A DNA stretch of 64,000 bases from Cytophagales bacterium (lineage in GTDB: Bacteria > Bacteroidota > Bacteroidia > Cytophagales > 172606-1), in contig JAUJNL010000009.1 of assembly GCA_030448185.1 (NCBI GenBank), positions 1 through 64,000 of the forward strand, read 5' to 3'. Every line of letters starts with the position of its first letter. Within the stretch, counting starts at the first letter, position 1. A program made the translations under genes and the position numbers. Under the pieces are notes generated by a model. It was not told the DNA's origin, ran no database searches, and worked only from the letters and a program-made list of their open reading frames with translations. Positions 1-64,000 of the stretch are shown piece by piece.

Positions 1-255
1 TGCCTCCCTGAGCATAGCCTCATCGCTTGCCAGCGTACGGGGATATTTGGCTAAATCATCGGAATTGTTAAACTGGGCAGGATTTACGTAGATACTGGCT
101 ACCGTAAAGTCATTTTCCGCCCGTGATTGCCCAATCAGCGACAGGTGGCCCTGGTGTAAAGCCCCCATAGTGGGTACAAAACCATAGCGGCGTCCTTTAC
201 TGCGCTGCCCTTGCAGATAGGCTTGTAAGAGAACTTTTTGGGTAAAAATGTGCAT
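1..255 (-). CDS. panC: Pantothenate synthetase, N-terminal part (runs off window start)
   Basis: Reverse translation from ATG at 255: [82 protein letters not shown]; [16 protein letters not shown] is the PanC signature. Confidence 0.95.
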
Positions 256-479
256 AGTCAGAATGGGAAAATCAAAAGGAGAATCAGGTTAGCAGGCAGA
301 CAGTTACCGGGCAACAGCCGGCAGGAAATAATCTACAGAGGAGGCTCGGTTTGAGAAAATGGGCGCAATATTACGGTTTGCATTGAAAAATCCATTCAAA
401 AGTGGTTTTTTTTTTGTAATTTTGTGCGCCCTACTATCGCGTATTGCGATTTCTGTGGTCACAACTAATCCCCAGCCGT

Positions 480-1286
480 ATGTCAAAACTTCGCATCCTT
501 TATGTTGCTAGTGAGATCAACCCCTTCTTAAAAATATCTGAAGCTGCTGATCTGTTACGTCAGCTTCCTCAGGCCATGCAGGAGCGGGGCATGGAAATCC
601 GGATTTTAGTTCCCCGGTTTGGCCTGATTAATGAGCGGAAAAACCGCCTGCATGAAGTGGTTCGGTTATCAGGGATCAACATTACAGTAGGGGATGAAGA
701 AAAACCTTTGGTCATAAAGGTTGCCTCCGTGCCAAGTGCCAAATTACAGGTTTATTTTATTGACAATGAAGATTATTTCCACCGCAAGTCCGTATTTTTT
801 GACCAGGAGAACAATTTCCACGCTGATAATGATGAGCGGGCCATTTTCTTCTGCAAAGGAGTACTGGAAACAGTAAAAAAACTGGGCTGGTCACCGGATA
901 TCGTACATTGCAACGACTGGATGACAAGTCTGATCCCGATGTATCTGAAGACAACGTACAAGAATGACCCGATGTTTAAGGATACCAAAACAGTGTTTGC
1001 GGTGTTTAATAGCTTTTTCCCCAACAAGTTTGAAGGGGATCTGCTGGAAAAAGTACGGATGCTGGATATCGAAGATACGATGCTGAAGCACCTGAAAACC
1101 GGAGATTACGTTGGATTTGTGCGAACAGGCATGCAATTTGCGGACGTGGTCGTTAAAGCTGAAGAAGACCTCGACGAAAATCTAAACCGCCTGTTTGATG
1201 AGTTTGAAGCAAAGAAAATCAATTTTGATAAGGAAGAAAAGTTCTCTGAGTCCTACTATAACCTCTATAATGAGCTTATCGGCTAA
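480..1286 (+). CDS. Glycogen/starch synthase catalytic-domain-like protein (short Bacteroidetes form next to panC)
   Basis: MSKLRILYVASEINPFLKISEAADLLRQLPQAMQERGMEIRILVPRFGLINERKNRLHEV resembles the GT5 N-terminal domain; ATG at 480 preferred over 444. Confidence 0.8.
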   Translation: MSKLRILYVASEINPFLKISEAADLLRQLPQAMQERGMEIRILVPRFGLINERKNRLHEVVRLSGINITVGDEEKPLVIKVASVPSAKLQVYFIDNEDYFHRKSVFFDQENNFHADNDERAIFFCKGVLETVKKLGWSPDIVHCNDWMTSLIPMYLKTTYKNDPMFKDTKTVFAVFNSFFPNKFEGDLLEKVRMLDIEDTMLKHLKTGDYVGFVRTGMQFADVVVKAEEDLDENLNRLFDEFEAKKINFDKEEKFSESYYNLYNELIG

Positions 1287-2616
1287 GCGTATTGCCCTGT
1301 TTTTTGCCTTAGCAATTACCTGCTTAGTAACTGCCTGTAAAGATCCCCAAGTGATTGGTCTGCCCGATCAACCCTTGGGGGTTTTTGTTACGGATACGAT
1401 TACGGTTCGTACCTCTACGGTGTACGTAGATTCGGTGCGCACCTCTTTGGCTAGTTATATGCTAGCTGGACAATATAATGATCCTGCACTAGGGGCAGTA
1501 AACGCAAACAGCTACTTCCGACCAGTTTATAGTAGTGACGCAGATACTGCTGCCCTAAATCTAGGCGAATCTCTTTCCCTAGATTCTTTAGTACTATTTC
1601 TGAATTATGACTATAGCTATGGCGATACAACTGGTAAGCAAATTGTATCAGTACATCAATTGCAGGAGAGCATGCCAAATACATTTTATAATACCAATAA
1701 AGCTCAGGAATTTGCTTATAATCCTACTCCAATAGGAAGGAAAGAGTTTCAGCCTTTTCCGAGGGCTGGGGATACCTTAAGGCTTCGTTTGGCAGATGTT
1801 GCTGGGGAGGAGTTATTAACCTACGCGGGAAAGGCAGAATCAACCTTTTTGAAGAATTTTTATGGGTTTGCCATAACGGCTGCTACTAGCAATAAAGCTA
1901 TTATAGGATATTACCCAAGTATTAATGCGGGATCTAAGCTACGTCTCTATTATAAAACAGGTGGTACGGCTAAAATCTATGATTTTCAAATAGGCCCACG
2001 TTTAAATAAAATTAAACACAATTGGCAGGGAAAGAACCTCTACGATTCACTTCCTGCAAGCCAGACTGGTGGGATGGCTTATTTACAAGCCGGCACAGGT
2101 CTAATGACTAAAGTAGAATTTCCCTACTTGCAAAATTTTAAGGAGCTAGGCAATTTAGCTATTAATCGGGCAGAGTTAATCGTACAGCCGGTAGCGGGCA
2201 CTACTGAAGGCAACTTATTCCCTCCTCCTCAGTTAACCTTATATAATACTAATCCTGCGGGTAAAATTGAGAAAGCTACTGGCTCAGATGGTGGTAGCTA
2301 TTGGTTACCTGCATTCACTGAGTTTACAAGTGCACCCCAATTAGCTGCTTATCGTTCTTCCAGCAACGCTTATTCTTTCTTCCTGAAAGATTATGTAAAT
2401 AACGTGATAGTGTGAATACGAGCTAACTCTGGCTTGTTCCTTTCTGTACCTTCTATTACCATAAATAATCTATTTCCGCCTACTCAGTCCGGCTCATACG
2501 TGCAGCCTGGTATTACTTATGAAGACATCGTAAACCGATTAGTACTAAATAGTCAAAACGGAGCCAACCAAACTATTAAGCTTAGAATCTACTATACTCA
2601 AGTGAAAGCTAATTAA
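1270..2616 (+). pseudogene. DUF4270-family lipoprotein, interrupted by an in-frame TGA at 2413-2415
   Basis: MSLSAKRIALFFALAITCLVTACKDPQVIGLPDQPLGVF lipoprotein start; ORF continues in the same frame after TGA (IRANSGLFLSVPSITINNLFPPTQSG...) to 2616; start overlaps the upstream gene. Confidence 0.7.
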
Positions 2617-2642
2617 CGTAAGATTCCTTTCATTGATTTATA

Positions 2643-2684
2643 AGAAGCCTGCTTTTAGTGAAAATAAAGCAGGCTTTATTTTTG
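2643..2684 (+). terminator. Rho-independent terminator after DUF4270 gene
   Basis: aagcctgcttt-tagtgaaaat-aaagcaggcttTATTTTT. Confidence 0.8.
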
Positions 2685-2881
2685 GATGATAGATCTAAAG
2701 AGTTGGCTTATTTTACTGAATTTAAAAGGCCGCTTGCATTCAACTGATACTTTTTTAATTTTAGCAGATATTTTTTGCCTTTTTCGTTTTAATAATGAAA
2801 ATATACTTTACCTCTTTGTAAGATTTAGTATTAATACTCAATATAATTATCGTACAGACTAATCAAATCTCCCCTTAAATT

Positions 2882-4789
2882 ATGTGCGGAATCGTTGCTT
2901 ACACTGGATACCGGGAAGCTTACCCGGTGCTGCTAAAAGGGCTAAAACGGCTCGAATACCGTGGGTACGACAGTGCCGGTATTGCTTTATTAAATAATGG
3001 CCTGAATGTGTATAAAAAGAAGGGCAAGGTGACCGGAGAGTTAGAAGTGTTTGTGAAAGACAAGAACCTGAGCAGCACCATTGGTATCGGACATACCCGC
3101 TGGGCTACCCACGGTGAGCCCAACGATGTCAACGCCCACCCGCACTATTCTTTCAATGAAAATCTGGCCATTATTCACAATGGTATTATTGAAAATTACA
3201 GTGCGCTTAAACAGGATCTTATCAATAAAGGACATGTATTTCGCAGTGAAACGGATTCTGAGGTACTGATTCACTTTATTGAAGACATTAAGGAAAATAG
3301 TAACTGTTCCCTGGAAGAAGCAGTCCGGCTGGCTCTGCATCAGGTGGTAGGGGCCTATGCTATTGTCATCATGTCTAAAGATCACCCCGATACACTATTT
3401 GCGGCGCGTAAAGGTAGTCCACTGGTGATAGGGGTAGGCAAGAATGAGTACTTTGTGGCTTCTGATGCTACCCCTATTATTGAGTACACCAATGACGTTG
3501 TCTACCTGGATGACTACGAAATTGCAGTGATTACAAAAAATAAGCTAAGTATTAAAACCATTGAGGACGTTGTAACTACGCCCTATATCCATACGCTTGA
3601 ACTGGAGCTAGAAGCTATCGAAAAAAATGGCTTTGAACATTTCATGTTAAAAGAAATTTTTGAGCAGCCTAAATCCGTCCATGATAGCATGCGGGGCCGC
3701 ATTAATGCCGACGGTGGACGTTTGGTGTTAGGGGGCTTGCGCGAATATTTAAATACTCTGACCAATGCGAAACGGGTTGTGATTCTGGGCTGTGGTACCT
3801 CTTGGCATGCCGGACTGGTGGCAGAGTATGTATTTGAGGAGTTTGCCCGCATACCGGTGGAAGTGGAATATGCTTCAGAGTTCCGCTACCGCAATCCGAT
3901 TATTAATGAAGGAGATGTAGTCATTGCAATCTCCCAATCTGGTGAGACGGCCGATACACTGGCTGCTATTGAATTAGCCAAGTCCAAAGGAGCTATCATT
4001 TTTGGTGTGTGTAACGCAGTGGGCTCTTCGATTCCGCGTGCTACTCATGCTGGCGCCTATACACACGCTGGCCCCGAAATAGGCGTTGCCAGTACCAAAG
4101 CGTTTACGGCTCAGGTAACGGTATTGACTATGATGGCTATTTGCGTGGCAAAGGCAAAAGGTACCATTACGGAAACATTATATCATGAACTGTTGGTAGA
4201 GTTAGAAACTGTTCCGGCTAAGATTCAGAAAATTCTTGATAAGCATAACCAGATCCATTACATCTCTGAAGTTTTCAAGGATGCGCATAACTTTCTGTTC
4301 CTTGGCCGGGGTTATAACTTCCCGGTCGCCCTGGAAGGTGCATTGAAACTGAAGGAAATTTCGTATATCCATGCAGAGGGTTACCCGGCGGCTGAAATGA
4401 AGCATGGCCCTATCGCCCTGATTGATGAGGAAATGCCGGTAGTGTTTATCGCGACCAAAGATAGCTCCTACGAGAAAATCGTATCCAACATTCAGGAAGT
4501 ACGTGCCCGCAAAGGCCGGGTGATTGCAGTCGTTACTGAAAAGGATGAACTCATTCAACGGATGGCTGAATTTGTGATTGAAGTTCCTCACATTCACGAG
4601 GCACTCACGCCGCTGTTGTCAGTTATTCCTTTGCAGTTACTTTCGTACTACATCGCCGTGCTGCGTGGCTGCAACGTTGATCAACCCGCAACCTGGCGAA
4701 ATCTGTCACTGTCGAGTAGTCCAAGGTGGGGTACCTTAATTGGTAGTGAAAGAATAAAAAATAAACTAAAAAGCCTAAACCGGCGCTGA
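2882..4789 (+). CDS. glmS: Glutamine--fructose-6-phosphate aminotransferase
   Basis: MCGIVAYTGYREAYPVLLKGLKRLEYRGYDSAG start; two SIS domains; C-terminal ...CNVDQPATWRNLSLSS. Confidence 0.92.
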   Translation: MCGIVAYTGYREAYPVLLKGLKRLEYRGYDSAGIALLNNGLNVYKKKGKVTGELEVFVKDKNLSSTIGIGHTRWATHGEPNDVNAHPHYSFNENLAIIHNGIIENYSALKQDLINKGHVFRSETDSEVLIHFIEDIKENSNCSLEEAVRLALHQVVGAYAIVIMSKDHPDTLFAARKGSPLVIGVGKNEYFVASDATPIIEYTNDVVYLDDYEIAVITKNKLSIKTIEDVVTTPYIHTLELELEAIEKNGFEHFMLKEIFEQPKSVHDSMRGRINADGGRLVLGGLREYLNTLTNAKRVVILGCGTSWHAGLVAEYVFEEFARIPVEVEYASEFRYRNPIINEGDVVIAISQSGETADTLAAIELAKSKGAIIFGVCNAVGSSIPRATHAGAYTHAGPEIGVASTKAFTAQVTVLTMMAICVAKAKGTITETLYHELLVELETVPAKIQKILDKHNQIHYISEVFKDAHNFLFLGRGYNFPVALEGALKLKEISYIHAEGYPAAEMKHGPIALIDEEMPVVFIATKDSSYEKIVSNIQEVRARKGRVIAVVTEKDELIQRMAEFVIEVPHIHEALTPLLSVIPLQLLSYYIAVLRGCNVDQPATWRNLSLSSSPRWGTLIGSERIKNKLKSLNRR

Positions 4790-4817
4790 ATATGATTTGG
4801 CGCCGGTTTAGGCTTTT
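4769..4817 (+). terminator. 18-bp perfect-stem hairpin overlapping the glmS stop codon
   Basis: AAAAGCCTAAACCGGCGC / GCGCCGGTTTAGGCTTTT; the left arm lies inside the glmS 3' codons. Confidence 0.8.
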
Positions 4818-4928
4818 GGGCTGATACAGCAAAAATTGAGCATTGACTATTGGGAATTTATCTATTACCACGTTAGCTTTCTGTACGGGTTACCTTTCTC
4901 TATTTCCCGTATCAATTGCCAGATACGC

Positions 4929-5088
4929 AGCAATTCCCGGTTTAGAAGATATAACTCTCTAAAAATCAACTGGTTAATAATTTACTTTTTTGTGAATTTT
5001 ATAACTAATTCATTATCAATGAGATATATAACGAGGAAAATTTGACAAGTATTTGTAAATCAAATAGTTATCCAAACCGGGAATTGCT
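4929..5088. mobile_element. MITE-like 160-bp element with 15-bp TIRs and an 11-bp direct repeat
   Basis: TIR AGCAATTCCCGGTTT / AAACCGGGAATTGCT; flanking DR GCCAGATACGC at 4918-4928 and 5089-5099; AT-rich noncoding interior. Confidence 0.75.
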
Positions 5089-5147
5089 GCCAGATACGCA
5101 GGCCTGCATCTACTATCCTCATTTCCAACATTTTAACCGTTTTTATT

Positions 5148-6068
5148 ATGCGCAAAACCGTTTTGCGTTACCTGCCTGTACTGGCAGTACTGGCTGGCCT
5201 GTGTACTTCTGCCTGTAGCAGCAAAGCAGAATATGAATCGAAAAAAATGGCTGAAGCCGACTATGTCTCCTCAACGATAGGATCTAATACCGATACTACC
5301 GCTGTAAGTAGTATAACCCAACCGGAGCGGCAGTTTGTCCGGCAAGCTGACCTGAAGTTCCGGGTAAAGGATGTAGCCCGGACCACGCACACCATTGAAG
5401 ACCTGACGGGAAAGTATGGAGGCTTTATTACTCAGAATCATCTTTCCAGTTCGGTTACGAATACTCACAGCGTACAAATCAGTGCCGACTCTCTCCTGGA
5501 AACTACCGAATATCAGGTAGAAAACAACCTGGCTCTTCGCGTACCCAACCAGCAGCTTGACCAGATGCTGCACGAATTGAGCAGCCAAGTAGATTTCATG
5601 CATTACCGGATCATTAACGCGGATGATGTAAGCTTGCAATTGTTGGAAAACAAGCTTCGGATTAATCGAAATACGGAAGCAAAGCAACGGGTGCAGCAAG
5701 CTATCGACAGTCGAGGTAAAAAACTCGGTGAAAGCCTGCAGGGTGAACAAGACCTACTGGCACTGCAAGAGCGGTCTGACGGAAATGTTATTCAAAACCT
5801 CTCCCTGGCTGATCAGGTAAATTATAGTACGGTTAAGTTGCATATCTACCAGCGTGCTACTGCCCGGCAGGAAAGAGTAGCCGCTGCGGTAGATATGCTT
5901 CCCTACGAGCCAAGCCTGCCTTCCCGATTAGCTGAAGCGTTCTTATCCGGCTGGACTATATTGGAAGCTTCGCTGATTGGCCTGGTTCAGCTTTGGGCAG
6001 TGATTCTACTGGGCTTACTGGCTTGGCTTGGATATCGCCGGTATGGCGTCCGGCTGCTGGGCAAATAG
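5148..6068 (+). CDS. DUF4349 domain-containing lipoprotein
   Basis: Lipoprotein signal (LAGLCTSACSSK), DLKFRVKDVARTTHTIEDLTGKYGGFI, C-terminal TM helix. Confidence 0.75.
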   Translation: MRKTVLRYLPVLAVLAGLCTSACSSKAEYESKKMAEADYVSSTIGSNTDTTAVSSITQPERQFVRQADLKFRVKDVARTTHTIEDLTGKYGGFITQNHLSSSVTNTHSVQISADSLLETTEYQVENNLALRVPNQQLDQMLHELSSQVDFMHYRIINADDVSLQLLENKLRINRNTEAKQRVQQAIDSRGKKLGESLQGEQDLLALQERSDGNVIQNLSLADQVNYSTVKLHIYQRATARQERVAAAVDMLPYEPSLPSRLAEAFLSGWTILEASLIGLVQLWAVILLGLLAWLGYRRYGVRLLGK

Positions 6069-6184
6069 AAAAATGTATTGTTGCAACGATGCTCCTAAAT
6101 GCAGTGGCTTTCCCTTTAGCTGCTACATTATTCCGTTTTTGGATTCCTTTTCTTTTATATCTTTTTCCGGAAAAGAATTCTCTT

Positions 6185-7096
6185 TCAGGTGGCCACGCTG
6201 CTTTTCCGTGAGTAGAGCAGGCGGTTCAGCACCGGATAAATGATTACGGCCAGCAAAATAATAAACGTGCCGAGGTAAAAGCCGGTAGTCATTCTTTCCC
6301 GTTCTCCGAAAAATAGAAAAGCCAGGATGATGCCATATACTGGCTCCATGTTAACCGTCAGGTTCATCGCAAAGGCCGAAAATTTCTTCATTAGCTCCAC
6401 TGCGGCAGCATATGCAAACACAGTACAAACCCACGAAAGCAGGGCAATGTATACCCAATCAGTTGGGGATGGGATCAGCCGAAGCGTATTACCTACCGCC
6501 ATTGTTTGCTGGTAAAAGGGCAGAAAGAGAGCCGTAGCAAAAAAAGCGCCCACCATTTCGTAGAACGTAATTACCTGCGAGTGAAATTGTTGGGTAAAGC
6601 GGCCATTGATAATGGTAAAAATCGAAGCCAGCAGCGCCGAAGCTATGGCCATTGCAAGTCCAAGCGCATGGTCGAATTCAAAGTGAAAAATTACGTATAA
6701 GCCGAAAATAACCAGCAGTCCGAGGGAAATCTCCAGCAGGCGAATGGGTCGACGCTGCGACAAAGGTTCCAGTATGGAAGTCCAGAGAGAACTGGTGGCC
6801 ATGCCCGCTAAGCATACCGAGGCAGTAGCTACCCTGGCTGCCCCAAAGAACAGAATCCAGTGCGCTGCAATCAAAGCTCCCGTTCCCAACATACCGAGCA
6901 GACGCCTTTTATTGATCAGCAGCTTTTCTCCCCTTATTTTCAATAATGCGCCTAACAATAGAAATGCCAGTAACGTACGTAAGAAAACCAGTTCTACCGC
7001 TGGTATAGAAATAAAAAGCCCCAAAATTGCCGTAAAGCCCCAAATAAGCACAATAAAGTGCAGCAGCAGGTAGTCTTTCAGGGTAGGGATTAGCAT
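6185..7096 (-). CDS. DMT-superfamily (EamA) transporter
   Basis: About 10 hydrophobic segments, N-terminal HFIVLIWGFTAILG, C-terminal VNMEPVYGIILAFLFFGERE. Confidence 0.85.
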   Translation of the reverse strand: MLIPTLKDYLLLHFIVLIWGFTAILGLFISIPAVELVFLRTLLAFLLLGALLKIRGEKLLINKRRLLGMLGTGALIAAHWILFFGAARVATASVCLAGMATSSLWTSILEPLSQRRPIRLLEISLGLLVIFGLYVIFHFEFDHALGLAMAIASALLASIFTIINGRFTQQFHSQVITFYEMVGAFFATALFLPFYQQTMAVGNTLRLIPSPTDWVYIALLSWVCTVFAYAAAVELMKKFSAFAMNLTVNMEPVYGIILAFLFFGERERMTTGFYLGTFIILLAVIIYPVLNRLLYSRKSSVAT

Positions 7097-7224
7097 TGAG
7101 CAATGAAATGGTAAACGTTGAATGCTGGATATTAAATGAATAGGTAGGCCGCCACATCCAGCTTCATTATTCCTGCTGCCTATCAGTAGACATAGAACAT
7201 TTAAAATGAAGGTTTGGCATTGCT

Positions 7225-8300
7225 CTACCGTGGTACCGTGTAGTACATGACTGTACCTACCAGCGCAAAGATGATATTAGGCAACCATACCGCCAGAATA
7301 GGATTGATGGAGCCAACCTGTGCCATCGTTTTGCTCATGATAAAGAACAGGATATAGACGAAGGCCAGCAAAAATCCGAAAGCAATCTGGAACCCGACGC
7401 CGCCACGGGATTTCCGGGCCGACACAATTACCCCAATCAGGGTCAGTATTATAATGGCAAATGGACTGGTAAACCGGACGTACTTCTCAATTTGATACGT
7501 AGCTATACCATCGTCCCCACGGCTTTTCAGTTCGGCAATAAAACGGTCTAGTTCCGGCAGGGTAAAGGTTTCGTATTGCAGGTAGTTATTCCCAAAATCC
7601 TTAGGATGCATATTAAGGGTAGTATCCATATGACTGCCTTCGATCAGTTTCTCCTGCAAACCGTTAAAAGTGCGGTTTTTGTATAACTCAAGCCGCCATT
7701 TTTTTTCGTTAGGTTGCCAGACAATACGGTTAGCCTCAATCTTTTGCTTCATCTGAGTTCCGGTGATCCACTCCAGCGTGAATCGGTAGCCGACATCATT
7801 AGAAACATCGTAGCTTTCCATATAGATATAGAGCTCCGGAGCAACCTTGCGGTGAATATTCCGGTCGGTGTTATAGTAAGTATCTTTTAAGTAACGTCTT
7901 TCAAAATCAACCCGCACTTTATTAGCATCCGGAATTACCCAGCCCGTCAGGTAAAAGATCAACCGCCGATCAGAAAAGATCCAATTATGTAGGGAACCAT
8001 CATCCGACGGAAGCTTACCCCGCTACTTAATATGGCAATAATTTCCGTACGGGCTGCTAACTGAGCCGTTACAAATACGGTGGCAATAAATACCGTAATC
8101 GGACTCAACAAGTTAGCCAGGTAGGGAATATAGTTAAAGTAATAATCAAAAATAACGGCTTTGGCGGGGGCGCTCCGCTTGATAAAGTCGTCGTTCTTCT
8201 CGGTAAAATCAATAACTACAATAATGACGACCAGAATCAAAACGACGAAAAAGAAGGCAGCCAGGAATTTTTTAAGAATGTATCGGTCGATTAGTTTCAT
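7225..8300 (-). pseudogene. LptF/LptG (YjgP/YjgQ) family permease, split by a 1-nt frameshift near 7965
   Basis: N part MKLIDRYILKKFLAAFFFVVLILVVIIVVIDFTEKNDDF...IIGSFLIGG, C part FYLTGWVIPDANKVRVDFERRYLKDTYY; GGTTGATC needs one extra T (GGT TTG ATC). Confidence 0.85.
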
Positions 8301-8598
8301 TGCGGCAGTTGAACGTTTCTTCCCATCGCGGCAAGCGTAAAGATAGGATTTTTGATCCAGTCAGGGTTGGCTTATAGCTGCACAAAAGTTGTACCGGAGC
8401 TGAATCTTTTTACTGATTCGGGTTTCCCGGCAATTAGTATTTCTGACGGATGCCTGCATTATGAATAGCCCATCGGTATCATTTTTTATCCGTTTAGAAG
8501 GAATAAAACAGCCCGCAAAAGCGGAAAAAGCGGGATTTTTTGCGTAAATTAGGAAGGACTTACCTACAACCTCTTTTCTTAAAAGGCCCGATTTATTC

Positions 8599-9627
8599 AT
8601 GCGACAAGACTATTTAAAAGGCAATTCCGACAATATGTCGGCTACGGAAAAAGAAATCGAAAAAGCCTTACGGCCGCTTTCCTTCGGGGATTTTGCGGGT
8701 CAGGATAAAGTAGTGGAAAATCTCAAAGTATTTGTACTGGCGGCTAAAGGCCGGAAGGAAGCACTGGATCACGTACTTTTGCACGGACCTCCTGGTTTGG
8801 GTAAAACTACCCTTTCTCATATCATCGCCAATGAGCTCAATACGGGAATCAAGATGACTTCCGGTCCCGTTTTGGACAAACCCAGCGACCTTGCTGGCCT
8901 GCTCACGAATCTGGATCCGCACGAAGTATTATTCATCGATGAAATTCACCGGCTTAATCCTATCGTGGAGGAGTACCTGTATTCTGCCATGGAGGATTAT
9001 AAGATTGATATTCTGTTGGATTCCGGCCCTAATGCCCGGTCTGTACAGATTAGCCTGAATCCTTTTACGTTGATCGGAGCTACTACCCGGGCTGGTTTGC
9101 TGACGGCTCCACTCCGGGCCCGTTTTAGTATCAATGCCCGTCTGGAATATTATAATGCGGAATTGCTGGCTTCCATTGTGCAACGCTCCGCCCAGCTGCT
9201 GGAGACGCCGATTCACGACGATGCCGCTTTTGAAATTGCCCGCCGGAGCCGGGGAACGCCGCGGATTGCCAACAACCTGTTGCGCCGGACCCGCGATTTT
9301 GCCCAGGTAAAAGGTACTGGAACTATTACCATACCAATTGCCGAAATGGCCCTGAATGCCCTGGACGTGGACAAAGACGGCCTCGACGATATGGACAACC
9401 GCATCCTTTCGACCATTATTGAAAAGTTTAAAGGCGGTCCGGTAGGATTATCCACCATAGCTACAGCTTGCGGTGAAGAGTCCGAAACAATTGAAGAGGT
9501 ATACGAGCCATTCCTGATTCAGGAGGGGTATCTCAAACGGACCTCCCGCGGCCGGGAAGCGACTGAGCTTGCCTATAAGCATTTAGGTATTGTTCCGCCG
9601 CAGCAGGCTGGCCGCTTGTTTGACTAA
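8599..9627 (+). CDS. ruvB: Holliday junction branch migration ATPase RuvB
   Basis: [67 protein letters not shown]. Confidence 0.97.
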
Positions 9628-9666
9628 AAGCCTTATTTCTTTGAAATTAGAGTGAGGTTAATTATA

Positions 9667-9711
9667 TGAAAAAGCCCATTAAAATCTTCGGGATTTTACT
9701 GGGCTTTTTTG
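9667..9711 (+). terminator. Rho-independent terminator after ruvB, UUCG tetraloop
   Basis: AAAAGCCCATTAAAATC-TTCG-GGATTTTACTGGGCTTTTTTG. Confidence 0.85.
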
Positions 9712-9781
9712 TTAATACCACACTTTGAAACTTATTTTGCGGGCCGAAGTAAAAAGGCTGAAAACCACCAATTAAACTTTT

Positions 9782-10471
9782 ATGAAAAAAATGAATTTGC
9801 AGAAATTAACCAGAGCAATCTTTCTTTCCGGAATTTTCCTCCTAAGTTGTATGGATACCAGCTTTGCCCAGCAACGGATCAGTATCGGCCCGAGAATTGG
9901 AGTGAACTTAAGTGATATGGTTGGAGATATTAATCATCATAGCATGTATCCCGGCTGGAGCGTAGGTGGGTTTATTATGTACAGTGATATCAATCACTTT
10001 GGTATCTCGGGTGATGTGTTATTCTCCCAGAAAGGTTCAAAATTTGAAAACCGTCCGGAAGTAGTAAATAAGGCCAATGTAATCTCAGACTAAAAGCACC
10101 GGATTAATTATCTTGAAATACCGTGTCTAGCACGTTACTTCTTCAATATATAGGGCCCTGTCCGTCCCAATTTGTTTAGCCGACCATCCCTAGCGTTTTA
10201 AATTGAATGCGAAGAAAAAGAGTATACTCAGAATGAAGTTAAAGTAGCTGATACGGATAACAGTGATCAATTCTCCTCAGCTAACTTAGGCGTTACGGCG
10301 GGAGTAGCCTTAAATTTTCAGGTACTGCCTAGTAAACGCATTCTGATTGATGCCCGCTATACTTACGGTCTTAATGACGTAATGCCAAAAATGAATGGGA
10401 TGCAACGGAATTCTACCATTACCCTAAATGCCGCTTACGGCTTTGGCCTCGGTAAACGGTTTAACAAATAG
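9782..10471 (+). pseudogene. Outer-membrane beta-barrel (porin-like) protein, frame-disrupted at ~10090 and ~10155-10200
   Basis: Signal peptide plus RISIGPRIGVNLSDMVGDI...; continuation in other frames NYLEIPCLARYFF ... NLGVTAGVALNFQVLPSKRILIDARYTYGLNDV...AAYGFGLGKRFNK. Confidence 0.7.
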
Positions 10472-10472
10472 T

Positions 10473-10586
10473 TATTGGGTATTAGGTACTCGGCACCGGT
10501 TAATTGATCCTTGGATTAAGAAAAAAGAGCGTTTGGAGAAAACCACTGCTTATATGACCCCGATACCGAGTACCTAATACCCAATA
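10473..10586. repeat. 21-bp perfect inverted repeat filling a convergent intergenic gap
   Basis: TATTGGGTATTAGGTACTCGG (10473-10493) / CCGAGTACCTAATACCCAATA (10566-10586). Confidence 0.85.
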
Positions 10587-10587
10587 C

Positions 10588-11208
10588 CTATTTCAGCGCA
10601 TATACAATGCCCCGGTCCTGCTCCAGTATGGTTAACAGGTGAGCCTCTGCTAAATCAGTCAAAAGTTTCCCGGCACGGCGTTCAGAGACATTAATCAGTT
10701 TAGCATACCGCTTAACGGTAATAAAATCATTGGTTTCCAGGTATTTGAGCAGCATTTTTACGTTAGGTGATTGCAGCAATGCCTTACTCGCTGTTACCGG
10801 TTCCCGGTGGAGTTGCTTCTCCATTGTGCTACCGGCCGGAATGCTCTTGTCGTGCACCCGGATATAGACCTGCCGTTCTCCACTTATATGCCGGACAAAA
10901 TGAGGCTTTTGGTTACTTTCCTCAATTCGAATGAGCAGCACATGCATTTCTTCCTCGTATTGGCTCTCGTACAAAACATCAATAGGGGGACTGCACACGC
11001 TCCCGGCAGCTTGCTCAATTTTACTCATTTCCTCCGCCTCAGAAAGGATGCCGCTTATTTGGCCATCATCTTCCACGCCGATTAATAAAACGCCGCCCCG
11101 GGTATTGGCAAAGGCCGCCAAGGTCCGGGCAATGCGTTGTGCGCTGTCAATTGTGCTTTTAAACTCCAGTGTAATTCCTTCTCCCGCTTCTATCAGTTTT
11201 TTAAGCAT
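10588..11208 (-). CDS. AlbA_2 (Schlafen-like, divergent AAA_4) domain HTH protein
   Basis: EGITLEFKSTIDSAQRIARTLAAFANTRGGVLLIGVEDDGQISGI; C-terminal winged-HTH-like region. Confidence 0.75.
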   Translation of the reverse strand: MLKKLIEAGEGITLEFKSTIDSAQRIARTLAAFANTRGGVLLIGVEDDGQISGILSEAEEMSKIEQAAGSVCSPPIDVLYESQYEEEMHVLLIRIEESNQKPHFVRHISGERQVYIRVHDKSIPAGSTMEKQLHREPVTASKALLQSPNVKMLLKYLETNDFITVKRYAKLINVSERRAGKLLTDLAEAHLLTILEQDRGIVYALK

Positions 11209-11235
11209 GGCTTTTATATAAGGGCCTCACTCTAA

Positions 11236-11325
11236 ATCACCTCTCCACTAGAGAGGGACTTTAATACTAAGATAGTCTGACTCCTCTTCTCTGGAGGAGA
11301 GGGGCCGGGGGTAAATTGTTAAAAT
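11236..11325. repeat. Dispersed hairpin repeat family A, copy 1
   Basis: ctctccactagagagggacttt...gactcctcttctctggaggagaggggccgggggt; related copies at ~42155 and ~62395. Confidence 0.75.
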
Positions 11326-11330
11326 AGGTA

Positions 11331-12329
11331 CTACCGTAGCGGAATTTGCCCAAACTCAACGGGTGCTTCCCCATTTTTAAACGAGGGCCGGGGACGAAGG
11401 TTCAGTACCTGAAACAGCTCTTTATCCTTGTCCTGTTCCGGATTGGGCGTGGTCAGCAGTTTATCACCGGCAAAGATCGAGTTGGCTCCGGCCAGAAAAC
11501 ACAAAGCCTGTTCTTCAGTATTCATACGGACGCGGCCCGCCGACAAACGAACCATTGCTTTCGGCATAATAATCCGGGCAGTGGCAATCATCCGGACCAT
11601 TTCCCATACGGAAACGCGTTCCTGATCTTCCAGTGGGGTACCCTCTACCGGCACTAAGGCATTTACGGGTACCGACTCCGGGTGCTCAGGCAGATTGGCC
11701 AGTACATGCAGCATTCCAATCCGGTCGTCTTCTGACTCTCCCATCCCAATAATGCCACCCGAACAAACTGAAATGCCGCTTTTTCGGACGTGGTTCAGGG
11801 TGTCCAGCCGGTCGTCATAGGTACGGGTAGTGATTATCTCGTCATAAAACTCCTCGCTGGTATCGAGGTTATGGTTATAGGCATACAAGCCGGCGGTCTT
11901 CAGTTTAAAGGCCTGTTCTTCGGTCAGCATCCCCAAGGTGCAGCATACTTCCATACCCAGTTGGTTTACGCCTTTTACCATATCGAGAACCTTATCGAAA
12001 TCGCGGTTGTCGCGGACTTCCCGCCAGGCGGCGCCCATACAAAACCGGGTACTTCCCCCTTCTTTGGCATTCCGGGCAGCGGTCAAAACCTCCTCTACTT
12101 CCATCAGCTTATGCACTTTTACGTTAGTATGATAGCGTGCCGCCTGGGGGCAATAAGCACAATCTTCCGGGCACCCACCGGTCTTTACGGAAAGCAATGT
12201 ACAAACCTGTACTTCTTGTGGATCATGAAACTGTCGGTGGGCAGAGGCAGCTTGATAGATCAGGTCAAGAATGGGGGAGTGGTATATATGGGAAATTTCC
12301 TCGCGGGTCCAGTTATTGCGGATTTGCAT
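11331..12329 (-). CDS. bioB: Biotin synthase
   Basis: [22 protein letters not shown] radical-SAM motif; [31 protein letters not shown]. Confidence 0.97.
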
Positions 12330-12466
12330 TTTAAAGAAGTTTAGGGTTTTGAGTTTGTAGTTTCCGGTTGAATCTATACAAAAGAGTTGGCTAATAACAT
12401 AGCAAACTCAAACAATACTATGGCTGCTACAGGAAGTATCTGCTCCGAGTAAGCCCAGCAATTGGT

Positions 12467-13164
12467 TTAGGTAGTGTTTGCTACTGTTTGGGTAATTATT
12501 TCCGATAAAGCTTTGGCTTCATTTATCACTTCAGGTGGATACTTATTAAGTTCTAATATTCGGATGGCATTTCTGGTTTTAAGATTACCCGCTTTAAGTT
12601 TATAATCAAAAACAATTTTGTCGTTCTCCACTATTTCAGTAAAGTGATATAGATCAAAAGTATCTTTTAAATATTCTGTTAGCTCTATATCATGGGTAGA
12701 AACAAAAACAATATGCGGCCCTTTATTTAAATACGCAAGCACTGCTTTTCCGGCTGCAATTCGCTCAACGGTATTAGTGCCTTTAAAGATTTCATCCAGC
12801 AAGAACAATGATTGAACTTCAGATTGAGATTCTTCAATCATATCTTTAATGGTAAGTACTTCTTCAAAATAATAGCTCTTTTTGCTTAACAAATCGTCGG
12901 TGATCCGGATAGCCGAAAATACTCTCAGTGGAGGCATTATAAATTCACTGGCAAAACAGGTATCAATGGTTTGGGCAAGGATCGCATTAATACTTCGTCA
13001 AAGTCCAAATCGCGATACGTCTTATCCGAAATAACATGAATGGTGTTTTCCTTAGTACTACTTGTAAAGTATTGTTCAATTTGAGAGAAATTAAAGGTTT
13101 CTTGCTTTGGCTTACCATAGCTGTCTTTCAAAAACGCTTTTACCTTTCTTTTTGACTGCAACAC
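12467..13164 (-). pseudogene. MutS-like mismatch-repair-family protein remnant with internal deletion
   Basis: N-side fragment ...KTYRDLDFDEV fused to INAILAQTIDTCFASEFIMPPLRVFSAIRITDDLL...SLFLLDEIFKGTNTVERIAAGKAVL; Walker A/core absent. Confidence 0.75.
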
Positions 13165-13336
13165 TTCTTTTTAATTTTCACAGTACAATGGAATAAAAAC
13201 CACTTTGACTTTTCCTGTCATTCCCTCTGAGAATAACAATGAAAATGAAGCATACTACCTCCTTCAAATCCAAACCATAAATTCGAAACCTTCAATTACG
13301 ATCTCGAAATTAGACAAATATAGGCTGGTTAAACAA

Positions 13337-13371
13337 AAACCCCCAAAGCTAGAGGACTTTGGGGGCATAGT
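13337..13371 (-). terminator. Rho-independent terminator of sppA
   Basis: On the minus strand: CCCCCAAAGTCC-tctag-CTTTGGGGGTTTTTGTTT. Confidence 0.85.
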
Positions 13372-13390
13372 ATAGAAAGAAATTGAAATG

Positions 13391-15160
13391 TTAGTCGAGC
13401 CGGATATCAAACGGCATCCGGGCTTGTATACCCTGCAGGTATTGCAGATCACGAACCTGCTTCACGTAAGGTGTTAGGATGCCAAACTGACGTTCCATTA
13501 CCCGGTCTTCCTCTTCATCACTCCACTGCGATAATATTTCTTCCGCAAATGATTTCTGCTCAGGCAGGTACCGCACCCGGTAGTCTCCATCCTTTAATTT
13601 CGCCGCCTTTGCCGCAATTTTAATCGCTTCATCCAGTCCACCTAATATGTCTACCAAACCATTTTGCTTGGCTTCTGCTCCGGACCACACCCGGCCGGAA
13701 GCAATTTTAAGCAATGCTTCTTGTGACATATCCCGTCCGGCCGCGGCCTTTTTAGTGAAATCATCGTAGCCTTTTTCGATCTCCTGCTGAATTACCTTCC
13801 GCTCAAACTCAGTCAGAGGCCGGGTCGGCAAGCCCAAATCAGCGTAGGCATTGGTTTTCACCCCGTCTACCGTTATCCCCAGTTTGTTCTTCAGAAAATC
13901 TTCGACATTGAATAGAACTCCAAAAATACCAATAGAGCCCGTGATGGTATTGGGATGTGCTACAATCGTATCGCAGGCCATAGCCATATAATAGCCGCCC
14001 GAAGCTGCTACGTCTGACATAGAAGCAATGACCGGCTTTACTTTTTTAGCCAGCATCACCTCACGCCACATTACATCGGAAGCTAATTTGCTGCCGCCGG
14101 GAGAGTTAATACGGAGCACAATGGCTTTTACTCTGTCGTCCACGCGAGCCCTGCGAATCGCTTCAGCAATTTTATCCGAGCCAATCACATCATTACCGCC
14201 TTTGCCGCTCTGAATGCTGCCAGAAGCCACAATTACGGCAATACGCCGGCTAATATCGCCTTCCTTCACGTGCTTCTCCGCCTTCAGGTATTTACTCAGC
14301 CCGATAAATTTCAACTTCTTCTTGGTATCCAGACCCAGTTTCTTCTTGATTACCGCTTCCACTTGGTCGTAGTAGCCAACGTTGGTCACCAGCTTATATT
14401 TCAAGGCGTCTTCCGGCTGGCGGATCAGCAGCGAATCGGCCAGCCGGTTCAGTTCAGATACGGACAGATTACGGGCTTTGGCAATATTGCTGAAAGAGTG
14501 GTTGTTAATAGAGCTCAGGAAAGACCTGGTCTGTAACTCATTGGCTTCGCTCATGTCTTCGCGGAAGAAGGGTTCCACGGCACTTTTGTATTCGCCCACC
14601 CGGAATATTTCGGGCTTGATATCTAATTTCTCGAAAGTGCCTTTCAGAAAAGTGATCTGGGACGACAGGCCATTCAACTCCAGAGCCCCATCGGGGTTCA
14701 GAAAAATCTGATCTGCTACGGAAGCCAGGTAGTAGCCTTTCTCACTGTACACCTCACCGTAAGCAATCACCCACTTTTTGGACCGTTTAAAGTCGAGCAA
14801 AGCCGTGCGGATTTCTTCCAGGGAGGCATACCCCGCATCCAGCGTCATATTTACATCCAGATAGATTCCTTTAATACTAGGATCTAGCTTGGCATTGGCG
14901 ATTGCCTGACGAATCTGAACCAATCCCATTCCGCTGTTATCCGGGCCAAAAGGAATATCAAGTTCATCAAAAGGATTGTCCTGCGCCCTTTCCACCACCG
15001 GCTCGTCAAAACTCAGCTTCAATACGGAATTTTCTTCCACCGCTACCGGCTTATCAGAAGATGCCGCCGATCCAATACCAATGAGAATAAAAAGCATCAG
15101 AAAGAAAAATACAACCAGTCCTACAACGGTTGCGAGTACAAACTTCAGAAATTGTAACAT
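13391..15160 (-). CDS. sppA: Signal peptide peptidase SppA, 67K type
   Basis: VKAIVLRINSPGGSKLASDVMWREV; KPVIASMSDVAASGGYYMAMACDTIVAHPNTITGSIGIFG. Confidence 0.92.
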   Translation of the reverse strand: MLQFLKFVLATVVGLVVFFFLMLFILIGIGSAASSDKPVAVEENSVLKLSFDEPVVERAQDNPFDELDIPFGPDNSGMGLVQIRQAIANAKLDPSIKGIYLDVNMTLDAGYASLEEIRTALLDFKRSKKWVIAYGEVYSEKGYYLASVADQIFLNPDGALELNGLSSQITFLKGTFEKLDIKPEIFRVGEYKSAVEPFFREDMSEANELQTRSFLSSINNHSFSNIAKARNLSVSELNRLADSLLIRQPEDALKYKLVTNVGYYDQVEAVIKKKLGLDTKKKLKFIGLSKYLKAEKHVKEGDISRRIAVIVASGSIQSGKGGNDVIGSDKIAEAIRRARVDDRVKAIVLRINSPGGSKLASDVMWREVMLAKKVKPVIASMSDVAASGGYYMAMACDTIVAHPNTITGSIGIFGVLFNVEDFLKNKLGITVDGVKTNAYADLGLPTRPLTEFERKVIQQEIEKGYDDFTKKAAAGRDMSQEALLKIASGRVWSGAEAKQNGLVDILGGLDEAIKIAAKAAKLKDGDYRVRYLPEQKSFAEEILSQWSDEEEDRVMERQFGILTPYVKQVRDLQYLQGIQARMPFDIRLD

Positions 15161-15264
15161 AACGATTAATGAGCGTAATTTTAGAGCAAAGAAAAATAGA
15201 AGTAAGGAGATGAATATACAATATATTCCGTAATTCGAGCTTTAAAGGGCAATCTTCTTACATT

Positions 15265-15410
15265 GAAGCTGTTTAGACTTTTCGAGAAGGAGGTTAAAAT
15301 GGTATTGAGGATACAACTTTCGTCGGTTATGAGAATAGTTCTCAAAACCGACACTTATCGGACAAAACCCTATCCGAAATGTACTCTTTTAGAAAAGGCT
15401 AAACAGCTTC
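15265..15410. other. Candidate structured element (nested inverted repeats, ~146 bp) between divergent sppA and folK
   Basis: Outer arms GAAGCTGTTTAGaCTTTTC / GAAAAGgCTAAACAGCTTC; inner GTCGGTT...AACCGAC and CGGACAAAACCCTATCCG hairpins. Confidence 0.5.
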
Positions 15411-15459
15411 TTTATTAAATGTACCAAACAGTTCTCTCAATTTTGTTTTTTTTACACGA

Positions 15460-15951
15460 ATGGCGCATACAGCCTGCTTACTGCTTGGCACCAATTTGGG
15501 TGACCGGAACGAAAATCTGCTGACCGCCAGAACGGCCTTAGCGAAGGAAACCGGAAAAATAAAGGTGGTTTCAGCCATTTATGAAACTGCCGCCTGGGGT
15601 ATCACCGATCAGCCGCCTTTCTGGAACCAGGTACTGCTGCTTCGCACCCCCCTCACTCCGGAAGCATTGCTGCGGCAGATACACGTAGTTGAGCTGGCTA
15701 CCGGCCGGGAGCGGCAGACACGCTGGGCAGCCCGCACGCTGGATATTGATATTCTGTATTATGACTCGGCCATACTGGAAACGGATTCTCTGACCATACC
15801 TCATCCGCAGATTCCCTTCCGCCGGTTTACCTTGGTGCCTCTGGCCGAAACCATTCCCGACTATATTCATCCCGTTTTACAAAAGACCAATCAGGAGTTG
15901 CTTTTTGCCTGTACCGACCCACTCGAAGTACGCAAGCTGGACGAGGTTTAG
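15460..15951 (+). CDS. folK: 2-amino-4-hydroxy-6-hydroxymethyldihydropteridine pyrophosphokinase
   Basis: LLLGTNLGDRNENL; YETAAWGITDQPPFWNQVLLL; RWAARTLDIDILYYD. Confidence 0.95.
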   Translation: MAHTACLLLGTNLGDRNENLLTARTALAKETGKIKVVSAIYETAAWGITDQPPFWNQVLLLRTPLTPEALLRQIHVVELATGRERQTRWAARTLDIDILYYDSAILETDSLTIPHPQIPFRRFTLVPLAETIPDYIHPVLQKTNQELLFACTDPLEVRKLDEV

Positions 15952-15954
15952 TGA

Positions 15955-16003
15955 ATACAAACAAAACTGGTAAGCTACCCTAGCCCTACCAGTTTTGTTT
16001 GTA
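15955..16003. terminator. Bidirectional terminator between convergent genes
   Basis: ATACAAACAAAACTGGTA ... (T)ACCAGTTTTGTTTGTAT. Confidence 0.8.
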
Positions 16004-16057
16004 TCTATAACTGCAATACCGCTTAATCAATCAGGTCCCATCGCAGAGGTCATACTA

Positions 16058-17994
16058 TCAGGATTGCTCCGGCTCGGAAATCTTGTCCAGCCGTTCATAT
16101 ATTGAATTGTTGCTTACGTACTCAGGTACAATTCGCTTCATTTTCACAATGACTGAGTCGTTATCCTGTAAAGTCAGCAGGTGCTGCAACTCATTGAGAT
16201 GCTGCTGAATAAGGGTAAAATCGTATTCGCGCACCTTAGCAATCATGATCTGCGGATGGTGGGTAGGAATGGTGTTTTCCTCGTCACTCAGCAGTTCTTC
16301 ATACAGCTTTTCGCCAGGGCGCAAACCGGTGAATACTAATTGAATGTCTTTGCCCAGGGTTAAACCCGACAGACGAATCATTTTCTTGGCCAGATCCACA
16401 ATCCTGATCGGTTTCCCCATATCGAAGAGATAAATCTCACCTCCACTACCCATACTACCTGCTTCCAGCACCAACTGACACGCTTCGGGAATGGTCATGA
16501 AATAACGGGTAATTTCCGGGTGGGTCACCGTAACGGGTCCACCTCCCATAATCTGCTTCTGAAAACGGGGAATTACGGAGCCATTACTACCTAATACGTT
16601 ACCAAAACGGGTAGTAATAAAGCGGGTGTGAGGCAGTATCTCATGCTGTTGCCGGCTGGCCAGTTCAAAATTCAGCGCCTGAATATAGATCTCCGCAATG
16701 CGTTTGGAGGCTCCCATCACACTGGTCGGGTTTACGGCCTTGTCCGTGGAGATCATCACAAATTTATCAGCATGATAATGGGCTGCCAGGTCGGCCACTA
16801 TTTTAGTACCAATGATATTGGTTAGTACGGCTTCTGCCGGGTTTTCCTCCATTACGGGCACGTGTTTGTAGGCGGCGGCGTGAAACACGATGTCCGGCTT
16901 ATACTTCCGGAAAATTTTTCCCATCCTTTCAATATTGGTAATGTTGCAAAGGATGGTCCGGAAGTAAAAATTATGTGATTTTTCGGCTAACTCCAGTTCC
17001 AGGTCGTAGGTAGCTGATTCGGCCTGGTCTACCAAAATAAGCTTCTCGGGCCGGAATATAATTATCTGCCTGGCCAGCTCACTCCCGATTGATCCGGCGG
17101 CACCGGTAATAAGTACCGTTTTTCCTTCAATATTTTCCTTAATCAGGGTTTTATCCAGGTGAATAGGTAGGCGGCCCAGTACATCCTCAATATTGACATC
17201 TTTAATCTGCTTAAGGCTAAGCTCCCCATTGATCCATTTATGCACCGGCGGAATATTACGGACCTGTACATTATACGCCAGACACAAATCAATGATCTCT
17301 TTCTTACGATCCGGAGTAATTTCCTGAATGGCAATAATCAGAATTTCAACTTTCTTCTGCTTGATCAGCCTATGCAGTACTTCCGGAGTGTTCTGTAAAA
17401 TATTCACTCCGTCGATCCGGTTACCCGCCTTTGAAGTGTCATCATCCACAAAGGCAATAACATTCAGGTGGGTATCTTTATCCTGCGAAATAGTACGCTT
17501 GGTAATTACTCCCGCCTCACCAGCACCGTAAATGATGACGTTAATTTTCTCACTTTGCTGATTTTTCCATTCCAGATAAATCGTTTTCACCAGTATCCGG
17601 AAGGCTCCCATTCCCAGCATTGACACGCAGTAGTCAATAATGAGGATGGAAACCGGAATGAAGTAGGTATTAAGGAAATACTGGTAAAAGCCATTAATCG
17701 CAAAAAGACCAGCAGATTGAAAGTCAATGCCTGAAAAATACGTAAGGCATCTTCCACACTGGTGTAGCGGATAATGCCGGCATAACTCTGGGTAACCAGG
17801 AAAAATATAATTTTACTGCCGATGATACAGGCAAGCAAAGCCAGAAATTCTGACCAGATTATCTCTTCCCACTCAAAATTAAATCGTAATGCATAAGCGA
17901 TGAGGAAGGAGAAAATACATGTAATAATATCAATTTGGAGTACCGTCCACCTGGGTATTACCTTAATTAAATGAAAAAGATTAAAATACTTCAT
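16058..17994 (-). pseudogene. Nucleoside-diphosphate sugar epimerase/dehydratase (CapD/WbpM/FlaA1 type), split by a 1-nt homopolymer frameshift near 17700
   Basis: IEGKTVLITGAAGSIGSELARQI, FHAAAYKHVPVMEENPAEAV, MISTDKAVNPTSVMGASKR; N-terminal TM part in another frame; restoring one T gives LVFFAINGFYQYFLNTYFIPVSILIIDY. Confidence 0.9.
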
Positions 17995-18172
17995 ACCTGT
18001 TTTTGATCAAAGCACTACTCTCCGGATGAATGGTAAATGTTGAATGCTGAATTATTACATGGTCAAATTGTTAGATGGTCATAAGGTTCAAAGCAGGAGT
18101 CTAACAATGTAACCATCTAACAATTCAGCAATACCCCATGAGAATTTAGCATTTAAAATGTACCATTGTCAA

Positions 18173-19045
18173 CTATTCCACCTGCGCAGTAGTGACTTCT
18201 GCATTAATTTTTTTACTAGTCCTTGTAAAACTTTACCCGGGCCACATTCAATGAAAGTATCTGCTCCATCACCAATCATATGCTCAATCGTCTGGGTCCA
18301 TCGCACCGGGGCAGTTAATTGGGCTATTAGGTTAGCTTTAATAGTTTCGGTATCCGTAGCTGGCAATGCATTGACATTTTGATATACCGGACAACTCGGT
18401 TGGCGAAACACCGTGTTTCTAATGGCTACTGCTAATTCTTCACGGGCAGGCTCCATTAATGGCGAGTGAAATGCGCCGCCAACCGGCAGCGGTAGTACCC
18501 GCTTGGCACCAGCTTCCTTTAGCTTGATTCCTGCCTCTTCTACTCCTTTAAAAGAGCCGGATATTACCAATTGGCCGGGACAGTTATAATTAGCGGCTAC
18601 GACTATTTCACTTATTTGCGCACATACTTGTTCAACCACGTCATCGCCAAGTCCTAAAACGGCAGCCATAGTAGAAGGATTCATTTCGCAGGCTTTTTGC
18701 ATGGCAGCAGCCCGTTGGGATACCAACCGGAGTGCATCCTCAAATTGCAGTACGCCATTGGCTACCAGCGCGGAAAACTCTCCGAGGGAATGCCCGGCTA
18801 CCATATCAGGGGCAAATTCGGGGCAATACTGGCCAGAATAACAGAGTGCAGAAATATAGCAGGTTGGGTAACGTTGGTTTGTTTCAATTGTTCATCAGTG
18901 CCGCTAAACATGGCATCTGTGATGCGAAAGCCAAGAATCTCATTCCCTCGTTCAAACAATTCTTTTGCCTTAGCTGACTGCTCATAGATATTTTTGCCCA
19001 TTCCCACAAATTGGGAACCTTGGCCGGGAAAACATATGCCTTCAT
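18173..19045 (-). pseudogene. fabD: ACP S-malonyltransferase, coding frame broken three times by 1-nt contractions
   Basis: MKAYVFPGQGSQFVGMGKNIYEQ (needs +1 T), HSVILASIAPEFAPDMVAGHSLGEFSALVANG (needs +1), VKKINAEVTTAQVE* (needs +1 A); GHSLGE active-site motif. Confidence 0.9.
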
Positions 19046-19133
19046 CTATAATTTCTGAAATTTTACTGCTGCAAAGTAGCCCATTAATCCCCGCAATACC
19101 AACTTTCCTTAGCTTGCTGCATCTTCACCTCTA

Positions 19134-19526
19134 TTATACCTGAAACCGCTGCTCAAGTTCTGGAGTGGGTATCCGGCAGGTTTCACTTTGCCCAAAAATC
19201 CGGTAACGGTTACGCGCCACATAGTTATAGAAGACATCGCGGATAAAAGCAGGAATCACCTTAAATATACTAAGTAAAGGCCAGAAGCCGCGTAAATGCC
19301 TGACAATTTCCAGAACAGCTCCCGAACGGGTGAAAATTTTCCCTTCTTGAATCAATACGATTGAATTCAGTGCTGCATCATCTATTCCAAAGGGCCGCAG
19401 CAGTTCCCGCGCCTTTTCTGACTGTAGCGGCACAAACCGGAAACGCCCTCCAGGATCACGGTCAATGATGAAATTGACAACACCATTGCACAAGTTACAG
19501 ACACCATCGAAAAGTATTATGCTCAT
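19134..19526 (-). CDS. DCC-family thiol-disulfide oxidoreductase (DUF393)
   Basis: MSIILFDGVCNLCNGVVNFIIDRDPGGRFRFVPLQSE, DGVCNLC motif. Confidence 0.9.
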   Translation of the reverse strand: MSIILFDGVCNLCNGVVNFIIDRDPGGRFRFVPLQSEKARELLRPFGIDDAALNSIVLIQEGKIFTRSGAVLEIVRHLRGFWPLLSIFKVIPAFIRDVFYNYVARNRYRIFGQSETCRIPTPELEQRFQV

Positions 19527-19660
19527 ATAGGTTTTTATAGGTACTACCAAACAACACATAACCAACGCCGGAAGGTTTCTGGAACCCGTTGACGTTGGTT
19601 ATGAGTAGCTGTTAATTATTAGCTGTCAGCCTACAGCCTAGTGTTTTAAAACACGAATAG

Positions 19661-22533
19661 CTATTTCAATATCTGTACCCATCCCTTGATTTTTACTACT
19701 TCGTCTTGGCGGCGCAAACGGATAAATTTAACTTCGGCCAGGTAGTAATATACTCCATTCGATAGCTCCTCTCCACCACTTTCTCCATCGGCACCCAAGC
19801 GGCCATCCCAACGGACATTGATATTACGGTTTGACTCGAATACTTTTTACCCCAGCGGTTTACAATGGTGATATGCACTGACTCCACAAACCGTGGGCAA
19901 GGAACGCTTCAAACAAATCATTTTTTCCATCTGCATTAGGAGTCATTACGTTGGGCAATTCATAGTAAGGACAATTGTCCTTGCAGACCGTATTGCTGGG
20001 CCTACTTTCATTACCGCTGCGATCCACTGCCGTTACGTAATAGCAACCCGCAAATGAAGGCAGATTTTTATGAATATAGTTCATGGGCGGCATGGGTTGT
20101 GGACTTACAATGCTGTCAATCAAGACAAACGTTTCATTTTCACCCTCATACCGGCTATAGTAAATCCGGAATTTGACTACATCCTTATCGCATTTTTGTC
20201 CGCCGACCTGCTCGATAGGTCCAGTCCAGGCGGTTCTGGAAGGTAGTCTCATTACAAAACGCCTTTTGCTTTTCTCTGTCCTGGTCGCCACCTTCCCATT
20301 TGCTGCAATCCAAAGGATCAATGGCCAGCACCGGAGGGCAAGGCTTCAGGGTATCCAGCGGCGTTGAGCAGGCAAACTGCGAGAAGTTCTGTAGGGGAGA
20401 AGGTATCTTAGGTTCATTATAAGTACCAAAAGTCTCTATCTTGTAACAGTACACCGAATCCTGTTCTAAGCCTAGGCCTCCATTATTATCCGTGAAGCGG
20501 AAGGTACCCGTTGCGCCTACTCTTACATCGGCCAGGAACTCCCGCTGGTTATCGTCATTATTGCTGATCCGGTAGAGTTTATGCGTCTGGTTTGTGTTGT
20601 CCCAGGGCACATTGGCCTGCCAGGTCAGTTCGATGGCTTTGGGGCGAGGTGTTACCGTTAATCGTACACTCGAAGCGGTCTGCGAGGAATCCTTGAAGGC
20701 AAATTGATTACCCGTATAGAACAACAGTACATAGTTATACCCGTTAGCTACCGTGTTCAGATTAGTATCCGTAAAAGTAGTGTCAGTTGTAAAGCCTCTA
20801 TTATCAGTTTGTACTACTTTAATAGGGGTGCCGAAGTTCCGGCTGTTCAGGCCAGTTGCCCGGTACAATTCGTACTTGTAGGGACCAGGAAAGCCGTACG
20901 GTCGATTTCCAGCGGCTGCATCCATTCTACTCTGATCTGTCCGGCTCTTTCATCCGTTTTCTCTACGGATACTTTCGTAATCATAGGTGTTTCCAGCAGC
21001 AGACGGGCACAAACGGCATCGGAAGGGCGCTTTCCCCGCGAGCCGGAGGGGCAAACACGGCTCCAACACGGTAGCTGTACTGAATGCCGGTCTTCAGTCC
21101 TTTACCCTTATTGTCATCTCTGAAAGAAAACGCTTTAGCTGATACCCGTCCTACTTCCTCATACCCGGCGGGAGTGCGGTGTTACAAGGAGCAATGGTAT
21201 CCTGCGTACACACACACCTTACGCCAGATAATGATCTCGGAAGCATTAGGGCAGGTGTACGGGTCCCAGGTCAGAAGCATAGATTTACCCGATGGAGTAG
21301 CCTTCAACCCGGTTATCTTAGGCCCCACCACCCGGATGCGCCAGGTTTTAGTATCCGTGAGGCGGTCTTCCTTCCGTAAAGGAGGAGTAGGATCGTCCTC
21401 CGCCCGGAATACCACATCATAAGGCTGAGCCCGTACATGCTGGCAATCCGTCCTCCAGTTAAAAGTGCTGACGGCTGGCGAACTCCGATAAGCCGGATTG
21501 GCAAAGTTGGCAAACGGCGTTAGGGTAGCCCCCGGCTGATTCGGAAAAATGGCTCTGTCGGTAGAAAAAATGGCGCTTTCCGAGCCAATGCTGACTGGGT
21601 GCCGGTCAGGGTCCGTAGCCCTTATTTGTTTGGTGAGTACTGTTCCCGCAACCACACAGGTATCAGGTGGAACCTCCAGCTCCGGACGCTTATTCTTATT
21701 CTCCCGCACCACAATCTGCATATCCCGGCGTGCCTCGCCTACTAACGTGTAACCATTTATGCCTTTCCGCCATTCTTCCACCACGAACGCAACGTTGTAC
21801 AAACCGTAGTCTCGCGCGGGGATTTCTTGCCTCCCGGCGAGTCCCAGCAAAAGATCACCCGTCAGCGGGTTCATAGTGAATGTAGCCTCTCCCGTTCCGT
21901 TTTCGGGAGTGCCTGGTGGAGGACCTACTTTGTTAGGGGGCTGATAACCATCTACGGGAGTGGATCTCCTTTGAAAGGAACCACCAGGCGGTAAGCCAGA
22001 CTATCCCCATCGGAATCGAAAGCAGCCGGATTATGGCAAAATCGCTGCCCTACCGTAGCCAGGTCAACTGGGGATTCCGAAATACCACCGAGTTATTAAG
22101 CCCCCGTGAAGGATTCGTTGAGAAAGAAGTTTCGATATGAAAGGCCGTTTGCACCGACTGGATCATATTCAATACCCCATCATTCCGGTTCTGCTCGGTA
22201 AAGCTTACTATATAGTCTCCCGGAGTGTTGTATACGTGGGGAAAAGTATATACCAATCTTTCAATATCATTAGCTATTTCCTTTCCAATATCATTTCTTT
22301 TGCCTACATCCACTGTAGCGGTAGTACCATCCCCAAAGTCAAGCGTGGCATTCTGCTGATCCACCCCTTTCTTATCCCGGTACAGGATCAACGTAAAGAT
22401 ATAAGTCTTGCCAGTTGGGTCTTTAGGATCTCTCTCCACAGTAATCTCCCGGCCCGGAGGTGGGTGGCGTAAGCTTCGTTCGTAAAAAGCACAAAAAAGC
22501 GGCCAGTATAAGGAAGTAAAAAGCTAAACGCAT
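19661..22533 (-). pseudogene. T9SS type B sorting-domain (gliding-associated CTD) surface protein, fragmented by several frameshifts
   Basis: Start MRLAFYFLILAAFLCFL...AYATHLRAGEITVERDPKDPTG; PYYELPNVMTPNADGKNDLFEAF; ESVHITIVNRWGKKVF...; NGVYYYLAEVKFIRLRRQDEVVKIKGWVQILK at the end; pieces in all three frames. Confidence 0.85.
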
Positions 22534-22771
22534 ACGAAGAATTTAGATTGAATAAGCTGCTTTATATAACGAAAGATACGAGATAAAATAGTATTTGTAA
22601 CAGAGATTTAACTGCTACTTTATAATTAGGTTTTTGCAACAAGGGATAGTTTGTGAGCTCTCTTCACCCGGCAGCAAAACCGGACGTAAGTTTTATTCCC
22701 ATTTTTACTATAATGGTAACCGCCGCCAGGTAATATTCCTGCCGCTATGGTACCTTTTATATAGGGCAAGT

Positions 22772-22858
22772 GTTCATCCGCATTTATAATGCGGATGGGA
22801 GAACGGGGCATTTAAAATGCTCTTTTTTCCTGGTTCCGCATTATAAATGCGGAACAAC
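22772..22858. repeat. Three-hairpin repeat family B, copy 1
   Basis: GTTCATCCGCATTTATAATGCGGATGggagaacggGGCATTTAAAATGCtcttttttcctgGTTCCGCATTATAAATGCGGAACAAC. Confidence 0.85.
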
Positions 22859-22885
22859 TATGACGACTATGCTGATTGCGAATCA

Positions 22886-22938
22886 AAAACACGGCCCGGA
22901 CAAGAAGCACTATACACTTCTTTTCCGGGCCGTGTTTT
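22886..22938 (-). terminator. Rho-independent terminator downstream of def
   Basis: AAAACACGGCCCGGA (22886-22900) / TCCGGGCCGTGTTTT (22924-22938), T run on the minus strand. Confidence 0.8.
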
Positions 22939-22961
22939 CGAAAAGAGGAAACTTTTTCTTT

Positions 22962-23539
22962 TTACCGGATGCTGGCCCGCTTGTTGGTCAGAGTGAAAGC
23001 GCATCCGGTAATCAGCTCTTTACGTCGCCTTTGCTGATACCCGTCAGTCGGCTTTTGAGCAGCCGTTTTTTTCATGGCCGACAGGTGATCTACAAACAGA
23101 ACACCCTCAATATGGTCATATTCGTGCTGGATAATACGGGCTATAATGCCATCAAAGTCTTCGGTGTACTCATTCCACTCCGGGTCGAAGTAGTGCACCT
23201 TGATCCAGGCAGGGCGCAATACCTCAGCTCTCACCCCCGGAATACTCAGACAACCTTCCTCAAAGCCCCACTCTTCACCGGTTTCTTCCAGAATAGTTGG
23301 GTTTATAAAGGCTTTTTTACTCCCTGTGGGTTTTCCTCATTCTCATCCATCGGTTTACTATCTATCACAAACAGCCGGATGGACTGTCCGATCTGAGGCG
23401 CTGCCAACCCAACGCCGCTTGCTGTATACATCGTCTCAAACATATCTTCGACGAGTTGCTTTACATCCGTTCCTTTTTCAATAGCTAAAGCCCGCTTTTT
23501 CAGTACCGGGTCGCCATAAGCTACAATTGGGTAAATCAT
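22962..23539 (-). pseudogene. def: Peptide deformylase, frame broken about three times
   Basis: [75 protein letters not shown]; frame changes at ~23285, the A7 run at ~23070, and ~23020. Confidence 0.9.
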
Positions 23540-23712
23540 GTATGGTAGGTAAAGGAGTTAAAAGTTAAGAGAGAATAGTTAGTGATGGTAAATGATGAAT
23601 GCTAATGGGCTTTTGCTTTAATGGTTAAATTGTTATATGGCTATATTGTTAGACTCCTACTTTGAACCTTATCCTACTGTTTAACAATTGGGCAATTAAA
23701 CCATCCAACCAT

Positions 23713-24147
23713 TCAGCATTCAGAACTTATCACTACCCGCGGGGAGGCCATGAAGGATTGCAGAATGATAACCGCACTGATTTTATCTACGTTCCCCTTC
23801 TGCCGCCGGTCTCTTTTTTTCATGCCGCCGGTAATCATGGCTTGCAGGGCCATTTGTGAGGTAAATCGTTCATCCACGCGGTGTACAGGTACCTCCGGAA
23901 ACTGCTTTTGCAAACTCCGGGTAAAGGCTTCTACCTGGGGTGCAATGGCCGAAGGCGTACCATCCAGCTGCTTGGGCAAGCCGATCACAAACGCTTCTAC
24001 TGCTTCCTGCTCAGCGTATTTTTTCAGGTACCCTAGTACTTCATGAGACCGGACGGTATCCAGGCCGGTAGCAATAATTTTAAGCGGATCAGTTACAGCC
24101 AGGCCTGTCCGTTTCGTTCCGTAATCGATGGCTATAATCCTGCCCAT
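23713..24147 (-). CDS. ruvX: Putative Holliday junction resolvase RuvX/YqgF
   Basis: MGRIIAIDYGTKRTGLAVTDPLKIIATGLDTV; VHRVDERFTSQMA. Confidence 0.92.
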   Translation of the reverse strand: MGRIIAIDYGTKRTGLAVTDPLKIIATGLDTVRSHEVLGYLKKYAEQEAVEAFVIGLPKQLDGTPSAIAPQVEAFTRSLQKQFPEVPVHRVDERFTSQMALQAMITGGMKKRDRRQKGNVDKISAVIILQSFMASPRVVISSEC

Positions 24148-24313
24148 AGTTTTTACTGTTTCCGGTTGATAGTTTCCTGTTTTTAGTTTAGGGTTTACAG
24201 TCATGCCCAAACGTCGGACAAAATCTACCGGGGATGTATTCCGCAGGTATTAAATTGATAGCCAGAAACTAAAAACCAACAACCGGAAAGAAGAAACTGT
24301 AAACCGGCAACCC

Positions 24314-25054
24314 TTAATTCAGTTTTGCGGCCTGGCTTAATATTCCTTTTACTTCCCGCTCCAGCCGTAGCGCCTTAGGGAAAAGTACTTCATTTTCTAT
24401 CCGGGCATGCACCTGCAGTTCACGCTCAAAAGCCTGCAACTCCAGTAAAATTACTTTTAAATGCTGACTGGCCGAAGGCGTACAGGCATAATCATTGGTA
24501 ATCGTCCGCAACCCCTGCATTTCATCATCATGCGTATCGTGCTCCATGGCAAATCGCTGTACGGAGTGCTTTTCCATCCCAAAGTATAATTGCCCCTGAT
24601 TAACCCGTTTATACTTAGCCTGCTGCAGCAAGGCTATATACCGGAAGAAAGTGTCTTCTTCTTCATGAATATGACCAATGAAGTCCTCCACAAATAAGGG
24701 AAATACAATTTGCAGATCGCGGGCCAGAGGGGTACTGACCACATCCAGTTTTTCAATCAGCCGGACCACGTAAGGCAACTTACGGCGCACAAACAGGTAG
24801 TGGGTATGCTTCAGGTACTCGATGATAAGGTCTATAGGCAGATCATCCAGTGGAATCTGATTGTCCGTATTGATTCCGCCTACTGCCTCAAGGCTTTGGA
24901 CTACTTGCCTGACGTTGAGCCCTTTCTGAACACAAACCTGTTCCAGCGTATTTCCGGAGTACTCATAAAATTGAATACCCAGGTAGTAGAGCACGTAGGC
25001 ATACACGTAGTTCTCTTCAATAAGGTCCGTAATTTTCCGGCGAGTAATTTCCAC
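24314..25054 (-). CDS. Hemerythrin-domain protein (DUF542/RIC-like)
   Basis: GTG start; GLNVRQVVQSLEAVG; HIEYLKHTHYLFVRRKLPYV, FVEDFIGHIHEEEDTFFRYI, EHDTHDDEMQGLR, HARIENEVLFPKALRLE (His/Glu pattern). Confidence 0.8.
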   Translation of the reverse strand: MEITRRKITDLIEENYVYAYVLYYLGIQFYEYSGNTLEQVCVQKGLNVRQVVQSLEAVGGINTDNQIPLDDLPIDLIIEYLKHTHYLFVRRKLPYVVRLIEKLDVVSTPLARDLQIVFPLFVEDFIGHIHEEEDTFFRYIALLQQAKYKRVNQGQLYFGMEKHSVQRFAMEHDTHDDEMQGLRTITNDYACTPSASQHLKVILLELQAFERELQVHARIENEVLFPKALRLEREVKGILSQAAKLN

Positions 25055-25590
25055 TGGTATACAACGTTTAAGTAGTAATGCTAAATTGAAAATGTTAAAG
25101 GTTGAATAAAAGTGAAGCTTAGCCGTCTCCCGTGCATTGCTGCCCAATTACTTTTAGCACGCAACAATTAATTTAAAACTTACCATTCCCGGCTTGTATT
25201 CTTACAAAAATAAATATTTTACCAATATAAATCCATGCTGGTAATTACCGCGTTAAGTCCATCTAAAGCGGGAACTGTTTCTTTACCGGCTATTGTTTAA
25301 AATAAGCTATTAAAGTATATTTAAATTCCGTTCCTCCGATATAATAGAAAATTTTATTCTGGATATCTTAAATTGGTTGTGGGTTCAGGGTTTACTATAT
25401 AATTCGGTGTTTTTTTCTGTCATGTGGTAAAGATCTTCTCCGTAAAAACGAAGCAGGTTCCATCCGGAGAATATTTTTTCGAAAATGACGAAAGCCAGGA
25501 AAAGAATACCGTAAAACGCTAACCCTCTCCCCGGCAATAAGGTTTATCCGGGTGCTGTGAGTTATAAACGTCTAAATAAATTTTTATTCT

Positions 25591-27255
25591 GTGAGTCCGA
25601 TTGACAATTCCAAATTCTACGTCCGCCTGCCTTTATTACTGGGCATTGCCTTGGCAGGAGGTATTTTTATCGGTGCTACTATGTTTGGTGGCGGTAGTCC
25701 TCATTCGGTAGCCAAGGGATACCTGAAATTCAAAGAGATCCTGACGCTGATTGACCGTGATTACGTTGATACGGTCAACACCGAAGACCTGGTGGACTAT
25801 TCTATCGAGAAAATGCTTGAAAAGCTTGATCCGCATACTACCTACATCCCGTCTAAAGACATTCAGATGGCCCGTACCCAGCTGGAAAGCGATTTCGATG
25901 GCATTGGTATTGAGTTCAATATTTTTAAGGATACCGTCTATGTTATAGCACCATTCAATGGCGGTCCGGCCGAAACTGCCGGGCTGCGGGCCGGCGATAA
26001 GATCGTGCAGGTTGATGGCAAGACAATGGTGGGTACCGAGGTAGATAATGGAGCTGTTTTCAATAAGCTACGCGGCCCCCGCGGCTCTAAAGTGGAGGTA
26101 GGAGTAGTCCGGAAAAACTCAAAAGAAATACTCACCTTTACTATTACCCGTAACCGCATTCCGCAGTACTCCGTGGATGCCAGTTATATGATTGATGATA
26201 AAACGGGCTATATCAAGGTAAACCGCTTTGCATCCAATACGTACGAGGAATTCAAGAAGGCCATGGCTCACTTGAAAAAACAAGGGATGCAGCAGCTGAT
26301 GCTTGACCTGAGAGGAAACCCCGGTGGCTACATGGACCGGGCCACCAATATGGTTGACGAACTGATAGCCGGGGATAAACTCATTGTGTATACCGATGGG
26401 AAGGAGTCCCGGTACGATCAGAAAATAAAAGCATTCCAGCCCGGCATTTTTGAGAAAGGTCCCGTAATCGTGCTTCTTGATGAGGGTAGTGCCTCGGCCT
26501 CCGAAATTGTAGCCGGCGCCCTGCAGGATAATGACCGCGCCCTTATCGTAGGCCGCCGTTCTTTCGGCAAGGGTCTGGTACAGGCGCCCATCCCTTTGGA
26601 TGATGGTTCGGAACTGCGGTTGACCATTTCCCGGTATTATACGCCCAGTGGACGTAGTATTCAGAAGCCCTACACGCATGACGGCACGGAGGACTACAGC
26701 AAAGACGTGCTCAAACGGTATGAACACGGCGAATTCTTCAACCAGGATAGCATTAAATTTAACCCTGCGCTGAAGTATTACACCGGCAAACGCCGGGTTG
26801 TGTACGGTGGTGGTGGAATTATGCCTGACTATTTTGTATCGCTGGATACTTCGCACAACTCGAAATACCTCACCGACCTGATCAGCGAAAACGTGATCAG
26901 AGAGTATACGTTCAATTACTGGGCTGAACATAAGAAAGACTTCGAAAAGATGTCCTTTGCCGACTTCCGGCAGAAGTTTACGGTAAGTGATAAGATGCTT
27001 GACGAGATGACCAGTCTGGCAACTAAGTCAGGAGTGAAATTCCGGCAGGCTGAATATGACCGTTCCCGGGAGTTTATCCGTACCCAGATCAAAGCGTATC
27101 TGGCTAGAAGTGTCTGGCAGAGCAGCAAAAGTGGCCTGAATAATGAGTTCTACCAGGTAGCCGCGGAAAAAGATGCTATTTATCAGAAGGCACTTCAGCT
27201 ATTTGGCAAAGCGGCCGAGCTTGAAAGCGGCAAGCTGGCTACCAATAGCAGATAA
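25591..27255 (+). CDS. S41-family C-terminal processing peptidase
   Basis: GTG start; PDZ GLRAGDKIVQVDGKTMVGTEVD; LDLRGNPGGYMDRATNMVDELI; VIVLLDEGSASASEIVAGALQDNDRALIVGRRSFGKGLVQ. Confidence 0.93.
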   Translation: MSPIDNSKFYVRLPLLLGIALAGGIFIGATMFGGGSPHSVAKGYLKFKEILTLIDRDYVDTVNTEDLVDYSIEKMLEKLDPHTTYIPSKDIQMARTQLESDFDGIGIEFNIFKDTVYVIAPFNGGPAETAGLRAGDKIVQVDGKTMVGTEVDNGAVFNKLRGPRGSKVEVGVVRKNSKEILTFTITRNRIPQYSVDASYMIDDKTGYIKVNRFASNTYEEFKKAMAHLKKQGMQQLMLDLRGNPGGYMDRATNMVDELIAGDKLIVYTDGKESRYDQKIKAFQPGIFEKGPVIVLLDEGSASASEIVAGALQDNDRALIVGRRSFGKGLVQAPIPLDDGSELRLTISRYYTPSGRSIQKPYTHDGTEDYSKDVLKRYEHGEFFNQDSIKFNPALKYYTGKRRVVYGGGGIMPDYFVSLDTSHNSKYLTDLISENVIREYTFNYWAEHKKDFEKMSFADFRQKFTVSDKMLDEMTSLATKSGVKFRQAEYDRSREFIRTQIKAYLARSVWQSSKSGLNNEFYQVAAEKDAIYQKALQLFGKAAELESGKLATNSR

Positions 27256-27402
27256 GGCAGATACGTAATACATTTATAACAAAAGCTGGCTAAATCCGCC
27301 GGCTTTTGTCTATTTATAGTTCTTCTACTTACAAATTGTACAATAAAGAATAGACGTTCTTGGCTTTCCTACTTTCTTTTTTATCTCTTACATTCTTCTG
27401 AG

Positions 27403-27590
27403 AGGCATGTTACTTTCGTTAGCTTCGCTGATCCCTAAAGGGATTGTCATTGCTACAAAGAAAGTAACCAAAGAAAAAATCTAGGCATAAAAACGCTTCC
27501 CCGCTGCTGCCTTACGCTCACCCCGCTTTTGCCAAAACAGGCGAACTCCGCTTCGCTACGGTTCTGCCGGGCCTTTCCGCTCATGGAATT
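27403..27590. repeat. Dispersed repeat family C, copy 1
   Basis: ggcatgttacttt...gtcattgctacaaagaaagtaacc...tctaggc...acgcttccccgct...ctcaccccgcttttgcc...aggcgaactccgcttcgctacggttct; second copy at 41817-42056. Confidence 0.75.
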
Positions 27591-27859
27591 TTTGTTTTTT
27601 ATTTTTCATTCTTCTCCCCTTACTTTCCCAATTAGCCCTATTACTAGTGTATTAGTGGCAAAATCAGCCTGCCAGTCGGGACGCCAACGGTATACTGCCA
27701 CAATACGGATATCCGGGTCGGTCTGGTAATTTTCGTCAATAATAGGGGTAATACAATAAAGTACTTTACCATGCGGGTAGCAATTAATCAGGTACCTGAG
27801 TCAGCGCATCAATTTCTATAAACTTTTAAACTATTAATGTATGAATGGAAATCGGACGC

Positions 27860-29314
27860 CTACACCATTCCAAGCCACTTCCTAAAATTCTCATTCTCCT
27901 CCCCCAAAACAATCCGAATGGCGATATTACCAGGGTTTTCGGGTAGGGGTGCTGCTTCCAGTCGGCAACCAATATAGGCTAAAGCTTCTGCCAAGCGTTC
28001 CTGCATGGGGACTATACCGGTGATACATTCGTCAAAATAATTCTGTAAGGACTTTCCAGCCACTTCTTCGGCAAGCTGCACGTAATCTTCGTGGGAATAT
28101 CCAATACCCCGCTTGCCGAAGCGTTCCCACAGGAGCTGTACAATGTTGTCCAGTGATCGTTGGTTTCTGGTTTCTTTTCTGATTTCCATATCTAAAATCA
28201 GGGCGGCAAGGGCGCCTTTGTGATAGATGGATACCTTCCGTCCTGGTACGCCGGAGGTATAGCCGTCCAGCCAGAGATCGAAAGACGATTGGGTAAGCGA
28301 AAGAGCAGCCGTATTGCTTAGCATAAAATGCCGGTTAAAGGTCCGGGTCAGCTCTGCCAGAAATTGTTCCGGGGTGAAAAAGCCCGAACGGGCCAAGAAC
28401 AAGTCGCCGTAATACGTAGTAAGTCCCTCAGCCACGTAACCCGTCGGGAAATAGTTTTCACGAGTAAAATCGTAGGGCAGCAACTCCGCCGGACGGATTC
28501 GGATCACGTTCCAGACGTGGAACAGCTCATGCGATGCCAGCCCGATTAGTTCGGGATAAAGTTCGGCAGGTATCTTTTCGGTAGGGCCTAAGGTTATTAC
28601 CGTAGAGTTCCAGTGTTCTACGCCGTGGTAATGCTGGAAAGGCAGCGCCTGCAACAGGAAATGGTACTCCGGGTCGGGGAAGCCACCCATCATATTGATC
28701 TGTACCTGCGTAAAATTCCGGAAGTCATTCACCACTTTTTCCCAATCCAAAGCCGCTTGGCCCTGAATCCAGATGTGAAAAGTGGAATGGCTTACCTGAT
28801 AGAACTGATGCCTGAGAGAAGCACTTGAAAATAACGGACTATCAATCAAGCGGTAATAATTAACCGCCCTAAGCACGTGTGGTTCAGGTTGCGGTAATCC
28901 GCAGGCGATCTGATAATCACTGGGCAGCTTCAACACTACCTCACAGGCCTCTTCCAGGTACCCTTCGGCGTATAGGAGGCAATTAATGAAGTTGATATAT
29001 ACCTGGCTCTCATCCACCCAGGAGCCTCCCGCATCCATTTGCCGGGCATAATATCCGTAACGGACCTTTACTTCTGAGGCACCATTCAGATGTACCCGCC
29101 AGCGGTCTTTGGTAATTTTCTCAAAAGCAAGGGAATTGCACTTCTGCCCGAAACTTTCCAAATGGAGCAGGTTCTTCGCGAAATTAGCCAGTTGATACCG
29201 GCCTGGCCGCGAGGCTGGCATTTGCAGTTCGAGAGTCGGAGTATCAATATTTTTGACGGTTAATTCAATGTGCAATATTCCCTTAGCTGGTTCGGGAGTA
29301 ATGGTATAATGCAT
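27860..29314 (-). CDS. M61-family peptidase (glycyl aminopeptidase-like, no C-terminal PDZ seen)
   Basis: LIGLASHELFHVWNVIRIRPAELLPYDFTRENYFPTGYVAEGLTTYYGDL (HExxH-like HELFH). Confidence 0.9.
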   Translation of the reverse strand: MHYTITPEPAKGILHIELTVKNIDTPTLELQMPASRPGRYQLANFAKNLLHLESFGQKCNSLAFEKITKDRWRVHLNGASEVKVRYGYYARQMDAGGSWVDESQVYINFINCLLYAEGYLEEACEVVLKLPSDYQIACGLPQPEPHVLRAVNYYRLIDSPLFSSASLRHQFYQVSHSTFHIWIQGQAALDWEKVVNDFRNFTQVQINMMGGFPDPEYHFLLQALPFQHYHGVEHWNSTVITLGPTEKIPAELYPELIGLASHELFHVWNVIRIRPAELLPYDFTRENYFPTGYVAEGLTTYYGDLFLARSGFFTPEQFLAELTRTFNRHFMLSNTAALSLTQSSFDLWLDGYTSGVPGRKVSIYHKGALAALILDMEIRKETRNQRSLDNIVQLLWERFGKRGIGYSHEDYVQLAEEVAGKSLQNYFDECITGIVPMQERLAEALAYIGCRLEAAPLPENPGNIAIRIVLGEENENFRKWLGMV

Positions 29315-29424
29315 TGTGTAATGGTAGATTAGTCATTGGCCAATGGTCAGTAGTCACCTTCCTTTGACATTTGATATTAGCTTCGCTGAGAATAGTTCCT
29401 TGTTCGATATTCGAAATTAGTTCT

Positions 29425-29494
29425 GGGTCAATGGTCAGTAGTCATTGGTAAAAGGGCACTAAGGTCAACACTAATGACTACTGACCATTGACCC
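29425..29494. repeat. 22-bp perfect inverted repeat at the 3' side of nuoD
   Basis: GGGTCAATGGTCAGTAGTCATT (29425-29446) / AATGACTACTGACCATTGACCC (29473-29494). Confidence 0.85.
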
Positions 29495-29499
29495 AATGA

Positions 29500-30756
29500 C
29501 TACCGGTCTACCTCCCCCATCACCAGATCCAGGGAACCAATTACGGCGATCAAATCAGCAATCATGCCGCCGCGGGCCATTTCGGCAATGGCCGACAGGT
29601 TATGAAAAGAACATGACCGGGCCCGACACCGGAATGGAATATCACTCTTACCCTCCGGGTCCGTGCGGAAAAAGAAGCCCAGTTCGCCTTTGGAGGTTTC
29701 GCCCCGGATGTAGAAATCCATGGATTTAGGCCGGATCTTTTTCGGAACTAATGCTTGCGGATTAAAATCCGGGGTTCGCTTCAGATCGCCTTGCAGCCGG
29801 TCTAAGCACTGTTCGGTTATTTTCAGCGATTCGTAGCATTCCAGTACCCGCACATTGTTCCGGTCCCAGCAGTCACCCAGCGTACCCATTTCCCCCGTAC
29901 CTACCGGAATATCAAAATCCAGTTCGGGATACACAGAATAATTATCCACCCGCCGCAGGTCGAAGCGAAGGCCGGAGCCGCGTAAAACGGGGCCGGTACA
30001 GCCGTAGTCAATGGCTACCGGCAAAGGCAGCACGCCTACATTGGCGGTACGCTGCACAAAAATCTTATTCTCAATGACTAGTTGCTGTAACTCAGCCAGT
30101 TTGGGCTTCAGGTAGCCGGTAAACTCCCGGCAACGTTCTTCAAATCCTACGGGCAGGTCATAGTACAAGCCGCCGATCCAGATGTAGTTATAGAGCATCC
30201 GGGCCCCACAAAGCCATTCGAGTAGCCGCTGAATATGTTCCCGGTCCCGCATTAACCATAGGAAAGGGGTATAAGCGCCAATATCCAGGGCGTAGGTACC
30301 AATGGCAATAAAGTGTGAAGCAATACGGTTCAGTTCGGCCACCAGTACCCGGATATATTCGACCCGTTTAGGAATGTCTTTGTCAATTCCCAGCATTCGT
30401 TCTACGCCCATCGCCCAGATGTGTTCGCAGTTCATGGCCGCTAGGTAATCGAGGCGGTCTACGTAGGGAATAGCCTGGTTATAGGGAACGGACTCTGCAT
30501 GCTTTTCGAAGCAGCGGTGCAGATAACCTACATGCGGAATCACATCTACAATCAATTCGCCGTCTGTGATTACTTCCAGCCGCAGTACGCCGTGCGTAGA
30601 CGGATGCTGCGGCCCCACGTTCAAGATCATTTCCTCCCTTTTCAGGTCTTCGGGACGGTACTTATTAGGCTCAGAACGGACAAAATGATCGGGTGAATAT
30701 TGGTATTGAATGCTGGGCATGGGTTGGTGTAGCGGTTGACGGGTAGTTTGTGGCAA
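29500..30756 (-). CDS. nuoD: NADH-quinone oxidoreductase subunit D
   Basis: MILNVGPQHPSTHGVLRLEVITDGELIVDVIPHVGYLHRCFEKHAE; C-term DLIAVIGSLDLVMGEVDR. Confidence 0.96.
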   Translation of the reverse strand: MPQTTRQPLHQPMPSIQYQYSPDHFVRSEPNKYRPEDLKREEMILNVGPQHPSTHGVLRLEVITDGELIVDVIPHVGYLHRCFEKHAESVPYNQAIPYVDRLDYLAAMNCEHIWAMGVERMLGIDKDIPKRVEYIRVLVAELNRIASHFIAIGTYALDIGAYTPFLWLMRDREHIQRLLEWLCGARMLYNYIWIGGLYYDLPVGFEERCREFTGYLKPKLAELQQLVIENKIFVQRTANVGVLPLPVAIDYGCTGPVLRGSGLRFDLRRVDNYSVYPELDFDIPVGTGEMGTLGDCWDRNNVRVLECYESLKITEQCLDRLQGDLKRTPDFNPQALVPKKIRPKSMDFYIRGETSKGELGFFFRTDPEGKSDIPFRCRARSCSFHNLSAIAEMARGGMIADLIAVIGSLDLVMGEVDR

Positions 30757-30845
30757 TTAGCCGTTGGGTTTTTAAGGAAAATGCCTGGGGTAGTGAAAGT
30801 GTTTTAGGTTTATAGAAATGAAGCCTATAGCAGTACCTATTTCTC

Positions 30846-31040
30846 ACGCAAGAATTTTTCTTGTGCGGACGGATGAAAGGTAGAGACGCAATGCATTGCG
30901 TCTTACGACTTTCTGCCAGTCCCCACTTCTCGCGCAAGACTTCAGTCTTGTGCGGACAGATAATAGGAAGTCTCCGACTTCCTGCCAGTCAGAGACTGGC
31001 AATTATTCTGATGCACAAGTCTCACTTTGCTAAGACTTGC
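30846..31040. repeat. Array of about six consecutive distinct palindromic hairpins
   Basis: CGCAAGAAtttTTCTTGtGCG; AGACGCAATGCATTGCGTCT; GCGCAAGACTtcAGTCTTGTGCG; AGGAAGTCtccGACTTCCT; GCCAGTCagaGACTGGC; ACAAGTCTcactttgctAAGACTTG. Confidence 0.8.
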
Positions 31041-31074
31041 GCCAGTAGGGGGCCAGTAGGGGAACTGTATCCAT

Positions 31075-31370
31075 CTACCATTCTCCCTCAAGCTGATTAA
31101 ATTCATTATCTATCACTTGCCGGACTTGCTTAGCTTCTTCGTCATCAATACTCCCCGCCAATTGCAGAACATTCTCCAGGTTAGGATTTACTTTAGCCAC
31201 AGTGCGTTTAATTACCTGAACATATTCGGAATGAAAATGTCATCCAATGATTGGAGAAATTGTCCGTCCCCAATTATCATCGATATAAGCTGTGTTGTTG
31301 CAATGCCAACGTATAGCAAAGCGAGGATGAATGAAAGTAAAATCGTTTTATTGGCAATTATTCTTTTCAT
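31075..31370 (-). pseudogene. Small hypothetical protein, probably frameshifted
   Basis: Minus strand MKRIIANKTILLSFILALLYVGIATTQLISMIIGD... then other frame HFHSEYVQVIKRTVAKVNPNLENVLQLAGSIDDEEAKQVRQVIDNEFNQLEGEW*. Confidence 0.45.
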
Positions 31371-31446
31371 CTCCTTTTATAGCTCATACAATAGCATAAC
31401 CGGAACTTACTCTTTCATCAGCACATCAACTAATCCGCACATCGAC

Positions 31447-31956
31447 TTACTCTCCAATTGCCTCGTCCATTTTTTCAAGTTTATCATCGGAGAAATTACC
31501 GGAGGTGCTATACACAATCTTGCCGGTTTTGTCCAGCACGAAAAGTAGGGAAACTCTTTCTGGGCCATGCCTAGGGATTGACGGTACGGGGCTACATCTC
31601 CTTTGTACAGCAGAAAATACTTATAAAACGAAGGATCAAGGCCTTTTTTCATTTCCTTTTCTACCGTACCGGCCGCCATTTCTTTCAGTCCCCCCAGCAT
31701 AGGAACCAGGTAGACGTTCAGATCATACGCCGGATCATCAATAAAATAATCATAGATTTCCTGGGCCCACTCACTTAGGACTTGCTGGGATTTCTGCGAA
31801 TAAGTCAGGCCAACAATGGTAAACTTTCCATTGGTGTTATCCGGAATTTTTATGGTTTTTTGCCTTCCAGGGTGGTGCCGGAAAGCGAAGGAAATTGCTG
31901 GGCAAAAACGCCTTGGTGCAAAGCAGCAAAAATAGAATCAACAGGACTTTTTTCAT
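31447..31956 (-). pseudogene. Secreted thioredoxin-fold-like protein, broken by three homopolymer-associated indels
   Basis: MKKVLLILFLLLCTKAF|AQQFPSLSGTTLEGK|KTIKIPDNTNGKFTIVGLTYSQKSQQVLSEWAQEIYDYF...PYF|FVLDKTGKIVYSTSGNFSDDKLEKMDEAIGE*. Confidence 0.7.
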
Positions 31957-32065
31957 AAGCTGGGTTAAAAAAGTAAATGAGTCTATGAGTGAAAATTTTA
32001 TGAGCAGATGCAAAAGAATAGCCTTTAGGTGAGACATTATTCAAACTTTCAGGGGTAAAAGGACC

Positions 32066-32192
32066 GTCATTGCGAACGAGGAACGAGTGAAGCAATCCCG
32101 ACCTGAATAAACAATCATTTCAGTAATTACCAAAAAGATTAGCTTCGCTGAGCTCTTCGAGGTTGCTTCACTCGTTCCTCGTTCGCAATGAC
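32066..32192. repeat. 32-bp inverted repeat (1 mismatch) with ~63-bp spacer
   Basis: GTCATTGCGAACGAGGAACGAGTGAAGCAATC / GGTTGCTTCACTCGTTCCTCGTTCGCAATGAC. Confidence 0.85.
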
Positions 32193-32282
32193 GCTAATTA
32201 TACTTATCGATTCCCATTCGAAGTCAGCTATCCGAAATTCTTTCAATCTTTCTCCCAGAATTTCCAGAAGGGCTTTTTATCA

Positions 32283-32966
32283 TCATCTTTGGTAGTCTTC
32301 TTGTTTCGGGATTTTTCCTTTTCTTTTTCTTCTTGCGGCGTTCTTTCGCTTTTTTTGCGCTTTTTTTCGTTCCTTTTCCTTGTCGTTATTATCGTTGTCG
32401 CCGTCTTTCTTTTTCTTGGCCCATTTAAATTTGTTGTCGACCGGGAAATAATAACGTAGCGAAATGTACATGGGATTGGCCTTGGCTACTTCCTCCTGTT
32501 CAATGGTTTTATCTTTCGTCAGGAAATTATACCCCGTATTCAGATGAAAGCCCAGCAGCCGGAAACCTACCATTGGGCCGCCGCCAAAACGGTCATTTTC
32601 GAAATTAGTCAGGTAGATGAGGTTAAGTCCGTAGGTGAGGTTAACTCGCCCCCGCTTGTGCCAGAAAAAGGCATTGTAGGCCATCGAGTTATGGCCGAAA
32701 TTATAAGCTGCATTGGCTCCCAATGCATAAATCCGCGGATTGGTAAGGCTGATGGTCCGCCAGTGGTGTTCGGCGCCAAACTCAAAGAAAGTATATTTTC
32801 CCCGTTGCACGCCTAAGATAGCCCCGAAATTCCGCTGGTGAAGCTTAGCCCGTAACTCCTCCTGACGGTAAGGGCCAAAAAAATCAGGGGAAGCCGGTAA
32901 ATATTGGGCATAAATTAGCTGGGATACCAGTAGTCCCAGTAGTAACAGCGGAATACGAATTTTCAT
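32283..32966 (-). CDS. Secreted/outer-membrane hypothetical protein with Lys/Arg-rich C-terminus
   Basis: MKIRIPLLLLGLLVSQLIYAQ signal peptide, barrel-like strands, C-term KKKDGDNDNNDKEKERKKAQKKRKNAARRKRKG. Confidence 0.65.
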   Translation of the reverse strand: MKIRIPLLLLGLLVSQLIYAQYLPASPDFFGPYRQEELRAKLHQRNFGAILGVQRGKYTFFEFGAEHHWRTISLTNPRIYALGANAAYNFGHNSMAYNAFFWHKRGRVNLTYGLNLIYLTNFENDRFGGGPMVGFRLLGFHLNTGYNFLTKDKTIEQEEVAKANPMYISLRYYFPVDNKFKWAKKKKDGDNDNNDKEKERKKAQKKRKNAARRKRKGKIPKQEDYQR

Positions 32967-33169
32967 AAGGTCTACATTGATCCTTGCCGGACGCTTTTCA
33001 CTAAACGGCACCAGACCGGTTTCAGTATAAATGGGTAGTAGGTATTGGGTATTAGACATTGGTCAATTGTTATTCGTTTTTCCTGAATAATCTTTTCCCA
33101 ATGGCTGATGACCGTAGATTAATAATATTGAATATCGAGCAAGAAACTTCAGATGCAGAAGGAAAAGGG

Positions 33170-33318
33170 GTGTACGACAAAATGCAGAGCGTTCATCCGC
33201 ATTTGCAATGCGGATGTGTATAACCAGGCATTTGAAATGCCCTTTTTCTCAGTTCCGCATTGCAAATGCGGAACAACACGAACAAAGTTTAATGGTTGAT
33301 CTGCAATTTGTCGTACAC
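33170..33318. repeat. Three-hairpin repeat family B, copy 2, nested in an outer 19-bp inverted repeat
   Basis: Outer GTGTACGACAAAaTGCAGA / TCTGCAaTTTGTCGTACAC; inner GTTCATCCGCATTTGCAATGCGGATG...GGCATTTGAAATGCC...GTTCCGCATTGCAAATGCGGAACAAC. Confidence 0.85.
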
Positions 33319-33491
33319 CCAGGAAAAGTAAAGGAATAATGACTTTAATATTCGTAATTCCTTGTTTAACATTCGATATTAACAATGCTTAATCGCCCTT
33401 TATACATATTTTAACTAATACCCAATACCTAGTACCTGATACCCAATACCCAACTACATATACTCCCCCAATTCCAGCCAGCGGTCCGACT

Positions 33492-35327
33492 TTACGTCAG
33501 ATCGTGCTCAATCTGCTCTATTTCCCGGGACCACGCTATTAATTCATCATGACTGGCAGAACCTGCATTGAGCTTATTGACGAGTTCTTTCTTTCGGCTT
33601 TCCAACTTATCAATTTCCGTTTCGAGCCGTTCGTATTCCTGTTTTTCCTTGAAAGAAAGCTTTTTCTTGGATTCACTTCCGTTAGCCGCTGGAGTTGCTG
33701 CTTTAGGAGCAGCAGCTTTGGTTGCCTGTTCTTTACGGCGGATCTCCTCTTCTTCCAGCCAGTCCCGGTAGTCGGTGTAGTTGCCAGGGAAATCACGGAT
33801 GTTGCCTTCGCCTTCAAATACGAACAAGTGCTCTACCAACCGGTCCATGAAATACCGGTCGTGCGATACGATGAGCAGACAGCCGCCAAAATTTTCCAGA
33901 AAATCTTCCAGTACATTCAGCGTATCCAGGTCCAGATCGTTGGTCGGCTCATCCAGGATCAGGAAGTTCGGATTCTTAATCAATACTTTCAGCAGTTGCA
34001 GGCGCCGTCTTTCGCCCCCGCTGAGCTTGCTGACCAGGCTGTATTGCACGGCCGGCGGAAACCGAAAAAGCTGCAAAAACTGAGAAGCCGTAACAGTTTG
34101 TCCATTGGCCATCGTTACCACCTCGGCAATCTCCTGCACGATGTCAATTACCCGCTGCTCTTCCCGGAAGGTAAGTTCTTCCTGCAGGTAGTAGCCGAAC
34201 TGAATAGTTTCACCCTTCTCGATCTGGCCGGAGTCCGGTTGAATTTTTCCGGTGAGCATATTGAGGAACGTCGTTTTACCCACTCCATTTTTCCCGATGA
34301 TGCCGGCCCGGTCGCCGCGGGCAAATGTGTGGGAGAAGTCCTTGACTAGGACTTTATCCGAATAAGCTTTATTGACTTTGTCCAGTTCCAGTATTTTGTT
34401 CCCCAGCCGGGTTGTTTTCACACTCAATTCCAGCTTGCTGTCTGATGTTTGCCGGCTGGCTTTATCCTGCAGATCATAGAAGGCATCAACCCGGTACTTG
34501 GCCTTGGTGCCGCGGGCCTTGGGCTGGCGACGCATCCAGTCCAGTTCTTTGCGCATCAGGTTGCGGGCTTTGTCGGTTTCGGCCGCCAGCATGGCCTCTC
34601 GTTCGCTCTTTTTCTCCAGAAAATAACTGTAATTGCCCCGGTAGCGGAATAGTTGTCCCTGGTCGAGTTCGATTATTTCGGTAGAGACGCGGTCCAGGAA
34701 GTACCGGTCGTGCGTCACCAGAATCAGAGTTTTGGTACTGGCCGCCAGGTAATTTTCCAGCCACTCGATGGCGTCCAGGTCCAGGTGGTTGGTGGGCTCA
34801 TCAAGGATAATCAGCTCCGGGTCTTCGATCAGTACCCGGGCCAGGGCTACCCGCTTGCGCTGCCCGCCGGAAAGCTGCTTAATCTGAAGGTCCAGGTCAT
34901 GGAGCCCGAGTTTACCCAGAATCTGTTTCACCTGCGTTTCGTAATCCCAGGCTTTAAGGGCATCCATCTGCGATAGGGCTTTTTCCAGCGCCGACGTGTT
35001 TTCGGGGTGCGCCAGGGCATTTTCGTACTCCTTCACGGCCTTCAGGGCCGGATGAGCCGACGAAAATAGCGTGTCTAAGATGGTACGCTCTTCTTCAAAA
35101 ACCGGATTCTGATTCAGAAAACCCACCGTCACTTCTTTACGCTGGCTCACTTTGCCTTCATCGGGCGGAAATACCCCCGCAATAATATTCAGCAAGGTAG
35201 TTTTGCCCGATCCATTAATGCCCACCAACGCTACTTTTTCCCCTTTACTGATTCCAAACGACACGTTACGGAAAAGCCATCGTTCACTGAACGCTTTGGA
35301 TATATTTTCAGCCGACAAGTAATTCAT
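33492..35327 (-). CDS. ABC-F family ATPase (Uup-like)
   Basis: MNYLSAENISKAFSERWLFRNVSFGISKGEKVALVGINGSGKTTLLNI; two LSGGxxxR / LDEPTNHLDLD and LDEPTNDLDLDTL; C-terminal coiled coil. Confidence 0.93.
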   Translation of the reverse strand: MNYLSAENISKAFSERWLFRNVSFGISKGEKVALVGINGSGKTTLLNIIAGVFPPDEGKVSQRKEVTVGFLNQNPVFEEERTILDTLFSSAHPALKAVKEYENALAHPENTSALEKALSQMDALKAWDYETQVKQILGKLGLHDLDLQIKQLSGGQRKRVALARVLIEDPELIILDEPTNHLDLDAIEWLENYLAASTKTLILVTHDRYFLDRVSTEIIELDQGQLFRYRGNYSYFLEKKSEREAMLAAETDKARNLMRKELDWMRRQPKARGTKAKYRVDAFYDLQDKASRQTSDSKLELSVKTTRLGNKILELDKVNKAYSDKVLVKDFSHTFARGDRAGIIGKNGVGKTTFLNMLTGKIQPDSGQIEKGETIQFGYYLQEELTFREEQRVIDIVQEIAEVVTMANGQTVTASQFLQLFRFPPAVQYSLVSKLSGGERRRLQLLKVLIKNPNFLILDEPTNDLDLDTLNVLEDFLENFGGCLLIVSHDRYFMDRLVEHLFVFEGEGNIRDFPGNYTDYRDWLEEEEIRRKEQATKAAAPKAATPAANGSESKKKLSFKEKQEYERLETEIDKLESRKKELVNKLNAGSASHDELIAWSREIEQIEHDLT

Positions 35328-35400
35328 GCGGCAAAGGTAAGGAGAATTAAGGAGTGAGAAATCCAGCCTAAGGCCGTATCTTTGAGAAAAAACACTTGCT

Positions 35401-37797
35401 GTGAAACGTCTGATTGACCGGTTGCAACCACTACAGAAAGAACTACGGTTCCGGCTACAGGAAATACAAGGTACGGTTTGGTTCCGAAAGACAAAGGCCT
35501 GGGTGACCAAACCCCGAAACCGGGTGCAGAAGCTCTGGATAAGTTACGCCGTAGTCCTTTTTTTCGCCTGGTTTTATTTTGCCACGGCTGAATACAACCT
35601 GTTTAACCTGTTCGGTGCTTCGCCCACGCTGGATAAAATCCAGAATCCGAAAATTGACCGCGCCTCCGAGCTGTATACGGCCGATGGGGTGCTGATGGGT
35701 AGATATTACAAGGAGAACCGGACCCCTATCACGTATAACCAGATTTCTCCCAACCTGATCAATGCCCTGATTGCCACCGAAGACATCCGGTTTTTTGACC
35801 ACTCCGGCATTGACCCGACCGGCATTATATCAGCCTTATGGGAGTCATTGCGGGGAGATGCCCGGGGAGCCAGTACCCTCTCTCAGCAACTAGCCAAAAA
35901 CCTGCACAAAACCCGTCAAAAGGGCTCGGCAGGATTTTTATACAAAATACCTGGCCTGAAAACCTTAGCCATCAAGACCAAGGAATGGCTGACGGCGGTT
36001 AAGATTGAACGGATCTATACGAAGGAAGAAATTCTGACCTCTTACCTGAATACCGTAGACTTCGGCAGTAATGCCTATGGGATTAATACGGCAGCCAAAA
36101 CGTTTTTCAACACGTCTCCGGATAAACTTACCATTCCACAGGCCGCCTTGCTGACGGGTATTCTTAAAGCCCCTACGTATTACAGTCCGGTACTCAATCC
36201 GGAAAGGGCTCTGCGCCGCCGCAATACGGTGTTGGCCCAGATGGCCCGGTATAACTACATTACCGAAGCCCAGCGGGATCAGTTATCTAAGGGAACACTG
36301 GCCCTTAACTATCACCCGGAAGCGAACCAGGACGGACCCGATGAATACTACCGGACGGCCATGAATACCTTTTTAAATCAATGGTGTGAGCAGAATGGCT
36401 ACGATCTGTACGCCGACGGCCTGAAGGTGTACGCCACCATTGACTCCCGGTTTCAGAAACTGGCCGAAGAAGCCGTGACCGAGCAGATGAAGGAAATGCA
36501 GCGCCGCTTTGACCAGCACTGGTCGGGACAAAACCCGTGGGTGGACGAAAATGACCAGGAAATTCCCGGCTTCCTGCAGATGGTGGCCCGGCGGACCGAT
36601 GTATACAAGCAGCTGGAAAAAAAGTACCGTGGCCAACCCGATTCCATTGAAAAGGCGCTGAATACGCCCCGCAAGATGACTGTGTTTTCGTACAAAGGGC
36701 CCAAGGAGGTGGAAATGAGCCTGATGGATTCCCTGGAATACTATAAACGCTTCCTGCATACGGGCCTGATGACCATGGACCCCTTTACGGGCCATGTAAA
36801 AGCCTGGGTAGGCGGTATCGATTACGATTTCTTCAAGTTTGACCACGTAAAGCAAAGCAAACGGCAGGCGGGCTCGGCGTTCAAGCCCTTTGTGTACACG
36901 GCTGCTATTGACAATGGCTGGTCACCCTGCGACCGGATTAAAGATTACCGGGTTACGATCAACTATGTCGAAAACGGAGAAGCCAAAGCCTGGACGCCAC
37001 GCAATGCCGATTGGGTGTACAGTGGCCGGGATATGACGCTGCGTCATGCCTTAGGCCGCTCTATCAACACGGTTACGGCCCAGTTAACGGAAAAAGTAGG
37101 CCCGGCAAATGTGGTAAAATATGCCCGCACCATGGGCATATCCAGCCCTCTGAAGGCCGTCCCGTCCGTAGGTTTAGGGTCCAACGACGTATCCGTTTAC
37201 GAAATGGTTGGGGCATACAGTCCTTTCGTAAATGAAGGCATCTGGAACGAGCCGATTTTCATTATGCGGATTGAGGACAGCAAGGGCAATATTGTGCATC
37301 AGTTTACGCCCCGGCATAAGCGGGTATTGCGTCCGGAAACGGCTTGGCTCATGCAGTACATGCTGAAGGGCGGCATTGAGGAACCAGGGGGCACCTCGCA
37401 GAACCTTTGGTCCTTTGATGTATTCGGCAATGGCAATGAGTTTGCCTGCAAAACGGGCACAACTTCCAATCACTCCGATGGCTGGTTTATGGGCATGACC
37501 AAAGACCTGGTTACGGGTGTGTGGGTCGGAGGCGACGACCGCAGTATTCACTTCCGGACCTCATCCTTAGGAGAAGGTTCCAAGACCGCCCTTCCCATTT
37601 ATGGCCGGTACATGGAGAAAGTGTACGCCGAGAAAGCTTTGGGTATCACCAAGGGGCCATTTCCCAAGCCTTCCGTGAAAATTCGTAAATCTTATTATTG
37701 TCCTACGCCCCGGCCACAGGTAGAGACGCTGCCTTCCGTCGATTCGCTGCAGATTAATACGGAAGAAGCCTTTGAGACACTGGATAATTTGTTTTGA
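35401..37797 (+). CDS. Penicillin-binding protein 1A (GT51 plus transpeptidase)
   Basis: GTG start; ATEDIRFFDHSGIDPTGIISALWES...GASTLSQQLAKNL; RQAGSAFKPFVYTAAI; FACKTGTTSNHSDGWFMG. Confidence 0.94.
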   Translation: MKRLIDRLQPLQKELRFRLQEIQGTVWFRKTKAWVTKPRNRVQKLWISYAVVLFFAWFYFATAEYNLFNLFGASPTLDKIQNPKIDRASELYTADGVLMGRYYKENRTPITYNQISPNLINALIATEDIRFFDHSGIDPTGIISALWESLRGDARGASTLSQQLAKNLHKTRQKGSAGFLYKIPGLKTLAIKTKEWLTAVKIERIYTKEEILTSYLNTVDFGSNAYGINTAAKTFFNTSPDKLTIPQAALLTGILKAPTYYSPVLNPERALRRRNTVLAQMARYNYITEAQRDQLSKGTLALNYHPEANQDGPDEYYRTAMNTFLNQWCEQNGYDLYADGLKVYATIDSRFQKLAEEAVTEQMKEMQRRFDQHWSGQNPWVDENDQEIPGFLQMVARRTDVYKQLEKKYRGQPDSIEKALNTPRKMTVFSYKGPKEVEMSLMDSLEYYKRFLHTGLMTMDPFTGHVKAWVGGIDYDFFKFDHVKQSKRQAGSAFKPFVYTAAIDNGWSPCDRIKDYRVTINYVENGEAKAWTPRNADWVYSGRDMTLRHALGRSINTVTAQLTEKVGPANVVKYARTMGISSPLKAVPSVGLGSNDVSVYEMVGAYSPFVNEGIWNEPIFIMRIEDSKGNIVHQFTPRHKRVLRPETAWLMQYMLKGGIEEPGGTSQNLWSFDVFGNGNEFACKTGTTSNHSDGWFMGMTKDLVTGVWVGGDDRSIHFRTSSLGEGSKTALPIYGRYMEKVYAEKALGITKGPFPKPSVKIRKSYYCPTPRPQVETLPSVDSLQINTEEAFETLDNLF

Positions 37798-37897
37798 TCC
37801 TTTTATCATTTTCACGCAAAGACGCAAAGTTCTGCGCAAAAGGGCTAAGGCGCAAAGAAGGTCAGGATTTGGCCGGTTTGCGTAACGTCAGTAAATT

Positions 37898-38865
37898 ATG
37901 ATAAGCTTAAAGCAAATCTTAGGTTATATCTGTATCATGCTGGTTTTCAATGCCGTAGCTTATGGGCAGGTCAAAGTAATCCTGGATACGGATATTGATT
38001 CCGATGTAGATGACGTAGAAGCCCTGGCAATGCTTCATGCCTTGGCCGATGGGCAGAAAATAGAGTTACTTGAGGCATAATTGTTACCAGTAATGATCCG
38101 TACGCACCCGCATGCGTGAGTGCGCTTAACACCTATTTTGGCCGACCAGGTTTGCCGGTAGGCTTCCTTAAGAATCAACCAGCGCTTAACAATCATTCCC
38201 GGTATACCCGGCAGATCAGTGAATCCTTTCCGCACCGGCTCAAGTCTTACCAGGATGCCGAGGAAGCTGCCGATTTGTATCGAAAACTATTGAGTAATAG
38301 CCCTGATTCGTCAGTGATTATCATTACCATCGGCCATCTCACCAGCCTGCAACATCTGTTACAATCAGAAGCTGATCACCATTCTACACTGAGCGGTAAA
38401 GCACTGACGGATAAGAAAGTAATCAGATGGATCTGCATGGGAGGCACCTTCCCGTCGGGGAAAGAAGCTAATTTTTACCGGCCTGACCCCTTATCAACCC
38501 AATACTGCCTGCAGGAATGGAAAAAGCAAGTCATATTCTGCGGCTGGGAGGTAGGGAAAGAGATAATTACCGGAGGTGACTATCTTAAAAATCGGCTGAC
38601 GCCTAAAAGCTCCGTATACAGGGCATACGAACTATACAATCAATTCGCCGGTCGGCCCAGTTGGGATCAGATAGCCGTTTTCCTCCTGACTGATGAATCC
38701 AGTAAATACTTTGATACTGTTAGCAAGGGGTATTGCCAGGTAGCGGCGGACGGAAGCAATCAATGGGTGCGTGAAGGAGACAGTAACCACGAATACGTAA
38801 TTTTTAAACCGGGTGTACAGCGAGAAGCAATTGCTAGGTATATAGATACGATGATTAAAAAGTAG
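37898..38865 (+). pseudogene. Nucleoside-hydrolase-like secreted protein, 1-nt frameshift near 38075
   Basis: VKVILDTDIDSDVDDVEALAMLHALADG; continuation IIVTSNDPYAPACVSALNTYFGRPGLPVG...; DQIAVFLLTDESSKYF. Confidence 0.75.
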
Positions 38866-40651
38866 TAGGCATAGCAAACTTTGGCAATAAAACTATAATA
38901 GATAGCGGAGGGAGGGCAAGCGTACCTGCAAAATCTACCATCCGTATTTCTATGTCCTGCTCCGGTACTATGCTACTTCGGCTATAAATCCCGAGATTGG
39001 CCGGCAACTGCACAGTCTGCTCTTCCAAAGTGTGATTAGCCAATAAAAGGCACTGCTTTTCGGCATTTTGCAACCATAGAGAAGACACTTTCAAGGGCTG
39101 TGAACAGCGGGTAGGTATAATATATTGAGGCTTGAATTGCAGGATGTACTGCAGCAGGCTTCCGATTGGAAAGCTTTCGTTTCCACTGCAAATGCCTCTT
39201 TCACCCGTCGTTTCGAAATAGGTGATTGCCCTGGCTCCTGCCTCTCCGAGGTATTTCAGACTTCCTAAAGTCCAGCCGGCCCCAAAAAGAGTAGCCTGAC
39301 GAATATCGGCCGGGGGAACTGTGGCGGTTTCGCCGGAGGTGGCTACCGCGTTGAACCGGGGCAACAGGGTTACGGGAGAGATGCGGACTGGTTTGTCGGA
39401 AATCTTCTGCCGGGCACTCCGGACCGTATCGGCTTGGGCAGCCATATTCTCAATCAGGGATAAATCGTCGAAGGCATGAACCTGCGGATTGATAGACCAG
39501 CTTATAAAATCAAGTGGTGAAAAGTCCAGTGAACTGCGGTTAAACTCGGCAAAGTTGGCATCAGTACCGCCACCAATAGGTACCTGCTTAAATGCCTGTC
39601 TGAGCCGAGGTACTACTTTTTCCAGCAGTTGCTGAGTAGTAAGTCTGGTTTGTTCCTGGAAAACCAGCAGTGATTTTACCAAAGAAATATGCTCTTGTAA
39701 AGTCTCAAACAGTCTGGCAAGGTCTTCCTCCGGTTTGCTTCCAAAAAACAAAGCCAATTCTAAAGGTACTCGCAAATCCTGGCTTTGCCCCAAGGCCCAA
39801 GTCAAGTCTTTCTTCCAATCCGTTTCTCCCAGAAATACATCGGCCCGCAGGTGCGAAAGACCTAACCTTTTCAGAAAAGCTTTCTCCGGGGCAGTAGTTT
39901 CACGTTGCTGAGCGTTTAAGCCTAATCCAATCGCCGGAAAGGGGATCGCTGCACCAAATGATTCTATTGAAATGGGTTGATGATGAGCTGTTGTAAGGAG
40001 AGGAACGGCGCCTTCTATCCGGAACGTGACCTTTTGCCAGACTTGGGTACCGGCCAGTATTTCTACGGGAAAAGGTATTTCTAACGGTGTACAGTAGGTT
40101 TTGAAGGAGGCATCGGTCCAGTTGCGCTGATCTTCCGTTTCAAACACGTCTCCTTCAAAATGGAGGCTATATAATTCTTCTTTTCCCAAAGGCCATTGCA
40201 TGGAACGAATGGCTTTAAAAGGCTGATGCGGGCTGATAGAGTCGGGGAAAGCTGTTTGGGTAACATGGCCGTCGGGGTGCGTAATGCGGCATAAGTTCCC
40301 AGCTACGCCCTCAATGGGGTGGAGTACACAAATCCCAAGACGGTTTTTCAGGAAAGTGTTTAAGGCGGTTCCTTGCACACTATAAGAAATCGTTCCGTTG
40401 GGAAGCCCCTCGATTTCTACCTCCCATTGCATTTGTATTTTGCTGGTGGCTACGTGGAATGCATAGCCAATCTTAAAACGGTCGTCTCCCTGCTGAATCT
40501 TTTCGTCCTGGATAGTTCCCGGAATGGTATTCCAGTCGCGGTCCCGAACGGCGAAATAAATCATCCGGACTATTTCTTTCCCTTGTACCTGCACATATCG
40601 CAGAAAACCATTTTCGTATTGCACGCGGATTGGGCCAGCCGTTACTTGCAT
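38855..40651 (-). CDS. apnL: Candidate D-apionolactone hydrolase (D-apionate lactonase, ApnL-like)
   Basis: 598 aa, N-terminal beta-rich region plus TIM-barrel-like middle (PLELALFFGSKPEEDLARLFE...VPIGGGTDANFAEFNRSS...SWSINPQVHAFDDLSLIENM); assignment rests on family recall and neighbours. Confidence 0.6.
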   Translation of the reverse strand: MQVTAGPIRVQYENGFLRYVQVQGKEIVRMIYFAVRDRDWNTIPGTIQDEKIQQGDDRFKIGYAFHVATSKIQMQWEVEIEGLPNGTISYSVQGTALNTFLKNRLGICVLHPIEGVAGNLCRITHPDGHVTQTAFPDSISPHQPFKAIRSMQWPLGKEELYSLHFEGDVFETEDQRNWTDASFKTYCTPLEIPFPVEILAGTQVWQKVTFRIEGAVPLLTTAHHQPISIESFGAAIPFPAIGLGLNAQQRETTAPEKAFLKRLGLSHLRADVFLGETDWKKDLTWALGQSQDLRVPLELALFFGSKPEEDLARLFETLQEHISLVKSLLVFQEQTRLTTQQLLEKVVPRLRQAFKQVPIGGGTDANFAEFNRSSLDFSPLDFISWSINPQVHAFDDLSLIENMAAQADTVRSARQKISDKPVRISPVTLLPRFNAVATSGETATVPPADIRQATLFGAGWTLGSLKYLGEAGARAITYFETTGERGICSGNESFPIGSLLQYILQFKPQYIIPTRCSQPLKVSSLWLQNAEKQCLLLANHTLEEQTVQLPANLGIYSRSSIVPEQDIEIRMVDFAGTLALPPLSIIVLLPKFAMPTTF

Positions 40652-40663
40652 TGCCTTACAAAG

Positions 40664-41680
40664 CTATCTTCTTAAAAATTGCCCTACATTCTCCTTCGTA
40701 ATGCGTAGTAAACCCGTATTTACATCGGTCGGGACATTGGAAATGCCGGCAGTTGCATCACTGGCCGAGAGCCGGTTGGTCTGATGCACCATATCGTAGA
40801 GAAACTGGGCGCCGTACCAGGTAAAAAGCTCCCGTTTCTGTCCGGCCAGCATTTGAATGACGCCATCCTGTACCAGTTGCAAGTGTTCGGGTTCCCAGTC
40901 AACCGTAGTAATTTTTACTTTACCCGCTTTCCCGGCTTCCTTCACTGCCAGGGCCATGCCCGGTCCGGAGTTCGAGTCGAACCCACAGAAGGCGGCTATA
41001 TCGGGGTGAGCTGCCAGTACATCGGAGGTAATCTTAGCAGCCGTTTCCACGTTGGCCTTATCATCATACTTGCCTACTACCTGAATGCCCGGGTATTTGT
41101 TGAGCACATCCAACAGGCCCTGAAAACCAGCTTCCATATTGCTCATTCCCAGAATCCCCATATAAGCAACTTTTCCCTTCCCGCCCGTTAGCCGTACGAT
41201 TTCCTCTCCCTGCATCTTTCCGATCTGGTACCAGTCCGTGCCCAGGAAGGCATGCCGTTTGGACCCGGGAATATCTGAATCATACACCACCGTAGGAATA
41301 CCGGCTTCGACGGCTTTGTTAATCGCCTGCGCAATGCCCGGATCGGTACCATTAATGAGTAAACCAGTGGGCCGGGAAGCGATGACCTGTTCAATGGTTT
41401 CGATTTGGGCGGGTACGTCCCATTCGGCCGGTCCGAGTACGGAAACTTTTACGCCTCTTTGCTGACCCCAGCGTTTAAAGGCAGCCTGGTCATGATTTAC
41501 GTACATGGGCATATTAATGGCAGTGGTGACCATCACGTATTCTTCGTCAGCCCGTACCTTATTATCCCCAACCGTAATCTGGCTTTGGCGCTGCTGGCCC
41601 TCTTCCTGTTGCCGGGGCGGCAGTTCACAGGCGGGTAAAGAGAGGAGAAGGACGAAAATAAAAATGAGTTTTTTATGCAT
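40664..41680 (-). CDS. Sugar ABC transporter substrate-binding lipoprotein (PBP1 fold, RbsB-like)
   Basis: Lipobox LSLPACE; IEQVIASRPTGLLINGTDPGIAQAINKAVEAGIPTVVYDSDIPGSKRHAFLGTDWYQIGKMQGEE. Confidence 0.9.
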   Translation of the reverse strand: MHKKLIFIFVLLLSLPACELPPRQQEEGQQRQSQITVGDNKVRADEEYVMVTTAINMPMYVNHDQAAFKRWGQQRGVKVSVLGPAEWDVPAQIETIEQVIASRPTGLLINGTDPGIAQAINKAVEAGIPTVVYDSDIPGSKRHAFLGTDWYQIGKMQGEEIVRLTGGKGKVAYMGILGMSNMEAGFQGLLDVLNKYPGIQVVGKYDDKANVETAAKITSDVLAAHPDIAAFCGFDSNSGPGMALAVKEAGKAGKVKITTVDWEPEHLQLVQDGVIQMLAGQKRELFTWYGAQFLYDMVHQTNRLSASDATAGISNVPTDVNTGLLRITKENVGQFLRR

Positions 41681-41816
41681 AATTTGTAAAAGACCTTTTG
41701 CCGTAAAAAAGATAGTGTCAGCATCCTGGCTCGTACCGTTTATTGTAAGGCCTCTGGCCGGTAAGAGCTTGATTCCCTGCCTTGGAATCTCTTTTGCCCC
41801 AAAGATTATTCTAAGG

Positions 41817-42056
41817 AGGGCATGTTACTTTTTTATTCACTGGTTAAATACTTTCAATTGAGTTATGAGTGCTTCGCAGTTGTCATTGCCACAAAAAGCG
41901 GCAAAGACGCAAGTCTTTGAGCGAGCCGGTGCGAAAGAAAAAGTCTAGGCTTCAACACGCTTCCCCGCTACTAGCCTACACTCACCCCGCTTTTGCCGAA
42001 ATAGGCGAACTCCGCTTCGCTACGGTTCTCCGAGCCTTTCCCCGCATGGAATTTTT
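41817..42056. repeat. Dispersed repeat family C, copy 2
   Basis: Shared words with 27403-27590: GGCATGTTACTTT, GTCATTGCcACAAA, TCTAGGC, ACGCTTCCCCGCT, CTCACCCCGCTTTTGCC, AGGCGAACTCCGCTTCGCTACGGTTCT. Confidence 0.75.
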
Positions 42057-42130
42057 TATGTTTTTAAAAACCTCACCCTAAACGAAGTTCGCCTTTTTGG
42101 GCAAATCCCTTCCTCAAATACTTCCCGCAG

Positions 42131-42235
42131 GCTGGCCCGAAAACTCTCGTTTTCGTCTCCTCCAGAGAGGGACTTTTAGATTTAGGTATTGTTACTCCCC
42201 TCTCAACAGGAGAGGAGCCGGGGGTGAGGTTTCAA
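42131..42235. repeat. Dispersed hairpin repeat family A, copy 2
   Basis: ggctggcccgaaaactctcgttttcgtctcctccagagagggactttt...ctcccctctcaacaggagaggagccgggggtgagg. Confidence 0.8.
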
Positions 42236-42298
42236 CCTGCCCTATAGATCCGTCTTCTTTTTACTTCTCTTATTTCCCACTTCTGTATGCCATTTTGG

Positions 42299-42528
42299 TT
42301 CTATATGATTTTACTTGATGTACGAAAAGAGTAATTGGGGAGATAGGTAATTTCTCGCGGATTAACGCAGATTGAACCGCAGATATTCGCGGATAAAAGA
42401 TAAATCTGCGTTAATCCGCGTCCTTATCGGCGGAAATCTGCGAGAACTATTGTCTTAGACGAGCCTTCGGGTTCTCTGCGAAGCTAAAATAAACCTATTT
42501 CCGATTTATCAAGTAAAATCATATAGAA
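42299..42528. repeat. Nested palindromic element, 21-bp outer and 18-bp inner perfect arms
   Basis: Outer TTCTATATGATTTTACTTGAT (42299-42319)/ATCAAGTAAAATCATATAGAA (42508-42528); inner CGCGGATTAACGCAGATT (42356-42373)/AATCTGCGTTAATCCGCG (42403-42420). Confidence 0.85.
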
Positions 42529-42638
42529 TCTCCATTTTCTATTTCCTGTATTCTCACTCTTACTTCTTATTTCCTACTTCTGTATTCTGTCTCCTAACTC
42601 CTTCTACCAACATCGCAAATCGAACATCGTACATTTTA

Positions 42639-43580
42639 TTACTTCGTGCGGCGGAGCAGTACCAAATCCAGCCAGACGGCCGCGATCAGAATCAAGCCGA
42701 GAATGATATCCTGCCAGAGACCGGAAATACGGGCAATAATCATAATATTGGCAATCACCCCCATAAACAAAGCACCGAGCAGGGCCCCAGGAATTTTACC
42801 CACCCCGCCAGTCAGGCTGGCACCGCCGAGGATAACGGCCGTAATTACCCTTAGTTCCAAGCCCCGGCCCAGCGTAGACATGGCCGCTCCCAACCGGGAG
42901 GTGAGCAGAATGCCGGCAATGCCCGCCAGCATGGCCGACAGGATAAAGGCGTACTGTTTCATTTGCTTTACCCGGATGCCCGAAAGCTCAGCCGCTTTTT
43001 CGTTGCCGCCGATATAATAGTAACGCCGGAAGAAGACGGTTTTATTCACCAGAAAACTAAACACCCCTACAGTCAGTAGCATATACCAGACCGGCATCTG
43101 GATGCCCAGCAACCGGGACTGACCAATGGCATTATACCAGTAGGGTAAATTTTGAATACCGGCCCCGGCCACCAGCAAAGCTCCCCCGCGGAGAATGCCA
43201 AGCATGGCCAGGGTCTGAATCATTGGGTTGATGCCTTGATACGCAATTAAATAACCGTTTATCCAGCCTACCAGCAAGGCGACCAATAGGCCAGCCAGAA
43301 TAGCTACCGGAATAGGAATCTGATGAAAGTACATCAGGTTGGCCGTCAGTCCACCCGCAAAAGCCACCATAGAACCAACCGACAAGTCAAAAGCCCCCGA
43401 AATTAAGAGCAGCATCATGCCTACGGCTACAATGGTATCAATGGAAAGATTGAGCAGTAATTGACTGAAATTATCAAAAGTGGGGAAGTTGTCAGGGAAA
43501 ATAATACTGGCGGCAAGACAGACCATTACAATGGTAATGGCCAGTGAATACACCCGGTCCTGTAACAGTTTTTTCACCAT
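42639..43580 (-). CDS. Sugar ABC transporter permease (RbsC-like)
   Basis: GMMLLLISGAFDLSVGSMVAFAGGLTANLM; GLELRVITAVILGGASLTGGVGKIPGALLGALFMGVI. Confidence 0.93.
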   Translation of the reverse strand: MVKKLLQDRVYSLAITIVMVCLAASIIFPDNFPTFDNFSQLLLNLSIDTIVAVGMMLLLISGAFDLSVGSMVAFAGGLTANLMYFHQIPIPVAILAGLLVALLVGWINGYLIAYQGINPMIQTLAMLGILRGGALLVAGAGIQNLPYWYNAIGQSRLLGIQMPVWYMLLTVGVFSFLVNKTVFFRRYYYIGGNEKAAELSGIRVKQMKQYAFILSAMLAGIAGILLTSRLGAAMSTLGRGLELRVITAVILGGASLTGGVGKIPGALLGALFMGVIANIMIIARISGLWQDIILGLILIAAVWLDLVLLRRTK

Positions 43581-43630
43581 AAATGGGTTGATAAGGTATT
43601 TAGAGGAGTGTTGATGATATATAATTGAAA

Positions 43631-45103
43631 TTACACGGCAGCTAAAGACAGGACCTCTTCTTCAGTAGCCTTTCTTCCTTCCAGTTCGCCGCTGATCTGG
43701 CCTTCCCGAATGACCAGAATGCGGTCAGCCAAGGCCAGCAGTTCGGACAGTTCACTGGATATTAGCAGAATGCCTTTTCCTTGCGCCGCTAATTGTCTTA
43801 ACAATTGATAAATCTCTGCCTTGGCTCCTACATCAATGCCGTGCGTGGGTTCATCCACAATCAGCACCTCCGGATTGACCAATAGCCATTTGGCTAGTAC
43901 CACCTTTTGCTGATTGCCGCCACTCAGGTTCACTACCCTTTGGCTCACGTCCGGCGTGACTATCCGGAGTTTGTCTTTGAATTGCCGGGCCAGCTCAGTG
44001 GCCTTCGTGAAGTCAAACCACACTCCCTTCAAAGCGGCTTTCAGCCGGGCTACGATCACGTTGTCGGTAACCGTTTTATCGAGAAACAAGCCTTGTGATT
44101 TACGTTCTTCGGGCAGGTACCCGATTCCGTAGTGAATCGCCTGCGATGGATGATGAATATGGAGCAGTTGCTCTTTTAACCTGACTTCTCCCGACTGCCG
44201 GGGCAGGTGCCCAAATATGGTTTGGGCAATTTCGGTGCGGCCGGCGCCTACCAGGCCTGCCAAGCCTAGAATTTCGCCTTTATGCAGGGTAAAAGTGATG
44301 TTTTCGAAACCTTGCCCAGATAAACCTTTAACCTCTAGTAGCTTTTCGCGGGTAGCCGAGGAGGTCCCTGATTGTGCTTCCACTTCCCGCCCCACCATCA
44401 TCCGGATCAGATCCTGCGTAGTTACCTCATGGATAGGACGGGTACCTTGATACTTGCCGTCTTTTAGCACGGTTACCCGGTCGGCTATTGCAAATATTTC
44501 CTGCATCCGGTGTGAGATATAAATAACCGACTTCCCTTCGGCCTTCAACTGCCGGATAATAGCAAAAAGAATTTGCGTCTCTCCTTCGGTAATAGAAGCC
44601 GTTGGTTCATCGAGAATTAGAATATCTGGTTGCTTGGACAAGGCCTTGGCTATTTCTACCATCTGCTTCTGCCCTTGAGACAGGTTTTCTACCAGAGAAT
44701 CAGGCTGTATATCGGCAAGCTTGAGGCTTTGCAGCAGTTGGGTGGTCCGGTCATACAGCACCCGGTAGTCAATAAATCCCCACCGGGTATGCGGGTGGGT
44801 ATTGGCAAAAATATTTTCGGCTACCGACAGGGAATCTACCAGGCTCAGCTGCTGATATACGATGGCAATGCCCAGCGCCGCAGCCTGAGCCGGACCGGTA
44901 ATAGACACGGCTTGTCCGTTCAGACTGATTTGCCCGGCATCGGGTTGCAAGTTTCCAGTAAGAATATTCATTAGGGTACTTTTGCCAGCCCCGTTTTCTC
45001 CGCATAAAGCATGCACCTCTCCCGCCAGTAGTTGGAACTGAATGTTTTCCAGTGCCTTCACGCCGGGAAAATACTTGCTGATACCGATCAGTTGCAGACG
45101 CAT
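43631..45103 (-). CDS. Sugar ABC transporter ATP-binding protein (RbsA-like, two ABC domains)
   Basis: ALCGENGAGKSTLMNILTG; LSQGQKQMVEIAKALS; ILDEPTASI; LSGGNQQKVVLAKWL; VDEPTHGIDVGAK. Confidence 0.95.
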   Translation of the reverse strand: MRLQLIGISKYFPGVKALENIQFQLLAGEVHALCGENGAGKSTLMNILTGNLQPDAGQISLNGQAVSITGPAQAAALGIAIVYQQLSLVDSLSVAENIFANTHPHTRWGFIDYRVLYDRTTQLLQSLKLADIQPDSLVENLSQGQKQMVEIAKALSKQPDILILDEPTASITEGETQILFAIIRQLKAEGKSVIYISHRMQEIFAIADRVTVLKDGKYQGTRPIHEVTTQDLIRMMVGREVEAQSGTSSATREKLLEVKGLSGQGFENITFTLHKGEILGLAGLVGAGRTEIAQTIFGHLPRQSGEVRLKEQLLHIHHPSQAIHYGIGYLPEERKSQGLFLDKTVTDNVIVARLKAALKGVWFDFTKATELARQFKDKLRIVTPDVSQRVVNLSGGNQQKVVLAKWLLVNPEVLIVDEPTHGIDVGAKAEIYQLLRQLAAQGKGILLISSELSELLALADRILVIREGQISGELEGRKATEEEVLSLAAV

Positions 45104-45237
45104 AAGGATGATTAGATAATATGCTGATTCGTTGATGTGCTAATTAGAATATGTGCTGATGTACCAATGAATAGAGTAGGTTATTAGGATAATTTTTTAC
45201 CAACATCGGACATCGGCAATCGAGAATCGCCCATTTT

Positions 45238-46263
45238 TTACAAATACACTACCTGACCCGTCCGGGCTGATTCGTAGGCAGCATATACCAGCTGAATCGT
45301 CTTGAAATTATCCTCGCCGGTGGTTTCGGCCTTGCCCGTTCCCTGAAGGTCGCTTAATAAATTCCGGTTACAATCCACAATGGATGAATGAACTACGGAG
45401 TAGGCAGGATCAACCCAAGGGTACATCACCGGCTTTGCTTCCGTTACTGTAGTGCCTTGCCGGGTAGTTACTTTCAAAACGAAATCATGCCCCAATACCA
45501 CCGAGCCGCTTTCTCCTTCCACCGTCACCAAAGTTTGCGGAAAAGCTTCCCGTTCCAGAATGGAAGCGTATGACATCTCGGCGTAGCAAGTCAGGCCACC
45601 CTGCATCTGCATCAACACATTTGCCACATCTTCGCCTTTAATCTTTGGATTGACGCTTGCCGTACGGCAAAACAACAATTGGGCCTCCCCAAACACGAAC
45701 CGGCATACATCCAGCACGTGGGAACCAATGTCAGTCAAGATAAACTCTTCCAGTTCTGCCAGAAAAGGCTGATTATCAAATACCGGGAAGGCTGAGCTAA
45801 AACTTACCCGGGCCCGAAAGGGTTTACCGATCTGACCGGAATCAAGGATTTCTTTCAATTTCCGGAGGGGAGCCTGCCAACGGAAATTTTCGTGGATGTA
45901 AAACTTCACCCCGGCTTTTCGGCATGTCTCCACCATCGTACGGGAAGAAGCCAAACTGGGGCTCATCGGTTTCTGGCAAATTACATCTAATCCTCTGGCA
46001 GCCGCTTTTTCCGTAAACAGGGCGTGAGTATCCACGTCAGTAATAATATCTACAAAGTCTAATTCTGCCGCGTGCCGGTCCAAAAGTTCGTCGGGGTTAT
46101 CGTACACGTGGTCTACCTTAAACTTTTTGGCCAACTCTTCGGCTCTGGCACGAGTCCGGTTATAAAAAGCTACTGGTTCGGCTCCTTCCAGTTCTTTCCA
46201 GCCCGAAAGTTGGTAGAAGGACCAGAAGCCCGTACCGAACACGGCAAACTTTAATTTTTTCAT
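45238..46263 (-). CDS. Gfo/Idh/MocA dehydrogenase, candidate D-apiose dehydrogenase
   Basis: KFAVFGTGFWSFYQLSGWKELEGAEPVAFYNRTRARAEELA; CQKPMSPSLASSRTMVE; IHENFRWQ; HVLDVCRFVFGE. Confidence 0.85.
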   Translation of the reverse strand: MKKLKFAVFGTGFWSFYQLSGWKELEGAEPVAFYNRTRARAEELAKKFKVDHVYDNPDELLDRHAAELDFVDIITDVDTHALFTEKAAARGLDVICQKPMSPSLASSRTMVETCRKAGVKFYIHENFRWQAPLRKLKEILDSGQIGKPFRARVSFSSAFPVFDNQPFLAELEEFILTDIGSHVLDVCRFVFGEAQLLFCRTASVNPKIKGEDVANVLMQMQGGLTCYAEMSYASILEREAFPQTLVTVEGESGSVVLGHDFVLKVTTRQGTTVTEAKPVMYPWVDPAYSVVHSSIVDCNRNLLSDLQGTGKAETTGEDNFKTIQLVYAAYESARTGQVVYL

Positions 46264-46366
46264 CTTTTCCGTGGAATATTCAAAAAAGGTATTACCTTCG
46301 CCTAACTCTACTCTACTGTACTATACTAGTTACTATGAGACAAAAATATTCCTTATTCTGACCTTT

Positions 46367-46378
46367 CAAAACGTTTTG
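46367..46378. promoter_or_regulatory. Candidate operator: 12-bp perfect palindrome in the divergent promoter region
   Basis: CAAAACGTTTTG between the divergent Gfo/Idh and GntR-family genes. Confidence 0.45.
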
Positions 46379-46444
46379 GAAGAAATTAAGGAAAATCTTG
46401 GATTTAACAACTTTAATAGATTGGCTTAGTAGTTATACTGCTCT

Positions 46445-47455
46445 GTGAAAGAAATTCAGCTTAACAAAACTTCTAATCGGCCGAAGTACCAGCAGATTTT
46501 AGAAGGTATCATTGCCTCTATTGAAGAAGGTGCTCTGGCAAAGGGCCAGCAACTTCCCTCCATTAACGAACTGTCTGCCGGGCAGGGGATTGCAAAAGTA
46601 ACCGTTGCCAAAGCTTATGAAGAGCTACGGCAACGCGGCGTAATTCTGTCTCAGCACGGAAAAGGATTTTACGTAGCTTCTACCGAGGTGCGCACCCAGC
46701 TGAATATCTTCCTGCTGTTTGATACGCTGAATGCCTATAAAGAAACGCTGTACTACGCCTTGAAAGGGGCCCTGCCCGAAAACTCACAACTCAGCCTGTT
46801 TTTCCACCATTACGATAAAGAACTATTCGAAAACCTGATCACCAATAACCTCGGCCATTACAACTATTACGTAGTGATGCCTCACTTCAATGAGGACGTG
46901 ACCGGAATTATCCATAAAATTCCTCCGGATAAACTGCTGGTGATTGACAAAACCGTAGAAGGACTGGAGGCCGAGGTTGGGGCTGTGTACCAGGATTTTA
47001 AACAGGACATAGTTGATGCTTTAACCTCCGGCCTAGATCTGTTGAAGCCATACCATAAACTAACGCTGGTGCTTGCCAAAGGACAATTCCAATTTGTACC
47101 GGAGGGAATTCTGCAGGGATTCAGGCAATTCGGGGATACCTATGGGCTGAACTGCGCAGTTGTGGAAACCTTTTCGCCGGAACTGATTAAACCAGGAGAA
47201 GCTTTTCTGCTTTTCGCGGATCGTGACCTGATTACCTTCATCAAACTTGTGCATGCATCAGGCCTGAAACTAGGCCATAATGTCGGACTCATTTCTTACG
47301 ATGATACCCCAATGAAGGAGATTCTGGAAGGAGGCATTACGGTTATTTCCACTGATTTTGAACAGATGGGCCGCACTGCCGGGCAGTTTATCACCCAGAA
47401 ATCGAGAGTGCAGCAAGCCAATCCGAGCCGGCTGATCCGCCGGAAATCATTATGA
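46445..47455 (+). CDS. GntR-HTH regulator with PBP1/LacI-type effector domain
   Basis: GTG start; RPKYQQILEGIIASIEEGALAKGQQLPSINELSAGQGIAKVTVAKAYEELRQRGVILSQHGKGFYV; C-terminal HNVGLISYDDTPMKEIL...VISTDFEQMGRTAGQFI. Confidence 0.9.
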   Translation: MKEIQLNKTSNRPKYQQILEGIIASIEEGALAKGQQLPSINELSAGQGIAKVTVAKAYEELRQRGVILSQHGKGFYVASTEVRTQLNIFLLFDTLNAYKETLYYALKGALPENSQLSLFFHHYDKELFENLITNNLGHYNYYVVMPHFNEDVTGIIHKIPPDKLLVIDKTVEGLEAEVGAVYQDFKQDIVDALTSGLDLLKPYHKLTLVLAKGQFQFVPEGILQGFRQFGDTYGLNCAVVETFSPELIKPGEAFLLFADRDLITFIKLVHASGLKLGHNVGLISYDDTPMKEILEGGITVISTDFEQMGRTAGQFITQKSRVQQANPSRLIRRKSL

Positions 47456-47480
47456 GCCAATCACCTATTTATATACTTCT

Positions 47481-48311
47481 ATGCAATTAGGAATCAGCAC
47501 CTATACCTATGGTTGGGCAGTGGGCGTACCGGAAAGTATGCCTGCGCACCCGATGACTGAACTCCATTTGCTGGCTAAAGCCAGAGATTTTGGTTTGGGA
47601 CTGGTTCAGTTCGGTGACAACCTACCCCTGCACCAACTGTCTGAAGAACGCTTGGCCTTTTTTGCTCAACAAGCGGCTGATTGGGAAATTACCCTTGAGC
47701 TAGGAGCCCGGAAACTGACCGACGAACACCTTCAGCTTTACCTTTCCCTAGCCCAGCGGTTCAATACTAGGATGCTACGCTTTGTCATTGATGGCCCGGG
47801 TTACGAACCTTCTCTGGATGAGATTACCGGCATTATCAAAAATCAACTGCCCCAACTGGAGGGGGCAAAGATTACGCTGGGGCTGGAAAACCACGACCGG
47901 TTGAAGGCAAGGGAATTTGCCCGGATCATGGAGGCAATAAGCAGTCCGTACGTGGGCATTTGTCTGGATTCGGTAAACTCGATGGGAGCCGGAGAAGGAC
48001 TAGAACAAATTGTGGATACCCTGTGCCCATACACCGTCAATCTGCATATCAAAGACTTTGGCATCCAACGGCTTCCGCACCTGATGGGCTTCCAGATTGA
48101 CGGACGGCCAGCGGGACAAGGAATGTTGAATGTGCCCTGGCTGCTTTCAAAAATTACTCCTTTCGGCAGATGCAAAACTGCCATTCTGGAGCAATGGGTC
48201 GTGCCGGAAAAAGATATTTATGATACTATCCGGAAAGAAGGAACCTGGGCTGCTCAGAGCATTAGTTACCTGAAGCCTTTTTTTGAAACATACACCTATC
48301 CTAAAACTTAA
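47481..48311 (+). CDS. Xylose-isomerase-like TIM-barrel protein, candidate 3-oxo-isoapionate decarboxylase (OiaC-like)
   Basis: QLGISTYTYGWAVGVP...GLVQFGDNLPLHQL...LGLENHDRLKAREFARIMEAISSPYVGICLDSVNSMGAGEGLEQIV...VNLHIKDF. Confidence 0.7.
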   Translation: MQLGISTYTYGWAVGVPESMPAHPMTELHLLAKARDFGLGLVQFGDNLPLHQLSEERLAFFAQQAADWEITLELGARKLTDEHLQLYLSLAQRFNTRMLRFVIDGPGYEPSLDEITGIIKNQLPQLEGAKITLGLENHDRLKAREFARIMEAISSPYVGICLDSVNSMGAGEGLEQIVDTLCPYTVNLHIKDFGIQRLPHLMGFQIDGRPAGQGMLNVPWLLSKITPFGRCKTAILEQWVVPEKDIYDTIRKEGTWAAQSISYLKPFFETYTYPKT

Positions 48312-48316
48312 GTAAT

Positions 48317-49150
48317 ATGACGAAAATCACTTTGATTGGTGCTGGTGGCAAAATGGGTTGCCGCCTCACGGACAATTTCCAGAACTGCACCCAGTATACC
48401 CTCGATTACCTGGAAGTAAGCCCGCAGGGCATTGAAAACCTGAAGCAACGCAATGTTACGGTAAGTGACCAGAAAGAATCCGTTCCGCAGGCCGATGTAG
48501 TGATTCTGGCGGTACCCGATGTTGCTATCGGGGCTATTTCACGCGAAATTATTCCGATGATGAAACCAGGCTCCCTGGTAATGACCCTTGACCCTGCTGC
48601 TCCCCTGGACGGCGTAATTCATCACCGCGACGATTTAGGATATGTAATTGCTCATCCCTGTCATCCGTCTGTTTTTAATTGGGAACCTACTGAAAAGGCT
48701 TTCCGTGACTTCTACGGCGGTATTTCGGCTAAGCAATCTATTGTAGTAGCCTTAATGCATGGCTCCGAAGCACACTACCAGTTGGGTGAAAAAGTAGCCC
48801 AGGACATGTACCAGCCCATTAAGGACACGCACCGCATTACCCTGGAGCAGATGGCCATTCTGGAGCCGGCCATGGTAGAGACCCTGGCTCAGACTTGTAT
48901 GGAGGTAGTAAAAGAGGGCTACGACCAGATCGTGGAACTGGGTGTGCCCGAAGCCGCAGCGCGTGATTTCGTACTCGGCCACCTCCGCATTCAGATTGCC
49001 GTGCTGTTCAAAGAAGTAAATGGGACTTTCTCCGATGCCGCTTATAAAATCAGCAAGCGGGCCAAGCCTATCTTATTCAAGGAAGAGTGGAAACGCATCT
49101 TCGAAATGGACGACATCCGGGAGCAGGTAAAGGATATCACCCGGAAGTAG
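48317..49150 (+). CDS. NAD-binding dehydrogenase with PGDH_C-type C-terminus, candidate D-apionate oxidoisomerase (ApnO-like)
   Basis: KITLIGAGGKMGCRLTDNF Rossmann motif; DVVILAVPDVAIGAISREIIPMMKPGSLVMTLDPAAPLDG; HPCHPSVFN; C-term GHLRIQIAVLFKEVNGTFSDAAYKISKRAKPILFKEEWKRIFE. Confidence 0.7.
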   Translation: MTKITLIGAGGKMGCRLTDNFQNCTQYTLDYLEVSPQGIENLKQRNVTVSDQKESVPQADVVILAVPDVAIGAISREIIPMMKPGSLVMTLDPAAPLDGVIHHRDDLGYVIAHPCHPSVFNWEPTEKAFRDFYGGISAKQSIVVALMHGSEAHYQLGEKVAQDMYQPIKDTHRITLEQMAILEPAMVETLAQTCMEVVKEGYDQIVELGVPEAAARDFVLGHLRIQIAVLFKEVNGTFSDAAYKISKRAKPILFKEEWKRIFEMDDIREQVKDITRK

Positions 49151-49185
49151 GCACGATGATGGGAAGGATGAAAGGATGGGTGTGA

Positions 49186-49644
49186 TTACTCATCCTTCTT
49201 TTCATCTATTCTCTTCAAACTCTCTGAGTTAATGCAGTACCGTAAACCAGATGGTTCAGGGCCATCGGGAAATACATGGCCCAGGTGGCCATCGCAGACG
49301 TTGCATTGCACTTCTATTCGGCGCATGCCGTGACTGTCATCATAGAGATACTTAATCGCTGCTTTAATGATTGGTTGGGTAAAACTAGGCCAGCCGGAGA
49401 TGGCATGGTACTTTTCGGTAGAGTTGAATAAGGGACTGCCACAACCGGCACAAACGTACACCCCCGGATCGTACGACCGGCAATAGGCATTCCGGTAAGG
49501 AGACTCCGTTCCTTTTTGCCGCATCACCTGATATTGCGCCGGGGTAAGTTGCTGCATCCACGCTTCCTCCGACTTCTCTACCCGCCGTTCGGGTTCCGGA
49601 TTGCCGTATCGGGCAAACTTAAGTACGTCTATCCAGCGTAGCAT
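49186..49644 (-). CDS. msrB: Peptide-methionine (R)-S-oxide reductase
   Basis: QYQVMRQKGTESPYRNAY, YVCAGCGSPLFNSTEKY, SGWPSF, VQCNVCDGHLGHVFPDGPEPSGLRYCINSESL. Confidence 0.93.
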   Translation of the reverse strand: MLRWIDVLKFARYGNPEPERRVEKSEEAWMQQLTPAQYQVMRQKGTESPYRNAYCRSYDPGVYVCAGCGSPLFNSTEKYHAISGWPSFTQPIIKAAIKYLYDDSHGMRRIEVQCNVCDGHLGHVFPDGPEPSGLRYCINSESLKRIDEKKDE

Positions 49645-49657
49645 ACAGAGACTGCGT

Positions 49658-49915
49658 TTACTTTTTATTGGTGGGTTGCAGATCCGACATTTTATCAAAG
49701 ACGATACTGTAATGGCCCTTGGTACAGACTTTCAGGTACTGCCCTTCTCCAGTCAGGCGGTATAGGTCGGCCAGCCCTACCAGGTTAGAGAGCATTTCGT
49801 ATGCAGGTATTACCGCATCGGTTGTGAGTGTTATTCCAGGAAGCATCAGTTCAATTGTTAATAATGTACTGCTCGTTGGGCTTAGGTCCGGATAATCCGT
49901 TACTGCCGAAAGCAC
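49658..49915 (-). pseudogene. Possible remnant of a GH127/DUF1680-like protein
   Basis: Only AYEMLSNLVGLADLYRLTGEGQYLKVC is recognisable; no other domain parts nearby. Confidence 0.4.
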
Positions 49916-49931
49916 CTATTCCGAAAGTATA

Positions 49932-51065
49932 CTACCTTTTGTTGTTGCCTTTGATTCTAAACAGATCAGCGGTGACGTCTGATTTGTTCTTGCTCCGCTC
50001 GGATGATGGGCTGTCATATACCACCATTAGCTTATGATTACTCAACAGGGTCATGCCTTCTGCCCGGTCTTTGCCCGCATTTTCTTCTACCCCATGTGGG
50101 ATATCCATGATTCGCTTTATCTGTTTGCGTTGAACGAGTGACTGCTGAGAATGCCTGGTTTTAGGCAAAGCATTGTTCCAGCGGAATAACGCAATGGTGC
50201 CATCAAGGTCCATGGTTGGGCCCGCCAGGAGTAAAAAATCCTTGCCGGCGGGGGTAATATCCCGGATGCCCATACCCGATAAATCAAGGAAGTGTTTCTT
50301 ATAGACTAAGCCCTTGGAACCTGTTTTCTTCAGCCCCAGCCGGCGTTTGCCGAGCTTTTTGGTTTTTATTTCCAGTACCATGGCCCAGCCCCTCAATACA
50401 GGCCCTCTTAAGCCCAAAAAAAGCCTTTTTCCGTCCACAGCGAGCCCTTCTATATCCAGGCCGTTATCCTTACCGGGAATACTGAGGAAGTCTTTCAGGT
50501 GGGTGTCCTTTTGTAACGCTTTCATTAGCCGATTGGTCTTCTTATGACCAGTTAGCCGGGCAGCCGTTAGTTTTTTGCCGGGATGATCCGGATCGGGACA
50601 ACTTTTTTTCAAGGTATACTTTCCCGTTTTTTGGTTTTTAACCAGGGGAATCCGGGCCAGTATAAAACGGTTTGGTTCGGCTATTACCTGGCTCAGGTCC
50701 TTAATCTGCTCCTTCCGGGAATCTTCTTCCTGAGGCTGCTTACGCTTCAGGCTATGTGAACCTACTACCCACAGGTAGTGATCTTCGAAGTCGAGTCCTT
50801 CGATATCCATCTCAGACTGCTCCTTTCCCGATAGGGAAATATAGTCGCCCAAGGAGAAAACTTTATGCTTGCTGAACCCCTTTTTGGTCTTTTTTAATCT
50901 TTCCAGACTCGCCCCTTCATCACCTGCCAGGAAAAGGTACTTACCTACTTTTACCAGTGCAGATAAGCCTTCCCGGGGATGCTTTTGCTTATCTTTCTTT
51001 TTGGAAAGCTTTTTAAAATGAAGGATTGTTGATTCAAGGTGCATATTTCTAGTGAAAAGTTTCAT
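49932..51065 (-). CDS. DUF3616 domain-containing protein
   Basis: EGLSALVKVGKYLFLAGDEGASLERL; MDIEGLDFEDHYLWVVGSHSLKRKQP; LDIEGLAVDGKRLFLGLRGPVLRGWAMVLEI. Confidence 0.75.
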   Translation of the reverse strand: MKLFTRNMHLESTILHFKKLSKKKDKQKHPREGLSALVKVGKYLFLAGDEGASLERLKKTKKGFSKHKVFSLGDYISLSGKEQSEMDIEGLDFEDHYLWVVGSHSLKRKQPQEEDSRKEQIKDLSQVIAEPNRFILARIPLVKNQKTGKYTLKKSCPDPDHPGKKLTAARLTGHKKTNRLMKALQKDTHLKDFLSIPGKDNGLDIEGLAVDGKRLFLGLRGPVLRGWAMVLEIKTKKLGKRRLGLKKTGSKGLVYKKHFLDLSGMGIRDITPAGKDFLLLAGPTMDLDGTIALFRWNNALPKTRHSQQSLVQRKQIKRIMDIPHGVEENAGKDRAEGMTLLSNHKLMVVYDSPSSERSKNKSDVTADLFRIKGNNKR

Positions 51066-51263
51066 TGTGATAGTTCAATGGGATGGTTTACGAAAACTGC
51101 TGCAGATGGGTGCAGTGAGTACTTGTCCTGGCCTTGAGCAGGAGTAGTTGGTGCGTGCATCCGGGAATTATTTATGAAAATGTAGGATATACAAAACCTA
51201 TTCTACCCTAATTGAGTAGTAAGTTCCATTCGTATACGCTCAATCAAACTTTTTACCACAAGC

Positions 51264-52184
51264 ATGCCATCAACGTTGTTACCTAACACTTATGAAGTAA
51301 TTATTGTAGGAGGAGGGCCAGCCGGTTTAAGTGCAGCATTGGTACTGGGACGCTGCCGCAGAAGGGTATTGGTTTGTGATTCGGGAGAATCACGCAATGA
51401 GACATCTGATTGCCTGACGGGCTATCTAACCCGGGACGGAATTCCTCCGAAAGAATTTTTAGCCATTGGCCGGGAGCAATTACGGCCTTACGGAGTGGAA
51501 TGGAAGAATACCCGGATTGTAAAAGCCCTTTGCCGCCCGGATGGCACTTTTGAGTTGAAATCGGAAGAAGGCGAGACCTTAATCAGCAAAAAGTTGTTGC
51601 TGGCAACCGGCCTCAAGGACTATTGGCCCGAAATTCCGGGGTCTGCGCCTTTCTATGGTAAAACGGTGCATCACTGTCCGTACTGTGATGGATGGGAGTC
51701 CAGGGACAAGCCTATAGTAGCTTACGCACTTGGAAGTGTAGGTGTGGGTCTGGCCCTTTCACTTAAAACCTGGAGCCCCGATGTCACACTCTGCACAGAT
51801 GGCACCAAACGGGTCACCACGGATGATAAGGAAAAACTGGCCCGGAATGGGGTGAAGCTGCGCACGGAAAGAATTATAAGGGCCGAAGGAAAAGGCACGC
51901 AAATAGAACAGTTGGTCTTTGAAAACGGAATCACTATTCCGTGTCAGGCGCTGTTTTTTAACCTGGCCTCGGTACAACGGTCCGACTTGCCTAGTCAGCT
52001 ACAATGTGAATTTACGTCTAAAGGCGTCGTAAAATCAGATCTCAAGCAGAAAACGCACATAACCGGTTTGTACATAGCCGGGGATGCCGACCGGGATATG
52101 CAGCAGGTTATTATTGCGGCCGCTGAAGGAGCCAAGGCAGGCATTAATATCAATAAGGAACTGCAACTGGAAGCGTATGTATAG
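51264..52184 (+). CDS. NAD(P)/FAD-dependent oxidoreductase (thioredoxin-reductase-like)
   Basis: EVIIVGGGPAGLSAALVLGRCRRRVLVCD; HHCPYCDGWESRD; GLYIAGDADRDMQQVIIAAAEGAKAGININKEL. Confidence 0.9.
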   Translation: MPSTLLPNTYEVIIVGGGPAGLSAALVLGRCRRRVLVCDSGESRNETSDCLTGYLTRDGIPPKEFLAIGREQLRPYGVEWKNTRIVKALCRPDGTFELKSEEGETLISKKLLLATGLKDYWPEIPGSAPFYGKTVHHCPYCDGWESRDKPIVAYALGSVGVGLALSLKTWSPDVTLCTDGTKRVTTDDKEKLARNGVKLRTERIIRAEGKGTQIEQLVFENGITIPCQALFFNLASVQRSDLPSQLQCEFTSKGVVKSDLKQKTHITGLYIAGDADRDMQQVIIAAAEGAKAGININKELQLEAYV

Positions 52185-52426
52185 CTGTCTAAGTTGGTAA
52201 TTATGGATGAGGGGTGGTGATAGATAAAAAGGTGTAACATAAGCTACTGTAAGGCCTTTAAGCGGATTGGTAATCCGATTTAGCACCATCCCTCATTTAT
52301 GGATGACAAGACGGTGAATTGACTAATTGTATTCCTATTCCCTTTACCTATAAGGTTGTTTTTACGTACAACCGAAGAAGGAAATTTGGAAAAAGAATTC
52401 ATTCTTATTTTAACCATTACTATAAT

Positions 52427-53405
52427 AGACTTGTTCGGGTTTGGTAATGAGGGTATTATTGCAAAAGTACAGAAAACCGGATTAGCATGAGAATCAGCAT
52501 TTATCCTAACGCCAAGAGTGATCGGGATTACCGTTCAGCCGTAGGATTAGGTAAAGAACAGTTTAAGGCCTTGGCTGAGAAATTCAGTGCCTGTTATCAG
52601 GTACCCCAGTACGAGTTTGTGGAGAACTTCGGCCATGAGAGGGCGATCCAAAGCGGGGCAGAAGGTTTGTTTCTGGTCCTGTTTTACCTGAAAAACTATC
52701 CTACTCTGGACGTGTTGGCGATGAGTTTCGGGGTGAGCAGAAGTGTGGTAAGCGGTTATGTGAATCAATTTCAATCCATCCTCAAGACGGTACTCCATCA
52801 GGAAAACGTTATGCCGTAGCGGGAATTTTCCAACAAAGAGCAACTGGAAGCAGCCTTGAAAGACGTACCGCTATTACGCTTTGATGCCACCGAAAGAGCT
52901 ACGCAACGCCCCCAGCATGAGCAGCAACAGAAAGAGCAGTACTCCGGAAAAAAAAACAGCATACCCTGAAAAACACCCTTATTGCCAGTACAATCGGCTG
53001 CATCTTATTTCTGGGTAAGACCGCTTGCGGGAGTAAACATGACTTTACCCTGCTCAAAGAAGAATTCGGCAAGGACTGGCTGGAGCAGTATTTCCTGTGC
53101 GTGGATTTAGGTTATCAGGGCATTGATAAGCATTTTTCTTGTCAAGGCCTCATTCAGGGAATCAAACGCAGGAAAGGAGAGAAGCTTTTCCAATGGGAGA
53201 AAGAGTACAACCAGCGAGTCAGTAGACTTCGAATCAGAGTAGAACATGCTATAGCCGGATTAAAAAGATACCGGATACTCTGTGATAAGCTTAGAGTAAA
53301 ATCCCTACAAGTAGCTGACCAAGTGGTAGAATTAGGAGCCGGATTATGGAACTACTATTTCAAGTCAAAATCAATAACTGCCTGATTTTAAATAAGAACA
53401 AGTCT
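52427..53405 (+). mobile_element. IS element (IS5-superfamily-like), 979 bp, TIR AGACTTGTTC, 3-bp TSD AAT
   Basis: AGACTTGTTC at 52427-52436, GAACAAGTCT at 53396-53405; AAT at 52424-52426 and 53406-53408; encloses transposase ORFs. Confidence 0.8.
52487..53385 (+). pseudogene. Transposase (HTH plus DDE_Tnp_4-like), interrupted by TAG at 52817 and a frame change at an A9 run near 52948
   Basis: MRISIYPNAKSDRDYRSAVGLGKEQF...FGVSRSVVSGYVNQF; LRFDATERATQRP; TLKNTLIASTIGCILFLGKTACGSKHDFTLLKEEF; VDLGYQGIDKH; RVEHAIAGLKRYRIL. Confidence 0.8.
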
Positions 53406-53406
53406 A

Positions 53407-53688
53407 ATGAACGCACAAGATGGTTTTATTGAGAAAAATCAAAAGCAGCAAGTGCTTGATTCTATTCAACAGATGAAGGATTCGGTAGAGAACAATCCTG
53501 GATGGGAAGCCGAAAAAAGGCAGGAGGCAAGTGATGCCCTCTCCCGGATTGGGGATTGTGTGGCCAGTGGCCGGGCTCCTTCCAAGACGGATTTCGATGA
53601 CCTGATGAAAGCGGTTGGCGATAATGAAGACCTTACCTCTCAGGCCCTGCAAATTGTGGAACGGTTCGGGTATATCCCATCACTTTAA
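53407..53688 (+). CDS. Small hypothetical protein whose start codon overlaps the IS target duplication
   Basis: MNAQDGFIEKNQKQQVLDSIQQMKDSVENNPGWEAEKRQEASDALSRIGDCVAS, 93 aa. Confidence 0.65.
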   Translation: MNAQDGFIEKNQKQQVLDSIQQMKDSVENNPGWEAEKRQEASDALSRIGDCVASGRAPSKTDFDDLMKAVGDNEDLTSQALQIVERFGYIPSL

Positions 53689-53762
53689 AACTATAGGTCC
53701 GGCAGGTTACGGCCCTATATGTAAGTCCCGGTCATTCATTTTGTTTCGTTAAAACAAACCTT

Positions 53763-54134
53763 ATGGAAACAGTAGCACTGATAGCTCACAACCAGAAAAA
53801 GAATGAAATGTTGGAATGGGTAAAAGAGCACCGGGATATACTGAAGAAGTACAAACTTGTGGGTACCGGCAGCACGGCTGAACTGATCAATAGCATACTC
53901 GAATTGGGCGTAGAACCTTTCGGGCACGGTCCGCAAGGAGGCGATATCCTGCTGGCCGCTAAAATCCTTCAGGATGAAGTGCAAAGGATCATCTTTTTTA
54001 TGGACCCCCACACCCCTCATAGTCACGAACACGACATTCAGACCTTAATCAGAACGGCGGTCAGCAATAATATTCCGATTGCCCTGAATCGGGCTTCGGC
54101 CGATTATATGATGCGTGAGAAACCAGCTAAATAA
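53763..54134 (+). CDS. mgsA: Methylglyoxal synthase
   Basis: ETVALIAHNQKKNEMLEWVKEHRDILKKYKLVGTGSTAELI; GPQGGDILLAAKI; FFMDPHTPHSHEHDIQTLIRTAV. Confidence 0.93.
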   Translation: METVALIAHNQKKNEMLEWVKEHRDILKKYKLVGTGSTAELINSILELGVEPFGHGPQGGDILLAAKILQDEVQRIIFFMDPHTPHSHEHDIQTLIRTAVSNNIPIALNRASADYMMREKPAK

Positions 54135-54216
54135 GGCAGCCACCTATATTCGATTATAGGGCAGCCTCCCGGAAATCCTGGATGGCTGCTCTCGTTTCTT
54201 CTCTATGGGCTGGGCA

Positions 54217-55200
54217 TCAATGGGCTGCACCTGTCCTTACCGATTTAAGAGCTGGCAGTACTTCTTTGCCGAATGCTTCAATAAAAGGTTCCTGCTCCCG
54301 GTTCACGTTATGTAAAGTGATCCGGTCAAAGCCCATTTCCAGGTATTCACTGATCCAGTCAATGTGCCGGTTGGGGTCGGCCGAAATATGAATAAATTCG
54401 TCGAGGTCTTCGGGACGAATAAATTGGGCCGCCTCGTCAAACTGACCTACCGTGCTGAAATCGGCCAGGACATTGGAGGTGAAGATATTATTTCGCCACT
54501 GGTCAAAAGCGCCTTCCCGGGCGGCTTTCTCGGTAGCGGCGTAAGAAAGCTGAACTTTCAAAAATATAGGTTTCCCTTCCCCACCTCCCGCTTTAAAAGC
54601 ATCTATCACGGGTTGTAGCTGCGCCTTGGGCCGCGAAATGGTAATTAGTCCATCAGCCCAACTTCCCACCCAGCGGGCTGTCTCCTCAGTAATAGCTGCG
54701 CCAATCAGCATGGGTGGTTTTTCGGGCCGGGTGTAGAGTTTCGCATTTTCTACCGTTACCAATCCTTTATACCTTACAGTTTGGCCAGCCCATAAAGCCC
54801 GGATGATGTGGGCACATTCAAGCAAACGGGCATTCCGTTCCTGTTTGGTAGGCCAACGTTCACCGGTAATGTGTTCGTTTACGTTTTGCCCGGTCCCCAC
54901 AATCAGGGTGAATTTGCCGGGAAACATTTCTTCCAGGGTAGCGGCCGCCTGGGCCACAATAGCCGGATGGTACCGCTGGCCGGGAGCTGTTACGACCATG
55001 TGAGGGATGCCCGTTGCCTGCAAAGAGGCACCGAGCCAGGCATAGGCAAAACCACTCTGGCCCTGCCTTTCACTCCAGGGAAAGAAATGATCCGATGAAG
55101 AGACAAAATCAAAGCCGGCCGCTTTGGCCTGCTGAGCTAATTGCACCAGATGACTGGGCTTAAACTGTTCGTGGGAAGCGTGAAATCCTAATAGGGCCAT
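54217..55200 (-). CDS. LLM-class flavin-dependent oxidoreductase (non-F420 flavinoid type)
   Basis: MALLGFHASHEQFKPSHLVQLAQQAKAAGFDFVSSSDHFFPWSERQGQSGFAYAWLGASLQAT; GTGQNVNEHITGERWP. Confidence 0.88.
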   Translation of the reverse strand: MALLGFHASHEQFKPSHLVQLAQQAKAAGFDFVSSSDHFFPWSERQGQSGFAYAWLGASLQATGIPHMVVTAPGQRYHPAIVAQAAATLEEMFPGKFTLIVGTGQNVNEHITGERWPTKQERNARLLECAHIIRALWAGQTVRYKGLVTVENAKLYTRPEKPPMLIGAAITEETARWVGSWADGLITISRPKAQLQPVIDAFKAGGGEGKPIFLKVQLSYAATEKAAREGAFDQWRNNIFTSNVLADFSTVGQFDEAAQFIRPEDLDEFIHISADPNRHIDWISEYLEMGFDRITLHNVNREQEPFIEAFGKEVLPALKSVRTGAAH

Positions 55201-55356
55201 ACGGTTATAAATGAGCAGGTACTGAGGTATCAATGGTTGTAATGACTAATACCTATCTTGTTTAATAAATAGAAAACAGGATAAGTTTTATACGTAAAGA
55301 AAGGCTATAAGTAGACATTCCATGAGCGGCCCGGCCTACAATTGTTCCTTAAGACT

Positions 55357-55881
55357 CTACTTACGGATGAGGGCCGAGTACAAATTGGCTCTCCCAAAGA
55401 GGGAAGGTTTTTCCTGCAGCTTCCCCACCAAAGGGTATCCTAACGGGCCAAATAAGTCCGGTAAGGATGCATACCTGATGGGATAGGGCACCCAAGGATT
55501 GGGTATATTCGTGTCGTATTCCACCAGCAGGAAATAACCCCTCTGGTTAAGGTACTGGCTCAACTTCGTAATACAAGCGGCTTTATCCTGTACATAATGC
55601 AACGAATTAGCCATTAGTATTCCATCCAGGCCTGAGAAAGGGAGCGGGTCGGCGATAAAATCCAGTTGCTGTTGTTGAATCAATACCTGATTGGGATTGG
55701 GCAGTGTTTTTAATCCTATAGTATCCTTATCAATGGCGTAAATCACACTGTGCACTGGCAATTGGTGGGCCAGTGCGTACGTAAACAAGCCGTTGCCGCA
55801 TCCCAGATCGGCCCAGGTAGCGGGTCTTGGCTCAGCCGGATTCTTATGTTTGATCAACGCGATAGCATCGGTAAGGTCCAT
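55357..55881 (-). CDS. Class I SAM-dependent methyltransferase
   Basis: TWADLGCGNGLFTYALAHQLP (motif I), LDGILMANSLHYVQD. Confidence 0.88.
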   Translation of the reverse strand: MDLTDAIALIKHKNPAEPRPATWADLGCGNGLFTYALAHQLPVHSVIYAIDKDTIGLKTLPNPNQVLIQQQQLDFIADPLPFSGLDGILMANSLHYVQDKAACITKLSQYLNQRGYFLLVEYDTNIPNPWVPYPIRYASLPDLFGPLGYPLVGKLQEKPSLFGRANLYSALIRK

Positions 55882-56472
55882 AGCAGAAAAGGTATTTTTT
55901 TAAATAGACGAGGGAGCAAATGAAATGGGAACATTAATATACGCGGATACCAAATAGCAAAAGATCAGCGATATTGTTAAGAATGGAAATATAAGGAGCG
56001 CTGCTGAAGTGCACATCATCCCGTTCTCACCTGTTAATTGAGAAAATGTAGATCATAGACTACATCCCGGTTAAGCGCTTGCATCGAAGACATATTAGAA
56101 AAATAGTATAATCGTCTGTAAGCGTATAAGTCTATTTTTAAATAAAAATATCCTACTACTTATAAAAAAACCAGAACTATACTTTTATTTTTAAACTTAG
56201 TACGCTAATTACAGTATAAATTATTAATTATGTTCCTATTTTTAAAAAGGCATAGTTGCCGAAACAGATTTTTTTGCTCCAATGCTGTTTTCTTGGAAAA
56301 AGAATAGATATGGCACCGGGTACTGGGAATACAGCAATGAAGCCGCCCAAGGATAAAGATTAATGAAGCCAGCTATTGAGGCCAGGGCAAAGTTTTGATC
56401 AAAACCGGGCCTTTAGTACTGGTCATTTACCAGATACAGTATATACAACCGCAATTACAACCGTAAAGATGT

Positions 56473-57948
56473 ATGAGACAAGATGTTGCATCCATAAACA
56501 GAAGTGTTTTCAATGCGTATGTGAGTGAACCGGGCCTGCTGGACGAAGTGTTCAATGAAAATAATTTGGTAAAGGATCATTACAGAAAGGTTTTTACCCA
56601 GTTTAGCCGCTACTCCACTGATGATCTCAATAAGATCAATGAGTACGCCAAGCTTTCTTTTTTTAACCAGGGCGTTACGTTTGCCGTGTACTCGGAGAAC
56701 CTGAAAGGCATTGAACGCATCTTCCCATTTGATTTTTTTCCGCGGATTATTCCGAACAAAGAATGGGAAAAACTGGAGAAAGGACTGCTGCAGCGAACCC
56801 TGGCGATTAATCTTTTCCTGGAAGACATTTACCACGATAAAAAGATTCTCAAAGATGGGGTAGTACCCGCCGAGCTGATCTTCAGTTCTAATTTTTACAA
56901 CCGGGAGATGATTAATATCAACCCGGCAGGAGGGGTTTACGCCCATGTTTCCGGCACCGACCTGATCAAACACAGCGACGGGGAATATTACGTGCTGGAA
57001 GATAATATCCGTTGTCCTTCGGGGGTAAGCTACGTGCTCTCCAACCGGGAAGCCATGAAACGGACCCTATCCAACCTGTTCCTGAGCCACCAGGTGCTGC
57101 CCGTACAGGACTACCCGGAACAGTTGCTGGCCATTATCCAGTCGGTGGCTCCCGATGGCATTGACAATCCTAACTGCGTAGTGTTGTCGCCGGGAATGTA
57201 TAACTCAGCCTATTATGAGCATTCCTTTCTGGCCCAGAGCATGGGCATTCCGCTGGTGGAAGGACGGGACCTGTTCGTGGACCGGAACTTTGTGTACATG
57301 AAGACCATCTACGGACCGGAACGGGTAGATGTGATTTACCGGCGGGTAGATGACGATTTTATTGATCCTTTATCCTTCCGGGCGGACTCCGTGTTGGGGG
57401 TTCCAGGGATCATGGGCGCCTACCGCGAGGGAAATGTATCGCTGCTTAATGCTCCGGGTACCGGGGCTGCGGATGACAAGGCCGTCTATACGTACATTCC
57501 GGCCATTATTAAATATTACCTGGGTGAAGATCCGATTCTGAACAATGTGCACACCTACCACTGCGAATCGGACGGTGATTTCCGTTACGTGCTGGAGCAT
57601 ATGCAAAACCTGGTGATTAAACCCGTAGATGAGTCGGGTGGATACGGGGTGTTCATTGGCAGCAAAGCGAGTAAAGAAGAACTGGCCCAGTATAAAAGAA
57701 TCATTACCGCCAACCGGCGTAAGTACATCGCCCAGCCGATTATGTCCTTATCCGTGCATCCTACCTACATTGAAGAGAATGGATGCTTTGAGCACCGTCA
57801 TATCGACTTAAGGACCTACTGCCTGATGGGTAAGAAAAAGCAGTTTGTGCTGAAGGGCGGCTTAACCCGGGTCGCACTCACGAAAGGCAGCCTGATTGTA
57901 AACTCCTCGCAAGGCGGTGGGTCTAAAGATACCTGGGTGCTGGAGTGA
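56473..57948 (+). CDS. Circularly permuted ATP-grasp type 2 protein (COG2308 type)
   Basis: FDFFPRIIPNKEWEKLEKGLLQRTLAINLFLEDIYHDKKIL; YYVLEDNIRCPSGVSYVLSNREAMKR; VIKPVDESGGYGVFIG; HIDLRTYCLMGKK. Confidence 0.92.
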   Translation: MRQDVASINRSVFNAYVSEPGLLDEVFNENNLVKDHYRKVFTQFSRYSTDDLNKINEYAKLSFFNQGVTFAVYSENLKGIERIFPFDFFPRIIPNKEWEKLEKGLLQRTLAINLFLEDIYHDKKILKDGVVPAELIFSSNFYNREMININPAGGVYAHVSGTDLIKHSDGEYYVLEDNIRCPSGVSYVLSNREAMKRTLSNLFLSHQVLPVQDYPEQLLAIIQSVAPDGIDNPNCVVLSPGMYNSAYYEHSFLAQSMGIPLVEGRDLFVDRNFVYMKTIYGPERVDVIYRRVDDDFIDPLSFRADSVLGVPGIMGAYREGNVSLLNAPGTGAADDKAVYTYIPAIIKYYLGEDPILNNVHTYHCESDGDFRYVLEHMQNLVIKPVDESGGYGVFIGSKASKEELAQYKRIITANRRKYIAQPIMSLSVHPTYIEENGCFEHRHIDLRTYCLMGKKKQFVLKGGLTRVALTKGSLIVNSSQGGGSKDTWVLE

Positions 57949-58138
57949 TGTGCTGATTTGGCAATGTGCTGATGTGCGAATAAAGAGTTGACTATTAATA
58001 CGCCGTGAAAGATTGCCTTTAACTGCGCAAAGCGTGATAACCATTCAGCAATCAAACAATTTAACCAGTCCATCCTTCAATTCTTCTGTAATTCAACAAT
58101 TTAACCATCCGCACATTATCTAATCCGCACATCAACTT

Positions 58139-59086
58139 ATGTTATCAAGAATCGCCAATAGCCTGTTCTGGATGGGCCGGTACCTGGAGCGGGCCGAACA
58201 TACGGCCCGGTATGCCAGGGTTCACTACTGTTCTTCGTTAGATGCGCCGCTGGTGCAGAAAAAGGAGTTTGTTATGGAGTCCAGTCTCAATCTTTCGGGC
58301 CTGTTGTATGAGTACAAAAAGGCGCATGGCACCCTGGAAGACGAAAAAGTGCTTTATACCATCACCTTACAGGAATCGAACCCCTTGTCGATCAGAGCCT
58401 GCGTGAATAGTGCCCGTGAAAATGCCCGCGGGGCCCGCGATTCTCTTTCTTCGGAACTATGGGAATCTATCAATCGGTTCTACCATTACGTGAATAACTA
58501 TTCCGAGGCCGACCTGAACGACAAAGGTATTTACAACTTCACTGATAAAGTAGTCGAAAACTGCGCCATCGTAAACGGATACGTACATAAGTCACTCATT
58601 CATAATGAGGTGTGGTCATTTATCCATTTAGGTATGCACCTGGAAAGAGCTAACCAGATCACGCGGATCCTGATTGCCAAGACCAACGATATGGGTAAAG
58701 CCGCTACGCAGAAACTCGGCAAAGTGGTAGAAAACTATCAGTGCGTAACCCTGCTTAAGAGTGCCGAGGCGTTTGACATGAGCCGTACGTATTATAAAGC
58801 GGTGCCTAATTACCATGACTCACTGGAGTTTCTGATTCTGAACAATGATTTTCCCCGGTCTATTTGTTATAATCTGACCCGTATGGGCCGATACCTCGAC
58901 CGGATAAATCATTCGAAGCTGCAGGAGAAAGATTCGCTGGAGTTTACCGTCGGGAAGATATGTGCTACGCTTCACTACCTGACGATCCAGGAAATTGAGG
59001 GCGACGTATTAATCTTCCTGAACAATATGCTGCTCAGCATTAATAAAATAGGGGAACTGATTGAGAAAAAATACTTAAATTATTAA
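58139..59086 (+). CDS. Alpha-E domain protein (COG2307 type)
   Basis: MLSRIANSLFWMGRYLERAEHTARYARVHY; NARGARDSLSSELWESINRFYH; FIHLGMHLERANQITRIL. Confidence 0.92.
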   Translation: MLSRIANSLFWMGRYLERAEHTARYARVHYCSSLDAPLVQKKEFVMESSLNLSGLLYEYKKAHGTLEDEKVLYTITLQESNPLSIRACVNSARENARGARDSLSSELWESINRFYHYVNNYSEADLNDKGIYNFTDKVVENCAIVNGYVHKSLIHNEVWSFIHLGMHLERANQITRILIAKTNDMGKAATQKLGKVVENYQCVTLLKSAEAFDMSRTYYKAVPNYHDSLEFLILNNDFPRSICYNLTRMGRYLDRINHSKLQEKDSLEFTVGKICATLHYLTIQEIEGDVLIFLNNMLLSINKIGELIEKKYLNY

Positions 59087-59091
59087 CAGGG

Positions 59092-59949
59092 ATGCGATAC
59101 ACCATTGAATACCAATCATATAATGTATACCAGCACCCAGTGAAGGAAGCTATTTTTGAATTTAGGGTACTGCCTTGTAATGACGAGACTCAGGCCGTAA
59201 CTACCTATTCATTAATCAACTCCATTGGTGAGCCGGTGTTCAGCTTCAAAAACCTGTTTGGTTTTGAAGTAAACCGCATCCGGACGGTAGCTGGATTCAA
59301 GGAGTTCACCTTTAGGCTGAATGCCGTAGTGCAGAAGAATGAAAGTGAGCTTTTTCCGTATTCCGTATTGTCTCCCGAAGAGGAGCAGACAGAACTTACT
59401 GCAAAAGCCTTTTATATTGATTACCACCTGTATCTTCTGCAAAGCTATTATACGATTCTGGCCCCGGAAAACCGAGAACATGTTTTGGAGTTTGACCGGA
59501 GTCAGCCCTTATCCACGTACTTGCAATTGCTGAATGGGTACGTACATTCCATGCTGAGCTATCAGAAGGACACTACGGACGTAAAAACCACCGCCAACGA
59601 GGCCCTTAATATCCGGTCTGGGGTATGTCAGGATTTTGTGCACCTGTTCATTGCCATGGCCCGGTACAAAGGCATTCCGGCCCGGTACGTTTCAGGGTAT
59701 CTGAATCAGGGAAAAAGCTTTATCGGATCGGCCCTAATGCATGCCTGGGTAGAAGCGTTTATACCCGGCGTAGGCTGGAAGGGTTTTGACCCGACCAATA
59801 ACCTACTGGTAGATACGAACTACATTAAAGTTTCGCACGGCGCCGATTATGCCGATTGCAGTCCAATTAAAGGCGTACTGAAAACGAAAGGAGACAACAC
59901 TACTTCCTACCGGGTAAAAGTCTCTTCTCAGCAACAACAGCAACAATAA
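59092..59949 (+). CDS. Transglutaminase-like cysteine protease family protein, first copy, poly-Q C-terminus
   Basis: NIRSGVCQDFVHLFIAMARYKGIPARYVSGYL; MHAWVEAFIPGVGWKGFDPTNN (Cys-His-Asp); ends SSQQQQQQ. Confidence 0.92.
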   Translation: MRYTIEYQSYNVYQHPVKEAIFEFRVLPCNDETQAVTTYSLINSIGEPVFSFKNLFGFEVNRIRTVAGFKEFTFRLNAVVQKNESELFPYSVLSPEEEQTELTAKAFYIDYHLYLLQSYYTILAPENREHVLEFDRSQPLSTYLQLLNGYVHSMLSYQKDTTDVKTTANEALNIRSGVCQDFVHLFIAMARYKGIPARYVSGYLNQGKSFIGSALMHAWVEAFIPGVGWKGFDPTNNLLVDTNYIKVSHGADYADCSPIKGVLKTKGDNTTSYRVKVSSQQQQQQ

Positions 59950-60110
59950 AACGGACAATCTGGTCCATCAGTTAATTTAACTGCTTACATTCGGGTTTAA
60001 TTTCCGCGTCAATTAAACATTTCATATTCAGATGTAGGTACTCGATCAACTAGTTCAGGTTGAGTAAAACGCTGGAATATAAGCTGATAATTAATTTATA
60101 ATCGCTACTT

Positions 60111-60943
60111 ATGACATATTGTTTAGGGATAAAAGTTAAAGAGGGACTTGTGGCAATAGCCGATACCCGCATTACCTCCGGCACCGATACCACCACCAAA
60201 AAGAAGATATCTATTCATCAGGCAGATCATTCTTCACTGTTTATAATGACCAGCGGTCTCCGGTCGGTAAGAGATAAAGCCATTACCTATTTTAAAGATT
60301 TAATGGAGGAACATGGTGCATTTAATAAATTATACAAAGCCGTTAATGCCTTTGGGGAACAGGTACGCCGGGTAGCGGAGGAGGACCGGGGGGCTCTGGA
60401 AAGATCCGGGTTTAAATTTAACCTGAATACCATCATTGGCGGTCAGCTGAAAGATGATGATGAGCACAAGCTCTATTTGCTGTATCCGGAAGGCAACTGG
60501 GTGGAACTGGACCAAGGATCACCCTTCGTTATTATTGGCAATTCCGGCTACGGCAAACCCATCCTGAGCCGTACACTGGATACTCGTTCCAGTATAGATC
60601 AGGCCTTGAAGGCAGGGTTCCTTTCTTTTGATTCTACCCGGGTAAGTGCCAATGACGTGGATTTTCCCATTGACGTGGTTCTTTATAAAAGAGACAGTTT
60701 TGGTAGTGATGTACACAGGGACGAACAACAAGTCCTGGACGGATTGAAGTGGTTCGTTCTATAACAGACAGATTTGCTAGTTCTGAACACCGGTACGAAA
60801 AAAAAGACCTGGAACATATTTCAGACCTGTGGGAGCCCGAATTACAAGCTATTCGGAGCAATATACCGGAAGAATGGATGGAAGTGGCTTTGAATAAGTT
60901 ATCCCACGCTAAAGCAGAAGTAACCCCAAACAATCATCTATGA
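60111..60943 (+). pseudogene. Anbu bacterial proteasome-like peptidase, C-terminal frame break near 60750
   Basis: MTYCLGIKVKEGLVAIADTRITSGTDTTTKKKISIH (Thr1 after Met removal); NTIIGGQLKDDDEHKLYLLYPEGNWVELDQGSPFVIIGNSGYGKPIL; tail VVRSITDRFASSEHRYEKKDLEHISDLWEPELQAIRSNIPEEWMEVALNKL in another frame. Confidence 0.88.
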
Positions 60944-61809
60944 GATTCCGGGTAGCCAGCGAAATTATTTATGATGTTCATTCTCCCAGCACGATTATTT
61001 TAAATATTCATGCTCTTAGAACGCCTACTCAAACTGTACTGGAGGAAACGTTCCAAATAGAGCCCTACGTAAAGACGAAAGAACTGAATTCCGCAAATGG
61101 TGAAAATCGTCTGGTACAGTTCGAAACCCTGGAAAACAAACACCTGCATCTTTCCTACCAGGCAGTAGTAGATGCTAGTCATACCTTAATGGATAGCCAT
61201 CAGTTATCCGATAGCCCGGTCATGCAACTGGACGCCTCAGTAGTCCCTTATCTTTTTGCTAGCCGTTACTGTCAGTCCGACAAATTGGGCAAACTGGCTT
61301 ACGATAAGTTTGGCTCCTTTGAGGGTGCTTATGCCAAAGTAGTAGCTATTACTGAATGGATTTATAAAAATGTAGATTATCTAAGCGGCAGTACAAACTC
61401 CCAAACCTCAGCCTATGATACGGTAACCCAGCGGACGGGCGTATGCCGTGACTTTGCCCACTTAGGCATTGCCTTATGCCGGGCCCTGTCTATTCCGGCC
61501 CGGTATTTTACGGGGTATGCTCATCAATTGAATCCGCCGGATTTCCATGCGTGCTTTGAAGCTTTTATCGGAGGCCAATGGCTGATTTTTGACCCTACCC
61601 GGCTAGCCCCGCTGAATGGTTTGGTTAAGATAGCTACCAGTTTCGACGCGGCCCATGCATCCATTGCCACTATTTTCGGAAGTATTACTTGCACTGGCAT
61701 GACAGTAACGTGCGAAGCTTTAGATCCCGACTTTTTGCCCTTTAACCATCAGGATCTACCCACCAGAGCTTTGACACTTAGTGGCTATCTGAAAATCTCA
61801 GGAGAATAG
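60940..61809 (+). CDS. Transglutaminase-like cysteine protease family protein, second copy
   Basis: TQRTGVCRDFAHLGIALCRALSIPARYFTGYAHQLNPPDFHACFEAFIGGQWLIFDPTRLAPLNG (Cys-His-Asp). Confidence 0.92.
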   Translation: MRFRVASEIIYDVHSPSTIILNIHALRTPTQTVLEETFQIEPYVKTKELNSANGENRLVQFETLENKHLHLSYQAVVDASHTLMDSHQLSDSPVMQLDASVVPYLFASRYCQSDKLGKLAYDKFGSFEGAYAKVVAITEWIYKNVDYLSGSTNSQTSAYDTVTQRTGVCRDFAHLGIALCRALSIPARYFTGYAHQLNPPDFHACFEAFIGGQWLIFDPTRLAPLNGLVKIATSFDAAHASIATIFGSITCTGMTVTCEALDPDFLPFNHQDLPTRALTLSGYLKISGE

Positions 61810-61912
61810 TAGTTTTGAAAGACACGACTCAAGCAAAACACCCTCTCCCTGAAGCGTTGGAAAGCTGAAAGTACGATAAAGCGGGCCTATTTACCAAGTG
61901 AAGTATTATGGT

Positions 61913-62108
61913 TTAGGGCCATCGCACCAAATTTGAGGCATTTTAAGGCAAAAGCACCTTAAATGCTTCAAATAACAATTGATAATTTGGGCAACTGACC
62001 ATTTTGTGAACCAATACCAAAAAATTTGGCACAACGTGCATCAGGGTGTACCCGTGAATATTGTGAAGGCACATTCAAAATGCCTCAAATTTGGTGCGAT
62101 GGCCCTAA
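61913..62108. mobile_element. MITE-like 196-bp element, 32-bp perfect TIRs, 7-bp TSD TTATGGT
   Basis: TTAGGGCCATCGCACCAAATTTGAGGCATTTT (61913-61944) / AAAATGCCTCAAATTTGGTGCGATGGCCCTAA (62077-62108); TTATGGT at 61906-61912 and 62109-62115. Confidence 0.85.
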
Positions 62109-62370
62109 TTATGGTTAGCCCTTCCACCAATGTTCTGGAAGAATTGTACGCTTGCCCACCCTTTCCAGATTTTCGGATAGACTCTAAGCCAGCAACTCAA
62201 CCATGAGCAAGACTTTCCTTTATTGTCGGTTCCTGATATCAAGTTTGCCCTGGCTATGACTTTACCCAGAAAAAGCACTACCCTTGAGCAGGTCTTTGCT
62301 ATGATTACAAACCGCCATAAACAGTGTCAATATGATATTGACCGTTACAAAACTTAAACTGTTTAAGTAG

Positions 62371-62482
62371 TATTAGGCTGGCCCGAAAACTCTCGTTTCC
62401 GTCCCCTCCAGAGAGGGACTTTCAAACTACGATAGTTTCACTCCCCTCTGGGCAGGAGAGGGGCAGAGGGTGAGGTGTTAAA
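62371..62482. repeat. Dispersed hairpin repeat family A, copy 3
   Basis: ggctggcccgaaaactctcgtttccgtcccctccagagagggacttt...cactcccctctgggcaggagaggggcagagggtgaggtg. Confidence 0.8.
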
Positions 62483-62605
62483 AGGTCTTTTAGCCTTCTA
62501 CGGGCAGGAAATTGCTTGATTTTTATGAATTTCCTTTCGTTTGCCTATTTAAATGCTGATCTTCAGCTGACTAATTGCGATGCGCCACTTGCCCTGAATG
62601 ATTGT

Positions 62606-64000
62606 ATGAATGCAGTCTGCCGCCTGCGGATTGTCCTCGTTGTTCCGCTGTTCTTCCTGATCCTCCCAGTCATAGGACAGGTGCTGGTACCTGACAGGTA
62701 CATCAGGCGTCCTTCCCCGGTTAAAACCCTGACCAAACGGGATGGCCTCTCCCACAGTTACGTGCAGAGTATCTGGCAGGACCGGTACGGTTTCATGTGG
62801 TTTGGCACCAACCACGGATTGAACCGGTATGACGGGTACCAGTTTAAAGTGTATCAGCACGATCCGCAGGATCAGGTAAGGAGCCTTAGCAACGGGGGAG
62901 TAAGAGCCCTGCACGAAGGCCAGGATAGTGTATTGTGGGTAGGAACTTTTGGCGGCGGTATCGGTAAGTACGACCGGAACACGGAAACCTTTACTACTTA
63001 TACACTTCCCCGGTTCCGGGACGATAAAAGTGTAAGCAGCAACAATTCGGTTCAGGTTCTGGCTGGTGGGTCAGGAAATACCCTTTGGGTGGGTACTTGG
63101 GGAGGCTTGTTTCATTTTGATCCGAAGGGACCGCGTTTTACCTTGTATGAGCCATTGGTTGGGGGCAAAAAGGTTTTGAAGCGGGGCATTATTCTTTCCA
63201 TTTTTTCATCTAACCCGGATGAATTGTGGGTAGGTACCCTGGAGGGATTACACCATTTTAACCTCCGGACGGGCGTCAATGCGCAGTTTGTACACCACCC
63301 GGCTGACCCGGCTAGCTTGAGTGGCAATTGGGTAAGTCAGATCCTGAAAGACCGTGCCGGCGGAATATGGGTGGTGACTGACCAGGGGCTTGACTACTTA
63401 GATGATTCGAAGGGAAACTTTGTTCACATTAGTCCCAACCCGGTTGACAAAGGCGCTTCCAATCAAAAGGTGATTTCCGTTTGCGAAGATCACGCCGGTA
63501 CTATATGGGCTGAAACCCCCGCCGGTCTTTGCCGGGTTGATACGCCCAACCGTAAGCTGATTATGGTCCAGCCCGTTGACCCGCAGTACAATCCCAAAAA
63601 TGCTTTATCCCTGAAGCATCCGCTATGTATCGACCGGTCGGGTGTTTTGTGGTCTAACCTGCCCCTCCGGACCGTAAAGCTTTTTAATACGCAGCGGGAG
63701 AAATTCGTCCATTATCAGCCTCACTTTAATCAACCTGCCACCAACTGGAATGAGAAGCAGGAGCAGTTGAAAAACGGCGCAGTCAATGATTTGTACGAGG
63801 ATAAAAAAGGACTTCTATGGCTTGCGGCCGCCTATGGAATAGCAAGATTTAATCCGTCTGATAACACTTTAAAAGTTTTTCCGGGCTATACGGGGTTCTT
63901 TTATGAAGACCATAAAGGAAAACTTTTGCTGGTTAACCGGACCAATGACCTCAAAATGATTGACACCGATCAGGGACGCATTATTCCTTATCCGGATTAT
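62606..64000 (+). CDS. Two-component/hybrid sensor with reg_prop beta-propeller ligand domain, N-terminal part (runs off window end)
   Basis: ATG at 62606, signal peptide MNAVCRLRIVLVVPLFFLILPVIGQ, TKRDGLSHSYVQSIWQDRYGFMWFGTNHGLNRYDGYQFKVYQHDP and repeated LWVGTxxGLxxFD units; frame open to window end; missing from the ORF track. Confidence 0.88.
   Translation, partial: MNAVCRLRIVLVVPLFFLILPVIGQVLVPDRYIRRPSPVKTLTKRDGLSHSYVQSIWQDRYGFMWFGTNHGLNRYDGYQFKVYQHDPQDQVRSLSNGGVRALHEGQDSVLWVGTFGGGIGKYDRNTETFTTYTLPRFRDDKSVSSNNSVQVLAGGSGNTLWVGTWGGLFHFDPKGPRFTLYEPLVGGKKVLKRGIILSIFSSNPDELWVGTLEGLHHFNLRTGVNAQFVHHPADPASLSGNWVSQILKDRAGGIWVVTDQGLDYLDDSKGNFVHISPNPVDKGASNQKVISVCEDHAGTIWAETPAGLCRVDTPNRKLIMVQPVDPQYNPKNALSLKHPLCIDRSGVLWSNLPLRTVKLFNTQREKFVHYQPHFNQPATNWNEKQEQLKNGAVNDLYEDKKGLLWLAAAYGIARFNPSDNTLKVFPGYTGFFYEDHKGKLLLVNRTNDLKMIDTDQGRIIPYPDY

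Follow-up and report, generated by a model that had tools for sequence, protein, structure and literature searches.

An insertion in the probable DUF4349 leader

The element studied here lies between glmS and a DUF4349 gene, in the part of the window (the whole 64-kb stretch of Cytophagales DNA that was analysed) that contains the following features:

4769–4817, plus strand: terminator-like hairpin behind glmS, with 23-nt arms that are 91% complementary
4888–4915, plus strand: ECF-sigma-type promoter-like motif GGTTACCTTT-N11-GTATCAA, intact, conserved before DUF4349 in three same-genus genomes
4919–4927, plus strand: left copy of the target-site duplication, CCAGATACG; 9-bp duplications also occur at C36, C186, C194 and C80 and in other phyla
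4928–5089, no strand: MITE, non-autonomous, 162 bp, with ends set by blastn against C80 (a full-length copy, 91%) and C167 (a partial one at a contig end)
4928–4943, plus strand: left TIR CAGCAATTCCCGGTTT, 16 bp perfect (19/20 with its neighbours), shared without change by three full-length ISs of the genome
4964–4976, plus strand: IHF-like site AATCAACTGGTTA in the MITE, a sequence match only
5058–5070, plus strand: second IHF-like site AATCAAATAGTTA in the MITE, likewise a sequence match only
5074–5089, minus strand: right TIR, from the inverted-repeat search
5090–5098, plus strand: right copy of the target-site duplication, CCAGATACG, from flank comparison
5148–6068, plus strand: DUF4349 gene (Pfam PF14257, E=3.3e-22)

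The hairpin probably separates glmS from the DUF4349 transcription unit, as judged from its sequence. The element is non-coding and has the termini CAGCAATT...AATTGCTG; blastn alignments with its genomic copies stop exactly at 4928 and 5089. The TIRs described in the original prediction are real, both on direct reading of 4900–5110 and in a mechanical repeat search, which independently returned inverted arms of 20 nt (4927–4946 and 5071–5090, 95%). The exact TIR core is found twice in the 64-kb window, at the two ends of the element only. The G+C content of the element is 28% versus 47% for the window, and it holds short frames only and no ORF of note, in agreement with its earlier description as AT-rich and ORF-free. 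While the element itself was thus recognized correctly, its boundaries, placed within 4918–5099, and its length of 160 bp have to be revised to 4928–5089 and 162 bp. Likewise, it does lie upstream of the DUF4349 ORF, but the distance from its right end to the ATG (5148) is 58 bp rather than 60 bp.

The flanks had been read as carrying an 11-bp direct repeat. A direct repeat is present, and is in fact 14 nt long and 100% identical in the mechanical search (TGCCAGATACGCAG, at 4917–4930 and 5088–5101). Because the repeats overlap, the border between element and target is undecidable from one copy, and it is the other copies that decide it. Given element ends at 4928 and 5089, the target duplication is 9 bp (CCAGATACG), not 11 bp. 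The repeat exceeds 9 bp because the host bases beside the duplication (TG before, CAG after) equal the element's own termini; the longer direct repeat is a 9-bp duplication plus chance matches between host and element ends.

Copies of the element in its own genome

The genome assembly (6.4 Mb, 207 contigs) is 75% complete. A second full-length copy, 91% identical to the element, is located at C80:138-299 and is flanked on both sides by its own 9-bp duplication, TACCTATTA. A third copy, C167:1-106, is cut by the contig end. The absence of other copies, raised with the original prediction as a point that would weigh against it, was thus not what we found, there being two further copies in the genome (91% identity). 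The three MITE copies counted in this 75%-complete, 207-contig assembly sit at unrelated sites. Outside its own genome, no copy was found among 97 related genomes, which gave only weak AT-rich hits and, in G002, the shared TIR.

Both IHF-like sites are kept in the C80 copy and one in the C167 fragment. The IHF consensus WATCAANNNNTTR has only five matches in the whole window, both strands included. When the element was shuffled 5000 times with dinucleotides preserved, 9 shuffles reached two matches, with a consensus that is enterobacterial and was picked after viewing the sequence; we regard these candidate sites as a lead only.

Other repeats are present in the window. A further MITE-like element, at 61913–62108, has GGGCCATCGCACCAAATTTGAGGCATTTT ends and inverted arms that match perfectly over 32 nt; the genome holds five copies of it (90–100%). 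At 42299–42528 lies an element whose inverted arms (TTCTATATGATTTTACTTGAT) are perfect over 21 nt; inside it is a CGCGGATTAACGCAGATT-type repeat that recurs at many genomic sites. Four more stretches, 32055–32203, 10466–10593, 29338–29495 and 33034–33450, hold CATTGCGAACGAGGAACGAGTGAAGCAATC-type hairpin repeats together with GGTATTGGGTATTAG- and CAATGGTCAGTAGTCATTGG-type repeats.

Insertion sequences with identical ends

The exact TIR also bounds three ISs in the same genome, of 1364 bp (C36), 1388 bp (C186) and 1366 bp (C194), whose 9-bp duplications are ACCTTACCT, ACACGAGAT and ACGTTGATA respectively. All three encode a DDE transposase with a DDE_Tnp_1 domain (PF01609). With the short copies and three ISs having the same ends and 9-bp duplications, the parentage is clear at the sequence level. 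We infer that the transposase of a DDE IS of ~1.36–1.39 kb with identical 16-bp ends probably moved the MITE in trans. We also considered the MITE as an internal deletion of the IS and rejected this, as only the TIRs are common to both.

As assembled, the transposase frame is interrupted in all IS copies seen in the genome. Many of the differences between the near-identical C36 and C194 ISs are single-base indels, often in homopolymer runs. The housekeeping gene glmS shows a comparable defect: the ending RNLAKSVTVE, usual for glmS, is out of frame after the CCC run at 4685–4687, and the stop lies at 4717–4719. In view of these single-base, homopolymer-type indels in both glmS and the ISs, part of the transposase decay is probably an assembly error.

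Related elements occur in same-genus genomes. G002 has an IS of the parent kind, which is 1402 bp long and lacks a clean duplication. Also present there are a 245-bp element that is an internally deleted form of this IS and a 143-bp MITE whose duplication reads CCGCGGTTA / CCGCGATTA. G001 carries elements of 271–735 bp whose ends match these fully or almost fully, and three of these elements are bordered by exact 9-bp duplications. The transposase family also includes a second IS lineage, which has other ends, CAGCAATTTCTCTTTTGGC; it lies in G000:C153 at about 66300–67700 (L076 from 820), and such ends are also found around the intact G001 transposase.

A transposase family that crosses phyla

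G001, an uncultured Cytophagales MAG (CADCTQ010000238.1), encodes an intact relative that is 431 aa long. This transposase has 299 relatives in GTDB contigs, and the best 80 of these 299 come from Bacteroidota, Chloroflexi, Desulfobacterota, Cyanobacteria, Planctomycetes, archaea and others; none was found in phage records. We searched for any TIR plus duplication around the transposases of the relatives. Ends starting with CAGC, together with exact 9-bp duplications, were recovered from Lewinella, Saprospiraceae, Phaeodactylibacter, Chlorobiaceae, Caldilineales, Anaerolineales, Oligoflexales, Desulforhopalus and one gammaproteobacterium, while the remaining loci gave nothing or weak pairs only. 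Such ends and duplications across phyla lend strong independent support to a CAG boundary and a 9-bp stagger. In 28 aligned transposases, the catalytic region carries the motif R-x-R-W-K-I-E-N-E-T-F-N-T-L-K-N-Q, whose catalytic partners are likely to be D131 and D220.

The original prediction attributed the direct repeat to IS4/IS231-type transposition, for which duplications of 10–13 bp would be typical. With a direct repeat that is readable as 11 bp and a transposase whose DDE_Tnp_1 catalytic domain IS4 also uses, this is an understandable assignment. However, the ends of the copies lie at CAG, not AGC, and the other clean insertions have 9-bp rather than 10–13-bp duplications. The YREK motif of IS4 (tested as Y-x2-R-x3-E-x6-K) is absent from 28/28 transposases, which have Gly/Ala at the Tyr position and Leu at the Lys position, and the NCBIfam IS4 model gave 23.8 bits, far under its cut-off of 115. 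We thus consider an IS4/IS231-type MITE with an 11-bp target duplication highly improbable; the proposed search for an IS4-family element with the same TIR did uncover ISs with identical TIRs, but gave no support for placing them in the IS4 family.

The NCBIfam ISAs1 model gave a weak hit of 22.7 bits on an interrupted frame, far under its cut-off of 70 bits; there was also a weak match to DDE_Tnp_1_assoc. No ISAs1 hit came from the intact protein of G001. As for ISNCY, it is a holding class; its ISMae2-type elements, which have CAG ends and 9-bp duplications, would fit. A text search on the ISNCY subgroups ISMae2, ISDol1, ISLbi1 and ISPlu15 yielded no usable table of ends and duplications. 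One relative annotated as ISNCY, Gloeothece verrucosa WP_013335080.1, is 31% identical to the G001 transposase across 92% of the latter; other cyanobacterial relatives were found as well, but the relationship to the Gloeothece protein is distant. The sequence evidence makes the family ISNCY-like at most.

The empty site and a conserved promoter-like motif

The leaders of the DUF4349 orthologues in G001 and G002 carry no insertion: 162+9 bp are missing, 1–2-bp indels aside, and the stretch aligned with the joined flanks of the window runs from GTATCAA to GGC(A/G)GGCC(T/C)GCC. The empty-site comparison proposed earlier therefore favours a mobile element, both orthologous leaders being empty at the insertion point.

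The same comparison drew attention to the motif upstream. In its strict form, GGTTACCTTT-N11-GTATCAA, it has a single occurrence in each of three same-genus genomes, invariably before DUF4349, and variants precede DUF4349 in the more distant genomes G003–G006 and G059. G001 and G002 each have three copies of a looser GGTTACC-N14-GTAT near a single ECF-like sigma gene (PF04542). The copies are arranged alike in the two genomes, and one of the three lies directly before the sigma gene in both. The positions of the looser motif are 1274(-), 1501(+) and 1858(+) in L228, and 1139(-), 1501(+) and 1848(+) in L221. In G000, a motif adjoins the frameshifted orthologue of the sigma gene. This distribution suggests that the motif is likely an ECF-sigma promoter and that DUF4349 is likely part of an autoregulated ECF regulon.

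The insertion starts 12 bases beyond the end of the motif, which is unbroken; therefore, the element most likely lies within the transcribed 5′ leader of DUF4349 and lengthens it. To create the insertion, the transposase would have staggered its cut by 9 bp in the DUF4349 leader, with gap filling yielding the CCAGATACG duplication. Transcription would then start just before the element and read through it, so that the mRNA leader would grow by 171 nt and gain a TIR–TIR stem near its 5′ end. That the motif acts as promoter and that the element is read through are each what we infer to be most likely. With the MITE, the leader is predicted to fold at -51.4 kcal/mol (z -4.05), mostly through the TIR stem, as compared with -3.0 kcal/mol for the leader without it, and the region around the DUF4349 ATG is unpaired in this prediction.

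Origin of the element and its effect on the DUF4349 gene

Collectively, the element is short and non-coding with TIRs, these TIRs are identical to those of an IS, the duplication has the length of the parent's, and multiple copies are dispersed in the genome. It is a genuine MITE, ordinary in kind, and its parent family is identified. The earlier label of 'MITE-like' is borne out by the other copies, the ISs with identical TIRs, the matching 9-bp duplications and the empty site in sister genomes. Our preferred reading, to which we assign a probability of about 0.92, is a MITE that the transposase of the ~1.36–1.39-kb DDE IS in the same genome moved in trans into the DUF4349 leader. Against it stand the low copy number (three, in a 75%-complete, 207-contig assembly), the interrupted frames, as assembled, of all IS copies in the genome, and the sharing of TIRs only between MITE and IS, so that a simple internal deletion does not apply. 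A structured RNA or regulatory hairpin that is not a mobile element could account for the low folding energy (z -4.05), but has next to no likelihood given the target duplications, the dispersed copies at unrelated sites, the ISs with the same ends and the empty site in sister genomes; a search of Rfam with the element gave no match.

Different effects on expression can be envisaged. An AT-rich element in the 5′ region, 58 bp upstream of the ATG, could supply an outward promoter to DUF4349. We regard this as very unlikely: none of the patterns TTG-N17-23-TAnnTTTG, TAnnTTTG and TAnTTTG, i.e. of the Bacteroidota type, is present on either strand of 4700–5200, and the conserved ECF-type motif lies just upstream. 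The suggestion that the element may supply or disrupt the promoter of the gene thus finds no counterpart here, since the motif at 4888–4915 is intact and the element contains no Bacteroidota-type TAnnTTTG. Alternatively, the strong TIR stem in the leader could silence or attenuate DUF4349 by ending transcription or hindering translation, although some 130 nt separate its arms, no U-run follows them, and the ATG region is unpaired in the predicted fold; such an effect seems unlikely. Somewhat more doubtful still is the idea that the insertion gave structure to a simple, ECF-sigma-controlled leader and that the MITE is a portable 5′-leader module in an ECF regulon; its TIR stem near the 5′ end, perhaps with the IHF-like sites, would then alter how stable the DUF4349 mRNA is or how it is expressed.

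Among the closest known systems are bacterial MITEs in general, for example a 187-bp MITE of Microcystis, which was tied to an ISL3-type transposase (PMC11448079). Both elements are short and non-coding, form a stem-loop, and match an IS of the same genome in TIRs and duplication length. In contrast to the Microcystis MITE, the element described here has another parent transposase and a 9-bp instead of an 8-bp duplication, and was seen in three copies.

The main reading thus provides a transposase family that crosses phyla and is poorly classified with a clean MITE–parent pair, for which the 9-bp duplication is defined, and corrects a tempting misreading of the 11-bp repeat as IS4/IS231. In addition, the comparison exposed a conserved ECF-type motif that, in this Cytophagales group, precedes DUF4349 and also adjoins an ECF sigma gene.
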